Origin: Rheinheimera hassiensis
GTDB lineage: Bacteria; Pseudomonadota; Gammaproteobacteria; Enterobacterales; Alteromonadaceae
DNA: 64,000 bases
Direction: 5' to 3'
NCBI RefSeq assembly: GCF_022436675.1
Contig: NZ_JAKUJZ010000001.1
Coordinates: 310,001 to 374,000 of the forward strand
How positions within the stretch are numbered: position 1 is the stretch's first letter; every line of letters begins with the position of its first letter. A program made the translations under genes and the position numbers. Under the pieces are notes generated by a model, which worked only from the letters and a program-made list of their open reading frames with translations, did not search any database and had not been told where the DNA came from. Below are positions 1 to 64,000 of this stretch, one piece after another.

Positions 1-2
1 TG

Positions 3-2918
3 CAACGCGACTACCAGCAACACAAGCTGCAACTTGAGCAACAACCGGTACGCCAGCTCAACCAGTGGTTTGAACAGGTAGAACAATCACTCGCCCCGCC
101 ACTGGATGAAAAAGATGTGGTGCTGTATTTGTTGTCTTATGGCCAGGCCGGGCTGCAACTTAGCCCGCGCCGGGTGCGCGAAAGCAAAAAAGGCGGTTAT
201 ACCAAAGGCGTTGCCATTGGCAAATACGATTTAGTGGCCCCCGGCATACCGCACTGGATTGATGAGCAGGATTACCGCCTGCTCAGTTATTTCCGTGCCC
301 AAAGCCTGCGCGATTTACCGCTGCTGGAAGGTGACTGGGGCTATCAGTTGTTGCAACAATTACTGGGCAGTGGCCGCTGTTTTTTCTCTGAAGCGCGCTA
401 CGCGGTGCAGCAAGGGCCGAAACGTGCTCTGTCCTTTACCTGGCAGGATACCGCAGCAGGCCAGCAACTGGGCTGGCAACTGGACGACGATGACCGCGAC
501 TTCGAACTGGTATATACCGATCCGCCCTGTTACCTGGACACCAGTTACTACCAGATAGGCGAACTGGACACCGCTCTTAGCAGTGCGCAGTTAAAGCTAT
601 TAAACAAAATGCCGCCGATACCGCAGCAGGCACTGGCGCCCAGCATCAGCCGCTTGCAGCAACTGTTTAACCAAACCAGCCTGCCATTACCCAGCGCCGC
701 CGGGCTAAAGCAAATCAGCAGCACGCCACGGCCGGTATTACAGCTAAAAATGCTGCCACACAAAGCTAAAGGCCGCAGTGAACCCACTGCTGTGCTGCAG
801 TTTCAGTATGCCAGCTACCTGCTGCCGCTTAATCTGACACAAGCACAAACTGAGCTGGTGCAGGACAACACCACCGTTTTTATAAAACGCCACCGGGCGA
901 CAGAAACCAGCGCGCTGGAGCAATTGTTACAGCTTGAACTGCTGCAATTGCCGGCATTGCCGCCACCTTATGCCGAACAAAGTGCGTTTGGCGTTGGTGA
1001 AGGGCCAGACAACCCATTACTGTGGCAACCCTTGCTGGACGCCCTGCCGCAGTTGGAACAACAAGGCTGGCATATCGCCCGCGATGATAATTTTAATCTG
1101 GATATATTGAGCGACGCACCTTATCTGCAGGTGCAGGACAACGCTGTAGGTGGCTTTGCTTTGGCCATACAGGTTGATATAGATGGCACCCAGGTGCCGC
1201 TGTTGCCGCTGATCAGCCAGTGGCTGCGCCAGCACGGCCTGCCCGACGCCGGTAAGCCAATCTGGTTGTCATTACCGCAAGGTAAGCTGGCCTTACCGCT
1301 GGCGCTGATCCAGCCGTTTATCGACACCATTATTGAACTGCTAAATCCGAACAAGCCGCAGTTCAGCCTCGATTTACCGGCATTTAAAGCCGCATTATTA
1401 CCGCCAGAAACTGCCAAAGATATCCAGTTTTTAAATGCGCAGCGTGTACAGCGTTTAAGCAACCTGCTGCATAATTTTAATGGTATTACGCCGTGCGACG
1501 TACCGCAGGGCCTGCAAGCATCACTACGTGATTACCAGTTGCAGGGTTTAAGCTGGCTGAGCTTTTTACGCGAGTTTGGCTTAGGCGGCATTTTGGCCGA
1601 CGATATGGGCCTGGGTAAAACACTGCAAACCCTAAGCCTGTTACTACTGCAAAAGCAGCGCGGCGAGCTGCAAAACCCGGCACTGATTATCTGCCCTACC
1701 AGTGTCTTGGGTAACTGGCTGGCCGAAGCTGAGCGGTTTACGCCACAGCTGCGGGTATTACAGGTTCATGGCAACAAACGCCAGCCGCTGTTTAACGAAC
1801 TGGCCAATTATGATCTGATCGTAACCAGCTATCCGCTGGTGGTGCGTGATCATAAGTATTATCAGAATCAGCCGCTTAGCGCTGTTATTCTGGACGAAGC
1901 CCAGCATATTAAAAATGCCGGCAGCCTGGCGGCCAAAGCTGTGCGCTTATTAAAAGCTGACTTTAAACTGGCACTGTCGGGCACCCCGCTGGAAAACCAC
2001 TTAGGCGAGTTAAAATCGATTTTTGATTTTGTGCTGCCGGGCCTGCTGGGTAATGACGCCCACTTTAACCAGGTATACCGCAAACCGATTGAAAAACACG
2101 GCGATGCAGAGCGCGCCCATGCATTAAAGGCCCGTATCGCGCCCTTTATGCTGCGCCGCACCAAGGCTCAGGTAGCCAGCGAGTTACCAGACAAAACCGA
2201 GATAGTGCAACTGCTGGAATTAGAAAGCGACCAGCGCAACCTGTACGAAAGTATCCGCCTGGTAATGGAAACCAAAGTACGCGAATTATTTGTGCAAAAA
2301 GGCGTGGCCGCCAGCCAGATCCAGTTTTTAGATGCACTGTTAAAGCTGCGCCAGGCCTGTTGCGACGCCCGGCTGGTGCCGGTTGAGCATGCCCGCTCGG
2401 TGCAAAGCAATGCCAAGTTACAATGGCTGCGCGACACCCTGCCGGAAATGCTGGAAGAGGGCCGCAATATTTTACTCTTCAGCCAGTTTGCCAGCATGCT
2501 GACACTGATAGAAGATGAGCTAAACGCACTGGGCATCAGCTACAGCAAACTCACCGGCCAGACCAAACACCGCCAGCAACAGATTGATGCCTTTCAAAGT
2601 GGTGAAACCCGGGTATTTTTGATCAGTTTAAAAGCCGGCGGCACCGGTTTAAACCTTACCGCCGCCGATACCGTAATTCACTACGATCCGTGGTGGAACC
2701 CGGCCGCAGAAGCGCAGGCTACCGACCGCGCCCACCGCATCGGCCAGAAAAAAGCGGTATTTGTTTATAAGCTTATCGCCAGCAATACGGTGGAGCAAAA
2801 AGTACAACTGCTGCAGCAGCACAAACGCCAGCTGGCCGACCAGCTGTTTGCCGGCGGCCAGGGCCAGCCATGGCAAGGCAAAGCCGAAGATTTACTGGCG
2901 TTATTCAGTGCTGACTAA
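3..2918 (+). CDS. SNF2-family DEAD/DEAH helicase, 5' end cut by window edge
   Basis: C-terminal part of a SNF2/Swi2 DNA-dependent ATPase of the bacterial HepA/RapA-like class. The frame is open from base 3, so the GTG at 117 is not the true start and the N-terminus (often a SWIM zinc finger in this family) lies outside the window. Seen in order: a long variable region, then Walker A DDMGLGKT near base 1600, CPTSVLGNW, the DEAQ box near 1895, SGTPLENHLGEL, and the C-terminal helicase half with LLFSQFASML, SLKAGGTGLNL, HYDPWWNPAAE and DRAHRIGQ. All motifs needed for ATP-driven movement on DNA are intact. Such proteins remodel protein-DNA complexes; the specific target here is unknown. It converges on the amylase gene with 11 bases between stop codons. 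Confidence 0.93.
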   Translation, partial: QRDYQQHKLQLEQQPVRQLNQWFEQVEQSLAPPLDEKDVVLYLLSYGQAGLQLSPRRVRESKKGGYTKGVAIGKYDLVAPGIPHWIDEQDYRLLSYFRAQSLRDLPLLEGDWGYQLLQQLLGSGRCFFSEARYAVQQGPKRALSFTWQDTAAGQQLGWQLDDDDRDFELVYTDPPCYLDTSYYQIGELDTALSSAQLKLLNKMPPIPQQALAPSISRLQQLFNQTSLPLPSAAGLKQISSTPRPVLQLKMLPHKAKGRSEPTAVLQFQYASYLLPLNLTQAQTELVQDNTTVFIKRHRATETSALEQLLQLELLQLPALPPPYAEQSAFGVGEGPDNPLLWQPLLDALPQLEQQGWHIARDDNFNLDILSDAPYLQVQDNAVGGFALAIQVDIDGTQVPLLPLISQWLRQHGLPDAGKPIWLSLPQGKLALPLALIQPFIDTIIELLNPNKPQFSLDLPAFKAALLPPETAKDIQFLNAQRVQRLSNLLHNFNGITPCDVPQGLQASLRDYQLQGLSWLSFLREFGLGGILADDMGLGKTLQTLSLLLLQKQRGELQNPALIICPTSVLGNWLAEAERFTPQLRVLQVHGNKRQPLFNELANYDLIVTSYPLVVRDHKYYQNQPLSAVILDEAQHIKNAGSLAAKAVRLLKADFKLALSGTPLENHLGELKSIFDFVLPGLLGNDAHFNQVYRKPIEKHGDAERAHALKARIAPFMLRRTKAQVASELPDKTEIVQLLELESDQRNLYESIRLVMETKVRELFVQKGVAASQIQFLDALLKLRQACCDARLVPVEHARSVQSNAKLQWLRDTLPEMLEEGRNILLFSQFASMLTLIEDELNALGISYSKLTGQTKHRQQQIDAFQSGETRVFLISLKAGGTGLNLTAADTVIHYDPWWNPAAEAQATDRAHRIGQKKAVFVYKLIASNTVEQKVQLLQQHKRQLADQLFAGGQGQPWQGKAEDLLALFSAD

Positions 2919-2935
2919 GCACAAACCACTTAGTC
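2913..2935. terminator. Small hairpin containing both convergent stop codons
   Basis: GACTAAG at 2913-2919 and CTTAGTC at 2929-2935 form a perfect 7-bp stem with a 9-base loop. The stem holds the TAA of the helicase and the stop codon of the amylase on the other strand. There is no T-run on either side, so it may act as an mRNA 3' end or processing hairpin and not as a full intrinsic terminator. Confidence 0.35.
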
Positions 2936-4354
2936 GGCGTACCACATTCTGGCCTGGCGTGCAGGAATGCTGAAGTTGTAGCTGCCACCATTGATATACA
3001 CCAGATTGCCGCCGCTTAGCACATCGCGGTAATTGCGATACCAGTAAAAACGGCCGTTGGTATTAATGTTAAAGCTCTGGTTGCTGCTGCATTTATTAAT
3101 GCCCACCACCCCTTCCTGGCCACGGCGGAACAAAATGGCGCAATCATTCCAGGCCAGCATTTCCATGCCCTGCCCCTGCATACGGTTATGGAAATTCAGC
3201 ATTTTGCCAATATGATCGGCTTTATAGGCATTGACCCAGCGGTTGTTATCAGTACCGGTGCTGTCACTGAATATCAGCGGTTTACCGCCATCACGGCCCA
3301 TAATGTAGGCATAGGCCAGATACTCGTCGGTAGCATCCATAATCAGATAGCGAAAGCCGTCATTGGTAGGAATATCATGCGTAATCGTAAAGGTTACCGC
3401 CCGGCTGTTTTGCAGCGCCTGGCCATTAGATAACGGGTTAACCAGCTGGCTTAAGCTACCGCCAAAGCCAAAGGCGCTGCGAATCGCGCTAAACAGCGGA
3501 AAATCGTAGGCTTTATGGTCGGTATAGGCCAGATAAGGCGATAAAAAGCTGTCATATTCGTTATTACCGGCGCCACCACTGGTAATAATTTCACCAAATA
3601 CGTACATGCCGTTTTTAATGCTGCTGGTGAAAATTTCATTAATATGCCAAATAGTCATATGCTTGGCCGCATCAACCCGAAAGCCTTTTACGCCTAAGTC
3701 TTTCAGTGCTGTTAAGTAGTTACGCTGTTGCTGTACCACCCAGCTGTTGGGGTTTAAATCCGGCAAACCGGCATCACCCGCGCCGCCACACAGCCGCCAG
3801 TTTTGTACCTGCCATACATCGTTATAGTTGCTGATACAGTTGGCCGGGTTAAAGTCGCTGGCGCCAAACAAGCCCTGGGTTAAATTGCCAAATAAACGCT
3901 GGTTATTCCAGTAACTGCTGTTACTGCCATAGCTATTTACTGCTGCCTGGCCGGGGAAATCGGTCGCGCCGTTACGCTCATTTGCCATATGGTTTAATAC
4001 TATATCGGCGTATACATCAACTTTATGCGCCGGGTTGGCGTCGTTCAGGGCATTGATCATATTTACAAACGACTGTTTGTTACCTTTGCAGTGGTCAATT
4101 ACGCGGATATCCTGCGGCTGATAACGCTGCCACCAGGCACAGTTACCCGCATTCGATTTTAGCGGCGGTGCCACTAATACCGCTTTGTAACCCAGATTTT
4201 TAATTTCAGTCGCTTTAGCGGCAATCTCGTCATAATGCCAGTCAAACGCATGTAAAATCGCATCGGCAACGGCGGCCGACGAAAATACGCCTGAACTCAC
4301 AACTAATGTCAGCCACAATAGCTGACGCTTTAACATGGTACTGATTACTTGCAT
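2930..4354 (-). CDS. Secreted alpha-amylase (GH13)
   Basis: Hydrolyses internal alpha-1,4 bonds of starch or glycogen outside the cytoplasm. A hydrophobic signal peptide (about residues 8-31, ending AAVADA) is followed by a GH13 barrel. Conserved regions are visible: DIVLNHMANE (N121, H122), GFRVDAAKHM with nucleophile D228, VFGEIIT with acid/base E255, and TITHDIPTND with the transition-state aspartate D327. The length of 474 aa suits a compact bacterial amylase without a separate starch-binding domain. The first ATG (4354) is preferred because AAAGGA lies about 8 bases upstream; the internal ATG six codons later has no comparable site. No other maltose or starch genes are adjacent, so it probably works as a single-gene unit. 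Confidence 0.93.
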   Translation of the reverse strand: MQVISTMLKRQLLWLTLVVSSGVFSSAAVADAILHAFDWHYDEIAAKATEIKNLGYKAVLVAPPLKSNAGNCAWWQRYQPQDIRVIDHCKGNKQSFVNMINALNDANPAHKVDVYADIVLNHMANERNGATDFPGQAAVNSYGSNSSYWNNQRLFGNLTQGLFGASDFNPANCISNYNDVWQVQNWRLCGGAGDAGLPDLNPNSWVVQQQRNYLTALKDLGVKGFRVDAAKHMTIWHINEIFTSSIKNGMYVFGEIITSGGAGNNEYDSFLSPYLAYTDHKAYDFPLFSAIRSAFGFGGSLSQLVNPLSNGQALQNSRAVTFTITHDIPTNDGFRYLIMDATDEYLAYAYIMGRDGGKPLIFSDSTGTDNNRWVNAYKADHIGKMLNFHNRMQGQGMEMLAWNDCAILFRRGQEGVVGINKCSSNQSFNINTNGRFYWYRNYRDVLSGGNLVYINGGSYNFSIPARQARMWYAD

Positions 4355-4623
4355 TGGTCTATCCTTTATTTTTCATTGGTTTATGCAAGCCATCCGTGAG
4401 TGGGTAGCAGTGTGGTTAAGCCCACACCACTAAGTGTTATTGACAACAAGCTCCGTTAACACACCGCGAGCCTACGCCTTTAACTGCAAAATTTATTGCC
4501 TATATACGCCAATTTCACAACTTAGCTACATTGGGAACAAAGTGTCTCATTGACCCGCTGCCATGCCGGATTTAGGCTTAGCAACACCTGAGTTCACACC
4601 AGACAACAGCAGGCAGAACAACA

Positions 4624-5124
4624 ATGAAAAACCTGACCGAACATTTAAGCCAGTACGCTTTGTACCACCGCGATGAGCGCAATATTCTTACCCACTACGC
4701 CGGCATACCACTGATAGTGGTGGCCGTATTTGCCTTGCTGTACTGGCCGTTATTTACGCTGGCAGGCATTGTTGTTACACCGGCACTATTGTTGTTTATT
4801 GGCAGTATGGCGTTTTACCTGCGGCTGGACTTGCGCTTTGGCCTGGTTATGTTTGTTTTTAGCGGTATTAGCCTGCTTCTGGCAGAAAAACTGGCCGCCT
4901 TACCCTTCGGGCTTTGGCTTGGCAGTGCAATCGCCCTCTTTGTTGTCGGTTGGGTGCTGCAGTTTATTGGCCATTATTACGAAGGCAAAAAACCGGCCTT
5001 TGTCGATGACTTAACAGGCTTACTGATTGGCCCGTTATTTATTATGGCCGAACTGGGTTTTAAACTTGGCCTGCGCAAACCGCTGCAGCACCGCATCGAG
5101 CAAATTGCTGGTAAGACGCATTAA
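4624..5124 (+). CDS. DUF962 / Mpo1-like membrane protein
   Basis: A 166-aa integral membrane protein with about four hydrophobic segments. The N-terminal YHRDERNILTHYAGIPL and the C-terminal GHYYEGKKPAFVDDL are the hallmark blocks of the DUF962 family (YGL010w/Mpo1). The yeast member is a dioxygenase in fatty-acid alpha-oxidation; the conserved histidines in these two blocks (THYAG, GHYYE) are the expected metal ligands. Whether the bacterial protein performs the same reaction is an inference. It is divergent from the amylase gene, with a 269-base intergenic space, and precedes endA on the same strand by 118 bases, so it probably has its own promoter. Confidence 0.85.
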   Translation: MKNLTEHLSQYALYHRDERNILTHYAGIPLIVVAVFALLYWPLFTLAGIVVTPALLLFIGSMAFYLRLDLRFGLVMFVFSGISLLLAEKLAALPFGLWLGSAIALFVVGWVLQFIGHYYEGKKPAFVDDLTGLLIGPLFIMAELGFKLGLRKPLQHRIEQIAGKTH

Positions 5125-5242
5125 GTCAGTTGCTGTTCAGCGCGGCTGATTAAGCTGAGCAGCAAAAAAATAAATTGTCGTAGCAGGGCGAGCTCTGCGT
5201 CAACAGCTGCATGGCTGTTCTCACTGAAGTAAGTGGTAGTGA

Positions 5243-5983
5243 ATGAAGTTTTTATCCTTTTGTACCGGCAGCTTTTTGCTGCTGTTTTCTGTATTTGCTT
5301 TAGCCGCCCCCGCCAATTTTGATCAGGCCAAACGTTTAGCCCAGCGCATTCACGCGCCGGAGGCGAAAAGCTTTTATTGCGACTGCGACATTAGCTGGCA
5401 AGGCAAAAAAGGCATACCCGATTTAGCCGGTTGTGGTTATCAGGTGCGTAAAAACGGCTCGCGTGCCAGCCGGATAGAGTGGGAGCACGTTATGCCGGCG
5501 CATCACTTTGGCCACCAGCGCCAGTGCTGGCAAGATGGCGGCCGGAAAAACTGCGTAAAAACCGACAGCGTATTTCGCGCCATGGAAGCCGATTTATACA
5601 ACCTGGTACCGGCCATTGGCGAGGTAAACGGCGATCGCAGCAATTACCGATTTGGCGTATTACCCTCCACTCCGGCAAAGCACGGCGCCTGCCCGGTTAA
5701 GGTAGATTTTAAACAACAGGTATTCGAACCCGCTCCGCCGGTGCGTGGTGATATAGCGCGTATTTACTTTTATATGGCCGACAAATACAACCTAAACCTG
5801 TCCCGCGCCCAGCAACAGCTGTTTATTGCCTGGCACAAGCAAGACCCGGTAACGCCGCAAGAAATTGAGCTAAACCATCGCATCCAGCAACACATGGGCC
5901 ACGATAACCCCTTTGTCAGCGGCCAGCGCGAGTGGAACTTGGGCTATAAGCCAACAGGTTATGGTTTGAAAGTCAGCCGGTAA
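5243..5983 (+). CDS. endA: Endonuclease I (periplasmic or extracellular DNase)
   Basis: Non-specific DNase of the EndA/Vvn/Dns family, exported to the periplasm or outside. The signal peptide covers about residues 1-21 ([10 protein letters not shown]). The family core is present: FYCDCDI, then [14 protein letters not shown] with the catalytic histidine, and [22 protein letters not shown] with the metal-binding asparagine region. Several paired cysteines (YCDCD, CGYQV, RQCWQ, KNCVK) fit the disulfide-rich Vibrio/Aeromonas type. At 246 aa it is full length. A second, decayed copy of its last quarter sits at 6713-6908, downstream of the next gene. Confidence 0.95.
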
Positions 5984-6098
5984 AGTGGCTGGTAACTTTT
6001 ACCAGCCGCAAGCAATAGTTACCTTGATGGTACAGCCCTGCTGTCAGCAGTTAAATTGTAACCACCTAATATAAATCATGTTTTATAAAAATTCACCG

Positions 6099-6115
6099 CT
6101 GGCACTGTCTTTGCT
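6099..6115 (+). promoter_or_regulatory. Sigma54 (RpoN) -24/-12 promoter
   Basis: C-TGGCAC at 6099-6105, five bases, then TTGCT at 6111-6115. This matches the sigma54 consensus (YTGGCAC, N5, TTGCW) at every defined position. The expected start of transcription, about 12 bases after the -12 GC, is near 6126, which leaves a 37-base leader before the ATG at 6163. An activator of the NtrC/PspF class must act here; no activator site is recognised, but the DNA just upstream is AT-rich. Confidence 0.75.
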
Positions 6116-6162
6116 CTATCTAGATGCATGAAAAAAACTACTTACCCATAAGGAAAGTTAAA

Positions 6163-6657
6163 ATGAGCGAAGTTATTACAGGTTTATTTAAAAGTTCTTC
6201 AGCTGCCAGCAATGCTATTTTTCGTTTAGAAAGTGCCGGTGTTACCCACAATGATATTTCAGTTGTTGCTAATGGTACTCACTCTAAAGAAAATTTTGCC
6301 GTAGATGAGGGTACTAAAGCCAGTGAAGGCGGAGTAATTGGTGCGGCATCAACCGGTATTGTAGCAGCGGTTATCGCTGGCATGACAGCTGTCGGCGCTG
6401 TAGCAACCGGCGGTGCTGGCCTTGTTGTAGCAGGCCCCTTAGTTGCCGCGCTTGCCGCCGGTGGTGCAGGTGCCGCGATTGGCGGTTCACTGGGTGCAAT
6501 CATCGGTGCTTTTATTCCTGAACATGAAATAAAGTACTATGAAGATGCCATTAAAGAAGGCTCTGTTCTGGTAGGTGTAAAATATACCGGCCAAAACAAA
6601 GACAAAATCAAAGACATTTTGGAACAGGCCGGTGCACAGAAAGTTGCCACAGCCTAA
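6163..6657 (+). CDS. Glycine-zipper general-stress-like membrane protein
   Basis: A 164-aa protein. The N-terminal about 50 residues (SEVITGLFKSSSAASNAIFRLESAGV) resemble the YflT/general stress protein 17M fold, in which a small alpha/beta domain recognises an ITGLF start. It is followed by a long Gly/Ala-rich hydrophobic stretch (about residues 55-120) of glycine-zipper type and a C-terminal alpha/beta tail (VLVGVKYTGQNKDKIKDIL). The start at 6163 is chosen because AGGAAAG lies 8 bases upstream and because an in-frame ATG at 6124 would sit at or before the transcription start of the sigma54 promoter. The likely role is in membrane or stress response; no enzymatic motif is seen. Confidence 0.7.
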   Translation: MSEVITGLFKSSSAASNAIFRLESAGVTHNDISVVANGTHSKENFAVDEGTKASEGGVIGAASTGIVAAVIAGMTAVGAVATGGAGLVVAGPLVAALAAGGAGAAIGGSLGAIIGAFIPEHEIKYYEDAIKEGSVLVGVKYTGQNKDKIKDILEQAGAQKVATA

Positions 6658-6665
6658 TTAAACAA

Positions 6666-6698
6666 CAACGGAAAGAGACTTCAGTTCTCTTTTCGTTG
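6666..6698 (+). terminator. Hairpin after the glycine-zipper gene
   Basis: A 13-base arm at 6666-6678 (CAACGGAAAGAGA) pairs with 6686-6698 with one G-T wobble; the loop is 7 bases. It starts nine bases after the stop codon at 6657. The downstream DNA is only mildly T-rich, so termination strength is uncertain. Confidence 0.5.
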
Positions 6699-6712
6699 TC
6701 TTCTCCTGATAC

Positions 6713-6908
6713 AAATACAACCTCAACCTGTCCCTCTCCCAGCAACAAACGTATGTCGCCTGGTACAAGCAAGACCCAGTAACACCGTAAGAAATTAAGC
6801 TAAACCAGCGCACCCAACAACATATGGGTCACGACAAACCCTTTGTTAGCGGCAAGCGAGTGGAATTTAGGCTACTGGCCAACGGGTTGTGGTTTAAAAG
6901 TCAGCCAA
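6713..6908 (+). pseudogene. Decayed second copy of the 3' end of endA
   Basis: Bases 6713-6853 align without gaps to codons 181-227 of endA (5783-5923): 119 of 141 bases agree by hand comparison. The homology continues, with a 2-base deletion, to the end of the gene (GTGG, GGCTA, CCAAC, TTTAAAAGTCAGCC). The copy carries an in-frame stop (CAA to TAA at the position of CCGCAAGAA) and the frameshift, and it has no start region. It is therefore a relic of a former tandem endA copy or of a local duplication that now flanks the glycine-zipper gene. It explains most of the gap between 6657 and 7025. Confidence 0.85.
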
Positions 6909-7024
6909 TGATAGAGATACACCATATTGACAGCACTCTGCACCGCATATAAGTTTGCCATCCACCAACACATTACCCTGGTGCTTATAAACGCCCCGCA
7001 ACGACTTAGAAAATGGACTCCTGT

Positions 7025-7630
7025 ATGCGCTACTGGCAAATCTTCGTTCTGCCCCTTGTTACTATCCTCGCCGCTTGCAGCGATAATAATGCCCGTATGT
7101 ACCAACAATTGTGCAGTGCAGAGTATCGCTATAATACCGAAGGTGCTGACGCGGCGATCGCCGCCATGCGTGAAGTTGGCAACGACCGCGAGTATGTTGT
7201 AGGCAACAATGTTGCGCGGTTTTTAATTCTGCGCGGTGCTAAAACCCAAAACACTAATGACTTTGATAAAGCTAAAGCCATACTGGACGCGATGAAGCCG
7301 ATGCCTGATGATCCAGAGCAAGTTAGCGCCCGCTACATTAGTGTGCTTCGCTTTTTGGCCACAGCTAACGGCAGCAGCAATAATGGTGCCCGCGAGGAAT
7401 TGACACAGTATTGTAGCGGGTCGGCTGAACCGGAAGCGGAGTGCCTGCACGGCAATATAATGGAGATCTTTCAGATACTCGGCACCAGCAATGGCACAAC
7501 GAATAAGTCATCTGAGGATTTGGCGAACCTCTTTAATCAAACCTATCGCGCTCAGTTTAATGACCCAAGCCTGGACGTGCTGCTGGATTATTCGCGCTCA
7601 GTAGTTACCAGTTGCGGCAGCCATGAGTAA
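7025..7630 (+). CDS. Hypothetical lipoprotein
   Basis: A 201-aa protein of unknown function. The N-terminus MRYWQIFVLPLVTILAACSDN is a typical lipoprotein signal with lipobox LAAC, so it should be anchored in the inner or outer membrane facing the periplasm. The rest is helical, with EGADAAIAAM and DFDKAKAILDAM stretches that look like degenerate tetratricopeptide-type helices; this is an impression, not a domain call. The start at 7025 is preferred to the ATG at 7013 because the lipoprotein signal then begins directly with the positive residue, and GGACTCC precedes it at a suitable distance. Three further cysteines (QYCSGS, AECLHG, TSCGS) could form a disulfide. Confidence 0.6.
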   Translation: MRYWQIFVLPLVTILAACSDNNARMYQQLCSAEYRYNTEGADAAIAAMREVGNDREYVVGNNVARFLILRGAKTQNTNDFDKAKAILDAMKPMPDDPEQVSARYISVLRFLATANGSSNNGAREELTQYCSGSAEPEAECLHGNIMEIFQILGTSNGTTNKSSEDLANLFNQTYRAQFNDPSLDVLLDYSRSVVTSCGSHE

Positions 7631-7852
7631 CGGCCTTTTCTGGCTGCGTTAGCGGCCGCTCTGCTTTTCGTCAATAAATGCAGTTAACCGGCAAAAACAT
7701 GTCGTAAATACCAGAGCTGCTTAGAAAAGCAGCTTGATTTATGCTCAGTTACACGTTTAACTAGTTTCAATTTCTTAACTTGCGGGATCTATCACGCAAC
7801 GCTCGCAGCTAGATATTTTAATAAGCTTTTATAAACCACAAGGAGAGTTCTG

Positions 7853-8074
7853 GTGAATATTAATGCCACGCTGCTCGGCGAAATTATGTTTGTATTTGTG
7901 CTCGTTATGGGCGCTTTAAGCTACTACCTTGGCCGTCGTAAAACACAAACACCAGTATTGGCTGGGCTGCTTGGGCTGGTGTTATCCATTATCCCGCCAT
8001 TTGCCCTGGTTTATCTGGTGGTGTTAGTGCTTAAGAAAGATATTAACCCCGCACCAGCAGTAGTAAATGAATAA
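7853..8074 (+). CDS. Small two-helix membrane protein
   Basis: A 73-aa protein with two hydrophobic helices (about residues 8-25 and 36-60) joined by a short positive loop (YLGRRKTQTP). It begins with GTG; AAGGAGAG lies 8 bases upstream, a strong ribosome site that supports this start. No family is recognised. It lies 34 bases before the GNAT gene, so the two may be co-transcribed. Confidence 0.55.
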   Translation: MNINATLLGEIMFVFVLVMGALSYYLGRRKTQTPVLAGLLGLVLSIIPPFALVYLVVLVLKKDINPAPAVVNE

Positions 8075-8107
8075 AGTGGCTTTATAACCAAGCCCAAGGT
8101 GCCCGCA

Positions 8108-8533
8108 GTGAAAACGCCCGGTTACATTACCGCTGACCAGCCACCCACTGCGTCTGAATATATCGCCCTGCGTTGCAACGTAGGCTGGGACAGCGTTGAG
8201 CTTAGCATTGCGCAAAACAGCCTGAATAGCTCATTGTTCAACACCACCGTGCGGCTTGATGGCCAGCTTATTGGTATGGCGCGCGTTGTGGGTGATGGCT
8301 TTATGTATTTTTATATTCAGGATGTGATTGTTGCCCCTGATTATCGGGGTAAAGGTATCGGCCATGCGATTATGACCAGAGTAGAAGCCTATTTGGCCAA
8401 AGCATACACAACCGGTGCTACCGTTGGGCTATTGGCTGCCAAAGGCAAAGAGCCATTTTACCGCCGCTACGGCTTTATTGAGCGCGACGGTATAGAACTT
8501 GGTAAGGGTATGTGCCGCTTCACTAAAAAATAG
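8108..8533 (+). CDS. GNAT-family N-acetyltransferase
   Basis: Acetyl-CoA-dependent acetyltransferase of the GNAT fold, about 141 aa. The acetyl-CoA binding block is clear: YIQDVIVAPDYRGKGIGHAIMTRV contains the Q/RxxGxG/A motif (RGKGIG), and the C-terminal FYRRYGFIER is the usual final strand. The substrate is not predictable. Two GTG codons compete; the one at 8108 has AAGG eight bases upstream and is chosen over 8099. Downstream the gene faces the lysozyme-inhibitor-like gene on the other strand. Confidence 0.85.
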   Translation: MKTPGYITADQPPTASEYIALRCNVGWDSVELSIAQNSLNSSLFNTTVRLDGQLIGMARVVGDGFMYFYIQDVIVAPDYRGKGIGHAIMTRVEAYLAKAYTTGATVGLLAAKGKEPFYRRYGFIERDGIELGKGMCRFTKK

Positions 8534-8642
8534 CCCGCATAAACCGGCATACCTTCAGGCATTATCAGGCGCCAGCAGTGGCAACCATAACACTAGCGCA
8601 CGCTCAACAAAGGCGTGTAACCGCAGCTGCGTACGTGTATTT

Positions 8643-8670
8643 GCCGCAATACGGCTTGCATTATTGCGGC
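8643..8670. terminator. Inverted repeat between convergent genes
   Basis: GCCGCAATA (8643-8651) and TATTGCGGC (8662-8670) form a perfect 9-bp stem with a 10-base loop in the gap between the GNAT gene and the convergent LprI-like gene. There is no T-run, so it is a weak candidate for a shared 3' end. Confidence 0.35.
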
Positions 8671-8721
8671 TGGCCAAAACGTCTAACTGAGCGGCGCTGG
8701 CTACGGCTGGGTAACGTAACA

Positions 8722-9096
8722 TCAAAAATACACTTTCTTTAGCAGCAACACTCTGGTGTTGGTCATTTCAGTCAGGCATTGTGTCCGGTCGACGTTTCGC
8801 GATGTACCGCCGCTAAACAAGGTGTAGTACGCCTCGCAATTGGCATCCCGATACTTTAGCCATGCCCGCTGGCCTTTTACCAAGCTGTCTTTTATATCTG
8901 CTTTAGCAACCCTGTAGTCTGCAAATTCATCCGCAGCTATTTTTTGCAAAATCTGGCGATAAGTGTTGTTTAACTCAGCATCTGCCAGTTCATACTCTGC
9001 CAGCGCACTACACAATGCCTCAGGCAGCTCACAAACTTGCTGTGAAAAACAAGAAAAAGCAGCCAGCGAAAAGACGAACGCCATTATTTTATTCAT
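8722..9096 (-). CDS. DUF1311 / LprI-type lysozyme-inhibitor-like protein
   Basis: A secreted 124-aa protein. An N-terminal signal (MNKIMAFVFSLAAFSCFSQQ) is followed by the DUF1311 core: ALAEYELADAELNNTYRQILQKI, then LVKGQRAWLKYRDANCEAYYTLF and a C-terminal RTQCLTEMTNTRVLLLKK. The family includes mycobacterial LprI, which inhibits lysozyme; this function is inferred from the family only. Four cysteines (two near the N-terminus, NCEA and TQCL) suggest periplasmic disulfides. Confidence 0.8.
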   Translation of the reverse strand: MNKIMAFVFSLAAFSCFSQQVCELPEALCSALAEYELADAELNNTYRQILQKIAADEFADYRVAKADIKDSLVKGQRAWLKYRDANCEAYYTLFSGGTSRNVDRTQCLTEMTNTRVLLLKKVYF

Positions 9097-9336
9097 TTAC
9101 TCTCCGAAACTTGCAGCTTATTGCGGGCAGCACTATATCCCAACTGACTAAAATCAGGCCAGTAGAGCCCACCATGAACTCCGTTTTACTAAAACCGCTA
9201 ACATGAATAGTCACAATATATTTGCTAAAAGCCGAGGCTAATGTTGCTTTGAAATCGCCGAAAATGCCCCGTTAACTCCTTGCAAAGAGTAAAGAGGGGA
9301 CATTTAACTATGCTGACACAGCGTTTTTGTTAAACC

Positions 9337-11229
9337 CTACAGTTTAAAACGGCCTACTTCCTGCTGCAGTGATGCGGCAAGGTTTGCCAGTTCCTGTGCC
9401 TGTGCTTTGGCAGCCTGAGCCTCGGTTGATAAACTTTCAGATACTGTGCGGATAGATTCCGTGTTGCGGTTAATTTCACTGGTAACCGATGTTTGCTCTT
9501 CAGCTGCGGTGGCTATTTGAATGGCCATACCTGAAATCTCGTGAATAGCCTGGCTGATTTTCACCAAACTCTCACTGGCTGAGTGGGCGTCACTTACACT
9601 GGTTTCTGCCATTTGGTGGCTTTGCGTCATCGACTTCACCGCTTTGGCAGCAGTTTGTTGCAGGGTTTCAATCATGGTTTGAATTTCCTGCGTTGATGAG
9701 TGCGTGCGCTGCGACAGCACCCGTACTTCATCGGCTACCACGGCAAAGCCCCGCCCTTGATCACCTGCACGAGCAGCTTCAATAGCTGCGTTTAATGCCA
9801 GTAAGTTGGTTTGCTCGGCAATGCCACTGATGGTGGATAAAATGCTGCTGATTTTTTGCGAATGGGCGTTTAATTCACCAATAATGGTACTGGCTGTTTC
9901 TACTTCATGAGCCAGATCGCGAATAGAAGTTTGGCTTTTTGTTACTTGCTGTTTGCCGTGTTCAGACAAGCCTACCGCATCTTGTGCCGTTTGCGCCGTG
10001 TGATCGGCATTGCCGGCAATTTCCTCAGTGGCGGCAGCCATTTCAGTAACAGCAGTGGCCACCATGGTGACTTCATCTTGTTGTACTTCAATGCGCTGGC
10101 TGGTTTGCATGGCAGAGTTGCTGCTGCTTTTTGCCTGAATTTCCAATTGGCCGGCAATATCATGCATACGTGAAATCATGCCGTGTAAGCGCGAAACAAA
10201 ACGGTTAAAACCAGAGGCAAGTATGCCAATTTCATCGTGCTGGCTGGCCGTTTTAATGCTTACGGTTAGGTCGCCTTCACCTTCGGCAATATTGTTAAGC
10301 GCCTGGGCAACGCGCTCTAAATCGCGGAACTGTAGTTTGAAAATAGCGATAAGAATAATACCGAACAATATTATTAAAGCACCGCCTGCGAATGACATAA
10401 TCCAGGCCAGACCGGTGGATTGCGCCATAATCTCCTGCTTACCCATAACAAAAATTAAAGCCCAATCGGTATGTGGAATAGCAGTGGTGTAAACCAATTT
10501 GGTGGCACCATCCAACTTGTGCTCTGTCAGCGTTGCGGTGCCCATAGTTTGGGCTAACCACGGCAGCGTGAAGCTGCTGTCTATGTCGGTAATTTGCTTT
10601 TCATTCAGTGCTTTGTCGGGATGGCTGATAATCAGACCAGTTTTTTGCACCATGATGCCATAACCGTTGCCTGGTACTTTCAGCTTTAAAACAGCATCGG
10701 TTAGCTGTTCAATAGTTAGGTTGGCCGCAACGACACCATGCAGCCGGCCGGAAACCATCACCGGCTCGGCAATGGTAACAACTTGTTTTTTTAGCGATGA
10801 ACTAATGTAAGGCGCGGTAATCGCAATGGTGCCTGCGGCTTTTGCATCCAGATACCAGGGCCGCGTGCGCGGGTCCAGATTGGCGTTGTCCAGTGCTGCG
10901 TCCTGGTACATCATTACCCCGGCTTCGCTACCAAAAAAGGTAGAACCAAACCGGGCTGCATTTTGAGTTTGCAGTAAATGCAGCCGCACATTTACTTCAG
11001 GGTCCGCTTCAATGGTTGATTTTAAACTGCTGATGTTACTTTTTTTGTCCTCCATCCACTGCCCTACACCACCGGCAAAGGTAATGGCCAGTTGGTCTAT
11101 TTTTTCCTGGGTGTCTGTCAAGGCATGGTGGCGGATAAAGTAAGTAGTAAGGCTAACCAGTGTAATCACGGTAACTAAAACGGCGGTCAGGCTGCTAATT
11201 AACAGCCGCATTTTTAGCGTAGAGTGCAT
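9337..11229 (-). CDS. Methyl-accepting chemotaxis protein (dCache sensor)
   Basis: A 630-aa inner-membrane chemoreceptor that passes periplasmic ligand signals to CheA/CheW. Seen in order: first transmembrane helix (about 8-30), a periplasmic double-Cache domain with the typical [11 protein letters not shown] and [21 protein letters not shown] blocks, second transmembrane helix, HAMP region, and a long coiled-coil signalling domain with the invariant hairpin tip [18 protein letters not shown]. No pentapeptide CheR tether is present at the C-terminus (EVGRFKL). The start at 11229 is chosen because AAGGA lies 8 bases upstream; a longer frame exists but lacks a ribosome site. The ligand is unknown; dCache receptors often sense amino acids or carboxylates. 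Confidence 0.95.
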
Positions 11230-11331
11230 GAATATTTCCTTGTGCTGTAGCTCTGACAAGCATTAGGACAGAATGAGTAACGCAAGTATAGATTAATTAA
11301 GAAAAAACAACGAGCTGAGCAAAGGCCCAGG

Positions 11332-12120
11332 CTAATTCGCTGTTACATACTGCATAATATTCAAAAAGGTGTCCGTCCAGTAGGTATCGCGGTTGGCGGC
11401 CAGATAGGCTAGCAGCTCGGCGTGGGCGTCTGTCGATACACTTAAATGATCGCCACCGATGCCATGGAAGGTAAAATTCACCATAGTGCCGTATTGCCCT
11501 GCCTGTTTAACCAGCGCGATGAGCTCGGCACCGCTGCTGCCAACCGGGGCGACCACCTCAACCGCATGCACATTTAACTGCGCCATATCGGCAACAACAG
11601 GCCCTGTTTTGGCCTTTATCGCGACAAAATCGCTGTATATCAGCGGTAAATAAGGCTGGCCGCCAGCTAACTCATCACCGCAGGGGGCGGTAAAGGTGCG
11701 TTCAGTTTTGCCGTCAATGACAAATAACATGCTGTTAGCTAAACGAATTTGTTGCACCAGTTGCACGGCGCTGATGGTATCTAAGTTATTTTCTGCTGCT
11801 ACCCAATCACGGCCGGGTTTGCTCGCAGAACATTGATGAAACAGCGTATGGTTACCCAGTTCATGGCCTTGTGCCGCTGCCGCGCGCCACTCACTTAAAC
11901 GCGCAGTTAACAGTGGGCTGGATAACTGCAGGTAAAAACTGGCTTTCAGGCCCTGTGCATTTAGCGCAGGAAGTGCCACATCCAACTGTGAGGCCAGCGT
12001 ATCATCATACGCCAGGCTTACAGCCGCTTTAGCGTCATTTGGCCAGCTAAAAGGCTTTGCTGCCACACTGCAGGCACCTGCCAGCCATAAACACACCAAC
12101 ACCAGATATATTTTTTGCAT
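11332..12120 (-). CDS. Polysaccharide deacetylase family protein (exported)
   Basis: A 262-aa NodB-homology protein of carbohydrate esterase family 4 type. The catalytic signature is present: SLAYDDTLASQLD, where the aspartate pair is the base and metal ligand, and HELGNHTLFH, which supplies the two metal histidines. The N-terminus is a signal peptide that could be cut after VAA or processed as a lipoprotein (LAGAC). The start at 12120 is favoured because a G-rich ribosome site lies just upstream; a longer frame begins 9 codons earlier. The acetylated sugar substrate cannot be named. Confidence 0.85.
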   Translation of the reverse strand: MQKIYLVLVCLWLAGACSVAAKPFSWPNDAKAAVSLAYDDTLASQLDVALPALNAQGLKASFYLQLSSPLLTARLSEWRAAAAQGHELGNHTLFHQCSASKPGRDWVAAENNLDTISAVQLVQQIRLANSMLFVIDGKTERTFTAPCGDELAGGQPYLPLIYSDFVAIKAKTGPVVADMAQLNVHAVEVVAPVGSSGAELIALVKQAGQYGTMVNFTFHGIGGDHLSVSTDAHAELLAYLAANRDTYWTDTFLNIMQYVTAN

Positions 12121-12252
12121 ACTGCCCCCCGATCCAGTAGCTACCATAAATAAGCATACCGTATGGGCGGCTGTTACACTATTTTGCCACCCACAGTAAT
12201 TTCGCCAGCCACAGTAAGATGCTGTAAATTGGCTAAAACAACGCTATGCTAA

Positions 12253-12280
12253 AGCCCGTGCTCGTAACGGGCTGTATAAT
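12253..12280 (+). promoter_or_regulatory. Putative promoter with adjoining palindrome (MAPEG gene)
   Basis: A consensus -10 TATAAT at 12275-12280 lies 15 bases before the MAPEG start codon. Directly upstream, AGCCCGT (12253-12259) and ACGGGCT (12267-12273) form a perfect inverted repeat with a 7-base spacer, which could be an operator overlapping the promoter. No clear -35 is visible. Confidence 0.4.
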
Positions 12281-12295
12281 TTCTGAGGATACACT

Positions 12296-12694
12296 ATGAC
12301 AACTGCTTTATATGCCGCAATACTCGGCCTGTTCTTTCTGGTGCTCAGTGTTAACGTGGTGGCGAAGCGCCGCCGTTTTCAGGTAGGTATAGGCAGCAAA
12401 GGTGAACAGTGCCTGGAGCGTGCTATCCGGGTACATGCTAATTTTGCTGAGTATGTACCCTTTGCCCTGTTGTTGATGTTTCTGGCCGAGTACAGCGGTT
12501 TGGCTCCGCTGTATTTGCACATATTAGGTATTACACTGCTATTGGCCCGGTTAAGCCATGCCTGGGGCGTGCGTCAGTTAAAAGAACCGTTTAAATTTCG
12601 TGTATTTGGCATGTTGCTGACATTCGGCGTTATTGCCCTGGCCGCGTTGGCCATTATTATGCTGTACTTTATGCGCCTTTATATAGCCGGGTAA
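12296..12694 (+). CDS. MAPEG-family membrane protein
   Basis: A 132-aa protein with four transmembrane helices, belonging to the MAPEG family (membrane-associated proteins in eicosanoid and glutathione metabolism). The diagnostic block RAIRVHANFAEYVPFALLLMFLAE, with the ER.x.N.E pattern that binds glutathione, is complete, followed by LSHAWGVRQ. Bacterial members are often glutathione S-transferases or peroxidases of the inner membrane; the substrate here is unknown. GAGGATAC precedes the ATG. Confidence 0.92.
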   Translation: MTTALYAAILGLFFLVLSVNVVAKRRRFQVGIGSKGEQCLERAIRVHANFAEYVPFALLLMFLAEYSGLAPLYLHILGITLLLARLSHAWGVRQLKEPFKFRVFGMLLTFGVIALAALAIIMLYFMRLYIAG

Positions 12695-12777
12695 CCGGTG
12701 GTGGCACAGCAATTATTTTCAGGCCAAGCCCCCCTGCAGCTATTTCTATGCGCCTTTAACTAAGGTATAACGGCGCA

Positions 12778-13629
12778 ATGAAAATACCGAAACGTATTCA
12801 GCCGCTGGTCGACGAAGGCCTGGTGGATGAAGTAATACGCCCGCTGATGAGCGGCAAAGAAGCTTCTGTGTATATTGTGCGCTGCGGCGAGGATATCCGC
12901 TGCGCCAAAGTGTATAAAGAAGCCGACAAACGCAGCTTTAAACAAGCCGTGTTATATCAGGAAGGCCGTAAAGTACGCAGTACCCGCCGCGCCCGCGCGA
13001 TGGAAAAAGGCTCTAAGTTTGGCCGTCAACAGCAAGAAGAAAGCTGGCAGAATGCCGAAGTAGATGCGCTGTTTAAACTGGCCAAAGCCGGTGTACGTGT
13101 GCCGCAACCCTATGGCTGTTACGACGGCGTATTGCTAATGGAACTGGTATGCGACGACGAAGGCATGGTAGCGCCACGTTTAGCTGATGTGGCGATGGAT
13201 GCCGATTTAGCCGTAGCAGATCACGCCACCATGTTGCACTATATTGTTATTATGCTGTGCGAAGGCCTGGTGCACGGCGATTTATCCGAATTTAACGTGC
13301 TGGTGGATGACCACGGCCCGGTAGTGATTGACCTGCCACAAGCCGTTGATGCCGCCGCCAACAACAATGCTAAATGGATGTTCTGCCGCGATGTAAACAA
13401 TATGCGCGACTACTACGGCCAGTATGCCCCGGCACTACTTAGCACCCAATACGCTGAAGAAATCTGGGCGCTGTATGAAGCCGGTGAACTACACCCGGAA
13501 GTGGAGCTAAGCGGCGAATTTATTGCCGACACCAGCGAAACCGACGTCGATGCCGTATTAGAGCAAATAAAAGCCGCCTTTGCCGAAGCTGAAGAGCGTA
13601 AAGCGCGCGCAGCAGAGCAAGATGATTAG
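12778..13629 (+). CDS. RIO1-family serine protein kinase
   Basis: A 283-aa cytoplasmic atypical kinase of the PA4780/RIO1 type. Seen: a glycine-poor ATP loop MSGKEASVYIVRC, the lysine in CAKVYKEADKRSF, the catalytic loop LVHGDLSEFNVLVD (HGDLSEFN), and the metal-binding VVIDLPQAV. The tail (KAAFAEAEERKARAAE) is a charged helix. Bacterial RIO kinases are autophosphorylating and have been connected with stress tolerance; targets are mostly unknown. It follows the MAPEG gene by 83 bases. Confidence 0.93.
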   Translation: MKIPKRIQPLVDEGLVDEVIRPLMSGKEASVYIVRCGEDIRCAKVYKEADKRSFKQAVLYQEGRKVRSTRRARAMEKGSKFGRQQQEESWQNAEVDALFKLAKAGVRVPQPYGCYDGVLLMELVCDDEGMVAPRLADVAMDADLAVADHATMLHYIVIMLCEGLVHGDLSEFNVLVDDHGPVVIDLPQAVDAAANNNAKWMFCRDVNNMRDYYGQYAPALLSTQYAEEIWALYEAGELHPEVELSGEFIADTSETDVDAVLEQIKAAFAEAEERKARAAEQDD

Positions 13630-13659
13630 CACTGCGCTACTGTGTGTTTATAACGTTAG

Positions 13660-14088
13660 TTAAAAGCAGCGTAAAGACCCGGGCAGTAAAGTTTTGCTGT
13701 CTGCCGTTAAGTAAAATGCTGTCATAGAGCTGGAAATAAATTCGCCTTGTGCATCTTGCTCCTGCAGCTCTATTTTGCAGTCCCATACCGGTTGCAGCTG
13801 GCCGTTTTCCTGCTCAAATTTTGAAGCCGCGCAGGATGACTTTACACTAACGTTATTATCGCTGGCATAACTCACCGATAAATTAGTGGCAAAATGCTGG
13901 CCCAGTGTCAGGCTTTGCGCCGGGTTGGCAGCAGAGGTTTGCTGGCAATTTGGCTCACTGCTTAACGGTAATGCCATATTCTGCATAAACACCTTAAACA
14001 CCTGCTCTGCCGAAGGTGGCGTTACAGCCGCAGATCCGGCACAGGCGCAAGTGGTAAACAACAGCGCAAACAAAGCGACATTTTTCAT
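13660..14088 (-). CDS. Secreted small protein, possible immunity partner
   Basis: A 142-aa protein without a recognised family. An N-terminal signal (MKNVALFALLFTTCACAGSA) predicts export to the periplasm or lipid anchoring at CAC. Four or more cysteines (NCQQ, SCAAS, DCKIE, LRCF) suggest disulfide bonds. Its start overlaps the end of the upstream NlpC/P60-like gene by four bases (ATGA), so the two are translationally coupled. A cytoplasmic peptidoglycan-amidase-like protein without signal paired with an exported cysteine-rich partner is the layout of type VI amidase effector/immunity pairs; this role is inferred from layout only. Confidence 0.5.
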   Translation of the reverse strand: MKNVALFALLFTTCACAGSAAVTPPSAEQVFKVFMQNMALPLSSEPNCQQTSAANPAQSLTLGQHFATNLSVSYASDNNVSVKSSCAASKFEQENGQLQPVWDCKIELQEQDAQGEFISSSMTAFYLTADSKTLLPGSLRCF

Positions 14089-14591
14089 ATAAATTTACCG
14101 TAATAAAATTCAACCGTAGTACCTGTAGTTCTGTAGGCGTTAGTAAACTTAACTTTAAACGCTTCGAGCGTGTCGGCCACAACCTTGTTGCCGGTATTGC
14201 TGTAATTCCACACCTTACCGTGTGACAAAATACCAATGTGCTTGCGCGGGTGGTTACCCATCACCAACGAGCCGCCCACCTTGCTAACATTAGACGCCAG
14301 CGTAACGAAAATCAGGCATTCCGTCATCGCGGCGCTTTTATCTTCCAGCAAGCCGGTTTGTTGTGAGCGTTTAAAAATATCGTCTACCCGGATAGTGGCG
14401 CCGGCCTCGGCTTTTTGTTTATCGTCCCAGGTAAAGTTTTTACAGGTTGGCCCCGCAAATTCATAGCCCATAACATGAGAAACAAAGTGCGCGCAGTGGT
14501 TTTGGCCATTATTCTGGCCAAGGCTAAACGAACAAAGGTAGCTGATATGCTGATTAAGATTGTTATCAATATCGGTTGGAACTTGAGACAT
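14085..14591 (-). CDS. NlpC/P60-like cysteine amidase domain protein, possible toxin
   Basis: A 168-aa protein with no signal peptide. QNHCAHFVSHVMGYEF places a likely nucleophile cysteine at C33, and NHPRKHIGILSHGKVWNYSN places a histidine at H118 in the HVGI-x-x-GKV context typical of NlpC/P60 or CHAP peptidoglycan amidases. The single domain and lack of export signal fit a secreted-by-machinery effector or a cytoplasmic enzyme more than a housekeeping hydrolase. It is followed, with a 4-base overlap, by a gene for an exported cysteine-rich protein. The upstream DNA is strikingly AT-rich, unlike its neighbours, which suggests transfer. The amidase call rests on two motifs and should be treated as moderate. 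Confidence 0.5.
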   Translation of the reverse strand: MSQVPTDIDNNLNQHISYLCSFSLGQNNGQNHCAHFVSHVMGYEFAGPTCKNFTWDDKQKAEAGATIRVDDIFKRSQQTGLLEDKSAAMTECLIFVTLASNVSKVGGSLVMGNHPRKHIGILSHGKVWNYSNTGNKVVADTLEAFKVKFTNAYRTTGTTVEFYYGKFI

Positions 14592-14831
14592 GCCTCAGAT
14601 CTCCTGCAAATGTGCGCCGCCACTGCTAAAACCGACACTAAAGCTAAATTAAAAGTTAAACAAAAGGTTAAATTTAGTTTTAAAAAATATAGCATAAGCT
14701 GGTATTTTTCAAGCGTTAAAACCACTGTTAATAAAAACTTATTAATTAGCTTTTTTAGCTAAATTTTGGCTAAAAACATTAACACTGTAATGCGCAAAAC
14801 ACTAAAGTAGTTAATTTTCAATAAGTTATTC
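14592..14831. other. AT-rich divergent intergenic region
   Basis: This 240-base stretch between the minus-strand toxin-like gene and the plus-strand VNG-repeat gene is much richer in A and T than the surrounding genes (long AAATTAAAAG, TTAAATTTAG and TTAATTAGC-like runs). It holds no open gene. It must contain the promoter of the minus-strand pair and the upstream activation region of the sigma54 promoter at 14832. Confidence 0.6.
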
Positions 14832-14848
14832 TTGGCAAAGCTTTTGCA
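14832..14848 (+). promoter_or_regulatory. Sigma54-type -24/-12 promoter
   Basis: TTGGCAA at 14832-14838, five bases, TTGCA at 14844-14848. Compared with the consensus TTGGCAC-N5-TTGCA only one base differs. The predicted transcription start is near 14859, giving a 27-base leader with AAAAGGAC before the ATG at 14886. An upstream in-frame ATG-less extension from 14832 overlaps this promoter and is therefore not coding. Confidence 0.65.
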
Positions 14849-14885
14849 AAACCTATGGCAACCTAACTATAAAAAGGACACCACC

Positions 14886-15548
14886 ATGAAATTATCCCAA
14901 ATTGTTGCCACTGTAAGTTTAGTTATTGCATCAGGTTGCTTTGTTAATGCTTATGCCGCTGAGCATGGCAGTATTGATAAAGTACTGGGCTCAGCTTCTG
15001 TGGGAGCTCACGAACACTACGACGATATTTCGCTGGTAAATGGCAGTGTAAAAATGGCCAGTAACAGCAGTGCCAAAAGCGTTTCTACCGTTAATGGCAG
15101 CATTGAGCTGCGCGATAACGTAAAGCTGCAAAGCGCCAGCACCGTAAACGGCAGTATTAAAAGCGGCAATGGCTTGCAGGTAGCAGATGAACTAAGCACT
15201 GTTAACGGTAAAATTTTAGCCGGTAGTAATGCGGTTATTGGTGGCAATGTTACCACTGTGAATGGCGATATTGTGCTGGATAACAGCAACGCAAACCGCG
15301 ATGTAACAACAGTAAATGGTGATATTAAACTAACCGGCAATACGGTGGTAAAAGGTGATGTGGTATACAAACCGCGTGGTAAGAAAAAAGCCTTTTTTGG
15401 CTGGAATAATGACAACAAGCCAACACTGTATATCGGCGCTGATGCTGTGGTAGAAGGTAATATTATTCTGCAGCAAGAAGTTGAGCTACAGATTGAAAAC
15501 CCGGCGATGCAGGCTAAAGTGGTAACACAGATTAACGACGGCCGTTAA
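14886..15548 (+). CDS. Secreted VNG-repeat protein (predicted beta-solenoid)
   Basis: A 220-aa exported protein. The signal peptide ends near VNAYA-AEHG; a lipobox-like ASGC is also present, so lipid anchoring cannot be excluded. The mature part carries six repeats of a short strand motif: LVNGSV, TVNGSI, TVNGSI, TVNGKI, TVNGDI, TVNGDI, about 16-22 residues apart, each followed by a strand with alternating small residues. This periodicity predicts a right-handed beta-helix or bactofilin-like ladder. A charged insertion (KPRGKKKAFFGWNNDN) separates the last coils. No catalytic motif is seen. Control by a sigma54 promoter suggests production on envelope stress. Start chosen from AAGGAC at proper spacing. 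Confidence 0.7.
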   Translation: MKLSQIVATVSLVIASGCFVNAYAAEHGSIDKVLGSASVGAHEHYDDISLVNGSVKMASNSSAKSVSTVNGSIELRDNVKLQSASTVNGSIKSGNGLQVADELSTVNGKILAGSNAVIGGNVTTVNGDIVLDNSNANRDVTTVNGDIKLTGNTVVKGDVVYKPRGKKKAFFGWNNDNKPTLYIGADAVVEGNIILQQEVELQIENPAMQAKVVTQINDGR

Positions 15549-15557
15549 CCGGTAAGC

Positions 15558-15584
15558 AGCAGCGGTGTGTTTATTGCCGCTGCT
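15558..15584. terminator. Hairpin between convergent genes
   Basis: AGCAGCGG (15558-15565) pairs perfectly with CCGCTGCT (15577-15584), loop 11 bases, ten bases after the VNG gene and just before the end of the convergent yidD. The following CTGGTTTAT is only weakly T-rich. Confidence 0.45.
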
Positions 15585-15608
15585 CTGGTTTATCCAAATT
15601 GCTATGGT

Positions 15609-15872
15609 TTAGTGTTTAACATCATATTTTAACCCTGGATTATACTCAGCCGCCGGCACCGGTTCGATACATTTGCAAAAGCTGTCGCGATGGCTGCAGC
15701 GTTTAATGCGCTGCCAGCCCAGTAGCACACCACGGCGCAGGCCAAAACGCTCAATGGCGGTGTAAGTATAGGCAGAGCAGCTGGGTTCAAAGTTACAATC
15801 AATACCAAACCAGCGCTTACCACCGCCGCTGCAGCGGTAGCGCTTTATTACCCATAGCAGCAGCCGTTCCAC
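15609..15872 (-). CDS. yidD: YidD-family membrane protein insertion efficiency factor
   Basis: An 87-aa protein of the YidD (DUF37) family. The invariant core CNFEPSCSAYTYTAIERFG is complete, with the two cysteines, followed by GW.RIKRC. YidD assists YidC-dependent insertion of inner-membrane proteins and is normally encoded between rnpA and yidC. Here it stands alone, after a DUF4177 gene, so it is either a second copy or a relocated gene. It starts with GTG one base after the DUF4177 stop codon, which implies translational coupling. Confidence 0.85.
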   Translation of the reverse strand: MERLLLWVIKRYRCSGGGKRWFGIDCNFEPSCSAYTYTAIERFGLRRGVLLGWQRIKRCSHRDSFCKCIEPVPAAEYNPGLKYDVKH

Positions 15873-15873
15873 T

Positions 15874-16092
15874 TTAGCGGGCCAGCGTTACGATCATCGC
15901 TTCACGGCTCCAGAACAACCAGAAACGCTTGTGTTCAATCACCTGAAACACTACCTGCCAACCCTGTGCAGCCTGTGCATTCAGCTCTGCCTCAACTTTC
16001 TTTAACGGTAAACCCGAAGCACCGAAAAATATAGTGCCACAGCCACCTTCAGCGATATGGATCACTCTGTATTCTTTAAACTGTGTCGCCAT
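15874..16092 (-). CDS. DUF4177 small protein
   Basis: A 72-aa protein matching the DUF4177 pattern: FKEYRVIHI at the N-terminus, LPLKKVEAELNAQAAQGWQVV in the middle and a C-terminal strand REAMIVTLAR. The family is small, widespread and of unknown function; it probably forms a ferredoxin-like alpha/beta fold. It is coupled to yidD downstream (one base between stop and start) and lies 41 bases after the LytTR regulator on the same strand, so the three may form one operon. Confidence 0.75.
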   Translation of the reverse strand: MATQFKEYRVIHIAEGGCGTIFFGASGLPLKKVEAELNAQAAQGWQVVFQVIEHKRFWLFWSREAMIVTLAR

Positions 16093-16133
16093 AGTATGTC
16101 GCCCTTAATATTATTAGTGTGGGTTAAAGTTCT

Positions 16134-17024
16134 TCAATTCACTGCATCAGGTTGCAATGCGGCCCTGAATGCCTCTTTAAAACGGCGTGACAGCGCCAGT
16201 TTCTGGCCGCTTTTAAGCAAAATATCACCATCGCCGCTGCTGTCGTAGCTAATGCTATCTATCGCATTATGGTTTACCGCCAAACTGCGATGAATACGGC
16301 TAAAACCTTTGCTATTGAGCTGCACCAGAGTATTACTTAAGGTCGCGCGCAGCGGATAAATACGGCCTTTGCTGTGCAGGTTAACGTAATTACCGCTGGC
16401 TTCCAGCCATTCAATATCAGCTACCCGGATTAAGAACTCTTTATCCAGCTTTTTTACCAGAAAATGCTCCGGCGCTTTAACTGGCTGTGTTGCAACGCCC
16501 TCTTCAGCATTATCTAACGGATGCGCTTCACCTTTGATCCGGCTATAAACAAACTGCGCCAGCTGGTATCCCAGTAAAAAGAACAGATAACCCCAGGCAT
16601 CTTTACGGTATTCGTAGAAAAACTCGCGCAGCGGCGGGCCAAAGCTGTAATTCCAGCCGTGCCAGGAATAAATCAGCTCGCGCAGGCCTACCATAATGGC
16701 CACATGGCAAACAGAAAACACCAGGCTGCCGGTTAAGTGCAGCAATAGCTGGCGGCGTATGCCACTTAGTTGCAACGGGTAGCGGCTAAACCACCAGAAC
16801 AGCAGCGGACACAGTAGCAAAGTACTTACCGCACTGCTGTATTCCCACACTATGGGCTCCCACAACTGCAACGTATTGTTGCTGCTTCTGCTGTGCTCCA
16901 TCCAGACAGAGCTGGCATTAATTGCCGCATTAATAAAAAAATACACTATCAGCAGCAGATAGCTGAATAATTGCGGATGCCTGTCAAACCGCTCAAACAC
17001 ACTTTTTGTTTTACCGCTCGTCAC
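16134..17024 (-). CDS. Membrane-bound LytTR transcriptional regulator
   Basis: A 296-aa one-component regulator. The N-terminal half has four hydrophobic helices (SYLLLIVYFFINAA, VSTLLLCPLLFWWF, HLTGSLVFSVCHVAIM, GYLFFLLGYQLAQF). The C-terminal about 100 residues form a LytTR DNA-binding domain: DIEWLEASGNYVNLHSKG, LRATLSNTL, FSRIHRSLAVN and LSRRFKEAF. It begins with GTG and is divergent from the acyltransferase gene at 17130, the probable target. The signal it senses is unknown. Confidence 0.87.
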   Translation of the reverse strand: MTSGKTKSVFERFDRHPQLFSYLLLIVYFFINAAINASSVWMEHSRSSNNTLQLWEPIVWEYSSAVSTLLLCPLLFWWFSRYPLQLSGIRRQLLLHLTGSLVFSVCHVAIMVGLRELIYSWHGWNYSFGPPLREFFYEYRKDAWGYLFFLLGYQLAQFVYSRIKGEAHPLDNAEEGVATQPVKAPEHFLVKKLDKEFLIRVADIEWLEASGNYVNLHSKGRIYPLRATLSNTLVQLNSKGFSRIHRSLAVNHNAIDSISYDSSGDGDILLKSGQKLALSRRFKEAFRAALQPDAVN

Positions 17025-17129
17025 ACTGTGCCACCTGTTATCCCCAAACGCCGCCTGTCAGTCATTCTGCGGTTTCTCATGCTAGTGCAGCAACGCACTA
17101 TAGCGCAACAGTAATAACGGAGCACAACA

Positions 17130-18344
17130 ATGACCACCACACCTTATCAGCGCCACTACGACCTGGACTGGCTGCGCACCCTGGCATTTGCCCTGCTGAT
17201 TTTGTATCACATTGGCATGTACTATGTAGCCGATTGGGGCTGGCATATTAAAAGTGAAGTAACCAGCGAAGCGCTGCAAAACCTGATGGTGCTGCCCAAC
17301 CAATGGCGTATGTCGCTGTTATTTTTTATCAGTGCAATGGCGCTGGCCTTGGCGCAGCAATGCAGCAGCCGGGTCAGCCTGTTTGGCCTGCGCAGTAACC
17401 GTTTACTTATTCCACTGCTGTGCGGCATGTTTATTGTGGTGGTGCCGCAGGTCTATTTTGAAGCCTTATCGCAGCAGTTAATTGAACCGGGTTATCTGAG
17501 CTTCTGGTGGCAGTATATTAATCCCAATACAGAGCTATTAAGGGATCATCACAGCCCTATTGGCCTGCTAACCTGGAACCATCTGTGGTTTTTGCCATAT
17601 TTATGGTGCTATAGCGTGCTGGTGTTGCTGGGCGCGCCACTACTAAACGCACTGGCCAGGTTACTACAACCCGTGCCCGGCAGTATCGCCTTACTGGTGG
17701 TGATGGCTGTGCTTATTTCCGCCTGGTATTTTTTGAAACAGGCTTATCCGTCCAGCCATGCGCTGCTCGATGACTGGTATAACCATGCCAAATACTTCAG
17801 CGTATTTATCGCCGGTTACCTGTTTGCTTTACAAGCTAACTGGTGGCTGCGGGTAATTTCAGCCAGAAGCTATTTTTTAGTCAGCGCTATTATTTGCTAC
17901 AGCCTTATTATTGCTGATCGCAACGGTCTGTTTGACAGCATCCCAGAAAGCTTTGGCGAATCAGTTACCGGCCGCTTACTAATAGGCTTAGTGCTGGCCC
18001 TAAATCACTGGAGCTGGATCTTAGCCTTAATAGGCTACGCCGGCCGTTATCTAAACCGGCCAACCAATAAGCTGGATAAAGACGGTGGCCTGCTGCACTA
18101 CAGCAATAACGCTATCTTGCCCTGGTATATGCTGCACCAAACCCTGATTATTGTATTTGCCGTATGGTTAAAACCACTGGCCCTGCCAACAGGTATTGAG
18201 GCTATAGTGTTGATCGTATTGACCTGTTTCGGCTGCTGGGCCGGCTACGAGCTAATCAAGCGCTTCTGGCTAAGCCGCTGGTTGTTTGGTTTAAAGGTGA
18301 AGTTGCCTGCGGCTTGCGGCCACCAAAGCACTACAGTGCAATAA
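17130..18344 (+). CDS. Acyltransferase 3 family membrane protein
   Basis: A 404-aa protein with about ten transmembrane helices. The N-terminal RHYDLDWLRTLAFALLILYHIGMYY, with the R.H and the catalytic-type histidine, and the later WNHLWFLPYLWCYSVLVLLGAP block are typical of acyltransferase-3 proteins of the OpgC-like branch. These transfer acetyl, succinyl or other acyl groups to sugars of glucans, LPS or antibiotics across the membrane; the acceptor here is unknown. The divergent LytTR regulator is the likely controller. GGAGCACAACA precedes the ATG. Confidence 0.85.
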   Translation: MTTTPYQRHYDLDWLRTLAFALLILYHIGMYYVADWGWHIKSEVTSEALQNLMVLPNQWRMSLLFFISAMALALAQQCSSRVSLFGLRSNRLLIPLLCGMFIVVVPQVYFEALSQQLIEPGYLSFWWQYINPNTELLRDHHSPIGLLTWNHLWFLPYLWCYSVLVLLGAPLLNALARLLQPVPGSIALLVVMAVLISAWYFLKQAYPSSHALLDDWYNHAKYFSVFIAGYLFALQANWWLRVISARSYFLVSAIICYSLIIADRNGLFDSIPESFGESVTGRLLIGLVLALNHWSWILALIGYAGRYLNRPTNKLDKDGGLLHYSNNAILPWYMLHQTLIIVFAVWLKPLALPTGIEAIVLIVLTCFGCWAGYELIKRFWLSRWLFGLKVKLPAACGHQSTTVQ

Positions 18345-18415
18345 CTACAAGGCAACAGTAAACCTGTGAGGCTAAAGTAACGTACAAGCAGCAAATGTTG
18401 TGGATAAACTAAGCA

Positions 18416-18967
18416 ATGAAAACCTTTATCTTGCTGTTAGTGTTGTTACTACCGGCCACAGGCTTAGCTGATGATGCCGCCTGGGCAGCCTGGCGCGAGG
18501 GTAAAGCACTGTTGCTAATGCGCCATGCCATAGCCCCCGGCACCGGTGATCCGGCCGGTTTCGTACTAAACGATTGCAGTACCCAGCGTAACCTGAACAG
18601 CGAAGGACAGCAGCAGGCACTACGCTGGGGTAAATTATTGCGCCAGCAATACCGCGGCGATATACAGCTTTACAGCAGCCAATGGTGCCGCTGCCTCGAT
18701 ACCGCCCGGCTGATGGCACTATCTATCCCCCAACCGCTGCCGCTACTTAATTCCTTCTTTGCCGGCCGTGGTGATGGCGATAAACAAACTCAGGCGTTAG
18801 TACAGTACTTTTCTCAAGCTCAGTTAAGCCAGCCCACAGTACTGGTAACTCATCAGGTCAATTTTACTGCCCTAACCGGTATTTTCCCGCGCTCGGGTGA
18901 AGCGGTTATTGTCGCACTGCCACTAACACAACCGGCCACCGTACTGGCGCGAATAGCTACACCCTAG
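18416..18967 (+). CDS. Exported histidine phosphatase family protein
   Basis: A 183-aa member of the histidine (phosphoglycerate-mutase-like) phosphatase clan. The signal peptide covers about residues 1-18 (LPATGLADD). LLLMRHAIAPGTGDPAG contains the RHA catalytic motif that carries the phospho-histidine (the glycine of the classical RHG is alanine); later LYSSQWCRCLDTARLM and VLVTHQVNFTALTG contain the second arginine and the second catalytic histidine. It is probably periplasmic; the substrate is unknown. Confidence 0.85.
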   Translation: MKTFILLLVLLLPATGLADDAAWAAWREGKALLLMRHAIAPGTGDPAGFVLNDCSTQRNLNSEGQQQALRWGKLLRQQYRGDIQLYSSQWCRCLDTARLMALSIPQPLPLLNSFFAGRGDGDKQTQALVQYFSQAQLSQPTVLVTHQVNFTALTGIFPRSGEAVIVALPLTQPATVLARIATP

Positions 18968-19069
18968 CAATGCACTGGCGCAGAGCCAAATTAGCCAAGA
19001 CCGCTTGTTTACTTTATTGATACAGTAATTTACACTCTGGCTAAATTTTGACAGTGGCGATATCAGACA

Positions 19070-19393
19070 ATGAAACTCGTTCTACTCGCTATGATATTAA
19101 GCCTTACAGCCTGCGCTACAGTAAAAACCCTACCGGCGAGTGTCAGCCATGTAAATATTGAACATCACGGTAAGCGCAGCTACTGCCAAAGCATACCGCG
19201 CATTTACAGCGGCTTTTCTTACAACTTGTGCAAGCTGCACGGCGAACCCAGCCGCACGACAAACCTCGGCGACAGTTTTAATAATGTGCCGTTTTTTATT
19301 ATCGACGGCAGTTTTTCATTAGTTGCTGACACCGTAGCCTTGCCTTATACCCTGTACACGCAAGGTAAACATGGCAGTATTGACGTAAATTAA
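19070..19393 (+). CDS. YceK/YidQ-family lipoprotein
   Basis: A 107-aa lipoprotein: signal MKLVLLAMILSLTACATV with lipobox LTAC. RIYSGFSYNLC and FFIIDGSFSLVADTVALPYTLYTQ match the YceK/YidQ (DUF1375) family, small envelope lipoproteins of unknown function. It is the last gene before the hipBA/SMC island. Confidence 0.75.
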   Translation: MKLVLLAMILSLTACATVKTLPASVSHVNIEHHGKRSYCQSIPRIYSGFSYNLCKLHGEPSRTTNLGDSFNNVPFFIIDGSFSLVADTVALPYTLYTQGKHGSIDVN

Positions 19394-19440
19394 ACCTGCA
19401 TTACTGTGGTTTTTTACCCTTCCTTTTTAGAAGTTAAAAT

Positions 19441-19558
19441 TCCACTACTATAGGATTTTAACTCATATTCATTGTGCTGTTCATATAGTCCTATTTTTAT
19501 AGGATTATATGCCTAACATATAATGCTGCCGCTATTAATCCTAACTATTTAGGATTAA
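19441..19558 (+). promoter_or_regulatory. hipBA control region with three HipB-type operators
   Basis: Three inverted repeats share TCC..GGA half-sites, the pattern of E. coli HipB operators (TATCC..GGATA). O1: TCC 19441-19443 and GGA 19453-19455. O2: TCCTAT and ATAGGA at 19489-19504 with four T between. O3: TTAATCCTAA (19535-19544), four bases, TTAGGATTAA (19549-19558), a perfect 10-bp-arm palindrome 49 bases before the hipB ATG. Autorepression by HipB or HipBA is the natural reading. Confidence 0.65.
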
Positions 19559-19607
19559 TATACTGATCACAGCGACAATGCTTATTGCAGCTATCAAGGT
19601 GGGATTT

Positions 19608-19877
19608 ATGGCGAAGCGGGTTATACCAACTGATAAACCGAATATACAACAGCCGGTAACATTGGCATCGTTAAGTGAGTTAGTGCGATATAAACGCACG
19701 TCTCTGGGCGTATCTATTGCTGACGCGGCACTCTTATTTGGACTATCCAAACAGACATATCAGAATATTGAAAAAGGCGCGGGTAATGTGCGGGCAGAGA
19801 ATTTATTTACCGTGCTGGCGTTATGGGGCATAGAACTACAGGTAAAAGCAGCGGAAGACAATAATGACTGGCTCTGA
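19608..19877 (+). CDS. hipB: HipB-type antitoxin, helix-turn-helix
   Basis: An 89-aa DNA-binding antitoxin. LSELVRYKRTSLGVSIADAALLFGLSKQTYQNIEKG is an XRE/HipB helix-turn-helix (about residues 22-58), followed by VRAENLFTVLALWGIELQV. Preceded by AGGTGG, the ATG at 19608 is preferred over an ATG ten codons upstream. It overlaps hipA by 14 bases. HipB neutralises HipA and represses the operon at the palindromes upstream. Confidence 0.87.
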   Translation: MAKRVIPTDKPNIQQPVTLASLSELVRYKRTSLGVSIADAALLFGLSKQTYQNIEKGAGNVRAENLFTVLALWGIELQVKAAEDNNDWL

Positions 19878-21189
19878 TCACCTGCCCAAACTAAACGTCT
19901 ATGCCAATTCGGGTCTGGTTGGTGAGCTGACATTCATGTCACCAGGCAGGTGCCAGTTTCATTATGCAGCCAACTGGTTAGAGCAAGGCTTTGCCATTTC
20001 GCCACATATAGGTTTTCAGCAAACGGTATCATCTGAAACTGTGATCAACTTCCTGAAAAACCTGCTCCCTGAAGGCGAGGCTTTAAGTAGTTTACTGAGT
20101 TACGAGCGCTTATCCAAAGATAATGTGCTTGCCATACTTAAAGCCATTGGGGCTGAAACCACCGGCGCTCTGTCGTTTCATAACAGCGAGCCAGCAGATG
20201 CCGTCAGCAAACTTCGGCCCATTACGGACGCAGAACTAGCTGAGCGCCTTAGCAGTCAGGACACGAGTCAATTGGTGTACTGGGACGGTAAGTTCCGGCT
20301 ATCCGTTGCCGGTGTGCAAAACAAGCTAAATGTATATGTTGATGAAAACCAGCAGTTATCGCTGGCTGATGGTAACTACTCCAGCACGCATATTGTAAAA
20401 TTCTCTGCTGCCAACTATCGCAGTATCGTCGTAAATGAATTGTTTTGCATGCGGCTGGCTGCAGCAGTCGGCATTAATGTAGCCGAAGTACAACAAAGGC
20501 ATTTTGGTGGTCACCATGCTCTGCTGGTTACCCGATTTGACCGCAAACGTTCTGAACATAGCGTCAGCAAACATCATATGATTGACGCTTGCCAGGCATT
20601 AGATTTGCCTCCTGAGTATAAGTACGAGCGCCAGTTTGGCGATGATCGCGACGTTGCCAATATAAGAGATGGCGTAAGCCTGAATAAGCTGATTTCATTT
20701 GCCCGCCATACTGCTGTGCCATTGTTAACCATCCAAAAAATGCTCGACTGGTTACTGTTTAATCTGATTATTGGCAACAGTGATGCTCACGGTAAAAACA
20801 TCAGCTTTTTTGTTGGCCGCAGCGGCATTAGCCTTAGCCCTTTTTATGATTTAGTTTCCATACTGCATGAAGCGCAACAGCACCCTCAACTTAATACTAA
20901 TTTGGCAATGGCCGTTGGCGACAACTTCGATATCAATACTATCACCGCATACGACTTACTGACATTTTCAGACAAGGTTGGCCTCAAACCTGCATTGATT
21001 AAGCGTCGTCTGGACTTACTGGCTATACGCTGCCAGAATCTGGCCAACCGGCTGGATTTTAGTACAGACCAACTTACTGCTGAGCAGCAAGCTCATATAC
21101 AAAACTTAACCCAGCTCACTTTGCAACGTTGTGAATACTTTCTACAACAAAGCCGTCAATTTAATACAGTTTTACGAGAGGCTTTTTGA
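19864..21189 (+). CDS. hipA: HipA-family serine/threonine kinase toxin
   Basis: A 441-aa full-length HipA. The N-terminal HipA_N domain (KLNVYANSGLVGELTF, FLKNLLPEGEAL) is followed by the kinase core. Catalytic residues are intact: GNSDAHGKN with D307, SPFYDLVS with metal-binding D329, and STHIVKF with the ATP lysine. SVAGVQNKL (S147) corresponds to the autophosphorylated serine loop of E. coli HipA. In E. coli HipA phosphorylates glutamyl-tRNA synthetase and causes persistence; the same target is likely but not shown here. It is next to, but transcribed toward, the SMC defence operon. Confidence 0.93.
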   Translation: MTGSDHLPKLNVYANSGLVGELTFMSPGRCQFHYAANWLEQGFAISPHIGFQQTVSSETVINFLKNLLPEGEALSSLLSYERLSKDNVLAILKAIGAETTGALSFHNSEPADAVSKLRPITDAELAERLSSQDTSQLVYWDGKFRLSVAGVQNKLNVYVDENQQLSLADGNYSSTHIVKFSAANYRSIVVNELFCMRLAAAVGINVAEVQQRHFGGHHALLVTRFDRKRSEHSVSKHHMIDACQALDLPPEYKYERQFGDDRDVANIRDGVSLNKLISFARHTAVPLLTIQKMLDWLLFNLIIGNSDAHGKNISFFVGRSGISLSPFYDLVSILHEAQQHPQLNTNLAMAVGDNFDINTITAYDLLTFSDKVGLKPALIKRRLDLLAIRCQNLANRLDFSTDQLTAEQQAHIQNLTQLTLQRCEYFLQQSRQFNTVLREAF

Positions 21190-21294
21190 CCAGTAATACG
21201 CTGGCCCTAAAAACGCGATAGCCATACTGATCATGCAGCTTGTGGTGGTACAGAGCAGAAATTAGTGCTTACCCCTGCAGATAAACAGCCAAAG

Positions 21295-22164
21295 TCAGGC
21301 CTTTAAATTTATCACTGCTAGTCTCATCCCCTGCATATTCTGCTGCCTAAGCCCCTGTAACTGCTGGCACAGCAACTGCTGGTAAGGCTGAAATTCGCTG
21401 GTGACCTTCTGAGCTTTGATTCCGGCGATAAAACTAAGTTGTTTGTCTGGCAGCATGGCAGGGCTGGCGTGTTGTTGTAGTGTGGCGAAATCTGGCAGCA
21501 GCATGGCGCTGTAGCCTTCATTTAAGGCGATGCTTACGCCTTTGGCATCGAAATCACCAAAGTATAATGCCGGTTTATTTAAGCCTGACCATGCCATTTT
21601 CAGCGCTTTACAGCCGCTGCTGTACTGGCTGTCACCGCGATAGATAATCAGCGGTTGCTGATACGCCAGTTGCAGCGTAAAGGCATCAAGTTGGTAAAAA
21701 CAATCCAGGTTTTCTACCACCAGCAGCATATCAAATTGTGCCAGTGGTAATTGCTGCCAATCGATATCAATACACTCTGCCGCCAGGCCCAGACAACTAT
21801 CGACCGGCGTATGTAGTTTTAGTAAAACCCGTTGCTGGCGTGGCTTTAAACCAATGCTTTTTAGCTCTTGCTGGCTGCGCGCCGCATTGTCTAATCTGCG
21901 GTGTTGATGTGGCGCATCCAGATAGCAGGCTTGTTGAAGCTGGCGCTGCACACGGGCAATATCATTTAGCAGTGCCAGGTTAAAGCTAAACTGCGGCAGT
22001 TTAAGGCTATTGCCGGGCACTAATTCATGCTCAATACACCAGCTCAGTACCTGCTGCACCGCTTTAGCACTGGTTTTTACCCGCTCGCTGCCGCGGGCAT
22101 TTAGCCGCTGTTGCAGTTGTTGCAAGTAGCGCAGTGTTTGTGCGCTCAGCGGCGGGTAGCTCAT
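21295..22164 (-). CDS. jetD: JetD-like TOPRIM nuclease of a Wadjet-type system
   Basis: A 289-aa protein, last gene of the SMC operon. The C-terminal half has a TOPRIM fold signature: MLLVVENLDCFYQL with E151, and ALYFGDFDAKGVSIA with D204 and D206, spaced as in topoisomerase VI/JetD/MksG nucleases. The N-terminal half (about 1-120) is a helical arm that probably docks on the SMC complex. In Wadjet systems JetD cleaves circular plasmid DNA recognised by the JetABC motor. It is shorter than many described JetD proteins. The start overlaps the stop of the kleisin-like gene (TGATG). The family assignment is from the TOPRIM motifs plus synteny. Confidence 0.75.
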   Translation of the reverse strand: MSYPPLSAQTLRYLQQLQQRLNARGSERVKTSAKAVQQVLSWCIEHELVPGNSLKLPQFSFNLALLNDIARVQRQLQQACYLDAPHQHRRLDNAARSQQELKSIGLKPRQQRVLLKLHTPVDSCLGLAAECIDIDWQQLPLAQFDMLLVVENLDCFYQLDAFTLQLAYQQPLIIYRGDSQYSSGCKALKMAWSGLNKPALYFGDFDAKGVSIALNEGYSAMLLPDFATLQQHASPAMLPDKQLSFIAGIKAQKVTSEFQPYQQLLCQQLQGLRQQNMQGMRLAVINLKA

Positions 22165-23405
22165 CAGGCGGCCTGCAGGCTCAGGCTGATATCGCGAATA
22201 AGCAGCAAGCTGTTAACGGCACTGGCGGGCACTTCGTCGCGTTTAATGGCAAACATATGCTTTTCATCCTGCGGCAGCGCCTGATACTCGGCAATAATTT
22301 GATACAGCCAGATTTCGCTGTCCCAGCTTAGCTGGTGCTCAGCCAGATAATCCAGCGCACTTAACGGCCCGGCTTTATCAATCACCCGCAGATAGAAATT
22401 TTCCACGTCAGTTTTCAGCGCTTGCTGGCGGGCGGCAATTTCTTCATCTTCCATTACGGCGGCAAAACTGGCGCTTTGCTGATCCGGCAGGTTTATGGCG
22501 GCGGATCTTGGCAGCGCCCGCACCAGCTCGGCCAAGATCTGGCGTTCGCTGGCTTTATCCAGCGCAATCGCCGCTTGCGGCTGTATTGCTGCAGCCTGAT
22601 TAAATAACACGGGCACATCAGAACGATTGGGATAATCGGCCGGCTGATACTTCGGGTGCTGGCGCAAAAATGCTGCCATATTGGTGATCAGCATGGAACG
22701 CGCCTGCTGCTGGCGGAAGCGGGCTAACAGCTCGACCAGGCGTTTTTGCACTTCCAGCAGGCTGCTGTGATGCGAGCTAAGCTGGTTTTGCAGCTGGCTT
22801 ACCAGCAACTTACGTAGTTGGTTATTACCTTCGGATAACTCAATCAGCTCGTTAAAATCCAGTAGCACCAAGCCATCGAGTAAGCGGCGTAATTGCTTTT
22901 GCGCCCGTTCGTTCTCACGGATTTTATCGTCCAGGCTGGCAACAAAACCAAAATCGCTGTTAAGCCGGTGCCATAAGCTGTCTATGGCTTCTTCAAACTG
23001 GCCGCTTAAGTCGTGTACATGCTCTGTTAAGCGTTGCAGTTGCAGCTCGGCCACACTGTAATCGCCTTTGTACTGTGCATCGCGGTAAGCCTGCACCCGG
23101 TTGCGGATTTGCTCCAGTTTTTCTGCCACGTCGGCGTTGATCTGGCGGCGGTTTTCATCGGCCACCATACTGGCAATCAGCTCGCTTACCAGTGGCCTTA
23201 GCGCCAGCGGTTGTTGCTCATCCGGGCGCCACAAAATACGCGCCGCAATCAGCTTTTTCAGCGCGCTTTCGCTAAAGGCGGCTTCATCAATAAAACCGTC
23301 CAGATAACCCTGCATCAGTGCTTTATGGTGCTTGCCCAGCAGCGCCAGCCGTTCGGCGCCAACGTTAAACAGGTTAGAGGCCGCGCCAGTATCCAGCGGC
23401 GCCAT
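22164..23405 (-). CDS. jetA: JetA/MksF-like kleisin subunit
   Basis: A 413-aa mostly helical cytoplasmic protein. An N-terminal winged-helix-like region (about 20-95: LIAARILWRPDEQQPLALRPLVSELI) is followed by long helices with coiled-coil character (QIRNRVQAYRDAQYK, LDDKIRENERAQKQLRRLLDGL) and a C-terminal small domain (about 330-413). This plan fits a MukF/MksF/JetA kleisin bridging the SMC heads. The sequence alone does not prove it; position between the KITE-like gene and jetD in a fully overlapping operon is the main support. Stop and start codons overlap both neighbours (TAATG, TGATG). Confidence 0.6.
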   Translation of the reverse strand: MAPLDTGAASNLFNVGAERLALLGKHHKALMQGYLDGFIDEAAFSESALKKLIAARILWRPDEQQPLALRPLVSELIASMVADENRRQINADVAEKLEQIRNRVQAYRDAQYKGDYSVAELQLQRLTEHVHDLSGQFEEAIDSLWHRLNSDFGFVASLDDKIRENERAQKQLRRLLDGLVLLDFNELIELSEGNNQLRKLLVSQLQNQLSSHHSSLLEVQKRLVELLARFRQQQARSMLITNMAAFLRQHPKYQPADYPNRSDVPVLFNQAAAIQPQAAIALDKASERQILAELVRALPRSAAINLPDQQSASFAAVMEDEEIAARQQALKTDVENFYLRVIDKAGPLSALDYLAEHQLSWDSEIWLYQIIAEYQALPQDEKHMFAIKRDEVPASAVNSLLLIRDISLSLQAA

Positions 23406-24025
23406 TACAACATCGCCTGCTGGGTTGGAGTGTCATCTACCGGCAGATGCTCTTCATCACGGATAAACCGAATAACATCAATTAAATAGTCAATTTTACC
23501 GGTAACAATATAGTACTGCCGATCGCTGTGCGGTTGCAGCAGGTAGCCGTGCTCTTTTAAGCGGCGGAAAATCAGCTTTACCTGGTTGTCCAGCGCATCG
23601 CTCTGGCTGTTAAAAAAGCGGTCGCTGGCCAGTTGATTTAAGCGCTGGCGCAGGCTTTGGTTATCCTCGGTGCGCAGCACAAATTCCTGCAGCTTAATAG
23701 TATCTCCGGCGGTTAAAGCACTGTCGCGGCCCAGGGTTTCCTGCACCAGTTGCAGCCATTCCAGCAGCGGCAACAGCGATTGCACAGTTAAGGCAAACTG
23801 GCCGCTTAGTTGCTCGCGCGCGGCTTTATTCAGCTCGTGATACGCCAGAAAATACACGCTGTTATCGTCATTGCTAACTAAACGACGGTTTAACGGCCGC
23901 AGATAGTGGTTAATATCCTGCTGCGTTTGTTCAAGGCTTAAATGGCGGAAGGCATCTTCGTCGCTAACCTGGCAGATAAAATCACCGGCCAGCAGCCGTT
24001 CCAGTAAAGGACCATGTTGTAACAT
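23405..24025 (-). CDS. jetB: JetB/MksE-like KITE subunit
   Basis: A 206-aa protein, probably a tandem winged-helix KITE subunit. LLERLLAGDFICQVSDEDAFRHL at the N-terminus and LIFRRLKEHGYLLQPHSDRQYYIVTGKIDYLIDVIRFI at the C-terminus look like winged-helix units with a beta wing; the size matches MksE/JetB. KITE dimers bind the kleisin and DNA. The TAATG junctions on both sides give tight stoichiometric coupling with the SMC and kleisin genes. The call depends on synteny with the clear SMC-like gene upstream. Confidence 0.6.
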   Translation of the reverse strand: MLQHGPLLERLLAGDFICQVSDEDAFRHLSLEQTQQDINHYLRPLNRRLVSNDDNSVYFLAYHELNKAAREQLSGQFALTVQSLLPLLEWLQLVQETLGRDSALTAGDTIKLQEFVLRTEDNQSLRQRLNQLASDRFFNSQSDALDNQVKLIFRRLKEHGYLLQPHSDRQYYIVTGKIDYLIDVIRFIRDEEHLPVDDTPTQQAML

Positions 24026-27000
24026 TAGCTGGCCTCCTGTTGCCGCTGTGCCAGCCGCTCAGCTAACCGGCTGGTTTTAGGTTGAATACGTTTTAACTGG
24101 CGTTTGCTTGGGTCTTGCTGGCTGGGTTCAATTAAATAGCGGTGGCTAAACAGCATCAGCACGTCAGACTCGGGGTTAGGAAAGGCACCGACAATAATAA
24201 TGTTATTAGCACTGCAGGCAGCAAACAGCTTTTCTACGTTGTGATAGGCCAGGGTACCAATTTCATCTATCGGCCAGTGGATGGCTACGTTGGCCTCACC
24301 ACGCAATAAGCGGGTAAAGGCCAGCAGGTACTTACATAAAATAAGATAAGCCATACCGTGGCTGGACGATTCCAGCAACTGACGATCGTTTTTAATCACC
24401 AGCTCAGAGCCGCCTTCGCTTAAATGCAGCTCAAGCCGCAGCAAGGATTCAATAGTATATTGCTCATCGGCACGCAGCAGCTCGACTACATCGGCCAGCG
24501 CATTAAGATACTGCTCGGAAGGCAGCGCTTTACCCGAGGCACCCCAGTCGTCGTACAGTTTGGCAAAGTGTTTCAATGGCTGCCAAAAGCCCAGCTCGTC
24601 AATGGTTGATAAAATACGCACTTCGGATTTGCTGATGCCTTCTAGCACCAAATCATCGGCCACCGCTTCGCTTAAACGGCGGCTTTGCAGGGCAATACGG
24701 CGGTTAATGTCGCTGAATACGGTAAAGAACTTTTTCAGATCGCCGCCAATGTTTTCGCCCATTTCCAGCAGTTGCTGTTGCTGGTCCTGTAAGATCCGTA
24801 GCAAGTCGGCCAGAATAGGCAGTTGCTGGCGTTTACCAGCGTAGTCGGGCAGTTTGCGTTTTTCGTGCTCCAGCCGGTCAAGAAACTCGCTGCCGGCGTC
24901 TTTACTCAGCGTGGTTTCAAACTGTTCCAGTTGTAATTTTAACTGCTGATCCAGCTTGCTGCGCTGCTCCAGCGCTTCATTGCTGCGGGCTAAGCGTTCA
25001 ACTAAATCGGCTGAGGCCGTAAGCGCAGCCGGTGTAACCTCAGCTAAATGCAGCTCGGCCAGTTTTAGCAGCAACGGTTTTAACTGGCTTAGCCAGACAT
25101 CGGCCTGCTGCATTTTTTCCTGCCACTGGCGTTTTTGTTCGTCCAGCCGTTTCTGGCTGGCGGCAAAATCAGCCTTTAACTGGCCAAGCAGTTGGCTTAA
25201 TTCACGTTGTTGTTGTTTTAATTCGGTTTCTTTGCCCAGCAATTGTGGCCGCAGTTGCTGCCAGTCCAGCTGCATAAAGCGTTGCCACTGTGTCAGTTCG
25301 TCCTGGCGGCTTTCGGTGGCTTTAATATCAGTTTTCAGTTGCTCCTGGCGCTGCTTCAGCTCGACCAGCCGTTTTGGATCTATACCCTTGGCCGATAGCT
25401 CTTCGTTAAATGCTTGCTGTAATTCACTCAGTTGCTGTTTGTTGTCGTCGCGCTTGCGCTCCAGCTGGCGTTCCAGCTCGTCCAGTTGTTCATCAAATAC
25501 CTGCAGTTCCGCCTGCCAGTCGGCTTTTAGCTCAATTTTCTGTGTTTGATGATCAGTTTTAAGCGCCTGTAAATCCTGTTGTTGCTGCTGTTGCAGTTTT
25601 TCCAGTTGCTGTTGCTGCTCTGCCAGTTCGGCACGCGCACTGGCCTGCCGCTGTTTAACCAGCTCGCGCTGGGCGGCTTCCAGCCGGTTACGCGCATCAC
25701 GGGCGTAGTCAATATTTTGCTCGGCCTGGGTATATTGCCACTGCGCCTGCTCCAGCTGAGCCTGCACCAGCTCGGCTTGCTGATGGCTGTCTTTCAGCGT
25801 TTTTTCGGCGGCCGTTTTATTGGCTGTTGCCTGTTCCAGTTGTTGTTCGGCACTGTGTATACGGTGACGGATGGCGGCTTCATCCTGGGCGTAGTCGGGC
25901 GTGTCTATTGCCGCCAGCTCAAGTTGCAGGCCATACAAGCTGTCGCTCAGCTCTGACAAATGGGGCTGTAAATCCTGCCGTTCTAATAAACGCTCGTCCA
26001 GCACCTTACCCAGCTTTTGCTCCCAGCCGCTGTAATGCAAACGCAGATAATGGCGTAAACTGCCCTGCTCCGGCGTAAGCTGGCGGTGTAGTTGTTGCAG
26101 CTGTTGCTCGGCCAGATGCCGCGCTTTACTGGCGTGCTCCAATTGCTTATCGGCCTGATCGCGCTGTTGCCGCGCTTGCTGATATTGCTGCTGCAGTTGC
26201 TGTACCTGCCGCGCCTGCTGCTGGGCCTGCTGCTGGGTTTGCTCCAGCCTGAGCTCGGCGCTGCGCAATTCATCATGCTCGGCGTCGGTTAACGCTGAAT
26301 GGCTCAGCTGGCTTTGTAGTACCGCAATGCCATTGCTGCACTGGGTTAATTGCTCGGCAAAGCGCTGTTGTTGTTGCTGTAAACGCTGCGAAAAGGCGTT
26401 TTCGAGCGCCGAGAGTTTAGTGTCTTGCTGCTCGCGGGTGCTGTCTTTTTGCTGTTGCAGTTGTTTAGCTTTACCCCGCTGTTGCTCACTTAAACGGTTA
26501 AAAGCCTCAAGCAGTTTGGCTTTACGCTGCTCTAACTGGCGCTCCATATCGCCGTGCTGCTCTACCATCAGTTGGTATTGCTCCAGCAATTCCTGCAGGG
26601 TGTCGCGCCACAATGGCAAGGCATCAGTATCGCGCTGCAGCTTGGTCATATCGCGGCTTTCAAAGCTATCGTACTGTTGTTGCAGCTGATCTAACCGCGC
26701 GCTGGTTTCGGTTAAGTCTGCTTCAGCTTTGCTCAGTTTGCTGTTTTGCTCCATCTGCTGCTGTTCAAACTGCTGCTTTAACTGTTGCAGCTGGCCGCGC
26801 AATAGCTGCACCTGTTGCTCGGCATCGGCCTTTTGCAGTTTTTGTTGCTGCTCGTCCTGCTGCAACAATGGCAATAGTGCTGCCAGTTGGGCTTCGGCAC
26901 CGTCCAGTTGTAATGCCAGTTGTTTTAAGCGTTCAAAATCCTGCTGCAGTTTGTCCAGCCGCATCGACTGGCGCATTTGCTGGATCCACTCGCGCGCCTT

Positions 27001-27690
27001 GGTGTTTTTCACCTTGGTAGTAGGCAGAGTTACGCCGTCTTCTTCAAAAATAGCCGCTAACATCGCTTTTAGCGTATCCATTTTGCCTTCTTTGGCGTGC
27101 ACAGCGCTAACCAGCTTTTCAATATGGCGCAGCTTATGGCCACTGCTGACCAAACTAAAGCTGGCTGCTAAGCGGCGTAATTTTACGCTATCGGCGTTGT
27201 TGCCACGCAGCGCGGCAGCGTCGTTCTGAATAATGCTGCGGTATTCACTGGTCGCACTGATTTTATGCGATACCTGCACATCAGCCAGGCTGCGCATAGC
27301 GCCAGCCCAGTCATTGTAGCTGTGGCCTTTTACACCCTCTGCGGTGTGTTGCAAATAATGATCGCTGTGGTAAGGCGCATTGATAAAGCGGTAATCAACA
27401 CCACCATCATTTTTACGCGTTAATACCACCTGGCAAATATCGCCGTTCTCGCGCTGATATTCATACACGATATAACTATTAGAAAACGGCAGATAAAATT
27501 CATCAAACTTTTTGCGGGTTTTCGGCACCACGCGGTTAGGCTGCTCGCCAAAAAATACCGGCACCAGGCGTTGTAAGGTGGTTTTACCCGAGGCATTGGT
27601 ACCGCAGATATTGGTGTGTTCATCCAGTTGTAGTTCCACCACACCAGGCAGGTGGGTGTGAATAAGCACAATACGAAGTAATTGAGACAT
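24025..27690 (-). CDS. jetC: JetC/MksB-like SMC ATPase with glutamine-rich coiled coil
   Basis: A 1221-aa SMC-like ATPase, first gene of the operon. Head halves are at both ends: Walker A CGTNASGKTTL at 29-39, and near the C-terminus an ABC-signature-like LESSSHGMAYLILCKYLL and Walker B VAIHWPIDEIGTLAYHN. Between about 230 and 960 runs a coiled coil extraordinarily rich in glutamine and leucine, with an interruption near the middle (LRLHYSGWEQKLGKVLDERLL) that may be the hinge. This is the architecture of MukB/MksB/JetC motors that extrude DNA loops. A DUF3584-like affiliation is likely. It has no SbcC zinc hook CxxC and no SbcD partner. Upstream 113 bases separate it from the DUF418 gene. 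Confidence 0.85.
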   Translation of the reverse strand: MSQLLRIVLIHTHLPGVVELQLDEHTNICGTNASGKTTLQRLVPVFFGEQPNRVVPKTRKKFDEFYLPFSNSYIVYEYQRENGDICQVVLTRKNDGGVDYRFINAPYHSDHYLQHTAEGVKGHSYNDWAGAMRSLADVQVSHKISATSEYRSIIQNDAAALRGNNADSVKLRRLAASFSLVSSGHKLRHIEKLVSAVHAKEGKMDTLKAMLAAIFEEDGVTLPTTKVKNTKAREWIQQMRQSMRLDKLQQDFERLKQLALQLDGAEAQLAALLPLLQQDEQQQKLQKADAEQQVQLLRGQLQQLKQQFEQQQMEQNSKLSKAEADLTETSARLDQLQQQYDSFESRDMTKLQRDTDALPLWRDTLQELLEQYQLMVEQHGDMERQLEQRKAKLLEAFNRLSEQQRGKAKQLQQQKDSTREQQDTKLSALENAFSQRLQQQQQRFAEQLTQCSNGIAVLQSQLSHSALTDAEHDELRSAELRLEQTQQQAQQQARQVQQLQQQYQQARQQRDQADKQLEHASKARHLAEQQLQQLHRQLTPEQGSLRHYLRLHYSGWEQKLGKVLDERLLERQDLQPHLSELSDSLYGLQLELAAIDTPDYAQDEAAIRHRIHSAEQQLEQATANKTAAEKTLKDSHQQAELVQAQLEQAQWQYTQAEQNIDYARDARNRLEAAQRELVKQRQASARAELAEQQQQLEKLQQQQQQDLQALKTDHQTQKIELKADWQAELQVFDEQLDELERQLERKRDDNKQQLSELQQAFNEELSAKGIDPKRLVELKQRQEQLKTDIKATESRQDELTQWQRFMQLDWQQLRPQLLGKETELKQQQRELSQLLGQLKADFAASQKRLDEQKRQWQEKMQQADVWLSQLKPLLLKLAELHLAEVTPAALTASADLVERLARSNEALEQRSKLDQQLKLQLEQFETTLSKDAGSEFLDRLEHEKRKLPDYAGKRQQLPILADLLRILQDQQQQLLEMGENIGGDLKKFFTVFSDINRRIALQSRRLSEAVADDLVLEGISKSEVRILSTIDELGFWQPLKHFAKLYDDWGASGKALPSEQYLNALADVVELLRADEQYTIESLLRLELHLSEGGSELVIKNDRQLLESSSHGMAYLILCKYLLAFTRLLRGEANVAIHWPIDEIGTLAYHNVEKLFAACSANNIIIVGAFPNPESDVLMLFSHRYLIEPSQQDPSKRQLKRIQPKTSRLAERLAQRQQEAS

Positions 27691-27803
27691 AGCGCATCCT
27701 GTCAGCCGCGCTGTAGTTGTCTGCGTAAATGGCGCGCGGCGGGTATCAAATATTGCCGGTTATTATCCACGTAATGAATGCAAACGCCAGCAAAACGCTA
27801 GGC

Positions 27804-28931
27804 TTAGTCGGTTATTGCCGGCTTCTTACTCAAGGTACGCCAGCACCATTCTAATGGCCCCTGGTTAAAGTGGCTGAAGTACCAGCGGCAGAACAGCAGT
27901 TGCAGCGCAATCATGCCGATAGCAATAGCCAGCAACACAGCACGATCGAGGCTGGCGAACCAGTCTGGCCGTATTACACGAAACAGTAATACCATCAGTA
28001 GCGTCTGGCTGATATACAGCGTGAAGGCCATCCTGCCACAAGGTGCCAACCATCGTTTTAACCAGCTATTTTCGCGCCGGTTAATCAGTATGCTGGCAAA
28101 AGACAGCGCCATAAGCAACATTGCCACCTGCTCCCACGGCAGCGCGGTGTTCAGATCATAACCATAGCCGGTAACATGATCTGACAACACGGTAACGCTA
28201 CTGATAGCAAAGGCAAGCCAGAACAACATTTTTGTTGTTGCCATGTTGTAGCCTGTCTCAAACCAGCCGCTTTTATACAGCGAAACACCAAACAGCATTA
28301 GCGCAGCCATTAACCAATAAAAAGACAATACAAAGGCTATCAACATAAAGGTGGCATAAATCACATTCTGGATAACTTGCTCAAGGTAAGGCCCGGCCCA
28401 AAATTGCTGCTCAGCGACAACCATTTCAGCGGTTAGAGGCAACAGCGGTTCAGCCTGAGCAAACCACAAATAAACAATATATAACAGCGGCAAAACCAAA
28501 CCATAAGCAAAAAAACGCACGCCTTTGCGCCATAGCGCACCGCTTTCCAGTTGCAGATAACCACGCTTTAGCACAATAAGTCCGGCCAGCGCATACCATA
28601 GCAAAATATCGCCACTCCACAGCAAAATGCCATGCAACACGCCAAACAGACATAGCCAGTGAAGCCGCCGCTGCAGATACGCCGCGCCATACTGCTGAAA
28701 AATCAGCACCATGCTTACGCCAAACAGTAAATTAAACAGTGTCAGAAAGCGGCCGGATATTAGCAGGGTTTGTAGGTTATATAAGCTGGTATCCAGCAAG
28801 CTAACTCCCGCTTCATGCCAGACCAGGCCGTGTGAGTAATCAATCGGGTAAGCAAAGGCAAAAATGTTCATCAGCAATATGCCCAAAACGGCAAAACCAC
28901 GAATGATGTCAAGCTGAGGCAAGCGCTGCAT
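27804..28931 (-). CDS. DUF418-family membrane protein
   Basis: A 375-aa protein with about nine to ten transmembrane helices. The N-terminal RLPQLDIIRGFAVLGILLMNIFAF and the C-terminal APCGRMAFTLYISQTLLMVLLF with the later FNQGPLEWCWRTL are the signatures of the DUF418 (YeiB-like) family. These relate to membrane acyltransferases, but no reaction is established. It has its own upstream region and is not obviously linked to the SMC operon that follows 113 bases later. Confidence 0.88.
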   Translation of the reverse strand: MQRLPQLDIIRGFAVLGILLMNIFAFAYPIDYSHGLVWHEAGVSLLDTSLYNLQTLLISGRFLTLFNLLFGVSMVLIFQQYGAAYLQRRLHWLCLFGVLHGILLWSGDILLWYALAGLIVLKRGYLQLESGALWRKGVRFFAYGLVLPLLYIVYLWFAQAEPLLPLTAEMVVAEQQFWAGPYLEQVIQNVIYATFMLIAFVLSFYWLMAALMLFGVSLYKSGWFETGYNMATTKMLFWLAFAISSVTVLSDHVTGYGYDLNTALPWEQVAMLLMALSFASILINRRENSWLKRWLAPCGRMAFTLYISQTLLMVLLFRVIRPDWFASLDRAVLLAIAIGMIALQLLFCRWYFSHFNQGPLEWCWRTLSKKPAITD

Positions 28932-29001
28932 AGAAACCTGCTGAAACGACAGGCATAAGAACAGCTGCTGTTTCGTTTTAATTTAGTGAACAGAAAGTAT
29001 G

Positions 29002-29037
29002 TTTAATTTGTGCTGAAAACTCAACAAACAAATTAAA
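29002..29037. promoter_or_regulatory. Inverted repeat in the porin upstream region (IR1)
   Basis: TTTAATTTGT (29002-29011) and ACAAATTAAA (29028-29037) are perfect 10-base inverted arms with a 16-base spacer, about 70 bases upstream of the DUF418 gene and 224 upstream of the porin gene. It could be an operator for either gene. The 329-base gap holds no gene otherwise. Confidence 0.4.
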
Positions 29038-29097
29038 AACAGCTAGTTAAGTTGTTCTTATCCGGGCAACGTCAGGCCGGGTATAACGCAGCACTAA

Positions 29098-29118
29098 TGT
29101 GCATGAACAAAATGCACA
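29098..29118. promoter_or_regulatory. Inverted repeat in the porin upstream region (IR2)
   Basis: TGTGCAT (29098-29104) and ATGCACA (29112-29118) are perfect 7-base arms with a 7-base spacer. The site lies about 143 bases upstream of the porin ATG, a plausible place for the CitB-type response regulator encoded at 35157; this link is inferred. Confidence 0.4.
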
Positions 29119-29260
29119 AAATCAGCAAAACGCTCTAATTGCAGCTTAAGCACACAATGTTGAGCAAAACCCTGTTTGCTTCCAGGCTTGCGTTGCGGCC
29201 TGAGTTCATTTGCTGTTCAGCCGCTACAAAAATAAAACTATGATCAACAGGGCTGGATAG

Positions 29261-30505
29261 ATGAAACCATATAATACACTTTTGCCGGTGCTCGCATTGT
29301 CGTGCCTGGCACCACCGCTGTACGCCACTGAAACCGAACAAGATTTAGTGGCACAGGTTGCCAAACTCAGCGAACAGGTAGCTGAACTGCAAAAACAAAC
29401 CGACTCCCCCGCTATTAGTTTCAGCGGCCGCGTACAGCTGGATTACAACTGGTTTAACGGCGCCTATAACGCCAATGAAAACGGCAGTAGCGGCAGTGAT
29501 TTATTTCCACGGCGCGTGCGGACGGCGATAGATTCAGAATTTGAAAACTGGGACCACACCTTACTGCTGGAATTTGCCGAAGGCACCGCCGAAATTATTA
29601 TGGCGCGGGTGCGCTATTCCGGTTTCGACAATGGCCTGCGCCTGCAATTTGGTAAATTGCGCGAAGATATCTCACTTAATGCACTAACCAGCAGCAACAA
29701 CATCAGCCTGATTGAACGCAGCAGTCTGGCTGATACCTTCTCACCTTACTTCCGTTGGGGCGCATCGGCGTATCAGTACAATAAAGACAACGGCCTACGC
29801 TGGGCGTTGGGTGTCTATAAAAACGATGCTTTTGGCTCAGACGGCGAAGATGAAAGCGGCAAGTTAGCGCTAGCCTACACCGGCCGCTTAACCTGGTCGA
29901 AAACTACTGCTGAACAGGTATGGCACCTGGGTGCCTGGCATTCAGAGCGCGATATGGCCGGCAATGAGCTGGCAGCACGGGTTGCCCGTGGTGAGCTGCG
30001 GGAAACGGCAGTACGGCTGGTTGATTATGCCGCCGGTGGCAATGTGGTCGCGCTGGACAGTTTACGCCAGTCGGGCTTGGAGCTGGCATACCAACTGCGC
30101 AGCCTGACAGTGGAAGCTGAATACGCCCTGCGCGCACTGAATGCCTTTGATAACAGCAGCCCGCTCGATGGCACCGAGCATAACGGTTATCACCTTAGTG
30201 TCAGCTTTTTCCCGGGCGGGCAGCAACGCCCTTACAGTGCTGGCTCTGCCGTGTTTGGCCAGCCGAAAGACATCCGCAATGCCTGGGAGCTGATCGCCCG
30301 TGTCAGCCAGCTTAACACCGCCAACGCCGGCCAGGGTACCGATGTCACCACTTACACCCTCGGCGGCGCTTATTACCTTAACCCGAAAGTAAAATTTATG
30401 GCCAACCTGATGCACAGCAGTGTGTCCGGCGCAGGCCAGCAGGCGCTTAGCGGCGAAGAAGACAGCGGCACCGGCTTTGCCGCCCGCGTACAGTACTTAT
30501 TCTAG
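29261..30505 (+). CDS. OprP/OprO-type outer-membrane porin
   Basis: A 414-aa outer-membrane beta-barrel. The signal peptide ends near LYATE; a short coiled coil (LVAQVAKLSEQVAELQKQ) follows, as in phosphate-selective porin O/P proteins, which use it to trimerise. The barrel begins ISFSGRVQLDYNWF and has PRRVRTAIDSEFENWDHTLLLEF and LQFGKLREDISLNALTSSN blocks typical of the family; the last residue is phenylalanine (VQYLF), the BAM recognition signal. It leads the tctCBA genes with 11 bases to tctC, so it probably admits the carboxylate substrate of that transporter. Confidence 0.88.
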   Translation: MKPYNTLLPVLALSCLAPPLYATETEQDLVAQVAKLSEQVAELQKQTDSPAISFSGRVQLDYNWFNGAYNANENGSSGSDLFPRRVRTAIDSEFENWDHTLLLEFAEGTAEIIMARVRYSGFDNGLRLQFGKLREDISLNALTSSNNISLIERSSLADTFSPYFRWGASAYQYNKDNGLRWALGVYKNDAFGSDGEDESGKLALAYTGRLTWSKTTAEQVWHLGAWHSERDMAGNELAARVARGELRETAVRLVDYAAGGNVVALDSLRQSGLELAYQLRSLTVEAEYALRALNAFDNSSPLDGTEHNGYHLSVSFFPGGQQRPYSAGSAVFGQPKDIRNAWELIARVSQLNTANAGQGTDVTTYTLGGAYYLNPKVKFMANLMHSSVSGAGQQALSGEEDSGTGFAARVQYLF

Positions 30506-30516
30506 GAAACCTTAAG

Positions 30517-31482
30517 ATGAACATAATCAACTTACTGAAAAAATCCGCCCTGGCGGCGGTACTGGCTGGCTTTTGCCACAGCGCACTGGCCGAACTGCAC
30601 ATTATTATTCCCGGCGGCCCCGGTGGCGGTTGGGACACCACAGCGCGTAGTGTAGGTGAAGCGCTGATGAAATCAGGCCTGGAAAGCCGTACATCATTTC
30701 AGAATATGTCTGGTGGCGGTGGCGGCCGCGCTATTGCCTATATGATTGAAATAGGTAGCAAAAAAAACGACATTTTAATGGTGAATTCTACCCCGATCGT
30801 GATCCGTGCTTTGTCGGGTGCCATCCCGTTCAGCCACCGCGATTTAACCCCGGTAGCTAACCTGATAGCCGACTACGGCGCCTTTGTGGTGCGCAACGAC
30901 TCGCCCCTCACTAACTGGCAGCAGGTGATTGAACAGCTGAAAACCAACCCGTCCGGTTTAAAGTTTGCAGGCGGTTCAGCGCGCGGCAGTATGGATCATC
31001 TGGTAGCAGCGCAGGCTATTGCTGCAGCCGGTATTCCGGGCCGCCAACTGCGTTATATCCCTTACGACGCTGGCGGCCAGGCGAAAGCCGGTTTGCTGTC
31101 GGGCGAAGTAGAGCTGCTGTCTACCGGGCTAAGTGAAGCACTGGAGCTGGCAAACGGCGGCCAGGCCCGCATTCTGGCGATGACGGCAGAGCAACCGATA
31201 GCTGATTACCCGGATATTCCTACGCTGCAGTCGCTGGGCTATGACATGAGCTTTACTAACTGGCGTGGTTTTTTCGCCGCACCCGGCACTGCGCCAGAGC
31301 AAATAGCCGCCTATAACGAGACCTTACAAAAAATGCTGCAAACACCGGAGTGGGAAGTTGTGCGCGCACGTAACGGCTGGATCAATCTGTATCAGGGGCC
31401 ACAAGAGTTTGCCGCCGCACTAGCCGAACAAGAGCAGGAACTTAAGCAGGTCATGCTGGACCTGGGTTTTATCCGTAACTAA
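30517..31482 (+). CDS. tctC: TctC-like substrate-binding protein of a tripartite tricarboxylate transporter
   Basis: A 321-aa periplasmic solute receptor (TctC/Bug family). The signal peptide ends at SALA-ELHI. LHIIIPGGPGGGWDTTARSVGEAL is the diagnostic N-terminal phosphate/carboxylate loop; LKFAGGSARGSMDHL and RYIPYDAGGQAKAGLLSGEVELLSTG continue the family pattern. It captures a carboxylate and hands it to TctA/TctB. The exact ligand cannot be read from sequence. Confidence 0.93.
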   Translation: MNIINLLKKSALAAVLAGFCHSALAELHIIIPGGPGGGWDTTARSVGEALMKSGLESRTSFQNMSGGGGGRAIAYMIEIGSKKNDILMVNSTPIVIRALSGAIPFSHRDLTPVANLIADYGAFVVRNDSPLTNWQQVIEQLKTNPSGLKFAGGSARGSMDHLVAAQAIAAAGIPGRQLRYIPYDAGGQAKAGLLSGEVELLSTGLSEALELANGGQARILAMTAEQPIADYPDIPTLQSLGYDMSFTNWRGFFAAPGTAPEQIAAYNETLQKMLQTPEWEVVRARNGWINLYQGPQEFAAALAEQEQELKQVMLDLGFIRN

Positions 31483-31497
31483 CAGGCAGAGGCAGCA

Positions 31498-31968
31498 ATG
31501 TTAAATCGCGATACGTTAGGCGCACTGATTTTTCTGGCATTTTTTACCGCTTATGCGGTGTTTGCCTGGCAAATTCCGTTGCTGCCATTTGAAGAAATGG
31601 ACGCCGTTAATTCGGCGTCTATCCCCAAAGTTTATGCCGCACTGGGGCTGATATTCAGCCTGCTGGCATTACTGGCACAAGCTATTAAGCGCCAGCATAA
31701 CAGCGGCGATGGTTGGCCACAGATTAACCGCCGCAGCATCGGCCAAACCGCGGTGCTGCTGTTGTTAATGTGGGTGTATACCGCGTTACTGGAACCTATC
31801 GGCTTTTTGCTGGCGACCTCTGCGTTTTTGTCTGCCGGCTTTTTTATTCTGGGTGAACGCCGCTGGCGCGTATTGCTGCTGGCCTCGGTGCCGGTTGCCG
31901 TGGTGTTCTGGCTTATTGTAACAAAGTTGCTGGGTATCTATCTGGTACCCGGCGAACTGTGGAGTTAA
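31498..31968 (+). CDS. tctB: TctB-like small membrane subunit
   Basis: A 156-aa protein with four transmembrane helices, the small integral subunit of the tripartite tricarboxylate transporter. The layout (N-terminal helix LGALIFLAFFTAYAVFAWQI, polar loop, then three clustered helices) and the place between tctC and tctA identify it. GCAGAGGCAGCA precedes the ATG. Three bases separate its stop from tctA. Confidence 0.88.
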   Translation: MLNRDTLGALIFLAFFTAYAVFAWQIPLLPFEEMDAVNSASIPKVYAALGLIFSLLALLAQAIKRQHNSGDGWPQINRRSIGQTAVLLLLMWVYTALLEPIGFLLATSAFLSAGFFILGERRWRVLLLASVPVAVVFWLIVTKLLGIYLVPGELWS

Positions 31969-31971
31969 CCT

Positions 31972-33474
31972 ATGTTAGATGGCATTTTACTGGGTCTGTC
32001 GACCGCGCTGCAGTGGCAAAATCTGCTGTATGTTATTGCCGGTTGTTTTGTCGGCACCTTTATCGGCATGCTGCCCGGCCTTGGGCCCATTACCGCCATT
32101 GCGCTGATGATCCCCATTACCTACAGCATTGACCCCAGCTCGGGCATGATCCTGATGGCAGGTGTCTATTACGGCGCTATTTTCGGCGGATCTACCTCGT
32201 CTATTTTAATTAATGCGCCGGGCGTAGCCGGCACAGTAGCGTCATCGTTTGACGGCTATCCGCTGGCCAAACAAGGTATGGCCGGTAAAGCACTGGCCAT
32301 TGCGGCCTGGGCGTCGTTTACCGGCGGTACTATCGGTGCGCTATTGCTGATGCTGGCCGCCCCTACCCTGGCCAAAGTGTCGTTAAGCTTTCAGTCGGCC
32401 GACTATGTCGCGCTAATGTGTCTGGGTTTAACTGCCATAGCGGCGTTTTCCAACAAAGGCACCTTTTTAAAAGCCATGATGATGACAGTGTTCGGCCTGA
32501 CGCTATCTACCGTCGGCATAGACCCGTCTTCCGGTACCGAGCGCTTTACCTTTGGCAATACCGATTTGCTCGACGGCATCTCGTTTTTACTGATTGCCAT
32601 GTCGACCTTTGCACTGGCCGAAGCCCTGAGTAATGTGCTGAAACCGGAAGTAAAACAGGGTAACAGCGAACAACCAATGCAAATTGGCTCTATCCGCTTA
32701 AGCAAAACTGAAGTTAAAGAAATCAGCCCCACCATTGGCCGGTCGTCGTTGCTGGGCTTTATTATCGGCGTACTGCCGGGTGCCGGTGCCACCATTGCCA
32801 GCTTTATGGCCTATGCTGCCGAGCGTAATCTGGCACCCAAAGCCTTACAGGAAAAGTTCGGTAAAGGTTCATTGCGTGGCCTGGCCGCGCCGGAGTCTGC
32901 CAATAACGCCGCCTGTACCGGCTCTTTTGTACCGCTGCTCACGCTGGGTATTCCGGGCTCCGGCACCACGGCTATTATGCTGGGTGCTCTAATTGCCTAT
33001 GGTATTCAGCCGGGACCAATGCTGATGCAAGACAATCCCGATGTGTTCTGGGCGGTAATTATCAGTATGTATTTGGGTAATATAGTGCTGCTGATTCTTA
33101 ACCTGCCGCTGATCCCGTATCTGGCGCGGGTACTGATTATGCCTAAAGCTATCCTGACGATGATGATCCTGTTTTTTAGCCTGATTGGCGTTTATCTGGT
33201 GTCGTTTAATACCTTTGACCTGTTTATGATGATTGGCTTTGCCCTGGTAGCATTGGTGCTGCGCCTGCTGGCGTTCCCAATGGCGCCGCTGCTGCTGGGG
33301 TTTATCCTCGGAGATATGATAGAAAGTAACTTCCGCCGCGCCATGATGACATCAGACGGCTCACTGAGTATCTTCTGGGATAAGCCGCTGACACTGGGTA
33401 TTATGCTGCTGGCTATAGTAGTACTGGCCATGCCGTTGCTAAGCTTTCTGCGCTTACGTAAAGCGGCGGTGTAG
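31972..33474 (+). CDS. tctA: TctA-like large membrane subunit
   Basis: A 500-aa permease with about eleven to twelve transmembrane helices, driving uptake by an ion gradient. Family blocks are complete: FVGTFIGMLPGLGPITAIALMIP, GVYYGAIFGGSTSSILINAPG, SSFDGYPLAKQGMAGKAL and, in the second half, LLGFIIGVLPGAGATIASFMAY and APESANNAACTGSFVPLLTLGIPGSG. The two PGxG loops are characteristic. It completes the porin-tctC-tctB-tctA operon. Confidence 0.95.
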   Translation: MLDGILLGLSTALQWQNLLYVIAGCFVGTFIGMLPGLGPITAIALMIPITYSIDPSSGMILMAGVYYGAIFGGSTSSILINAPGVAGTVASSFDGYPLAKQGMAGKALAIAAWASFTGGTIGALLLMLAAPTLAKVSLSFQSADYVALMCLGLTAIAAFSNKGTFLKAMMMTVFGLTLSTVGIDPSSGTERFTFGNTDLLDGISFLLIAMSTFALAEALSNVLKPEVKQGNSEQPMQIGSIRLSKTEVKEISPTIGRSSLLGFIIGVLPGAGATIASFMAYAAERNLAPKALQEKFGKGSLRGLAAPESANNAACTGSFVPLLTLGIPGSGTTAIMLGALIAYGIQPGPMLMQDNPDVFWAVIISMYLGNIVLLILNLPLIPYLARVLIMPKAILTMMILFFSLIGVYLVSFNTFDLFMMIGFALVALVLRLLAFPMAPLLLGFILGDMIESNFRRAMMTSDGSLSIFWDKPLTLGIMLLAIVVLAMPLLSFLRLRKAAV

Positions 33475-33485
33475 CAGTAAGATAA

Positions 33486-33530
33486 AGAGAACCGGCTTAC
33501 TCTAAGTTAGCGTGAGTAAGCCGGTTCTCT
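33486..33530 (+). terminator. Long perfect hairpin between tctA and its two-component genes
   Basis: Two perfectly complementary 17-base arms, 33486-33502 (AGAGAACCGGCTTACTC) and 33514-33530, with an 11-base loop. It begins 12 bases after the tctA stop. There is no T-run, so it is better read as a partial terminator or an RNA-stabilising 3' end that sets transporter expression above that of the regulators. Confidence 0.6.
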
Positions 33531-33561
33531 GAGCTAAGTACGAATATGCGGCGGGAGCAGT

Positions 33562-35160
33562 ATGAAACGACCTAAAAAGCTCGAAACAAGGTTAATTCTC
33601 TGGGTTACCGGCCTGTGCCTGCTGCAGTTGCTGGTATTTGGCAGCATAGTGTATGCGCTGCTGGCAGAGAACCTGCACCAGCAAACCGGTGAGCGGGCGT
33701 TAACACTGGCCAACGCCGTGGCCAACCGGCCCGATGTGCAACACGCCCTGCTGCAACAACGGGCAGATGCCAACCTGCTTAATACTGTAGAACAATTGCG
33801 CCAGCATACCGGCGCCGACTTTATTGTCATTGGCGATACTGCCCAGCTGCGGCTGGTGCACCCTGACAGCAGTAAAATTGGCCTGCCGATGGTCGGCGAT
33901 GACAGCCAGCGTGCGCTCAGCGGTGAGCGTTATATCTCTGAAGCTATTGGCAGTTTAGGCTTATCTATCCGCGGCAAGGTGCCGGTGCTAAGCGATAGCG
34001 GCGCTATTATTGGTTTAGTGTCGGTAGGCTATTTAGAGCAATCTATCCGGCCTTTACTGTACAGCCACGGCTTGCAGTTACTGCTGCTGGGCTTACTGCT
34101 GGTGGCATTAAGTATATTTAGTTCTATCTGGATCAGCCGCCGGGTGCGCCATGCTATTTTTGGCCTGCAACCGGATGAAATCGGCCGCTTATTTGCCGAA
34201 CAGGAAGCTATTTTAAACACCGTACGCTCCGGCATTATTGCCGTAGACCCTGACGGCCGCATCCGTAAGCTGAACCAGCGCGCCTGCGAAATACTCGAGC
34301 TGGCGCCGGCGCGGCATAACGGCAAACTCAGCCTGCATGAAGTCCTGCCCGACCACAGCGCTTATTTGCTGGCCGATCAGCACCTGCCGATTCGCGGCTT
34401 CGAGTTATTTGCTGCCGGCAAACGCATTGTTATGGGCCGCTCGGTGTTACAGGTACAGGGCCAAACCGACGGTGTGCTGCTAAGCATGCGCCCGGTGGAT
34501 GAGCTGGAATACCTCAGCCAGCAACTGGCCAAGTTACAGGAATTCGCCGAGCTGCTGCGGGTGCAAACCCACGACTACGCCAATAAGCTCAACACTCTGG
34601 GTGCATTAATCCAGATGGGCGCGTACGATAAAGCCATAGAGCTGATTGGCCAGGAGTCGCAGGGCTTTCAGGCGCAAATTCATAACCTGCTTGAGCATAT
34701 CAGCGAGCCGCTGGTCGCCGGTTTATTATTGGGTAAACACCATAAAGCCCGTGAGATGAATATCCGCTTTGAAGTCAGCAGCGACAGCCAGTTAGCGCCG
34801 ATAGAGCGTAAAGATATGCCGGAGCTGGTGTCTATACTGGGTAACCTGATCGACAACGCACTGGAAGCAGCGCAACATGCGGTACGCTTTCGGGCACCGG
34901 CGGTGCGGGTAACGCTGGATGATGTCGGTACGAACCTGATATTTGATGTCGAAGACAGCGGCTTTGGCCTGGCTGCCGATCTGGACACTATTTTTACACC
35001 GCAGTACAGTTCAAAAAACGACGCCCGGCACGGTATCGGTATGTATCTGGTAAAAACCCATCTTGACGCCTGCCACGGCACGCTGGAAGTGGGTAAGTCT
35101 GATCTTGGCGGTGCCAGGCTCAGTGTGTTTATCCCCAAACACGGCAGGCAAAACGCATGA
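33562..35160 (+). CDS. DcuS/CitA/DctB-type sensor histidine kinase
   Basis: A 532-aa membrane sensor kinase. First transmembrane helix about 12-33, periplasmic single-Cache/PDC domain (about 40-165; GADFIVIGDTAQLRLVHPD), second transmembrane helix about 168-190, a PAS domain (EAILNTVRSGIIAVDPDGRIRKLNQ), a dimerisation helix with phospho-acceptor H337 in RVQTHDYANKLNTL (SpoOB-like, as in CitA/DcuS), and an ATPase domain with NLIDNALEAAQ and DSGFGL. PDC sensors of this group detect di- and tricarboxylates, matching the transporter just upstream. GGGAG lies before the ATG. Confidence 0.92.
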   Translation: MKRPKKLETRLILWVTGLCLLQLLVFGSIVYALLAENLHQQTGERALTLANAVANRPDVQHALLQQRADANLLNTVEQLRQHTGADFIVIGDTAQLRLVHPDSSKIGLPMVGDDSQRALSGERYISEAIGSLGLSIRGKVPVLSDSGAIIGLVSVGYLEQSIRPLLYSHGLQLLLLGLLLVALSIFSSIWISRRVRHAIFGLQPDEIGRLFAEQEAILNTVRSGIIAVDPDGRIRKLNQRACEILELAPARHNGKLSLHEVLPDHSAYLLADQHLPIRGFELFAAGKRIVMGRSVLQVQGQTDGVLLSMRPVDELEYLSQQLAKLQEFAELLRVQTHDYANKLNTLGALIQMGAYDKAIELIGQESQGFQAQIHNLLEHISEPLVAGLLLGKHHKAREMNIRFEVSSDSQLAPIERKDMPELVSILGNLIDNALEAAQHAVRFRAPAVRVTLDDVGTNLIFDVEDSGFGLAADLDTIFTPQYSSKNDARHGIGMYLVKTHLDACHGTLEVGKSDLGGARLSVFIPKHGRQNA

Positions 35161-35867
35161 CCTACAGCGTTGTGATAGTGGAAGATGAAATAGAAGTAGC
35201 GCAATTACTGGCGCAGTATTTACTGTCGCCGGATAAAAGGCGCGCTAACGCACCGCGTTATCAGGTATTGGGCATTGCCAGCGATCTGGCCACGGCCCGC
35301 TCGGTGTTGTCGGCACTAAACCCAGCGCTGATCCTGCTGGATGTCTACCTGCCCGATGGCAGCGGCCTTACCTTGCTGTCGGAGCTGCGCGCCCGCGATA
35401 CCAACAGCGAAATTATGCTGTTAACCGCCGCCAAAGAAGTACAGGTGCTGGAAAAAGCCATGCAACTGGGCGTTTGTGACTTTCTGGTTAAACCGATAAT
35501 GTTGTCCAGGCTGGACCAGGCATTAAGCCGGTTTGAAGAAAAACAACAGCATCTGTCTGCCGCGCAGGAAGTGACCCAATCTATGGTAGATGCGCTGTTT
35601 TTAAACCCTGCTGATAGCGGTAAAGACAATGCGAACGGGCGCCTGCCCAAAGGCGTTGATGGCCTGACACTGCAAAAAGTACGGCAGGTGTTCAATGCAA
35701 CCCCCGAGCAAGCCTATACCGCCCAGCGTATCGGCGAGCAGCTGGGCATCAGCCGCTCTACCGCGCGGCGCTATCTGGAATATTTGCTGGAAAGCACAGA
35801 GCTGATGGTCGACCAAAATTACGGCGCCATCGGTCGGCCCGAGCGCAGCTACCGCAAGTGCCGTTAA
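35157..35867 (+). CDS. CitB/DcuR-type response regulator
   Basis: A 236-aa response regulator overlapping the kinase by four bases (ATGA). The receiver has the acidic pair VEDE, phospho-acceptor D62 in LILLDVYLPDGSG, threonine in MLLTAAKE and lysine in FLVKPIML. The C-terminal region (QAYTAQRIGEQLGISRSTARRYLEYLLES) is the helix-turn-helix of the CitB/DcuR group. It is expected to activate the porin-tctCBA promoter; the inverted repeats at 29002 and 29098 are candidate sites. Confidence 0.92.
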   Translation: MTYSVVIVEDEIEVAQLLAQYLLSPDKRRANAPRYQVLGIASDLATARSVLSALNPALILLDVYLPDGSGLTLLSELRARDTNSEIMLLTAAKEVQVLEKAMQLGVCDFLVKPIMLSRLDQALSRFEEKQQHLSAAQEVTQSMVDALFLNPADSGKDNANGRLPKGVDGLTLQKVRQVFNATPEQAYTAQRIGEQLGISRSTARRYLEYLLESTELMVDQNYGAIGRPERSYRKCR

Positions 35868-35885
35868 GCTGACAAAATCAGCGAA

Positions 35886-36518
35886 TTAAGGCTCGTTTAG
35901 CTCGTTATGATGCTTACTAAATACCGGTATCGTTAACTGCCATTTCATTGCCGCTAAGCGCAGCAGTAACAGTGCTGCCATACCCGTTACCATAGCAGGC
36001 AATTGTGCTACACCCAATGCCAGTAAGACGGTGTATACCACGCCGCCAAAAATGCAGGTTACTGCATAAAGCTCGCCACGAAACACCATCGGCACCTCAC
36101 GGCACAGCACATCGCGGATCATGCCACCACAGACACCGCTCATGGTACCCAGCAATATTGCTACCATGGTGGAAGTGCCGTGATCCAGCGCCTTTTGCGT
36201 ACCCATAATAACGAAGAATGCCAACCCCAGCGCATCAAACAGTTGCAGGGTATTATGCGGAATGGTTAAACGGTTGCGCACCAGTAAAATAGTGGCCACA
36301 ACAGCGATAAAAATGGCGTAAAAATAGCTGTTATTGTTAATCCAGATCACCGGGGTATCCAGAATCACATCGCGCAAGGTACCGCCACCAATAGCAGTCA
36401 CGCTGGCCAGCACTATCACGCCAAAGCCGTCCATCTGGTTGCGCCATGCTGCTAAAGTGCCGGAAATAGCAAACACCGCAATGCCAAGTAAATCAAACCA
36501 GTGAAAATAGCTTTCCAT
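35886..36518 (-). CDS. TRIC-type cation channel (UPF0126, YadS/YicG family)
   Basis: A 210-aa inner-membrane protein with seven helices in two homologous halves. The two conserved glycine-rich kinks TAIGGGTLRDVILD and GTMSGVCGGMIRDVLCREVP are the signature of bacterial trimeric intracellular cation (TRIC) channels. Bacterial homologues conduct potassium or other cations in crystal and lipid studies; the cellular role is unclear. It converges on the response regulator with 18 bases between. Confidence 0.92.
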   Translation of the reverse strand: MESYFHWFDLLGIAVFAISGTLAAWRNQMDGFGVIVLASVTAIGGGTLRDVILDTPVIWINNNSYFYAIFIAVVATILLVRNRLTIPHNTLQLFDALGLAFFVIMGTQKALDHGTSTMVAILLGTMSGVCGGMIRDVLCREVPMVFRGELYAVTCIFGGVVYTVLLALGVAQLPAMVTGMAALLLLRLAAMKWQLTIPVFSKHHNELNEP

Positions 36519-36676
36519 ATCTGCCCCCAGGCTGTTTCAGCGGCCAAAGTAACAGGCTTTGGCAACAGCGTAAATAGGTGGCATAGCGATAAAAAAGCCG
36601 CCAGCTTTACTGTTCGGCCAATGCTATTTGTGTTAACATTTTACCGTTTTTTTAACACACTTTTTAAAGGATTAGT

Positions 36677-37627
36677 ATGAACAAGTCAGTGATAGCGTTG
36701 GTTGTGGTAGCTGTAGCCGCAGGTGGCGGATTGTATTATGCCAATACGCTGGCGGAAGACGCCATTAAACAGCAGATTGAACAGGCAAACCAAAGCTACC
36801 GCGACCTTGCCGGCAACGGCGAAATCCCACAATTCTCATTGGCTTATAAAGATGTGTCGGCCAACGTACTTACCTCAAGCTATAGCATCAGTGGCCTGGA
36901 TGTCACCATGGCTGAACTGGGCCAGGTTGCCACCATCGAGCTTATTACTGCCAAAGGTGTTAAGCCACAAAGCCTGGCCGACAAAGCCAGTATGCAAATA
37001 ACCGGTATTAAAGCCGCCCCTGCCGTACTGCAATTGCTGCCGCCTCACATCAGCGCCTTTGTGCAAAGCCTGGCGCTGCACGGTGATTACAGCTACGAAT
37101 ATCAGGCCGACGGCCAGCTGTTATTCAGCCAGCAAACCCGCGTTAATGACGAATTTAGCCTGAGCTATGACTTTACTCTGGCGCAAATGCAGCAATTCTG
37201 GCAATACGCTAAAGAGTTCAGCGCCATGTCACCAGAGCAACAACAAGCGCTTACCGTCAGCGAAGACTATGTACAGCAGGTAATGGGCAAACTGGCTACC
37301 GGTGCCTTAAGCAGTGGCAATATTACTATTGAAAACAAAGGTTTTATTGAACGCGCTGTTGCCATGGCGGCCGAACAAGGCCAGGCACCGGATCTGAAAA
37401 CCATACAGGGCATGGCGCTGCTGAATATTTCTATGCTGGAACCGCTGCCACAGCCAATGAAAGACAGCCTGACCGCCTTTGTTAATAACCCGGAAAAGCT
37501 CAAACTTACGTTTAACTTTGCCGAGCCACTGCAGTTTGAAAAACTGGCTACCGGTGAACCCATACCTGGCCTGGAAACACCAGAAGCCATTATTGAACAC
37601 GCTAATCTGCAGCTGATTGCCAATTAA
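36677..37627 (+). CDS. DUF945-like membrane-anchored periplasmic protein
   Basis: A 316-aa protein with one N-terminal anchor (SVIALVVVAVAAGGGLYYANTLAED) and a long extracytoplasmic part. Repeated strand patterns such as VLTSSYSISGLDVTM, ISAFVQSLALHGDYSYEYQADGQL and FSLSYDFTLAQM resemble YdgA/DUF945 proteins, but the match is weak and the protein is shorter than YdgA. No catalytic residues are recognised. AAGGATTAGT gives a good ribosome site. Treat as a conserved-looking hypothetical protein. Confidence 0.65.
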   Translation: MNKSVIALVVVAVAAGGGLYYANTLAEDAIKQQIEQANQSYRDLAGNGEIPQFSLAYKDVSANVLTSSYSISGLDVTMAELGQVATIELITAKGVKPQSLADKASMQITGIKAAPAVLQLLPPHISAFVQSLALHGDYSYEYQADGQLLFSQQTRVNDEFSLSYDFTLAQMQQFWQYAKEFSAMSPEQQQALTVSEDYVQQVMGKLATGALSSGNITIENKGFIERAVAMAAEQGQAPDLKTIQGMALLNISMLEPLPQPMKDSLTAFVNNPEKLKLTFNFAEPLQFEKLATGEPIPGLETPEAIIEHANLQLIAN

Positions 37628-37660
37628 TTTCGCACATTTGCACGAAGGCGCAGACACAAT

Positions 37661-37693
37661 CCGGGCTTGAAAAGTAATATTGACCGAGCCCGG
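37661..37693. terminator. Intergenic terminator hairpin
   Basis: CCGGGCTTG (37661-37669) pairs with CGAGCCCGG (37685-37693) with one wobble; TTATTTATT follows. It lies between the DUF945-like gene and the convergent FAD oxidoreductase and can serve the plus strand. Confidence 0.6.
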
Positions 37694-37717
37694 TTATTTA
37701 TTCTGCTTAATGCAAAA

Positions 37718-38929
37718 CTAATCTAGCCGTGAGAAACCAAACAACGGTGCCAATGGATGGCTGCGGCCTTCAAGAGTGGCGCGCAGTAAACCAGCCCCTA
37801 TCATGCTGTAACTAATACCATTGCCACCATAAGCCATAGCAAACAATACCCTTGGGCCCCATTGTGGGTGTTCACCAAAAAACGGCAGGCCATCTACAGT
37901 TTCGGCAAAGGTGCCGCCCCAGGAAAATGCCGGCCGTAATGTCAGTTCTGGCAGCAGCTTTTCTACTTTTTTAACCAGCCCTTTGGCTTTGCTTTCAACC
38001 CTTTTATCACGGCGCGCCGGTATATCGGTATCATCGTCATCGCCGCCTACCAGCAAGCGGTTATCACCGGTGGTACGCATATAAAGATACGGCCGGGCCG
38101 ATTCCCATGCCATAGTTGACGCTAGCCACCCCAGATCTTCTGCCGCCATAGGATCGGTTATAAATGCATAGCTGCTGCGATTTTTCGCTACCGACTGCTT
38201 CAGCCATTTTTGCGAAGCGTAACCTGCCGCCATTACTAGGTGTTTAGTGTGGATCTGATGCCCTTCAGCAGTGCGCAAAGTAACCTTGTTCGCAGTGGGC
38301 TTAATGCTGGCGATGACCGTGCGGTCAAACACCCTGCCACCACGTTCTGTCAGGCGCAGCAATAACCGGGACGCCATCCGGTACGGATCAATACAACCAG
38401 CCAGCTTACTGAGAATAGCGCACGGCGCTTTGATACCAAATTGCTCTTTTACACCCGCTGCATCCAGCCACTGCATAGCAAACTGATGCTTTTTACGCAG
38501 CAGATATTCCTCACGTAATGCTGTTTTATCACTGCGTTTACTGGCGTAATAAAGGCTGTGCTGCATGCTAAAGTCGACGTCGCCCAGCTCATTCGCCAGC
38601 TTACCGATATCTGTAATTGCCGCCGCGCACGCCTTATAAGCCAGCACGGCCTGGGTTTCGCCGTACATTGTGGCTAAATCGACCATATGGGTATCAATTT
38701 CATACTGTAACAGGGCCGTACTTGCCGCAGAGCTGCCCCAGCCAATATCGCGCTGCTCTACCACTACGACGTCAAAACCATGCGTTGTCAGCTCATCAGC
38801 GATCAGTGAGCCGGTTATACCACCGCCGACCACAACCACGTCGCAACTGATATCCGCCTGTAGTTGCGGAAAAGCACACATCAGGCCATTTTTGATGGCC
38901 CAGAACGGGTAACCGCTTTTCAGATCCAT
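37718..38929 (-). CDS. FAD-dependent oxidoreductase, DadA/glycine-oxidase fold
   Basis: A 403-aa flavoprotein of the DAO superfamily. The dinucleotide-binding fold is clear: CDVVVVGGGITGSLIADEL (GxGxxG) with the acidic residue in VVVVEQRDIGWGSSAAS about 20 residues later. A second FAD contact occurs in HLVMAAGYASQKWL and the C-terminal GLPFFGEHPQWGPRVLFAMAYGGNGISYSM. Such enzymes oxidise amino acids or amines to imines. No partner gene indicates the substrate. Confidence 0.87.
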   Translation of the reverse strand: MDLKSGYPFWAIKNGLMCAFPQLQADISCDVVVVGGGITGSLIADELTTHGFDVVVVEQRDIGWGSSAASTALLQYEIDTHMVDLATMYGETQAVLAYKACAAAITDIGKLANELGDVDFSMQHSLYYASKRSDKTALREEYLLRKKHQFAMQWLDAAGVKEQFGIKAPCAILSKLAGCIDPYRMASRLLLRLTERGGRVFDRTVIASIKPTANKVTLRTAEGHQIHTKHLVMAAGYASQKWLKQSVAKNRSSYAFITDPMAAEDLGWLASTMAWESARPYLYMRTTGDNRLLVGGDDDDTDIPARRDKRVESKAKGLVKKVEKLLPELTLRPAFSWGGTFAETVDGLPFFGEHPQWGPRVLFAMAYGGNGISYSMIGAGLLRATLEGRSHPLAPLFGFSRLD

Positions 38930-39012
38930 CCGCCAGTCCTCAGGTAACTCTGCTTATTAACATAATGTTATTATCGCTTACTAAGCACAGTACGCCGATT
39001 AGCCTGGCAAGG

Positions 39013-39042
39013 CTATTGCTATTGCTATTGCTATTGCTATTG
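39013..39042. repeat. Five tandem copies of the hexamer CTATTG
   Basis: Five perfect copies followed by a partial one (CTG). The repeat spans the 3' end of the minus-strand glycosylase gene, whose TAG stop is at 39037-39039; on that strand it reads CAATAG, a stop codon every six bases. Length changes would not alter the protein. Confidence 0.9.
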
Positions 39043-39642
39043 CTGTTTCAGTAACAACACCTGTTTAACCCGGGCCTGTAGCTTTGGCAACAGCTGCTCG
39101 GCAAACCAGGGGTTGCGTTTCAACCAGATATTATTGCGTGGGCTTGGGTGTGGCAGCGGGATGATGTCTGGCCAGTAATTCTGCCAGAACGCCACGGTGT
39201 CGGTTACCGAGGATTTGGCTGTCGGTAAGTGATAAGCCTGCGCATACTGGCCAATCACAATCGTCAGTTGCAGATTTTTTAACGGCTGCAGCAGTGCCTG
39301 ACGCCAGGCAGGGACGCATTCTGGCCGCGGCGGTAAGTCGCCACTTTTGCCGGTACCGGGGAAACAAAAACCCATCGGCAAAATTGCCACCAGTTGCGGG
39401 TTATAAAATTGCTCAGCCGTTAAACCAAGCCATTGCCGCAAACGCTCGCCACTGGCATCAGCAAATGGCACGCCAGCCTCATGCGCCTTTCGCCCCGGCG
39501 CCTGGCCAGCAATTAAAATCCGTGCCGCCGGGTGCCACTGCAAAATGGGCTTCGGCCCCAGCGGCAAATCCCCCGCGCACAAGGTGCAACGCCGCACATC
39601 TTCAAGCAAGCTCAGCCGTTCAGGCATGCTTAGCCGCAGCAT
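39037..39642 (-). CDS. Uracil-DNA glycosylase superfamily protein
   Basis: A 201-aa protein of the uracil-DNA glycosylase fold. RILIAGQAPGRKAHEAGVPFADASGERLRQWLG is motif 1 with the GQAPG turn, and the C-terminal LPHPSPRNNIWLKRNPWF is the HPSP-type motif 2 with catalytic-loop histidine. CTLC at residues 19-22 has two of the cysteines that bind an iron-sulfur cluster in family 4 enzymes, but the other two are not evident, so family 4 is not claimed. The related E. coli-type mug/udg genes differ. A start at 39642 gives a 23-base overlap with the previous gene; the ATG at 39627 is an alternative. Confidence 0.82.
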   Translation of the reverse strand: MLRLSMPERLSLLEDVRRCTLCAGDLPLGPKPILQWHPAARILIAGQAPGRKAHEAGVPFADASGERLRQWLGLTAEQFYNPQLVAILPMGFCFPGTGKSGDLPPRPECVPAWRQALLQPLKNLQLTIVIGQYAQAYHLPTAKSSVTDTVAFWQNYWPDIIPLPHPSPRNNIWLKRNPWFAEQLLPKLQARVKQVLLLKQQ

Positions 39643-39961
39643 AAATCCAGCACTCAGTACCGGATTTTAGCACCGCTTTTACCCGCACATAGGCTTCGAC
39701 TTCGTAATCATCGGCTTGCGCCAGCTCGGCATCGGTCAGCTCAAATACGGTGCCGGGTACCTCATCGGCAGTATTACCGCTAAGGCGTAAAATCGGGTGG
39801 AATGCCTTGCCGCTTTCGCGCAGCACGCGCTCGTCGGTTATTTCCACCTCGCCGATAATATAGCCCTGCAGAATATCTTTGCTGCCGCTTAGCTCGCGGC
39901 CAAAGTTGGCCAGCTGGACATTTTTTTGCTGCAGGGTGCCGTAAGAGAATAGTTTAGCCAT
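39620..39961 (-). CDS. Gamma-glutamylcyclotransferase (AIG2/YtfP-like)
   Basis: A 113-aa protein with the AIG2/GGCT fold. LFSYGTLQQKNVQ is the substrate-binding YGTL motif; VPGTVFELTDAELAQADDYEVEAYVRVKAVL is the conserved latter half with the catalytic-type glutamate. The family cleaves gamma-glutamyl peptides or amines with release of 5-oxoproline, or has an unknown role. It overlaps and is co-transcribed with the uracil-glycosylase-like gene. Confidence 0.9.
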   Translation of the reverse strand: MAKLFSYGTLQQKNVQLANFGRELSGSKDILQGYIIGEVEITDERVLRESGKAFHPILRLSGNTADEVPGTVFELTDAELAQADDYEVEAYVRVKAVLKSGTECWIYAAAKHA

Positions 39962-39975
39962 GATTAACCTTGCCC

Positions 39976-40000
39976 AGTGTTGAGTGTTGAGTGTTGAGTG
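39976..40000. repeat. Three tandem copies of the heptamer AGTGTTG
   Basis: Copies at 39976-39982, 39983-39989 and 39990-39996 plus a partial AGTG. It lies 15 bases upstream of the gamma-glutamylcyclotransferase start, inside its probable leader or promoter, so copy-number change could alter expression. Confidence 0.8.
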
Positions 40001-40071
40001 CGATAAGTTTACTGCCGCAGTGGGTTGAGGTACAGCGCCTTTCGGGCTGCAAATCGGGACCTTACACTAAG

Positions 40072-40344
40072 TTAGACAAATGCTATCCAACGACCAGCGG
40101 TGATAATGGCAAGCCATAAAGTAAGCGAGATTAAGGCGCTGAGTTTCAGCAGTAACGTGGCTGGCTGGCCTGCCAGCAGGGCGCGCCAGCACGGCAGGCA
40201 ATGCACCAGCATTACATTAATTAAAGCCAGACTAATTAATGACAATTTCAGCAGAAAAGCACTATTGCCAAGATAGTGCGCAGGCTGCACGCTAAATAAC
40301 AGCACACCGGTTAGTATTGCCATGTTGTTGGGAGCAGGCTTCAT
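40072..40344 (-). CDS. Small membrane protein, possibly the C-terminal part of a DUF6644-like protein
   Basis: A 90-aa protein with two to three hydrophobic helices (MAILTGVLLFSVQ, FLLKLSLISLALINVMLV, LLKLSALISLTLWLAIITAGRWIAFV). The ending TLWLAIITAGRWIAFV recalls the last helix of longer DUF6644/DUF2214 membrane proteins, so it may be a shortened gene. It has its own ribosome site (AGGTGG, 6 bases before ATG), which argues that it is translated. Function unknown. Confidence 0.5.
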   Translation of the reverse strand: MKPAPNNMAILTGVLLFSVQPAHYLGNSAFLLKLSLISLALINVMLVHCLPCWRALLAGQPATLLLKLSALISLTLWLAIITAGRWIAFV

Positions 40345-40418
40345 ACACCCACCTTTTCAGGCAAACATAACGCCCGCCATTGGCCGCGCGAGGTACGAGC
40401 GTCAGTTGCATGGTATTG

Positions 40419-41261
40419 TTATAGCGCAACCGGTTCATCACGCATTCTTTCCCATGTTTGTACCATAAGCTTCTTGGTGGCCCCCCAACGATAACCGCCC
40501 AGCGCACCACTTTGCTGTATAACCCTGTGACAGGGGATCAGTAAAGCCACCGGATTTGCTCCGATGGCGTTACCAACCGCCCTTGCAGCCTTGGGGGCAC
40601 CCAAGGCCTTGGCTACCTGGGCATAGCTGGCCAAAGCGCCAGGTGGTATTTTCAGCAGAGCACGCCAAACAGCTATCTGGAAATTTGTTCCTGCCACATG
40701 CAGCGACAACGGACCTTGCCTGGAAGCTGTGCCACTGCTAAAAAAGGCATCAATAACATGGCACGTAGCTGCCAGGCTTTCTCTGATCGAACTGAGAGGC
40801 CAAGCGTTATGCAAGTCATCCAGCAACGCCTCCATGCTATTGAAGTCCATGAACTCTGCCCGGCAAACACCACGCCGGGTGACTGCCACAAACATAGGTC
40901 CCAGTGGGGTAGGATGTACTCCATACTCGATCTGTACCTCCTTACCTCGATTTTTATACTCGCCGGGCGTGACGGCCTCCAGTTGCACAAAGTGATCATG
41001 CAACCTTGAACTGCCGCTTAGCCCAAGCTCATGTGAGACATCAAGCAAGGAGCGGGAATTATCCAGCAATCCTTTACCCCGCTCCAATGTCAGCACCTGT
41101 AAAAAGCGCTTCGGCGTAGTACCTGCCCAGCGGCAAAACAGCCTTTGAAAGTGATACGGGCTCAGATGCACATGGCGGGCTATCTCCTCTAAACTGGGCT
41201 GATCAGCAGCCCTATCGACCAAATAGGCCATAGCGCTTGCGATTCGGTCATAGTCTGACAT
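40419..41261 (-). CDS. AraC-type HTH fused to O6-methylguanine-DNA methyltransferase
   Basis: A 280-aa Ada-like protein. The N-terminal about 100 residues form an AraC helix-turn-helix (LEEIARHVHLSPYHFQRLFCRWAG), the middle is a ribonuclease-H-like domain, and the C-terminus is the alkyl-acceptor domain with IPCHRVIQQSGALGGYRWG; the cysteine of PCHRV takes the methyl group. The N-terminal zinc/methylphosphotriester domain of classical Ada is missing, so activation by methyl transfer at that site is not possible. ATG 41261 with AGAGG eight bases upstream is chosen over an upstream TTG. Eleven bases separate it from the SDR gene, suggesting one operon. Confidence 0.9.
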   Translation of the reverse strand: MSDYDRIASAMAYLVDRAADQPSLEEIARHVHLSPYHFQRLFCRWAGTTPKRFLQVLTLERGKGLLDNSRSLLDVSHELGLSGSSRLHDHFVQLEAVTPGEYKNRGKEVQIEYGVHPTPLGPMFVAVTRRGVCRAEFMDFNSMEALLDDLHNAWPLSSIRESLAATCHVIDAFFSSGTASRQGPLSLHVAGTNFQIAVWRALLKIPPGALASYAQVAKALGAPKAARAVGNAIGANPVALLIPCHRVIQQSGALGGYRWGATKKLMVQTWERMRDEPVAL

Positions 41262-41272
41262 GAGGCTGCCTC

Positions 41273-42037
41273 TCAAACACGATTTATAGATACACCGCCA
41301 TCTACCAACATCGCAGTACCAGTGGTGAAACTGGAGGCATCGGAGGCTAAGTATAATGCAGACTGAGCAATTTCATCTGGTGTCGCCATCCGCTTAAGAG
41401 CATGTAAATTATGCACAAATGCCAATGCTTCTGGCGTATTAGCAAACTCACGTCCTGCCGGCGTATCAGTACCACCAGGCAGAAGGGCATTGACCCGGAT
41501 ATTCTGAGGCCCATGCTCTGACGCCAGCACTTGAGTCAACCCAATAAGGCCCGCCTTACTGGCTGCGTAGGCTGCCATGCCTGGCATACCTGCGGTGTAA
41601 CCAACGAAGGTAGAGGTGAAAATTAATGAACCGCCTTTTCGGGCAGCCATGGCGGGCAGTTGGTACTTTGCGCCCAAAAATGCGCTGGTTAAGTTGGTCG
41701 CAATAACCTGATCCCAGTTGGTTTGTGACATCTCAGGGACAGGGCCCATAGCACCCAGGATAGCCGCATTGTTAAAAGCGATATCCAATCCACCAAAGTG
41801 GCTTACCGCCTTATCTACCAAAGCTTTGGCAAAAGCTTCTTCGCCAACATCACCGGCTATTGCCAGTGCCTGCCCGCCTTCCGTGTTGATTAAGTCCACA
41901 AGGTCATCAAGCTCCTGCTGTCGCCGTGCTGCCACCACTACGGCAGCGCCTTCTCTGGCAAAAAGCTTCGCAGTTGCGTAACCAATTCCGGTGCTGGCGC
42001 CGGTAATAATAGCAACTTTGTTGGCAAGTATAGTCAT
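41273..42037 (-). CDS. Short-chain dehydrogenase/reductase
   Basis: A 254-aa classical SDR. Cofactor loop ITGASTGIGYATA (TGxxxGxG), NNAAI (NNAG-like), catalytic serine in SLIFTSTFVG, YAASK with the catalytic tyrosine and lysine, and PGGTDTPAG. VVVAARR after strand 2 suggests NADP(H). The C-terminal FTTGTAMLVDGGVSI is typical of FabG-like members. The substrate is unknown. It is the first gene of the SDR-ogt pair; a 12-bp palindrome marks its promoter. Confidence 0.92.
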   Translation of the reverse strand: MTILANKVAIITGASTGIGYATAKLFAREGAAVVVAARRQQELDDLVDLINTEGGQALAIAGDVGEEAFAKALVDKAVSHFGGLDIAFNNAAILGAMGPVPEMSQTNWDQVIATNLTSAFLGAKYQLPAMAARKGGSLIFTSTFVGYTAGMPGMAAYAASKAGLIGLTQVLASEHGPQNIRVNALLPGGTDTPAGREFANTPEALAFVHNLHALKRMATPDEIAQSALYLASDASSFTTGTAMLVDGGVSINRV

Positions 42038-42060
42038 CGTTACTCCTCTAGGATCTGCTT

Positions 42061-42089
42061 ACTATAAAAGGGCATATGCCCGAACAGAT
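42061..42089 (-). promoter_or_regulatory. Promoter-proximal palindrome upstream of the SDR gene
   Basis: GGGCATATGCCC (42070-42081) is a perfect 12-bp palindrome. On the minus strand a -10-like TATAGT (42066-42061) follows three bases later, and GAGG precedes the ATG at 42037. The palindrome is placed where a repressor or activator would contact the promoter. The regulator is unknown. Confidence 0.5.
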
Positions 42090-42145
42090 GCTATATTAGG
42101 AGGCCGAACGACTACTGCCGACCCGAATCTTGCTGTACTTCAATT

Positions 42146-42203
42146 GCGCTATAACGCTCAAAGCAGCTGTGCAGTGCGCGTCGGCTAGCTTTGCTTGTTA
42201 GCG
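42146..42203 (-). other. attC-like site A
   Basis: On the minus strand: CGCTAAC (outer arm), three unpaired bases, CAAAGC-T-AGC, a 16-base end loop, GCT-GCTTTG, three unpaired bases, GTTATAG. Outer AAC/GTT pair, the inner CAAAGC/GCTTTG boxes pair, the spacer between them does not, and one base (T) is extra on one arm. This is the folded structure of integron attC sites (R''/L''/L'/R' with extrahelical base), although the outer boxes match RYYYAAC/GTTRRRY only in part. Confidence 0.5.
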
Positions 42204-42223
42204 TATCTGAGCTCGAATACATA

Positions 42224-42433
42224 CTAAGTAAACAAAGCCTCAAGCTGTGCTGTTTGTTCAGGGCTAAGCTCATTTAACGTCTGCAATGCATCTTTAAATG
42301 CTGCTTTGGCATCTTCTGCCATTTTGAAATGTAAGTAAGCCTTAATTAAGGCTGTATGAGCATTCAAAGATTGAGGATAGTTTTTTCGATTCCACTTCAG
42401 TAATGCCAAAGCATCATCATTATTCCGTTTAAT
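42224..42433 (-). pseudogene. 5'-truncated TPR-like tail fragment
   Basis: An open frame of about 69 codons that has no ATG and is preceded by an in-frame stop at 42434-42436. It reads DDALALLKWNRKNYPQSLN, then AHTALIKAYLHFKMAEDAKAAFKDALQTL, a tetratricopeptide-type tail like those at the C-terminus of some serine hydrolases. It is probably the remaining 3' end of a larger gene captured between two attC-like sites. Confidence 0.6.
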
Positions 42434-42482
42434 TTAAAAAACTAAAAATGTCAGTCGCGATTAGAATGCAAGACGATTTCAG

Positions 42483-42543
42483 CGCTAACGCCTTAGTTAA
42501 TCTGAGCCGCCTAGCAGCTTCGGCTTGAATAAACTATTAGGGC
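42483..42543 (-). other. attC-like site B
   Basis: Imperfect palindrome. On the minus strand CCCTAAT at one end and GTTAGCG at the other frame inner boxes TTCAAGCCG and CGGCTCAGA around an 11-base loop. The TAA stop codon of the DUF4440/NTF2-like gene lies in the outer arm, a common arrangement in gene cassettes. Outer boxes are degenerate. Confidence 0.45.
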
Positions 42544-43019
42544 TCGCTTGCAGGCCGGTGGCCATAACTGAGCACGCGGGTAAGCTCCCATTTGCCATTT
42601 TGCTCACGCCAGATCATGGTGAAGTCAGCCAGTCCTTCGCACGCGCCGCCCGAAAACTGGCAGAAGCGGTGCGAGCCCTGTGCAATGGCGCCAAAGCCCT
42701 TGATTGGATAAACCTTCAGGGATCCGGCCACGAGCTCGCGACTGAACTTGCCGCAGACATTCTTACGAGTGCCCGCGATCATGTCTTCACGAGTCCACGT
42801 GACCCCGCCGTTGTCATGGTAGAACTCAACGTCTTCTGCAAAGTAACTGGCGTGCTTGTCGAGTTGCCCTGACTCGGCGCAATGGTTGAATGCATCAAAT
42901 ACTGCCGTGTCCAGCGCGGCTACTGTGTTGTAGAGTCTTTCCTGCTCGGGTGCAATCTCAGCATTGACGCCAAAGATGATGGTGGTTGCGGCAATCAGGG
43001 CAACGTTCGTAGTTCTCAT
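42537..43019 (-). CDS. Exported SnoaL/NTF2-like (DUF4440-type) protein
   Basis: A 160-aa protein: signal peptide about 1-20 (MRTTNVALIAATTIIFGVNA), then a cone-shaped NTF2-like fold (FDAFNHCAESGQLDKHASYFAEDVEFYHDNGGVTWTREDM, with the C-terminal FTMIWREQNGKWELTRVLSYGHRP). Members bind small molecules or act as isomerases or dehydratases, and the specific role cannot be told. Its start follows attC-like site C by about 30 bases and its stop lies in site B, so it is probably an integron cassette gene. GC content and codon use look richer than in its AT-rich flank. Confidence 0.8.
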   Translation of the reverse strand: MRTTNVALIAATTIIFGVNAEIAPEQERLYNTVAALDTAVFDAFNHCAESGQLDKHASYFAEDVEFYHDNGGVTWTREDMIAGTRKNVCGKFSRELVAGSLKVYPIKGFGAIAQGSHRFCQFSGGACEGLADFTMIWREQNGKWELTRVLSYGHRPASEP

Positions 43020-43046
43020 AAAATCAAAGACTCCTGAAATTGGGTT

Positions 43047-43100
43047 GCGAGCTCAACGCCCAAATTTAGCGCGGAAATCCGCGCAGCTGGTTGACGTCGC
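43047..43100 (-). other. attC-like site C
   Basis: Outer arms GCGAGCTCAAC (43047-43057) and GTTGACGTCGC (43090-43100) pair except for two central bases; inner arms GCGCGGA and TCCGCGC (43069-43084) pair perfectly. On the minus strand the 3' box GTTGAGC fits the attC consensus GTTRRRY exactly, just upstream of the DUF4440 gene. The middle differs from a textbook attC. Confidence 0.45.
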
Positions 43101-43146
43101 AGCCAGCACTTTTTGCTGGCGATAATATTTGTTTGATGCATTTTAT

Positions 43147-43389
43147 TCAAAAGTCTGCAGTGACATTAAGAAATGCTAATTTCCTAGAATTTTTACTTTC
43201 GCCAAAAGTGATGCATGGCGAATGATTTTCATCCCTGAAAGTCTCGGCAACTTGCACATCTACACTATCTATGTCGAATACATAAAACGGCTTATTCGGT
43301 CTTGCGAGCGATTCAGCCTCCGTGTAGCCGTATATTTCCAAATCAGGTTCAAGCTTCTCAAGTTTTGCAATTAGTTCTTTAACTTTCAT
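43147..43389 (-). CDS. Hypothetical small protein, probable cassette gene
   Basis: An 80-aa soluble protein with no recognised family: MKVKELIAKLEKLEPDLEIYG start, then FYVFDIDSVDVQVAETF and a strand-rich tail. The KVKELIAKLEKL..DLEIYGY opening is typical of small orphan proteins found in phage and integron cassettes. It lies between attC-like sites D (upstream) and C (downstream) with the start about 30 bases after the 3' box of D. Confidence 0.65.
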   Translation of the reverse strand: MKVKELIAKLEKLEPDLEIYGYTEAESLARPNKPFYVFDIDSVDVQVAETFRDENHSPCITFGESKNSRKLAFLNVTADF

Positions 43390-43419
43390 CTCTATGCCTC
43401 GCTTTTAAGAATCTGGCTT

Positions 43420-43555
43420 GCATAACATTTTATTCTTGAGCATGCTCGTTTTGCCAATTCCTATAGAGGAAATAGAAATTGATAATTTGTTGGAAAGTAA
43501 TCACACATCTTCAATTTCTACTTTCACGGTCTGAAAAAACAAGCATGCGTTATAT
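43420..43555 (-). other. Long attC-like site D
   Basis: GCATAAC at 43420-43426 and GTTATAT at 43549-43555 form the ends. Inner arms GCATGCTCGTTTT (43440-43452) and AAAACAAGCATGC (43536-43548) pair with one mismatch, and GAAATAGAAATTGA (43469-43482) pairs with 43511-43525 with a one-base bulge. At about 136 bases it resembles the long VCR-type attC sites of Vibrio. It fills most of the gap upstream of the 80-aa gene. Confidence 0.4.
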
Positions 43556-43640
43556 CTCGGTGGCTGTGCGTTACATTTCTAAACCGCGCTGCCTTAAGTC
43601 CCTAATTTATAGCAGGTAGATTGCACAGGCAACAATATAA

Positions 43641-43678
43641 AAAAACACCTCAGGGCAGATATGCCGTGAGGTGTTTTT
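43641..43678. terminator. Strong bidirectional terminator
   Basis: AAAAACACCTCA (43641-43652) and TGAGGTGTTTTT (43667-43678) are perfect 12-base arms; the loop contains a further GGCA/TGCC pairing. It ends the minus-strand aldehyde dehydrogenase transcript and insulates it from the cassette region; the A/T tails allow both directions. Confidence 0.9.
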
Positions 43679-43804
43679 ATTAACTGCCAGCCCGCTGGAT
43701 CGCAGCTGGGTTGTTAGGGCAGGTTCTGTGTCTTGCTTTGTAATTGGCAAAAGCACTGCCCGACCCTATCGCGCTTGGCGTTGAATACAATATAAAAGAG
43801 CCGT

Positions 43805-45184
43805 TTAGTTGCTAGCTACCATAATCAGCTTCACATTCACAAATTCGCGCAGGCCAAAGCCGCCATGCTCGCGGCCGTAGCCGCTGTCTTTTACGCCACC
43901 AAAAGGCAGATTAGGTTGCGCCAGGGCGTAGCCATTTATGTTTACCATCCCGGTATCAAAATGCTTTTTCGCCAGTTCTACAGCACGCTCTACGTTGGCA
44001 GAAAATATCCCGCCACCTAAGCCATAACGGGAGTCGTTGGCAATTTGCATGGCTTGGGCATCATCTTTTGCCCGAATAAGTGACGCTACCGGGCCGAATA
44101 ATTCGTCATCGTAGGCAGGCATTTGCGGGCTGACATTTTCTAAAATAGACGGCGGATAGAAAAACCCTGTTTGCTCAGGAATTTCGCAACCACACACCAC
44201 TGTTGCGCCGGCTTCGATAGATTCGGTCACTTGCTGGTGCAGCTTGTCGCGTAAGTCACCTCTTGCCAGCGGCCCAACATCGGTGTCTTCAGCGTTAGGA
44301 TCGCCCATTTTCAGGCTGCTCATTGCCGCTGAAAATGCGCTTTTAAACGCAGCATAATTTTTTTCAGTGACAATAAAGCGCTTTGCCGCTACGCACGTTT
44401 CGCCATTGTTAATAATGCGGCCTTTCACGCAGGTTTTTACTGCCAGCTCAATATCGGCATCGTCCAGGATAAGATAAGCGTCGTTACTGCCCAGCTCCAG
44501 TACGGTTTTTTTCGCCAGTTTCGCTGCTTCCCCAGCTACCGACTTGCCTACTTCGTCGCTGCCGGTAAAGCTAACGCCTTGCACTTTAGGGTGTCTGATT
44601 AAGCTGGTGGCGGTATCGCCGTCAATTAATAACGACTGGTAGCAATGCGTTGGAAAACCGGCTTCAATAAACATGGCCTCAATTTTTTCTGCCATGCCAA
44701 ACACGTTTGAAGCATGTTTTAATACGGTGGTGTTACCCGCCACCAGGTTAGCAATGCTATAGCGAATTACCTGATACAGCGGAAAATTCCACGGCTGAAT
44801 ACCTAAAATTACGCCGATTGGCTGGTAGCTGATAATCGCCCTACCGTCTTCTGCACTACGCTCTTCATCAGCTAATACTTCACTTGCCTGCTTCGCCGTG
44901 TAACGACAAATTTCAGCACAAAGCTGCACTTCTTGTAGCCCCTGCGCCCTAACCTTGCCCATTTCGTCAGTCATTAACTGTGCTAGCTGCTGTTGCTGGC
45001 TTTCCAGCACCTTTGCCAATTTCAGCGCTAACTCAGCCCGCTCTTTAATACTGACAAGCTTCCAGCTTTGGAAGCATTTATCTGCATTGTCTACCGCCTG
45101 CTGCGCGGCCTCTTTATCCAGTAATTGATATTCTTTAATCGGTTGTTCGGTGTATGGGTTAATAGTAGTAACGGTGCTAGTCAT
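43805..45184 (-). CDS. NAD(P)-dependent aldehyde dehydrogenase, succinate-semialdehyde type
   Basis: A 459-aa ALDH-superfamily enzyme most like Sad/GabD-type succinate-semialdehyde dehydrogenases. Seen: PIGVILGIQPWNFPLYQ, cofactor loop SFTGSDEVGKSVAG, catalytic glutamate in LELGSND, nucleophile cysteine in NNGETCVAAKRF, and the C-terminal PFGGVKDSGYGREHG. It oxidises an aldehyde to an acid; the exact aldehyde is not proven. It is monocistronic with a strong terminator downstream. Confidence 0.9.
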   Translation of the reverse strand: MTSTVTTINPYTEQPIKEYQLLDKEAAQQAVDNADKCFQSWKLVSIKERAELALKLAKVLESQQQQLAQLMTDEMGKVRAQGLQEVQLCAEICRYTAKQASEVLADEERSAEDGRAIISYQPIGVILGIQPWNFPLYQVIRYSIANLVAGNTTVLKHASNVFGMAEKIEAMFIEAGFPTHCYQSLLIDGDTATSLIRHPKVQGVSFTGSDEVGKSVAGEAAKLAKKTVLELGSNDAYLILDDADIELAVKTCVKGRIINNGETCVAAKRFIVTEKNYAAFKSAFSAAMSSLKMGDPNAEDTDVGPLARGDLRDKLHQQVTESIEAGATVVCGCEIPEQTGFFYPPSILENVSPQMPAYDDELFGPVASLIRAKDDAQAMQIANDSRYGLGGGIFSANVERAVELAKKHFDTGMVNINGYALAQPNLPFGGVKDSGYGREHGGFGLREFVNVKLIMVASN

Positions 45185-45396
45185 GGCTTACCCCTTCAAC
45201 TTATGCAAATAGGGGTAATGGACGCAAAGGCAGTGCCAAGTCTGAAGTTACGGCAAACATTAACTTAACAATATGATTATATTGATTTTTAATTAAAAAC
45301 CATCTCGATTGGAATCAGTACACCAGCCATGCCGTGTGAAAATTTTGCAGTACACCGGCACTTTATTTACAGTGCCGGTGTTTCGTAGCCAGCCTC

Positions 45397-45999
45397 TTAC
45401 CCCAGCCAGGGTTGGCTGGCTTTGCGGCTTTGCTCGTAGTCGGCAATTTGCGGGTTTAGCTGCTCGCTGCTGCCGATAAAATCCAGCCCGGATAGCAGCC
45501 GCTGTTTAATATCTGCGTCGATATTAAAGCCCATAGCGGCATTGTTACCGAACATAATTTCCTGGCTGGCCAGGTCAATTTGCCACTGCTGCGGGCCCTG
45601 TTGGCAGCGATTAAACAGCAAGTCGATATTGGTTTTACTCAGCTGAATTAATAACATGGCGTTATTAACACTGTTATTAAAGAAAATATCGGCAAAGCTC
45701 TCGGCAATGATCACGGTAAAGCCGTACTGTTTGATGGCCCAGGGCGCGTGTTCGCGGCTGGAGCCACAACCAAAATTGGCGCGGGTCAGCAAAATACTGG
45801 CACCTTTATACTCCGGCCGGTTAACAACAAACTCCGGATTTGGGCTGCCATCGGCTAAATAACGCCAGTCGAAAAACATCGCCTCGGCAAAACCATCCCG
45901 GCTAACGCTGGTTAAAAACTGCTTTGGGATAATCTGGTCGGTATCAACGTTGTTTTTATCCAGCGGGCACACCAGGCCCTGCGCAAATATCTTACTCAT
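45397..45999 (-). CDS. leuD: 3-isopropylmalate dehydratase small subunit
   Basis: A 200-aa swivelling-domain subunit of isopropylmalate isomerase. The substrate-binding loop [17 protein letters not shown] is intact, and [12 protein letters not shown] opens the protein. With LeuC it interconverts 2- and 3-isopropylmalate in leucine synthesis. Its start overlaps the leuC stop by four bases. It is the last gene of the leuABCD operon. Confidence 0.97.
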
Positions 46000-47437
46000 G
46001 GCTGTTCTCCTGCTGCTGTTACTGTAGTCTGGGCTGCGATATTAACAAACTTACCGGCAATCGCCGCTGCCGCTGCCATCGCCGGGCTAACCAGATGGGT
46101 GCGCGCGCCGCGGCCCTGACGGCCTTCAAAGTTACGGTTGCTGGTAGAGGCGCAGCGCTGGCCGGCTTCCACTCTGTCGTCGTTCATACCCAGGCACATA
46201 CTGCAGCCGGGTTCACGCCATTCAAAACCGGCGTCTTTAAAAATAACAGCCAGGCCTTCGTCCTCAGCCTGGCGTTTTACCACGCCCGAGCCCGGAACCA
46301 CTAAAGCGCGCACACCGGCAGCGACTTTCTTGCCCTGCACCACACTGGCGGCCGCGCGTAAGTCTTCAATCCGGCTATTGGTGCAACTGCCGATAAACAC
46401 CACATCCACTTTACAGTCGGTCAGCTTTTGGCCGGGTTCCAGCCCCATATAAGCCAGCGCCCGTTCGGCGGCGTCGCGCTTGGTAGCATCAGTAAAGCTA
46501 TCTGGTGAGGGTACGCTTTGATCCACTGCCATTACCTGTTCCGGGTTAGTACCCCAGGTAATTTGCGGTGTAATAGCGGCGGCATCAATTTCCACCACAG
46601 TGTCAAACACCGCATCGGCATCAGAATACAGGCTTTGCCAGTAGGCCACTGCAGCATCCCAATGCTCTGCTTTGGGCGCATGCGCCTTGCCTTTGATATA
46701 GTCAAAGGTGGTTTGATCCGGCGCTATCAGCCCGGCCTTGGCGCCCATTTCTATGCTCATATTGCACAGCGTCATGCGTCCTTCCATGCTCATAGCGCGG
46801 ATGGCACTGCCGCTAAATTCAGCGACATAACCATTACCACCGGCAGTGCCCAGCTTGCCGATTACCGCCATGATCACGTCTTTTGGCGTAACATGGCCGC
46901 TTAACTCGCCGTTTATCTCTACTTTTAACGTTTTTGCCTGCTGCTGCGGCAGAGTTTGCGTGGCCAGCACGTGCTCGACTTCTGAGGTACCAATACCAAA
47001 GGCCAGCGCACCGAAAGCACCGTGGGTAGAGGTGTGTGAATCACCACAAACGATAATCATACCTGGCTGGGTTAAGCCCTGCTCCGGGCCAATCACATGC
47101 ACTATGCCCTGATCTGGATGAGTTAAATCCAGCAATGGAATACGGTTTTCTTCGCAGTTAGCGGCTAAGGCTTCCAGCTGTTTACGCGAGGTATCACCGG
47201 CGGCGTCGATGCTGCGGCGCTGCGTTGACACGTTATGGTCCATAGTAGCAAAGGTTAAATCGGGCCGGCGCACACTGCGGTTAGCCAGCTTTAAACCGGA
47301 AAATGCCTGCGGTGAGGTAACCTCATGAATTAAATGCCGATCAACATACAGTAAGTCTGTGCTGGGGTTTAATTTACCTACCACATGGCTGGCATAGATT
47401 TTTTGATATAGCGTTTTTGCGGAAGAATCATGGGCCA

Positions 47438-47438
<1 letters not shown>
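45996..47438 (-). CDS. leuC: 3-isopropylmalate dehydratase large subunit
   Basis: A 480-aa aconitase-family enzyme. The iron-sulfur ligands are seen as [17 protein letters not shown] and [14 protein letters not shown] (three cysteines). [29 protein letters not shown] is the conserved active-site block. It forms the [4Fe-4S] isopropylmalate isomerase with LeuD. The start codon overlaps the leuB stop by one base (TAATG). Confidence 0.97.
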
Positions 47439-50106
<2,668 letters not shown>

Positions 50107-50167
50107 CTTGTGTTTCCTGTTCCGTTATCTCGGTTTAGGTTGCAACCTGTGGCGGGGGCTTAAATGC

Positions 50168-50197
50168 AAAAAACCCCGGCCAGTGGCACGGGGTTTT
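50168..50197 (-). terminator. leu operon attenuator
   Basis: On the minus strand AAAACCCCG (50197-50189) and CGGGGTTTT (50178-50170) form the stem and a run of six T follows to 50168. It lies between the leucine leader peptide and leuA. Ribosome stalling at the leucine codons of leuL would prevent its formation. Confidence 0.88.
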
Positions 50198-50220
50198 AGC
50201 TTTATCGGTTCGTTACGTTT

Positions 50221-50298
50221 TTACCAATAAGCAGCACCCCGCGCGCCGGTGAGGAGCACGAGGAGGCTAATTGTAGAAACGCGACGGTTAAAATTCAT
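50221..50298 (-). CDS. leuL: leu operon leader peptide
   Basis: A 25-codon open frame beginning ATG at 50298. It has CTC-CTC-GTG-CTC-CTC, i.e. LLVLL, in the centre (MNFNRRVSTISLLVLLTG) and ends in TAA at 50221-50223, 24 bases before the attenuator stem. The clustered leucine codons, the position before the attenuator and the leuABCD genes define a classical transcription-attenuation leader. The ribosome site is weak (AGAG). Confidence 0.85.
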   Translation of the reverse strand: MNFNRRVSTISLLVLLTGARGAAYW

Positions 50299-50339
50299 TA
50301 ATTGCTCTGTTGGTTACATTGGTTAGCAAAACGCCAATA

Positions 50340-50368
50340 GTAATAGCATGGTTATTTTTTAACTGCAA
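50340..50368 (-). promoter_or_regulatory. Putative leu operon promoter
   Basis: On the minus strand a -35 TTGCAG (50368-50363) and a -10 TATTAC (50345-50340) are separated by 17 bases. Each matches the sigma70 consensus at four of six positions. The start would be near 50333, about 35 bases upstream of leuL. Confidence 0.45.
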
Positions 50369-50485
50369 CAGTATAGATGGCTAAACGGCAAAAAACTTTA
50401 TCCGTGTTGAAAACCACTTGCATATTACGGCAAGGTTACATAAGATGCGCGCCGTCTTACCAAGCGCTTTGCCGCAAACGACTCA

Positions 50486-50572
50486 GCCCGGGTGGTGAAA
50501 TCGGTAGACACAAGGGATTTAAAATCCCTCGCTCGAAAGGGCGTGCCGGTTCAAGTCCGGCCCCGGGCACCA
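50486..50572 (+). tRNA. tRNA-Leu (anticodon UAA)
   Basis: An 87-base leucine tRNA. The 7-bp acceptor stem GCCCGGG/CCCGGGC, the anticodon arm GGGATTTAAAATCCC with anticodon TAA, a long variable arm (CGCTCGAAAGGGCG), a T-arm CCGGTTCAAGTCCGG and an encoded 3' CCA are all present. It decodes UUA (and UUG by wobble). It lies upstream of, and divergent from, the leu leader region. Confidence 0.97.
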
Positions 50573-50612
50573 TTTCTTCTCGTTACATCATCAATTGCCA
50601 GCAGCTATCGCT

Positions 50613-50645
50613 GTCAAACAATCAACATCAACTCAAACAACAGCT
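50613..50645. repeat. Direct repeat copy 1 (relic of a toxin-gene tail)
   Basis: Bases 50614-50645 match 52500-52531 at 30 of 32 positions. The second copy is the 3' end of the RelE/ParE-like toxin gene. Downstream in the first copy the similarity continues after an 11-base deletion (CTGCC-ACTAT). It begins 41 bases after tRNA-Leu. Confidence 0.8.
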
Positions 50646-50810
50646 GCCCACTATAACCCAACCATTGGTAAAAATATTTCGTTAACCCGCTAAAACATGG
50701 CCAACGCATGTTAAACACAACATCTTTAAACAGACCCGACCATAGGTTTGATTAAATGCTATGCTGCATGCTGAGATGAATGCTGTTTACCCTGCTTTTG
50801 TGTTGGCGAT

Positions 50811-52418
50811 ATGATAAATATGACTTTTCACAAGCAAATTTTTGTTTTTGTTCAGTTAGCACTGCTGGCTTTATTGCTAACTTTTTACACTCCAAGCCAG
50901 GCAACTGCAGCCGATTTCTGCGCACTTGAGCGTGTTGAGCACAATACCAATCACGATGCAATTGTGTTGGTAGAGGCAGAAAAATCGGACATCAGGCTTA
51001 ATCGTGGCACCAATCAATTTAAGCTTAGTTGTAACCTGAGCAGAGGCGGAGTGTTTTCATTTCAACGCCATGGTTTAAACAGCTATAGCTGGCAGCAGGC
51101 AGGTATAGCAAAGCCGCCACTGCCATCGAGTGATGTCACGTTTATCATTGACCAGGGCGAGTCCTCTGCTCTGATTGCGCTAAACTCTAAATTTGAATAC
51201 AACCCGCGATTTCAATGGCAAACAACGATGGATTTTATGCTTTCAAGCCAGAAGCATAACCTCATCATCGGCTTGTTTTATGGGTTGAGCTTTACGCTTA
51301 TGCTGTATGTCTTTATCTTAAATCTGGAGGTCAAAGATAAGGCACTAACACTTTACAGCGTATATATTTTTTGTATCAGCGGCTTTATCTTGCTACAAGA
51401 AGGCCAGTTGTACCTGTATTTACCAAGCAACTTACTGCCACAAATACATACCGCGTACTTAATGAGTATTGGCCTGACTGTTGTTAGCGCCACGTGGTTT
51501 ATGTGCGAAATATTGAAAATTAATACCGACTTCCCCCGCACCAGCCAGTTATTTAAACTTACTTCATTACTGGTGCTGCTGGCGTGCATGTGCAGACTAG
51601 TTGTCAATGAAAACCCATGGTTAGCCGTCTGCTCCATTATGATGGGATATGGCACTTTAATATTGGTTGCTGCAATATTTTTCACGGCGCTTTTGCAAGT
51701 ATTCCGGCGGGTAAATGAAGCCAGTTTAGTGTTTAGCGCCTTGAGTATTGTGTTGTTTAGTATGGTGTTTAGGATAGTGCTATTAGACAGCATTCCTTTT
51801 GTGCAACGTTATGGCTTCATTATCGCCTTTGCAGTAGAAAGCTTTATGCTGGCCATTGCCGTTTCACGCCGTATAGGTCGCATTGCGGTAGCAAAAGAGC
51901 GGGCCGAGAACGACGCTAACATGGATATATTATGTAATATTCTGAACCGACGGGGTTTTACCTTAAAAGCGCAGCAGCTACTTAGTATGCAACGCCAATC
52001 AGATACGTTACTGGCCGTGTTTTATGTCGACATGGATAAATTCAAGCAGCTTAACGACACCTATGGCCATAACGCTGGTGATGCGGCACTGAAAACCGTT
52101 GCCAGTTATCTTAGTAAAAAAATGCGCATGACAGATGCCGTGGCTCGCATTGGTGGCGATGAATTTGTCACGCTGGCGAGTTTTAAAAACCAGGCAGAAA
52201 TTACGGCGAAATTAGCCGAGCTGCAAAACCACTTTCAGCAATTTACTATTGAGCTGAACGGGAAAAGCATTTCAGCGTCAGCCAGCATAGGTTATGCAGT
52301 ATTCAGTACGCCTCCGGATACTCTCGATACCGTTTTAGCCGCTGGTGATGCCGCCATGTATCAGGCAAAATTGCAACGTAAAAGCCTGGCATCAGCTGAA
52401 GTTAATACTTTAGGGTAG
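50811..52418 (+). CDS. Diguanylate cyclase with 7TMR-DISM sensor
   Basis: A 535-aa membrane enzyme that makes cyclic di-GMP. The signal/first helix about 8-30, an extracytoplasmic sensor domain (about 35-145; 7TMR-DISM extracellular type), seven transmembrane helices (about 150-355), then a GGDEF domain from about 368. The active site GGDEF at 448-452 is intact and RMTD at 439-442, five residues upstream, is an allosteric inhibitory site. No EAL domain is present. It sits between the two copies of the toxin-tail repeat. Confidence 0.92.
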   Translation: MINMTFHKQIFVFVQLALLALLLTFYTPSQATAADFCALERVEHNTNHDAIVLVEAEKSDIRLNRGTNQFKLSCNLSRGGVFSFQRHGLNSYSWQQAGIAKPPLPSSDVTFIIDQGESSALIALNSKFEYNPRFQWQTTMDFMLSSQKHNLIIGLFYGLSFTLMLYVFILNLEVKDKALTLYSVYIFCISGFILLQEGQLYLYLPSNLLPQIHTAYLMSIGLTVVSATWFMCEILKINTDFPRTSQLFKLTSLLVLLACMCRLVVNENPWLAVCSIMMGYGTLILVAAIFFTALLQVFRRVNEASLVFSALSIVLFSMVFRIVLLDSIPFVQRYGFIIAFAVESFMLAIAVSRRIGRIAVAKERAENDANMDILCNILNRRGFTLKAQQLLSMQRQSDTLLAVFYVDMDKFKQLNDTYGHNAGDAALKTVASYLSKKMRMTDAVARIGGDEFVTLASFKNQAEITAKLAELQNHFQQFTIELNGKSISASASIGYAVFSTPPDTLDTVLAAGDAAMYQAKLQRKSLASAEVNTLG

Positions 52419-52498
52419 CGTACTGACGAACAACTCCCCTAATACTCTGAACGCCAAGGATCAGATCCAATTTCTACATACTACTTTTTACCATTGGT

Positions 52499-52531
52499 AT
52501 CAAACAAGCAGCATCAACTCAAACAACAGCT
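52499..52531. repeat. Direct repeat copy 2 (3' end of the toxin gene)
   Basis: The partner of the copy at 50613-50645: identical over the last 20 bases and differing at two positions in the preceding 12. It encodes the C-terminal LLFELMLLV of the toxin. Confidence 0.8.
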
Positions 52532-52844
52532 TTTGTAGATTCTGCCGACTATCCATCAGCAATAATAATTCGATACGCTGCTTTTGTTCATCGAGCCGGT
52601 AAAACAACAGATTATGCTGATCTACCTGCCACTGCCGGTAATCTGCAATACCCAGCGCCAGCAAACGTTCGCTGATAGGTGCTAAGGTGGGATGCGTTGC
52701 CAGATCCTGCTTAATGCGCTGTTTAATATTCATTAGCGTATTTTGCGTCAGAGTGGCGGAGTATTTTTCAGTTAAAAATGCAGCAAGCCGCTGCTGTGAT
52801 AGTTTAAACAGCGGCGACGCAACAACGGTATAAGTGCTACTCAA
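52500..52844 (-). CDS. RelE/ParE-superfamily toxin
   Basis: A 114-aa basic-to-neutral protein matching the RelE/ParE fold: N-terminal VASPLFKLSQQRLAAFL helix, a central helical pair (IKQRIKQDLATHPTLAPI), and a C-terminal strand set with GIADYRQWQVDQHNLLFYRLDEQKQRIELLLLMDSRQNL. The DYRQWQVDQHNLLFYR strand pattern is typical of toxins that bind ribosome or gyrase. It overlaps the antitoxin gene by eight bases, antitoxin first, as usual. Whether it cleaves mRNA or blocks gyrase is not decidable here. Confidence 0.75.
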   Translation of the reverse strand: MSSTYTVVASPLFKLSQQRLAAFLTEKYSATLTQNTLMNIKQRIKQDLATHPTLAPISERLLALGIADYRQWQVDQHNLLFYRLDEQKQRIELLLLMDSRQNLQKLLFELMLLV

Positions 52845-53055
52845 ATGCCTGATCCAGACTTAGCTCCGCCACTTGCAATGACTTTTCCGACAACTTCAAC
52901 ATTTTTAGCAGTGCTAGCGTGTCTTGCTGAAACTGATAATCCTGATAAGACTGCACCACAAAGGCCGGTTTGCCATTTTTAGTGATCAGTAGCTCTTCGC
53001 GCAGTTCCAGCGTGTTGGCGTGCTCTTTTAAGTAGGTAATTGTTTCAGTTTGCAT
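52837..53055 (-). CDS. Phd/YefM-type antitoxin
   Basis: A 72-aa protein with the Phd/YefM N-terminal DNA-binding fold: TITYLKEHANTLELREELLITKNGKPAFVVQSYQDYQ, including the ITKNGKPAFVV strand motif. The C-terminal part would wrap the toxin. It is the first gene of the pair and should autorepress the operon. Confidence 0.82.
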   Translation of the reverse strand: MQTETITYLKEHANTLELREELLITKNGKPAFVVQSYQDYQFQQDTLALLKMLKLSEKSLQVAELSLDQAFE

Positions 53056-53208
53056 AACCGACCTTAAAACGGTTTTATTCAGACTGATTTAGCCTAGCAG
53101 ATAATTGACCACTGCACCAACCTAAGTCAGTTAAACACGCTATTGCTGTTTATCAGGCTTACTGCAACGCTGACGGCTGGAGTGGCTGATGTTGAATTTC
53201 TGCCAACA

Positions 53209-53239
53209 AAAAAGGCTAGCGCAGTAGCGTAGCCTTTTT
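53209..53239. terminator. Bidirectional terminator
   Basis: AAAAAGGCTA (53209-53218) and TAGCCTTTTT (53230-53239) form a perfect 10-bp stem with an 11-base loop. It ends the cold-shock gene on the minus strand and prevents read-through to the toxin-antitoxin operon. Confidence 0.88.
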
Positions 53240-53294
53240 AGTGTTTAACCTAAACGCACAACAAAGGTGCTGTTTCAGGTTATGCAATGCAACT

Positions 53295-53504
53295 TTACAT
53301 TACAGAGATTTGTGACGCTTGCGGACCTTTTTGACCGGCGCTAACAGTAAACTGTACGCGTTGGCCTTCCTGAAGCGTTTTAAAACCAGTGCTTGCGATT
53401 TCGCTGAAATGAGCAAAAACGTCTGGGCCTGAGGCCTGTTCAATGAAACCAAAACCTTTAGCTTCGTTAAACCATTTTACTGTGCCAGTAGTTGTATTAG
53501 ACAT
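53295..53504 (-). CDS. CspA-family cold-shock protein
   Basis: A 69-aa RNA/DNA-binding beta-barrel. [17 protein letters not shown] holds RNP1 (KGFGFI) and DVFAHFSEI holds RNP2 (VFAHF). It melts mRNA secondary structure. The long leader (over 150 bases of upstream sequence without a gene on that strand) is typical of cold-shock transcripts. Confidence 0.97.
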
Positions 53505-53600
53505 AATATGTACCTGTACTAAATATATTAAATGCGCCTGATGTCAGGCGAGAGTGCTACAAGAGATGTTTTAACTTATGAATACAGGAGGAGGTACTAA

Positions 53601-53636
53601 ATGGCAGTAACATTCGAGACTTCGCATAAATATTGA
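53601..53636 (+). CDS. Candidate 11-codon mini-ORF with perfect ribosome site
   Basis: AGGAGGAGG at 53586-53594 is followed 6 bases later by ATG and 11 codons (MAVTFETSHKY) before TGA. The ribosome site is nearly perfect, which is unusual for chance. It lies antisense to the upstream region of the cold-shock gene. It may be a leader peptide or the surviving start of a lost gene. Confidence 0.3.
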   Translation: MAVTFETSHKY

Positions 53637-53738
53637 ACAAGCTGATAAAGCGTTGCCAGTGTATAGGCTTTCAAGTCAGTGTCAAACTTTATTCCTAAAA
53701 GTTATAAAAATAGAAAATATTATCCCCAAATAGAGAGC

Positions 53739-54764
53739 TTACTCTGCCTCGGCACGCAGTTTAACGGCCGCCTGATTAACAACATCGAGCCTGCATTCCG
53801 ATACAGTATCAGCCCCAGCTTGCTGTGCCGTCAGAATCTGCTGTTGGCTATCCAGCAGGTTATTGTCCTGCGGCTGCAGTTTCAACGCGCTATTGATCAG
53901 CTTTGTCGCTTTGCTATAGCAGCCAAGTTCACTTAACAACACGGCATAATTGTTCAGATACGACACTTCTTGCTGAGCCATCGCCAGGCCTTTGTCAAAC
54001 CAGGCCGCAGCAACTAACGGCTCTACAGAGAAATAATGATTACCCAGTAAAAAATACGGTAACCAGTAATCCGGCCATTGCCGGATGGCGTTTTTAAGCG
54101 CAGCAAGGCCAGCATCAGGCTGGCCGGTGTTAAGTAAATCCTGGCTGGCTCTGGTGTATAAAAACGATTCTAACTGCGTACTGGTTTTATCCGGCGGCAG
54201 CATGGCTAACAACCAATAATTACCGCGCTGCCAGGTGCGTTCAAAGGTAGCAAAATTAAGCCGGTACGCTTGTGTTACGCCGGTATGCAGAACCACTTCG
54301 GCTGCATCAAGGTCGTAGCCAATTACCACGGCATAGTGCCACTGCGGCAACCAGGCAATGGAGTTGTTTTGCAGCACGATCACCGGGATGTCTTCTTCTA
54401 CCAGGCTGAGTAGCTGCGCCATAGTGGCACGCGGCTGCGCATAAGCCACCAGCCCCAGTTGCCGGGTTGCGGCTGCCATCTCAATTTGTAAGGTGCCATC
54501 CAAACCGGGAATAAAAGTAGCTGGCGCAATATCGTCAGGGCTTTTACTCAGACCATAAAAACCCGCTACTTCAGCTAAGGTTGTCGGGCCACAGAAAAAC
54601 TGTTGCTGCGGATAAAACGGTACCTGGGCAATAACATGTTGGCGCGTAATATCAGGCGGCGCAGCCAAGAGCTGTTTAGTTTGCGGTGGTGTCTGGCAGG
54701 CCGTTAGTACAACTAACAGACCAGCCAACAGGCTGGCCTGCAACACTGAACGGATAAAAAACAT
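53739..54764 (-). CDS. PA2778-family C39-like cysteine peptidase lipoprotein with TPR
   Basis: A 341-aa lipoprotein: lipobox LTAC at C23. The N-terminal half is a C39-type papain-fold peptidase with C58 in FFCGPTTLAEVAGFYG and H143 in PQWHYAVVIGYDL; the C-terminal half has tetratricopeptide repeats (LKNAIRQWPDYWLPYFLLGNHYF, LNNYAVLLSELGCYSKA). It is encoded three bases after the PA2779-type gene, a widely conserved pair of unknown function. The role may be in processing or maturing a small membrane partner. Confidence 0.85.
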   Translation of the reverse strand: MFFIRSVLQASLLAGLLVVLTACQTPPQTKQLLAAPPDITRQHVIAQVPFYPQQQFFCGPTTLAEVAGFYGLSKSPDDIAPATFIPGLDGTLQIEMAAATRQLGLVAYAQPRATMAQLLSLVEEDIPVIVLQNNSIAWLPQWHYAVVIGYDLDAAEVVLHTGVTQAYRLNFATFERTWQRGNYWLLAMLPPDKTSTQLESFLYTRASQDLLNTGQPDAGLAALKNAIRQWPDYWLPYFLLGNHYFSVEPLVAAAWFDKGLAMAQQEVSYLNNYAVLLSELGCYSKATKLINSALKLQPQDNNLLDSQQQILTAQQAGADTVSECRLDVVNQAAVKLRAEAE

Positions 54765-54767
54765 TTA

Positions 54768-55142
54768 TCAGATGGGGCGGATAAACGGATAAACGTCAGT
54801 AATACCCATCAGGTCCAGCACGGCTACTACTACCAGCACGGTTACGATAACACCGACGATGCCACCTGCCGGCATGTCGTTAAGTTCGTTATTTAACGTA
54901 TCCAGCTCTGCCGTAGTCATGGCGGCAATACGTTGTTTAGCATCTTCAGGGTTTACGCCCAATTCAATCAGCTTGTTCTGTACTTCGGCACTGTCGACAA
55001 AAGATAAAACCTGCTGTTTATTGTATTGGTGCTGTTGATTGGCAATAACCTGCTCTGAACTGTATACCCCGGCTGTTGCCTGGCCCATACCGAAGATTAA
55101 AATCGCAGTGGCGATGCTGGCTGTTATAAATTTATTCATCAT
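54768..55142 (-). CDS. PA2779-family small membrane protein
   Basis: A 124-aa exported protein: signal peptide about 1-25 (GMGQATAG), a helical middle with QVLSFVDSAEVQNKLIELGVNPEDAKQRIAAMT, and a hydrophobic C-terminal helix (GGIVGVIVTVLVVVAVLDLMGI). This is the layout of the PA2779 family. The ATG at 55142 has AAGGA seven bases upstream and is preferred to the TTG at 55157. It is in an operon with the C39 peptidase, and its double-glycine-like PAGG before the last helix might be a cleavage site; that is speculative. Confidence 0.8.
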   Translation of the reverse strand: MMNKFITASIATAILIFGMGQATAGVYSSEQVIANQQHQYNKQQVLSFVDSAEVQNKLIELGVNPEDAKQRIAAMTTAELDTLNNELNDMPAGGIVGVIVTVLVVVAVLDLMGITDVYPFIRPI

Positions 55143-55363
55143 GCATGTATCCTTCAACTTATTGTTTTTAGGGGAAATTTAATTATTATAGATAAGATTT
55201 ACAACGCTGACTGTTAAATATGCGGAGTTTCACAGAGTAGACCATATGCCGGCCCTGCGCAACTGAGCTAAGGGCAACCGGCGCTAACGCATCAGATCCG
55301 CTGGGTGCGCCGACAGCAGCAAGGAAATTTGCTGTGTAATTACGGGTTCAACACGTTAAGTGT

Positions 55364-56248
55364 TCACAGCCTTATTCTGGCAATATCTCGCGCTGGCGGG
55401 CAACCAAACATACGGGCATATTCACGGCTAAACTGGGACGGGCTTTCATAGCCGACTTTGTAAGCAGTGCTTGCTGCATCCATTTGTTGCGAGATCATTA
55501 AACTTCGCGCCTCCACCAACCTCACTGATTTTTGGAACTGCAACGGGCTCATATTGGTTACCGATTTAAAATGCACATGAAAAGAGGACACACTCATACC
55601 AGCAAGGCCCGCCAGTTCCTCTATCGTTATCGTTTGATCATAATCACGGCGCAATTTTTGAATGGCGACAGAGATACGTTGTGTCGGCGTGCCTTTTAAC
55701 GAAATTTGCGCGATTTCTTTGCCGTAGCTGCTACGCAGCATGCGATAGTGCATCTCGCGAACAAAGGCTTCGCTTAACACGGCAATATCCTCAGGTTCTT
55801 CCAGTAGTGTAAATAAGCGCAGCAGGCTGTCACCCATTTGCCGGTCAACCTGGCCGATAAATAAGCCGCTTTTCGCCGTTTTGTTGGCTACAGCCAGATA
55901 ATCCATTTGCAGCAACAACTCAGAAAGCAGCCGGACATCAATGTTGATCTGAATAACAAAATACGGCCGCTGTTCTGACGCTTCGACCACGGTGCCCAGA
56001 ATAGGCAAATCTACCGAGGCGATAAGAAACTCCAACTCGCCATAACAGAGCATGTCTGTGCCAAGCAGCACGCTCTTACGGCCTTGCACAATAATACACA
56101 GGCAAGGCTGATACACCGCAGGCATGGTGACCTGGGGGCGGCAGATTTTGTAGCAGAATACGTTGGGGATAGCGGTTGTGTTAACTCCCTCATCAACAGC
56201 TATCTGCTTAACCAAACGCAAAAGTTTTTGCCTCAAGTTGTCGTCCAT
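55364..56248 (-). CDS. AraC-family transcriptional regulator
   Basis: A 294-aa regulator with an N-terminal cupin-like AraC_N domain (CLCIIVQGRKSVLLG) and a C-terminal double helix-turn-helix (TIEELAGLAGMSVSSFHVHFKSVTNMSPLQFQKSVRL and AYKVGYESPSQFSREYARMFG). ATG 56248 starts a protein of normal family length; a longer frame begins at 56323 but has no ribosome site. It is divergent from the SDR gene at 56402, the likely target, and may also serve the yqhD-type gene. Confidence 0.9.
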   Translation of the reverse strand: MDDNLRQKLLRLVKQIAVDEGVNTTAIPNVFCYKICRPQVTMPAVYQPCLCIIVQGRKSVLLGTDMLCYGELEFLIASVDLPILGTVVEASEQRPYFVIQINIDVRLLSELLLQMDYLAVANKTAKSGLFIGQVDRQMGDSLLRLFTLLEEPEDIAVLSEAFVREMHYRMLRSSYGKEIAQISLKGTPTQRISVAIQKLRRDYDQTITIEELAGLAGMSVSSFHVHFKSVTNMSPLQFQKSVRLVEARSLMISQQMDAASTAYKVGYESPSQFSREYARMFGCPPARDIARIRL

Positions 56249-56401
56249 ATTCTGATTTACCTTTTTCGGCCGGATAATCAGGCAATCATACCGTATCTTT
56301 GTGTATCCATAACAGTGCTTCATACCGTTAGCATAACAGGCATCGGGGCAACCCGTATTTAACCAGCAGTATCTCTTGTTTATCTATGAAGGAGTCTTGT
56401 T

Positions 56402-57133
56402 ATGACAACTAATAAAGCCAAAGTTATTCTGATTACCGGGGCAAGCAGTGGTATTGGCGAAACGACAGCAAAAGTATTAGCAAAAGCCGGGCATACGGTT
56501 ATTGTTGCAGCTCGTCGTACCGACCGGCTTGAAGCCCTTGTTCAGACAATTAAGCAAGATGGTGGCATTGCCAAAGCCTATGCGCTGGATGTGACATTGC
56601 GTGACAATTTCAAAGCCGTGGTTGCTGCGGCAACGGAGGAGTTCGGCCCGATTGATGTACTGGTTAACAACGCCGGCTTAATGCCGCTGTCGCCCATGGC
56701 AGCGCTTAAATCGGACGAATGGGAGCAGATGATCGACGTTAACATTAAAGGTGTGCTAAATGGCATTGAGGCTGTTTTAACTGCAATGGAACAGCGCGGC
56801 GGCCACATTATTAACGTGGCGTCTATCGCCGCCCATAATGTTTTTCCCACCGCAGCGGTGTATTGCGCCACTAAGTTTGCTGTGCGTGCTATTTCAAACG
56901 GCCTGCGCTTAGAAACGAAAAAAGTACGGGTTACCACCGTTTCACCTGGCGTAGTGGAGAGCGAGCTGGCTCACACCACAACAGATACCGCAACCAAAGC
57001 CTGGCTGGAAGATTTCCGTAAGGTGGCGTTAAAACCAGAAGCCATAGCCAACGCTATTGCTTATGCCATTGCCCAGCCCGACGATGTGAATGTGGATGAG
57101 CTGATAGTACAACCCACTCAGTCCGGCTACTAA
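56402..57133 (+). CDS. Short-chain dehydrogenase/reductase (YdfG-like)
   Basis: A 243-aa classical SDR. ITGASSGIGETTA binds cofactor with AARRTDRL favouring NADP(H); NNAGLMPLSP, catalytic serine in INVASIAAH, and YCATKFAV with the tyrosine and lysine are present. The sequence GPIDVLVNNAGLMPLSPM is the hallmark of a group often found beside AraC regulators and YqhD-type alcohol dehydrogenases. GAAGGAGTC gives a strong ribosome site. Confidence 0.92.
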   Translation: MTTNKAKVILITGASSGIGETTAKVLAKAGHTVIVAARRTDRLEALVQTIKQDGGIAKAYALDVTLRDNFKAVVAAATEEFGPIDVLVNNAGLMPLSPMAALKSDEWEQMIDVNIKGVLNGIEAVLTAMEQRGGHIINVASIAAHNVFPTAAVYCATKFAVRAISNGLRLETKKVRVTTVSPGVVESELAHTTTDTATKAWLEDFRKVALKPEAIANAIAYAIAQPDDVNVDELIVQPTQSGY

Positions 57134-57140
57134 ACTGACT

Positions 57141-57172
57141 AAAGCCCGGCTGCGACGCGCTGCCGGGGCTTT
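57141..57172. terminator. Terminator between convergent SDR and alcohol dehydrogenase
   Basis: AAAGCCCGGC (57141-57150) pairs with GCCGGGGCTTT (57162-57172), with one bulged G, loop 11 bases; it lies in the 57-base gap between the two stop codons and can act in both directions. Confidence 0.7.
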
Positions 57173-57190
57173 CTGTCCGGCAAACCGGTG

Positions 57191-58345
57191 TTATAGCGCC
57201 AGCGTAAGAATTTGCCGTGCTTTAGCCAGATCAATATCGCTATGTTCGCCCAGCGCAGTCATGCCGTTGCGCTCCAGGTTGGCGATAAGTTTATCAATAT
57301 CGGCTGCTGCCAGGTTGTAATCCGACAAGCGGGTTTTTACCCCCATATGCTCGAAAAAGTCCTGGGTGGCTTTAATGGTTTTATCGATAATCTCATCCTC
57401 AGTACCGTTACTGATATCAAACACCCGCTGACCAAACTGCAGCAGCTTTTGCCGTTTAGTCTCGCGCTGCACGTACATTAGCGGTGGTAGCACTATGGCT
57501 AAAGTTTGCGCGTGATCCAGGCCAAACAATGCCGTTAGCTCGTGGCCTATCATATGGGTAGCCCAGTCTTGCGGCACGCCTTTACCAATTAAACCATTCA
57601 GCGCCATGGTGGCAGACCACATAACATTAGCGCGCACGTCGTAATCTTGTGGCGTAGTCAGCGCTTTGGGGCCTTCGCTAATCAGGGTTTGTAAAATGCC
57701 CTCGGCAAGGCGGTCTTGCAACGGCGCGTTTACCGGATATGTCAGGTACTGCTCTATCACATGCACAAAAGCATCAACCGCACCATTGCCCACTTGTTTT
57801 AACGGCAGTGAATAGGTGTATACCGGGTCGAGCACGGCAAATACCGGCTGCACTAAATCTGAACCAAAGGCACGTTTTTGTGCTGTAGCTTTTTTGGTCA
57901 CCACAGAGTTGCCGTTGCTTTCTGAGCCGGTGGCGGGCAGCGTTAACACAGCACCAATAGGCAACGCGCTGGTAAAAGCAGCGCCTTTGGCCAGAATATC
58001 CCACGGCTCGCCGTCAAAATGCGCGGCAGCCGCAACAAACTTGGCACCGTCGATTACGCTACCGCCGCCGACAGCCATAATAAAATTAATACCTTTAGCA
58101 CGCACCAGTTCGACTGCCTGCATCAGTGTTTCCAGCGTCGGATTGGGTTCTACACCACCAAACTCTTGGTAACTAACACCTTCCAGCAGCTTTATCACAT
58201 CGTCGTACACGCCGTTACGTTTAATCGAGCCACCACCGTATAACAGCAACACCTTGGCGTCTTTGGGTAAACGGCTTTTTGCTTCTTTAATCTGGCCTTT
58301 GCCAAATAAGATTTCGGTTTGATTTTTAAAGTTAAAATTTAACAT
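57191..58345 (-). CDS. Iron-containing alcohol dehydrogenase, YqhD-like
   Basis: A 384-aa group III metal-dependent alcohol dehydrogenase. LLLYGGGSIKRNGVYDDV and FIMAVGGGSVIDGAKF form the cofactor site; VDAFVHVIEQYL, DWATHMIGHELTALFGLDHAQTLA supply the metal ligands. YqhD enzymes use NADPH to reduce short aldehydes such as those from lipid peroxidation, including glyoxal. The ATG at 58345 with CGGAG is chosen over an upstream TTG. It follows the DJ-1-like gene by 27 bases on the same strand; an aldehyde-detoxification operon is likely. Confidence 0.92.
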   Translation of the reverse strand: MLNFNFKNQTEILFGKGQIKEAKSRLPKDAKVLLLYGGGSIKRNGVYDDVIKLLEGVSYQEFGGVEPNPTLETLMQAVELVRAKGINFIMAVGGGSVIDGAKFVAAAAHFDGEPWDILAKGAAFTSALPIGAVLTLPATGSESNGNSVVTKKATAQKRAFGSDLVQPVFAVLDPVYTYSLPLKQVGNGAVDAFVHVIEQYLTYPVNAPLQDRLAEGILQTLISEGPKALTTPQDYDVRANVMWSATMALNGLIGKGVPQDWATHMIGHELTALFGLDHAQTLAIVLPPLMYVQRETKRQKLLQFGQRVFDISNGTEDEIIDKTIKATQDFFEHMGVKTRLSDYNLAAADIDKLIANLERNGMTALGEHSDIDLAKARQILTLAL

Positions 58346-58372
58346 AGCTACTCCGGTATTCAATTAAGACAA

Positions 58373-59215
58373 TTAACGCTGCTGTTGCAGTTGTTCTAAC
58401 ACAGCTTGCGCCAGCGCTTTATCTGAAAACGGGTTTTGCCCGGTGATCAGCTCGCGATCCACCACTACATTCGGTGTCCAGGCTTCGCTGTATTGCATAG
58501 CACCACCGGCTTGTTGCATGGCCTTGCCAGGGTAATATTGCAACTTGTCGCCATTTAATGAGCCTTCAAATACGGTTTCTTCAGCGTCTGAAAAAATGGT
58601 CATTTTGTAACCGGCATAAATCCAGTTGGTTGCCGTGGCCGGATTTTGCTGTACCAGCGCCTGTTGATACTGTTGCGGTCTTTGTTGCGCAGACAACAGC
58701 GCAATAGGGCCATGACAAATAGCTGCAGTGGGCTTAGCTTGTGCATTAAAATGCGTAAGAATGGTGCCAACTTCAGCGTTATTGGCTAAATCAATTAACG
58801 GCGCATGGCCACCGGGAATGAATACCGCCTCGTATTTTGCCAGGCCGCCGTCAATCACTTCTTTTAACGACAGCGTATCGTCGATGCCGGGGATAGCTGC
58901 AATAACCTGGCTGATGCGCTGCATTTCAGCTGCATCACCGGCGAAATACTGCACCGTTACCGACTTCTGATCTACTACCGGAGCATTACCCTTTGGCGTG
59001 GCTAACACCAGCTCGTAGCCGGCCTTGATAAACGCATCGGCCGGCACACCAAATTCATTCAGGTAGTAGCCTGTACTGAGTGTTTTGCCATCCTGCAGTT
59101 GCATCTGGCTTTCGCTGGATAACAACACCAAGATCTGGCCTTTGCTGTCGGCCGCCAGTGCCGTTTGGCTAAAGCTGCCCAGCAGGGCCACTGCTAATAT
59201 AGTGTGCTTAAACAT
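58373..59215 (-). CDS. Exported DJ-1/PfpI-family protein (Hsp31-like)
   Basis: A 280-aa protein of the DJ-1/PfpI (class I glutamine-amidotransferase-like) superfamily with a signal peptide (about 1-21, QTALAADS). The nucleophile elbow AAICHGPIALL has the catalytic cysteine, and EAVFIPGGHAPLIDL precedes it. Hsp31-type members are chaperones or glyoxalase III, converting methylglyoxal to lactate. Co-location with the YqhD-like gene supports a role in aldehyde handling, here in the periplasm. It is first in the operon and divergent from the LysR gene. Confidence 0.85.
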   Translation of the reverse strand: MFKHTILAVALLGSFSQTALAADSKGQILVLLSSESQMQLQDGKTLSTGYYLNEFGVPADAFIKAGYELVLATPKGNAPVVDQKSVTVQYFAGDAAEMQRISQVIAAIPGIDDTLSLKEVIDGGLAKYEAVFIPGGHAPLIDLANNAEVGTILTHFNAQAKPTAAICHGPIALLSAQQRPQQYQQALVQQNPATATNWIYAGYKMTIFSDAEETVFEGSLNGDKLQYYPGKAMQQAGGAMQYSEAWTPNVVVDRELITGQNPFSDKALAQAVLEQLQQQR

Positions 59216-59328
59216 AGTTGTTCCTCATTAAGGTGAACACTGAGGTGAGCTTTAAAGCAATCTCAGTGCTGTTTCAGGTGGTACCAGCTTAGGCGGTTTA
59301 GCTTGCGATGAGAATTCAGAGCTTTTAT

Positions 59329-59351
59329 TATCAGCCATCATATTTCTGATA
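59329..59351. promoter_or_regulatory. LysR-type binding box
   Basis: TATCAG (59329-59334), 11 bases, CTGATA (59346-59351): a perfect inverted repeat with the T-N11-A spacing of LysR-family sites. It lies between the divergent DJ-1-like and LysR genes, 11 bases before the LysR start, and probably mediates autoregulation and control of the DJ-1/yqhD operon. Confidence 0.7.
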
Positions 59352-59362
59352 GCTGATCGCTT

Positions 59363-60265
59363 ATGTCGTATTTTGTGCAGTTACGTACTTTTGTTGAAGT
59401 GTACCGCTGCGGCACGATTACCCGTGCCGCAGCTAACCTGGGTTTATCGCAACCGGCGGCGACGGCGCATATTCAAAGCATAGAATCGCTGGTTGGCTTT
59501 GCGTTGTTTGAGCGCAAAGCACGCGGCGTAACACCCACCGCTGCCGCGCACGATTTAGCCTTGCAGGTATCCGCGCATTTAGACGCTGTTGAGCAAAAAC
59601 TGGCCTCGGTGCGTAACCGTAGCAATGCCGTGTACGGCACGCTGAACATTGCCGGCCCGGCCGAGTACGTCAGCCATATTGCCGGTGCGCAGTTTGCCAA
59701 TTTGTTGCAGGCGGGTGAGGTGAATCTGGTGGTGCATATCGGTAATAAAGATCGCATTTATCAGCTGTTGGCAGATGGTACTGCTGAGCTTGCCATTACT
59801 GCTTCAACACCGGATCCGGCAGTTTATGATTACCAGATTATTGACAGTGAACGGCTGATGTTGGTAGCCAACCGCTTTACCGGCGCACATTTGTCGCAGC
59901 AAGCCGTCAGTGCAGAGCGGCTGAGGCTGTACCCTGTGGTCAGTTATGATCAAACCCTGCCGCTGATCCGCCATTACTTTAATGCCGTGTTTAATGAAAG
60001 CTGCCAGTCGCCGATCGCTGCCATTTGCCCCGACATTCGTGCCATTGCCGGTATTGTCAAAGCCGGTGTCGGTTATAGTGTGCTGCCGGATTATTTATGC
60101 CGCGATGCAATAACTGGCGGCGAGCTGGTGCAACTGGGTGAAGCGGGGCCAGAGAATTTTATTTATCTGGTATGGCGTAAAGGGGCGCTAAAGCACCCCA
60201 GAGTCAGTTATGCCAAAGATATTCTGCTGGCGTTTGCCAATATCAATAAATATGCGGCTAACTAA
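59363..60265 (+). CDS. LysR-family transcriptional regulator
   Basis: A 300-aa LysR regulator: N-terminal winged helix-turn-helix (VQLRTFVEVYRCGTITRAAANLGLSQPAATAHIQSIE) and a periplasmic-binding-protein-like effector domain (about 90-295). It is divergent from the DJ-1/yqhD-type operon, its presumed target. The effector is unknown. Confidence 0.93.
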   Translation: MSYFVQLRTFVEVYRCGTITRAAANLGLSQPAATAHIQSIESLVGFALFERKARGVTPTAAAHDLALQVSAHLDAVEQKLASVRNRSNAVYGTLNIAGPAEYVSHIAGAQFANLLQAGEVNLVVHIGNKDRIYQLLADGTAELAITASTPDPAVYDYQIIDSERLMLVANRFTGAHLSQQAVSAERLRLYPVVSYDQTLPLIRHYFNAVFNESCQSPIAAICPDIRAIAGIVKAGVGYSVLPDYLCRDAITGGELVQLGEAGPENFIYLVWRKGALKHPRVSYAKDILLAFANINKYAAN

Positions 60266-60348
60266 GCGCTTTGCCAACGAAAACCACAGAAATTGCGATA
60301 CACTTAGCGCAATTATTTGTTGCAGTAAGTGTTTGTTGAGGAGCCGCT

Positions 60349-61575
60349 ATGCCACGTTATTCTGCTGAGTTTATTAAAGAGATGCCTAAGTCTGATTTGC
60401 ACCTGCATCTGGATGGCAGCCTGCGGCTGGATAGCCTGATTGAAATGGCCAAACGCACCGGCACTAAACTACCGGCCGATACAGTAGAAGGCTTAAAGCA
60501 GCTGGTATTTAAAGAAAAGTACAACAACCTGGGCGAATACCTGCATTGTTTTCAGTACACCTGTGCGGTGCTGCGCGATATGGAAAACTTAGAGCGCGCA
60601 GCTTACGAACTTGCCATAGATAACCAGCTTGAAGGCGTAAACTATATTGAAGTGCGTTTTGCGCCGCAGCTGTTAATAGACTTACCTAACGGTATCGATT
60701 TTGACCGCGTAATGCATGCGGTTAATAACGGCTTAAAACGGGCAATGCAGGAATACAACCGCAGCGAAGTTGTGATGAGCAGCCAGAAACCGCCATTTGC
60801 CTACGGCATTATTAACTGCGCCATGCGGATGTTTGGCGATAAAGGCTTTTCGCCCTACTACACCAACCTGTTTCAACTGATGCGTGATTTTGCGCCTATT
60901 GATGTCATTAAGCTGGCGGCGATGGAGCTGGTGCGCGCCAGTGTGCGATTACGCGACGAAGAGGCTATTCCTATTGTCGGGCTGGACTTAGCCGGCCAGG
61001 AATCCGGTTATCCGGCCAGTAAATTTAAAGAAGTGTACGAATATGCTCATCAGCACTTTTTGCTAAAAACCCTCCACGCCGGTGAAGCCTATGGTGCAGA
61101 AAGCGTATTTGAAGCGATAACCGAATGTTATGCCGACCGTATCGGCCACGGTTACTCTATGTTTATCCCGGAGATGATCACTGACCCTGATATCAGCGAT
61201 AAAACCGCCTATATCCGCAATTTGGCGTCTTACATTGCGGATAAGCGTATCGCGATAGAGGTTTGCTTAACCAGCAACCTGCAAACCAACCCGGCCATTA
61301 CCGATATAAAGCAGCATAAGTTTAAAAATATGCTGGAAAGCCGCATTGCCACAGTTATTTGTACCGATAACCGTTTAGTGTCTAACACCACAGTCAGCAA
61401 AGAATACCAACTGGCACTGGATAACTTTGATATTCCGTTAAAGCGGCTAAAAGACATCGTAGCTTATGGCTTTAAAAAGAGCTTTTTTCCGGGCACGTAT
61501 GTGGAAAAACGTGAATATGCCAAGCAATGCCTGGAGTATTTTGATCATGTAGCAAAGCGATACGGATTTATTTGA
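60349..61575 (+). CDS. add: Adenosine deaminase
   Basis: A 408-aa zinc hydrolase of the adenosine deaminase family. LPKSDLHLHLDGSL-type HLHLDG (residues about 16-21), LDLAGQESGYPASKF, LKTLHAGEAYGAESV with the metal histidine, RIGHGYSM and VCLTSNLQTNP are present. The final metal aspartate lies in ICTDNRLVSNTT, where the TDDP of enterobacterial enzymes is TDNR, as in the actinobacterial-type subfamily. It is longer than E. coli Add by about 70 residues. It converts adenosine to inosine in purine salvage. GAGGAGCC precedes the ATG. Confidence 0.92.
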   Translation: MPRYSAEFIKEMPKSDLHLHLDGSLRLDSLIEMAKRTGTKLPADTVEGLKQLVFKEKYNNLGEYLHCFQYTCAVLRDMENLERAAYELAIDNQLEGVNYIEVRFAPQLLIDLPNGIDFDRVMHAVNNGLKRAMQEYNRSEVVMSSQKPPFAYGIINCAMRMFGDKGFSPYYTNLFQLMRDFAPIDVIKLAAMELVRASVRLRDEEAIPIVGLDLAGQESGYPASKFKEVYEYAHQHFLLKTLHAGEAYGAESVFEAITECYADRIGHGYSMFIPEMITDPDISDKTAYIRNLASYIADKRIAIEVCLTSNLQTNPAITDIKQHKFKNMLESRIATVICTDNRLVSNTTVSKEYQLALDNFDIPLKRLKDIVAYGFKKSFFPGTYVEKREYAKQCLEYFDHVAKRYGFI

Positions 61576-61765
61576 TTAAAATCAATAATATAGATGTCAT
61601 GTCGCAAAAAGCATACACAGTAAGCAATTGAAAAATAACACTTTTAAAATTGCACCTTATTAACTGTTGCTAAACAGCGACAGTTAATTCCCCCACCTTG
61701 TTAGCCTCGCCTACAAAATAAAATTAACCAACTGATTTATAAAGAAAATAAAATAAATTTCAAAG

Positions 61766-61782
61766 TTGGCACAAGGCTTGTA
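61766..61782 (+). promoter_or_regulatory. psp-like sigma54 promoter
   Basis: TTGGCAC (61766-61772), five bases, TTGTATTA (61778-61785). The -24 box is perfect; the -12 box has TTGT in place of TTGC, the same variant recalled for the E. coli pspA promoter. The start would be near 61793, 135 bases upstream of the small membrane protein gene. Confidence 0.55.
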
Positions 61783-61805
61783 TTAGTTATGGCAAGCGAC
61801 GATTC

Positions 61806-61870
61806 AGGAGAATGTCGCAAGCGCAAGTCTCAGAGCCCAGATAGCTCATGTGCCTTTGCAACATTCTCCT
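61806..61870 (+). ncRNA. Long stem-loop in the leader of the small membrane protein gene
   Basis: AGGAGAATGTCGCAA (61806-61820) pairs with TTGCAACATTCTCCT (61856-61870), 14 of 15 base pairs, around a 35-base loop with further GCGCA/TGCC pairing. The left arm has AGGAG and the right arm CTCCT, and the gene's ribosome site CGGAGG at 61917 could compete for pairing with CTCC. It may be a regulatory leader or a small RNA. The 352-base gap upstream of the gene holds nothing else. Confidence 0.6.
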
Positions 61871-61927
61871 TCAAAACGTCTTAACGCAGCCAAATCGAAA
61901 TAAACGCTGCATCTAACGGAGGTTGTT

Positions 61928-62113
61928 ATGGACTTTTTCTTACTTGGTACAGTGTTATTTTTACTGGCTAACGTAGCTGTAGCAGTAACCATGTTACGCC
62001 GTGTTAATTTAAACAACGACAGCGTTCTGGCTTGGGAGCAGGCACAAGTTGCTGCAGTACAACCAGTGGCAGTTCCACAGTACCAACCAATTTATTTGGC
62101 AAAAGCCGCTTAA
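61928..62113 (+). CDS. Small single-pass membrane protein
   Basis: A 61-aa protein: one hydrophobic helix (MDFFLLGTVLFLLANVAVAVTML, about residues 1-23) followed by a cytoplasmic or periplasmic tail with RRVNLNNDSVLAWEQAQ. No family recognised. Start supported by GGAGG six bases upstream. The psp-like sigma54 promoter and long structured leader, and a strong terminator behind, show it to be a single-gene transcription unit, possibly induced by envelope stress. Confidence 0.65.
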   Translation: MDFFLLGTVLFLLANVAVAVTMLRRVNLNNDSVLAWEQAQVAAVQPVAVPQYQPIYLAKAA

Positions 62114-62165
62114 CAGCCCGCTTTGCATGATGATCCCATGAGTTCAGCACTTGCTGAATGTTTGT

Positions 62166-62196
62166 AAGGCCAGCACCCCACTGGCCTTTTTTTTTT
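62166..62196 (+). terminator. Rho-independent terminator
   Basis: AAGGCCAG (62166-62173) and CTGGCCTT (62181-62188) form an 8-bp stem with a 7-base loop, followed by a run of T to 62196. It ends the small membrane protein transcript 53 bases after its stop codon. Confidence 0.95.
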
Positions 62197-62246
62197 GCCG
62201 CTAAAATAGGGTATGCTTAACAACCCTGTGAATAAGACAAACAATT

Positions 62247-63665
62247 ATGCGTTTTTCGATTCAGACCGCGTCTTTACGCCAGTTAGTGCTGCTGAGCTTT
62301 TTCCTGGCCCTGATCCCCGTGGCGGTGCTGCTATGGCAAAGCCATAAAGCTCTAAGCGGTGTTAGCCAAAATGCCGTAGCTGAAGCCGAAACCTCGGTAG
62401 CCAGCGTACGCCGGGCAGAGAATATGCAAAACCTGGTGGTAGATATAGAACGTGCTGTGCGCCAGCATGCCGTAGTCAAAACTGATGCGCTGGCCCGTGT
62501 GGCGCGCACCCATCTGAACAGCTATCAGCAATTGCTGCGCCAGGTATGTGACAATGTCGGCCAGTCACAATTGTGCCAGCAGCAGCAACTTCAGCTAGAC
62601 ATACTGTTGGATAACTTTACCGAGCTTAGCAGCACAGAGCTTGAACCACTGATGCAGCAGTTTCGTCAGCAACAGCAACAGCTTACGCAACAAATCTGGC
62701 TGCTGCTGGAGCAAAACCTGCAACAACAACAACGCTTTGTGGTAGAAAGCCAGCAGCAACTGGCCTGGCAAACGGTAGCACTGGTGCTATTAACCCTGTT
62801 GTTAGTGCTGTGGGCATCGGGCCGTATTACCGCACCGGTACGCAAACTGGATAAAATGATCCGCGCTATTGGCCAGCAACATCAGTTCCCTGATGAAAAA
62901 TTTACCGGCCCGCGTGAGCTGGCCGAATTGGGTGAGCAACTGCGCTGGCTCAGCTCACGCCTGCAACAACTGGAAGCCTTACGGTTGATTTTACTGCGCC
63001 ATGCTTCGCATGAGTTAAAAACGCCGTTGTCTAGTATTCGTGAAGGTTGCGCTTTGCTAAGTGAGCAGTTAGTTGGGCCGCTGAACAAGCAACAACTGGA
63101 AGTGGTTGGCCTGCTAAACGGCAGTGCCGATCGGCTAAGCCAGTTAACCGAGCAACTGCTGGATTACAACCGCTTATTGCAACAAGCCAAACCCGAGCCC
63201 GACTGGCATTCGCCCCAGCAATTATTTACCGACTGTTTTAATGACCATGCGCTATCGTTGCAGCAACGCGGCCAGACTGTCGAACTCAGTTGCCAGCTAA
63301 GCGCAATTTATACCGATATTACGCTGTTCCGGCGTATACTCGACAATCTGATTAACAACGCGCAAGCGTATGGCAGCCAGGACAGCCCGGTGTGGGTAAA
63401 ATTGTATCAGCAGGAACATCAGCTGATTTTAGATGTCGCAAATAACGGCAATCCTATTCCGACATCATTAAGGGAAAAACTGTTTGAGCCATTTCAGCGC
63501 GGCACCACCCCCCGCTTTGACTCAGTACAGGGCTCTGGCCTGGGGCTGTCTATCGTTGCCGACTGCGCCCGCCTGCTAGGCGGTCACGCTGATATTGTTG
63601 ATGTAATTTATGCCGACGTCTGTATCCGGGTGCGGCTACCGCTATTAGAGGAAAAACTGGGATGA
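62247..63665 (+). CDS. glrK: GlrK/QseE-type sensor histidine kinase
   Basis: A 472-aa membrane sensor kinase closely patterned on E. coli GlrK. The first helix starts with LRQLVLLSFFLALIPVAVLLWQSHKAL, then a periplasmic four-helix sensor (about 40-170), second helix about 173-192, HAMP, phospho-acceptor H255 in LLRHASHELKTPLSSIREG, and ATPase boxes NNAQAYG, DVANNGNPIP and GSGLGLSIV. In enterobacteria GlrK phosphorylates GlrR, a sigma54 activator of envelope-stress genes, including glmY. The gene overlaps the following lipoprotein gene by four bases (ATGA). The glrR gene is expected beyond the right edge. Confidence 0.9.
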   Translation: MRFSIQTASLRQLVLLSFFLALIPVAVLLWQSHKALSGVSQNAVAEAETSVASVRRAENMQNLVVDIERAVRQHAVVKTDALARVARTHLNSYQQLLRQVCDNVGQSQLCQQQQLQLDILLDNFTELSSTELEPLMQQFRQQQQQLTQQIWLLLEQNLQQQQRFVVESQQQLAWQTVALVLLTLLLVLWASGRITAPVRKLDKMIRAIGQQHQFPDEKFTGPRELAELGEQLRWLSSRLQQLEALRLILLRHASHELKTPLSSIREGCALLSEQLVGPLNKQQLEVVGLLNGSADRLSQLTEQLLDYNRLLQQAKPEPDWHSPQQLFTDCFNDHALSLQQRGQTVELSCQLSAIYTDITLFRRILDNLINNAQAYGSQDSPVWVKLYQQEHQLILDVANNGNPIPTSLREKLFEPFQRGTTPRFDSVQGSGLGLSIVADCARLLGGHADIVDVIYADVCIRVRLPLLEEKLG

Positions 63666-64000
63666 AAACTGGGTTAATTTTTGTGGCCATACTGGCACTT
63701 AGCGGCTGCCAGCTTGCACCACAACCGGTAGCGCCTGAACCGACGCCTGAACCGTTACTGGAAGCCGAACCCGAACAGGTAGTACTGCCCGAGCCTGAGC
63801 CGGTAAAAACGCCTTTGGCCATTGCCGACGACGCCGCCACCTTGCAGGCCTGGGTAAATTACCGCGCAGCCATGCTAAACCGCATTAATGAAGAACGCGA
63901 TTTACTTAACAGCGAAACGGCTCAGGATGATGTCTGGGTATTAAAGCGCACCATTTTACAACTACACCCCGATACGCCTTACCTTACCCGCTTGCGGGTG
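63662..64000 (+). CDS. Lipoprotein in the QseG position, 3' end cut by window edge
   Basis: The first 113 codons of a lipoprotein gene. MKTGLIFVAILALSGCQLAPQ is a lipoprotein signal with lipobox LSGC; then a proline-glutamate-rich linker (PEPTPEPLLEAEPEQ) and a helical region (WVNYRAAMLNRINEERDLL) follow. Overlap with glrK and position before the expected glrR match qseG, the outer-membrane lipoprotein that regulates the kinase. Sequence similarity to enterobacterial QseG is not obvious, so it is named by position only. It has no stop codon in the window. Confidence 0.75.
   Translation, partial: MKTGLIFVAILALSGCQLAPQPVAPEPTPEPLLEAEPEQVVLPEPEPVKTPLAIADDAATLQAWVNYRAAMLNRINEERDLLNSETAQDDVWVLKRTILQLHPDTPYLTRLRV

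Follow-up and report, generated by a model that had tools for sequence, protein, structure and literature searches.

How an SMC complex that folds chromosomes can also destroy foreign circles is an open question, as is the possible origin of MukBEF and MksBEF in immune complexes that lost their nuclease. Both questions are raised by an operon of four genes in the window, the whole stretch of 64,000 nucleotides of Rheinheimera hassiensis DNA that we analysed. The original prediction read it as a divergent subtype of Wadjet/Mks-like defence system in a defence island.

Composition of the operon

The operon is a Wadjet/MksBEFG-group system (Table 1). The predicted SMC complex, KITE subunit and TOPRIM nuclease were upheld, the kleisin as a probable one, and the genes are joined in the DNA by one-base overlaps at all three junctions (TAATG at 24025 and at 23405, TGATG at 22164), as had been proposed. 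Pfam searches with the four proteins matched DUF3584, MksE, DUF7281 and JetD_C. The scores for DUF3584 (PF12128; 2.4e-246, profile positions 1-1190 of 1191), DUF7281 (3.6e-18) and MksE (PF21980; 7.2e-07, 30.1 bits for a cut-off of 27) exclude a chance match.

Table 1. Four open reading frames confirmed on the minus strand at 21295-27690 of the window, and the convergent hip genes
Feature	Position	Strand	Evidence
SMC ATPase (MksB/JetC-like), 1221 aa	24025..27690	-	DUF3584; Walker A, signature and Walker B motifs
KITE subunit (MksE/JetB-like), 206 aa	23405..24025	-	Pfam MksE
Probable kleisin (MksF/MukF/JetA-like), 413 aa	22164..23405	-	Best Foldseek matches; operon position
TOPRIM nuclease (MksG/JetD-like), 289 aa	21295..22164	-	DUF7281 and JetD_C; E151, D204, D206
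hipB	19578..19877	+	
hipA	19864..21189	+	

The predicted Walker A motif (GTNASGKT), a Walker B motif (WPIDEI) and a signature motif (SSSHG) were present in the SMC of 28/28 loci of the genus, that of the window included, with a Walker A variant, GSNASGKT, at locus L057. A PDB sequence search with the SMC gave no match at 1e-06. Its coiled coil, described as unusually glutamine-rich, is indeed rich (19.5% Q in residues 241-1030, compared with 5.3% to 19.1% in the other 17 proteins aligned in A4), but this richness is usual for the genus, the values across the 28 loci being 14.7% to 21.6%. The KITE character of the 206-aa protein was borne out by its MksE match above the cut-off; DUF4194 (1.2e-05) was under its cut-off, and a PDB sequence search gave three matches with E-values of 0.29 to 0.92.

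The nuclease matched JetD_C (1.3e-05, 25.1 bits for a cut-off of 22) in addition to DUF7281, and the predicted residues E151, D204 and D206 were invariant in 27/27 aligned relatives. The best Foldseek matches of its AF2 model (pLDDT 92) were TopoVI-A (6.2e-05), MksG (8b7f, 1.8e-04) and JetD (7til, 7.2e-04). We rejected the view that it is a shortened JetD, as its length is normal for the lineage (274-310 aa in 27 members). A tblastn search of the plasmid collection with this protein gave no match; diverged copies of the nuclease do occur in that collection, beside KITE matches.

The 413-aa protein matched no Pfam family, and none was common to more than two of 31 members; no PADLOC family matched it or any of the 31 members. 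A PDB sequence search gave no match at E 1. Its AF2 model (pLDDT 80, pTM 0.42) consists of a helical N-terminal part, long helices, a low-confidence linker and, at the C-terminal end, helices together with two strands. The top Foldseek matches of this model were MukF, MukBEF and Wadjet chains with E-values of 4.7e-03 (MukF 1t98_A and Wadjet entry 8as8_E) to 2.4e-02, none reaching 0.001. These fold matches, and a place in the operon that suits a kleisin, make the protein a probable kleisin, as had been suggested. Neither a lack of KITE or kleisin likeness nor a TOPRIM-lacking structure for the 289-aa protein was encountered.

The four proteins did not strongly match the PADLOC Jet models (Wadjet types I-III as catalogued), which come with no cut-offs: the best E-values were 2.9e-04 (JetC3), 5.3e-05 (JetB1) and 4e-07 (JetD3), and the kleisin was not matched at all. 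When the kleisin, nuclease and KITE alignments were scanned, the best nuclease value among 27 members was 6.8e-09, and each KITE model matched 3/24 members. Since the probable kleisin matches neither a Pfam nor a PADLOC model, this lineage may be overlooked by software that annotates defence systems.

Distribution of the operon and of its nuclease

The SMC exceeded the Pfam cut-off in 28/31 genomes of the genus and the KITE subunit was found in the same 28; SMC, KITE and kleisin were complete at all 28 loci. The operon is not essential, since it is absent from the three other genomes and the SMC was found in only 71/147 sampled genomes of the family. ScpA was present in 31/31 genomes, so that Smc-ScpAB always accompanies the operon. 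The order SMC-KITE-kleisin-nuclease was that of every relative in which the genes were identified, including three plasmids and one phage record; we therefore rejected gene order, which had been called reversed, as the marker of a divergent subtype.

The nuclease is facultative within the genus, which is invisible from the window alone. The DUF7281 family was found in 20/31 genomes and was intact beside the operon at 20/28 loci, while a strong match to the classical JetD_C was found in only 1/31. At the eight loci lacking an intact nuclease, SMC, KITE and kleisin were all full length, and differing remnants of the nuclease were found at five. A search of these eight genomes for DUF7281 and JetD_C gave no match at E <= 0.001. 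Close relatives whose SMC is 97-98% identical to that of the window differ in the nuclease, the rest of the operon being conserved; such relatives are ready environmental pairs for testing a nuclease-independent function of the extruder. Among named strains, Rheinheimera sp. EpRS3 has an intact nuclease with 90% identity to that of the window, and R. pacifica DSM 17616 naturally has none.

Comparison of the four genes in the genus (L057 excluded) showed a median dN/dS of 0.045 for SMC, 0.056 for KITE, 0.062 for kleisin and 0.181 for the nuclease. In four close pairs in which both members lack the nuclease, the values for SMC, KITE and kleisin were 0.008 to 0.033; one kleisin pair gave 0.224. 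Purifying selection shows that these genes have some function, without saying which. Comparison of nuclease-positive and nuclease-negative operons revealed no convincing docking site for the nuclease, clade being a confounder of this comparison. No link between plasmid burden and nuclease state could be obtained, as Rep_3 was found in just 1/31 genomes, the nuclease-positive one of the window.

In the sample of the order, the SMC was found in 91/247 genomes and the nuclease family exceeded its cut-off in 53 of these 91. Of the remaining 38, 36 were opened, and 34/36 had no nuclease after an intact kleisin; L301, where the kleisin lies at a contig end, and the nuclease-negative G187 and G358, with a partial SMC match, were left unjudged. 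In further genera the nuclease alone is missing, and the downstream genes match those of nuclease-positive loci. Outside the genus, the nuclease was kept at 48/53 informative named loci, as expected of a defence system; L211 and L249 had insufficient room after the kleisin. Loci L136-L153 were kept out of these frequencies because they had been chosen by their nuclease family.

On a tree of 119 operons (without L137, L153 and L301, and with 18 of the 80 named loci hand-picked), nuclease presence changes state at least 25 times, and the number of losses was 30, 27 and 26 when weak nodes were collapsed at support thresholds of 0.7, 0.9 and 0.95, respectively. Among 19 taxa, the nuclease tree shared 8/16 splits with the scpA-locus tree and 7/16 with the core tree. 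The core and scpA-locus trees share only 11/16 splits, so they give no clean picture of vertical inheritance of the core.

Function of the complex and alternative explanations

We consider it probable that the operon encodes an MksBEF-type loop extruder with a nuclease-independent job, to which JetD is added as a detachable anti-plasmid module, intact in the window. SMC, kleisin and KITE would form an ATP-driven extruder of DNA loops, and the TOPRIM protein would be the effector that cuts the closed circular DNA reeled in, by analogy with type I Wadjet. The lineage would keep the extruder for a nuclease-independent task, and organising or segregating the chromosome alongside Smc-ScpAB is the likeliest one; constraint persisting after nuclease loss may be an indirect sign of such a role of the three-gene form. 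The nuclease would be an optional module encoded last in the operon, less strongly selected than the rest, frequently deleted and possibly regained by recombination. Since it is intact in the window, the complex there probably still cuts plasmids. There is perhaps an even chance of the wider reading, in which a stable chromosomal extruder carries a nuclease plug-in that diverging species disable and may also restore through recombination at the end of the operon; the step from Wadjet to a MukBEF-like condensin would then have been taken many times in parallel, and nuclease-positive complexes would do both jobs.

The whole lineage might instead still be immune, its three-gene complexes restricting plasmids without cutting (by compaction, silencing or missegregation) or borrowing a nuclease encoded at another place in the genome. 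Four-gene relatives on plasmids and in a phage record, retention of the nuclease in many lineages and loss of the whole operon from 3/31 genomes agree with this, but the absence of DUF7281 and JetD_C matches from the eight nuclease-less genomes, the common chromosomal neighbourhood across the genus and the strong constraint after nuclease loss make it rather unlikely. We hold it less likely still that the nuclease was gained by some lineages and not lost by others. In genus g60 it is in the minority (1/7), most nuclease-less loci outside the genus have no clear remnant, and the nuclease tree is partly at odds with the core tree; however, remnants were found at L282 as well as at the five loci of the genus, with midpoint rooting, the deepest branches of the tree have the nuclease (loci L136-L153 having been picked by it), all four copies opened from plasmids or the phage record contain it, and its position at the operon end is usually the same.

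The reading of the original prediction, a horizontally acquired ordinary Wadjet in a defence island, is already disfavoured and appears very improbable. hipBA does adjoin the window operon, as predicted, HipA matches the candidate defence family PDC-M03A (PADLOC, 9.1e-07), and the four-gene relatives on plasmids have KITE subunits that are 22-30% identical. However, hipBA adjoins only 3/28 loci, the upstream neighbours of the window operon are shared by 25/27 other loci, the SMC is present in most of the genus, and the ten flanking proteins scanned together with HipBA gave no PADLOC match at E <= 0.001; a variable site with defence-rich neighbours is thus not supported. The explanation to which we give the least credence is that operons of three genes represent a defence system in decay: the nuclease is absent or fragmented in them, but the other three genes are full length at all eight such loci of the genus, the dN/dS of the four nuclease-less pairs is low, and 17 operons form one nuclease-less clade. 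An extruder with a detachable nuclease remains our preferred reading.

Comparison with known systems

MksBEFG of Corynebacterium glutamicum, Mycobacterium smegmatis and Pseudomonas and JetABCD of type I Wadjet likewise combine SMC, KITE, kleisin and a TopoVI-A-like TOPRIM nuclease in one operon, and the predicted fold of the window nuclease matches MksG and JetD. The window operon differs in its order, B-E-F-G instead of the mksFEBG given as conserved in a passage of PMC10123090, and in its nuclease, of 289 aa rather than the 365-368 residues of the matched JetD and MksG structures. DUF3584 and DUF7281 are the curated Pfam families of the window SMC and nuclease rather than a described system; in the literature searched, DUF3584 was mentioned in passing and no mention of DUF7281 was found.

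MukBEF of Escherichia coli belongs to the same SMC group and has no nuclease, and MukF is among the top fold matches of the probable kleisin; it differs in that the MukB model exceeded its cut-off in 0/31 genomes of the genus. According to a passage of PMC7617805, MukBEF and several other members of the Wadjet group lack MksG/JetD. The MksBEF of Pseudomonas aeruginosa, for which an excerpt of PMC7485682 describes roles in chromosome layout and segregation, is a three-gene chromosome organiser that coexists with Smc-ScpAB, as the operons of the genus do, and the nuclease-less relatives of the window operon resemble it in gene content. It is without JetD and has been proposed to derive from an immune complex by nuclease loss, as stated in part of the review PMC10586767. 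In contrast to P. aeruginosa MksBEF, the lineage of the window has three- and four-gene forms within one genus; with the core kept in most sampled members and the nuclease repeatedly lost, these forms offer a natural series of an immune machine becoming, or doubling as, a chromosome organiser.

Composition of the operon and models of its proteins

The results of the Pfam searches showed that the 1221-residue protein of the operon is a full-length SMC (DUF3584, 2.4e-246), that the 206-residue protein matches MksE (7.2e-07) and that the 289-residue protein matches both DUF7281 (3.6e-18) and JetD_C (1.3e-05), all above cut-offs, which bore out the assignment to the Wadjet/Mks group made in the original prediction. 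Judged from its composition, the operon (see the table) belongs to the Wadjet/MksBEFG group. The 413-residue protein had chance-level Pfam matches only (best 0.043). NCBIfam gave SMC- and Rad50-type matches far under cut-off for the 1221-residue protein and none worth noting for the other three, and matches to the PADLOC Jet models were weak.

The structure model of the nuclease was confident (pLDDT 92, pTM 0.75), and its seven Foldseek matches at E <= 0.001 were the topoisomerase VI A subunit, MksG and JetD, with low query-normalised TM-scores (0.26-0.41) that possibly reflect differing domain placement. The model of the 413-residue protein was moderate (pLDDT 80, pTM 0.42) and had no Foldseek match at E 0.001; its best seven matches (4.7e-03 to 2.4e-02) were chains of MukF, MukE-MukF, MukBEF and Wadjet entries, which we took, partly by inference, to be the kleisins, and the eighth was a designed protein. 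Because of these fold matches, its position and its layout, the 413-residue protein is called a probable kleisin. Against PDB sequences, the nuclease profile gave weak matches (Spo11, 0.0064; TopoVI-A, 0.065; MksG, 0.5), and the SMC, KITE and kleisin profiles nothing of note.

Coordinates of the operon and of the nuclease remnants in genus loci
Feature	Locus	Position	Strand	Detail
Four-gene operon	window	27690 to 21295	minus	one-base overlaps TAATG, TAATG, TGATG
Nuclease remnant	L043	residues 72-127		
Nuclease remnant	L044	residues 1-24		
Nuclease remnant	L049	residues 1-73		second piece in other frame
Nuclease remnant	L050	residues 1-27		
Nuclease remnant	L036	residues 270-287		

The core and the nuclease within the genus

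Profile searches of the 31 genus genomes found the SMC above cut-off in 28, the KITE in the same 28, ScpA in all 31 and MukB above cut-off in none (one weak match below it). The SMC, KITE and kleisin genes were complete in 28 of 28 loci (27 fetched, plus the window, whose genome is 4.7 Mb), and at least one of the window's upstream neighbours (glycine-transporter-like, DUF418, porin/tct) was also upstream in 25 of the 27, the two exceptions being loci L053 and L057. The nuclease family was present in 20 of the 31 genomes and intact in 20 of the 28 loci; loci L034, L038 and L051 had no nuclease remnant. The eight nuclease-less loci fell into seven clades on the tree of the three core genes and six, by eye, on a five-gene scpA-locus tree, some of the branches that separate them being weakly supported in these single FastTree runs. 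The sample held one genome per species, many of them drafts, and the genomes of two of the nuclease-less loci (G012, G019) consist of one and two contigs. Among 19 nuclease-bearing taxa, 11 of 16 splits were shared by the core and scpA-locus trees, 8 of 16 by the nuclease and scpA-locus trees and 7 of 16 by the core and nuclease trees, a disagreement that hints at, and does not prove, exchange of the nuclease, the core itself being not fully congruent.

Three of the 28 loci (window, 19578-21189; L042; L048) had the hipBA pair next to the operon. HipA of L042 was 93% identical to that of the window and its SMC 84%, which hints that hipBA moved separately to the same place. The sole strong JetD_C match in the 31 genomes (1.3e-46) was at G001:C1:134412-134930 (L154), in a genome that also carries the operon, and their sole Rep_3-type match (4.3e-08) was at G000:C1:40382-40717, in the window's own genome.

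Nuclease state in the family, the order and more distant relatives

The SMC was found in 71 of 147 family genomes and ScpA in 139; 70 of the 71 SMC-bearing genomes also have ScpA (lists compared by eye). Five of the 20 family loci opened had the nuclease, four by its profile and L117, where it was recognised from sequence and, within protein alignment A1, also matched DUF7281. This last operon lies in G161, the sole sampled family genome with the SMC and without a ScpA match; ScpA was absent from 4 of 4 sampled genomes of its genus, g38.

The order sample had the SMC in 91 of 247 genomes, the nuclease family above cut-off in 55 and both in 53, adjacency being seen in opened loci only. When 36 of the 38 SMC-only genomes were opened, the nuclease was absent after an intact kleisin in 34, the other two being a diverged nuclease (L300) and a locus cut off (L301). 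A single short, distant nuclease match (E 9.7e-05, 29.6% identity) in L306, a locus counted as nuclease-less, may be a remnant. Both states occurred in six further genera (with/without nuclease: g53, 5/6; g57, 10/7; g60, 1/6; g95, 1/1; g67, 8/1; g62, 16/1). The genes that follow the kleisin in eight nuclease-less loci were compared with those that follow the nuclease in six positive loci; identities were 86-98% in g53, 80-99% in g95, 90-99.6% (L276) and 60-93% (L280) in g60 and, for one gene, 83-85% in g57, so the flanks are largely common to both states while the nuclease is missing. Locus L282 kept nuclease residues 250-271 (64% identity) and 274-300 (96%).

On a midpoint-rooted tree of 119 operons (single FastTree run; 62 with and 57 without nuclease), equal-cost parsimony required at least 25 changes, compared with a mean of 40 and a minimum of 30 in 300 label shuffles; loss-only counting gave 33 losses, or 26-30 once weak nodes were collapsed. 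Nuclease presence thus tracks the tree yet changes often; one nuclease-less clade comprised 17 operons.

Matches to the KITE protein lay in 17 plasmid records, at 22-30% identity, and in a single phage record, at 38%. Each of the four records opened (Rhodoferax, Vibrio parahaemolyticus, an Enterobacter IncC plasmid and Dolichospermum phage Dfl-JY45) carries the complete set of four genes, arranged as in the window. In the conjugative IncC plasmid pVIM-Exn692 (L273, record 136915-149466), an IS256-like transposase gene splits the SMC gene in two and a WYL-domain gene lies upstream. The record deposited as the phage Dfl-JY45 genome (L274, 83610-98209) runs SMC, KITE, kleisin, nuclease. A search of named genomes with the KITE protein gave 130 loci; of the best 80, 78 had room after the kleisin: 66 had a nuclease ORF of at least 230 residues, eight none, three fragments and one a displaced cut copy. 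When the genus-sample genomes (25 of these best 80) were set aside, 53 informative loci were left (Halomonas, Vreelandella, Ectothiorhodospira and others), of which 48 keep the nuclease, so frequent loss is not general to every lineage. Five ORFs lie between the kleisin and nuclease genes in L137 (4382-9067), and the nuclease gene of L260 (10010) is about 3 kb from the kleisin. The SMC gene reads in several pieces in L263, as do the SMC and nuclease genes in L267 (Halomonas olivaria TYRC17), through either sequencing error or real decay.

Selection on the core and its probable function without the nuclease

Median pairwise Nei-Gojobori dN/dS in the genus (pairs with dS 0.05-1.2, L057 excluded, pair sets differing by gene) was 0.045 for the SMC (49 pairs), 0.056 for the KITE (186), 0.062 for the kleisin (74) and 0.181 for the nuclease (18). 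Residues E151, D204 and D206 were kept in 27 of 27 aligned nucleases, and the nuclease is still constrained where present. Between the window and four close nuclease-less relatives, dN/dS was 0.022-0.035 (SMC), 0.016-0.027 (KITE) and 0.022-0.031 (kleisin), and it was 0.008-0.033 for core genes in four close pairs with both members nuclease-less; an outlier was the kleisin of the nuclease-positive pair L054-L056 (0.224). In the pairs compared, the core thus shows no decay on loss of the nuclease.

By analogy with characterised MksBEFG/Wadjet members, as described in two papers (PMC10123090; PMC10586767), the SMC-kleisin-KITE core should extrude DNA loops and switch on the nuclease at closed circles. 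The distribution and selection data together argue that the core is retained, and retained functional, without the nuclease. An alternative is that the three-gene complexes still defend; a nuclease-independent function would be the simplest cause of core retention.

For repeated nuclease loss within one genus we found no report in the open-licence literature, mostly judged from listings. Absence of the nuclease as such is already known, since MukBEF and several other members of the group are without MksG according to PMC7617805. A precedent for a nuclease-independent function is MksBEF of P. aeruginosa (PMC7485682).
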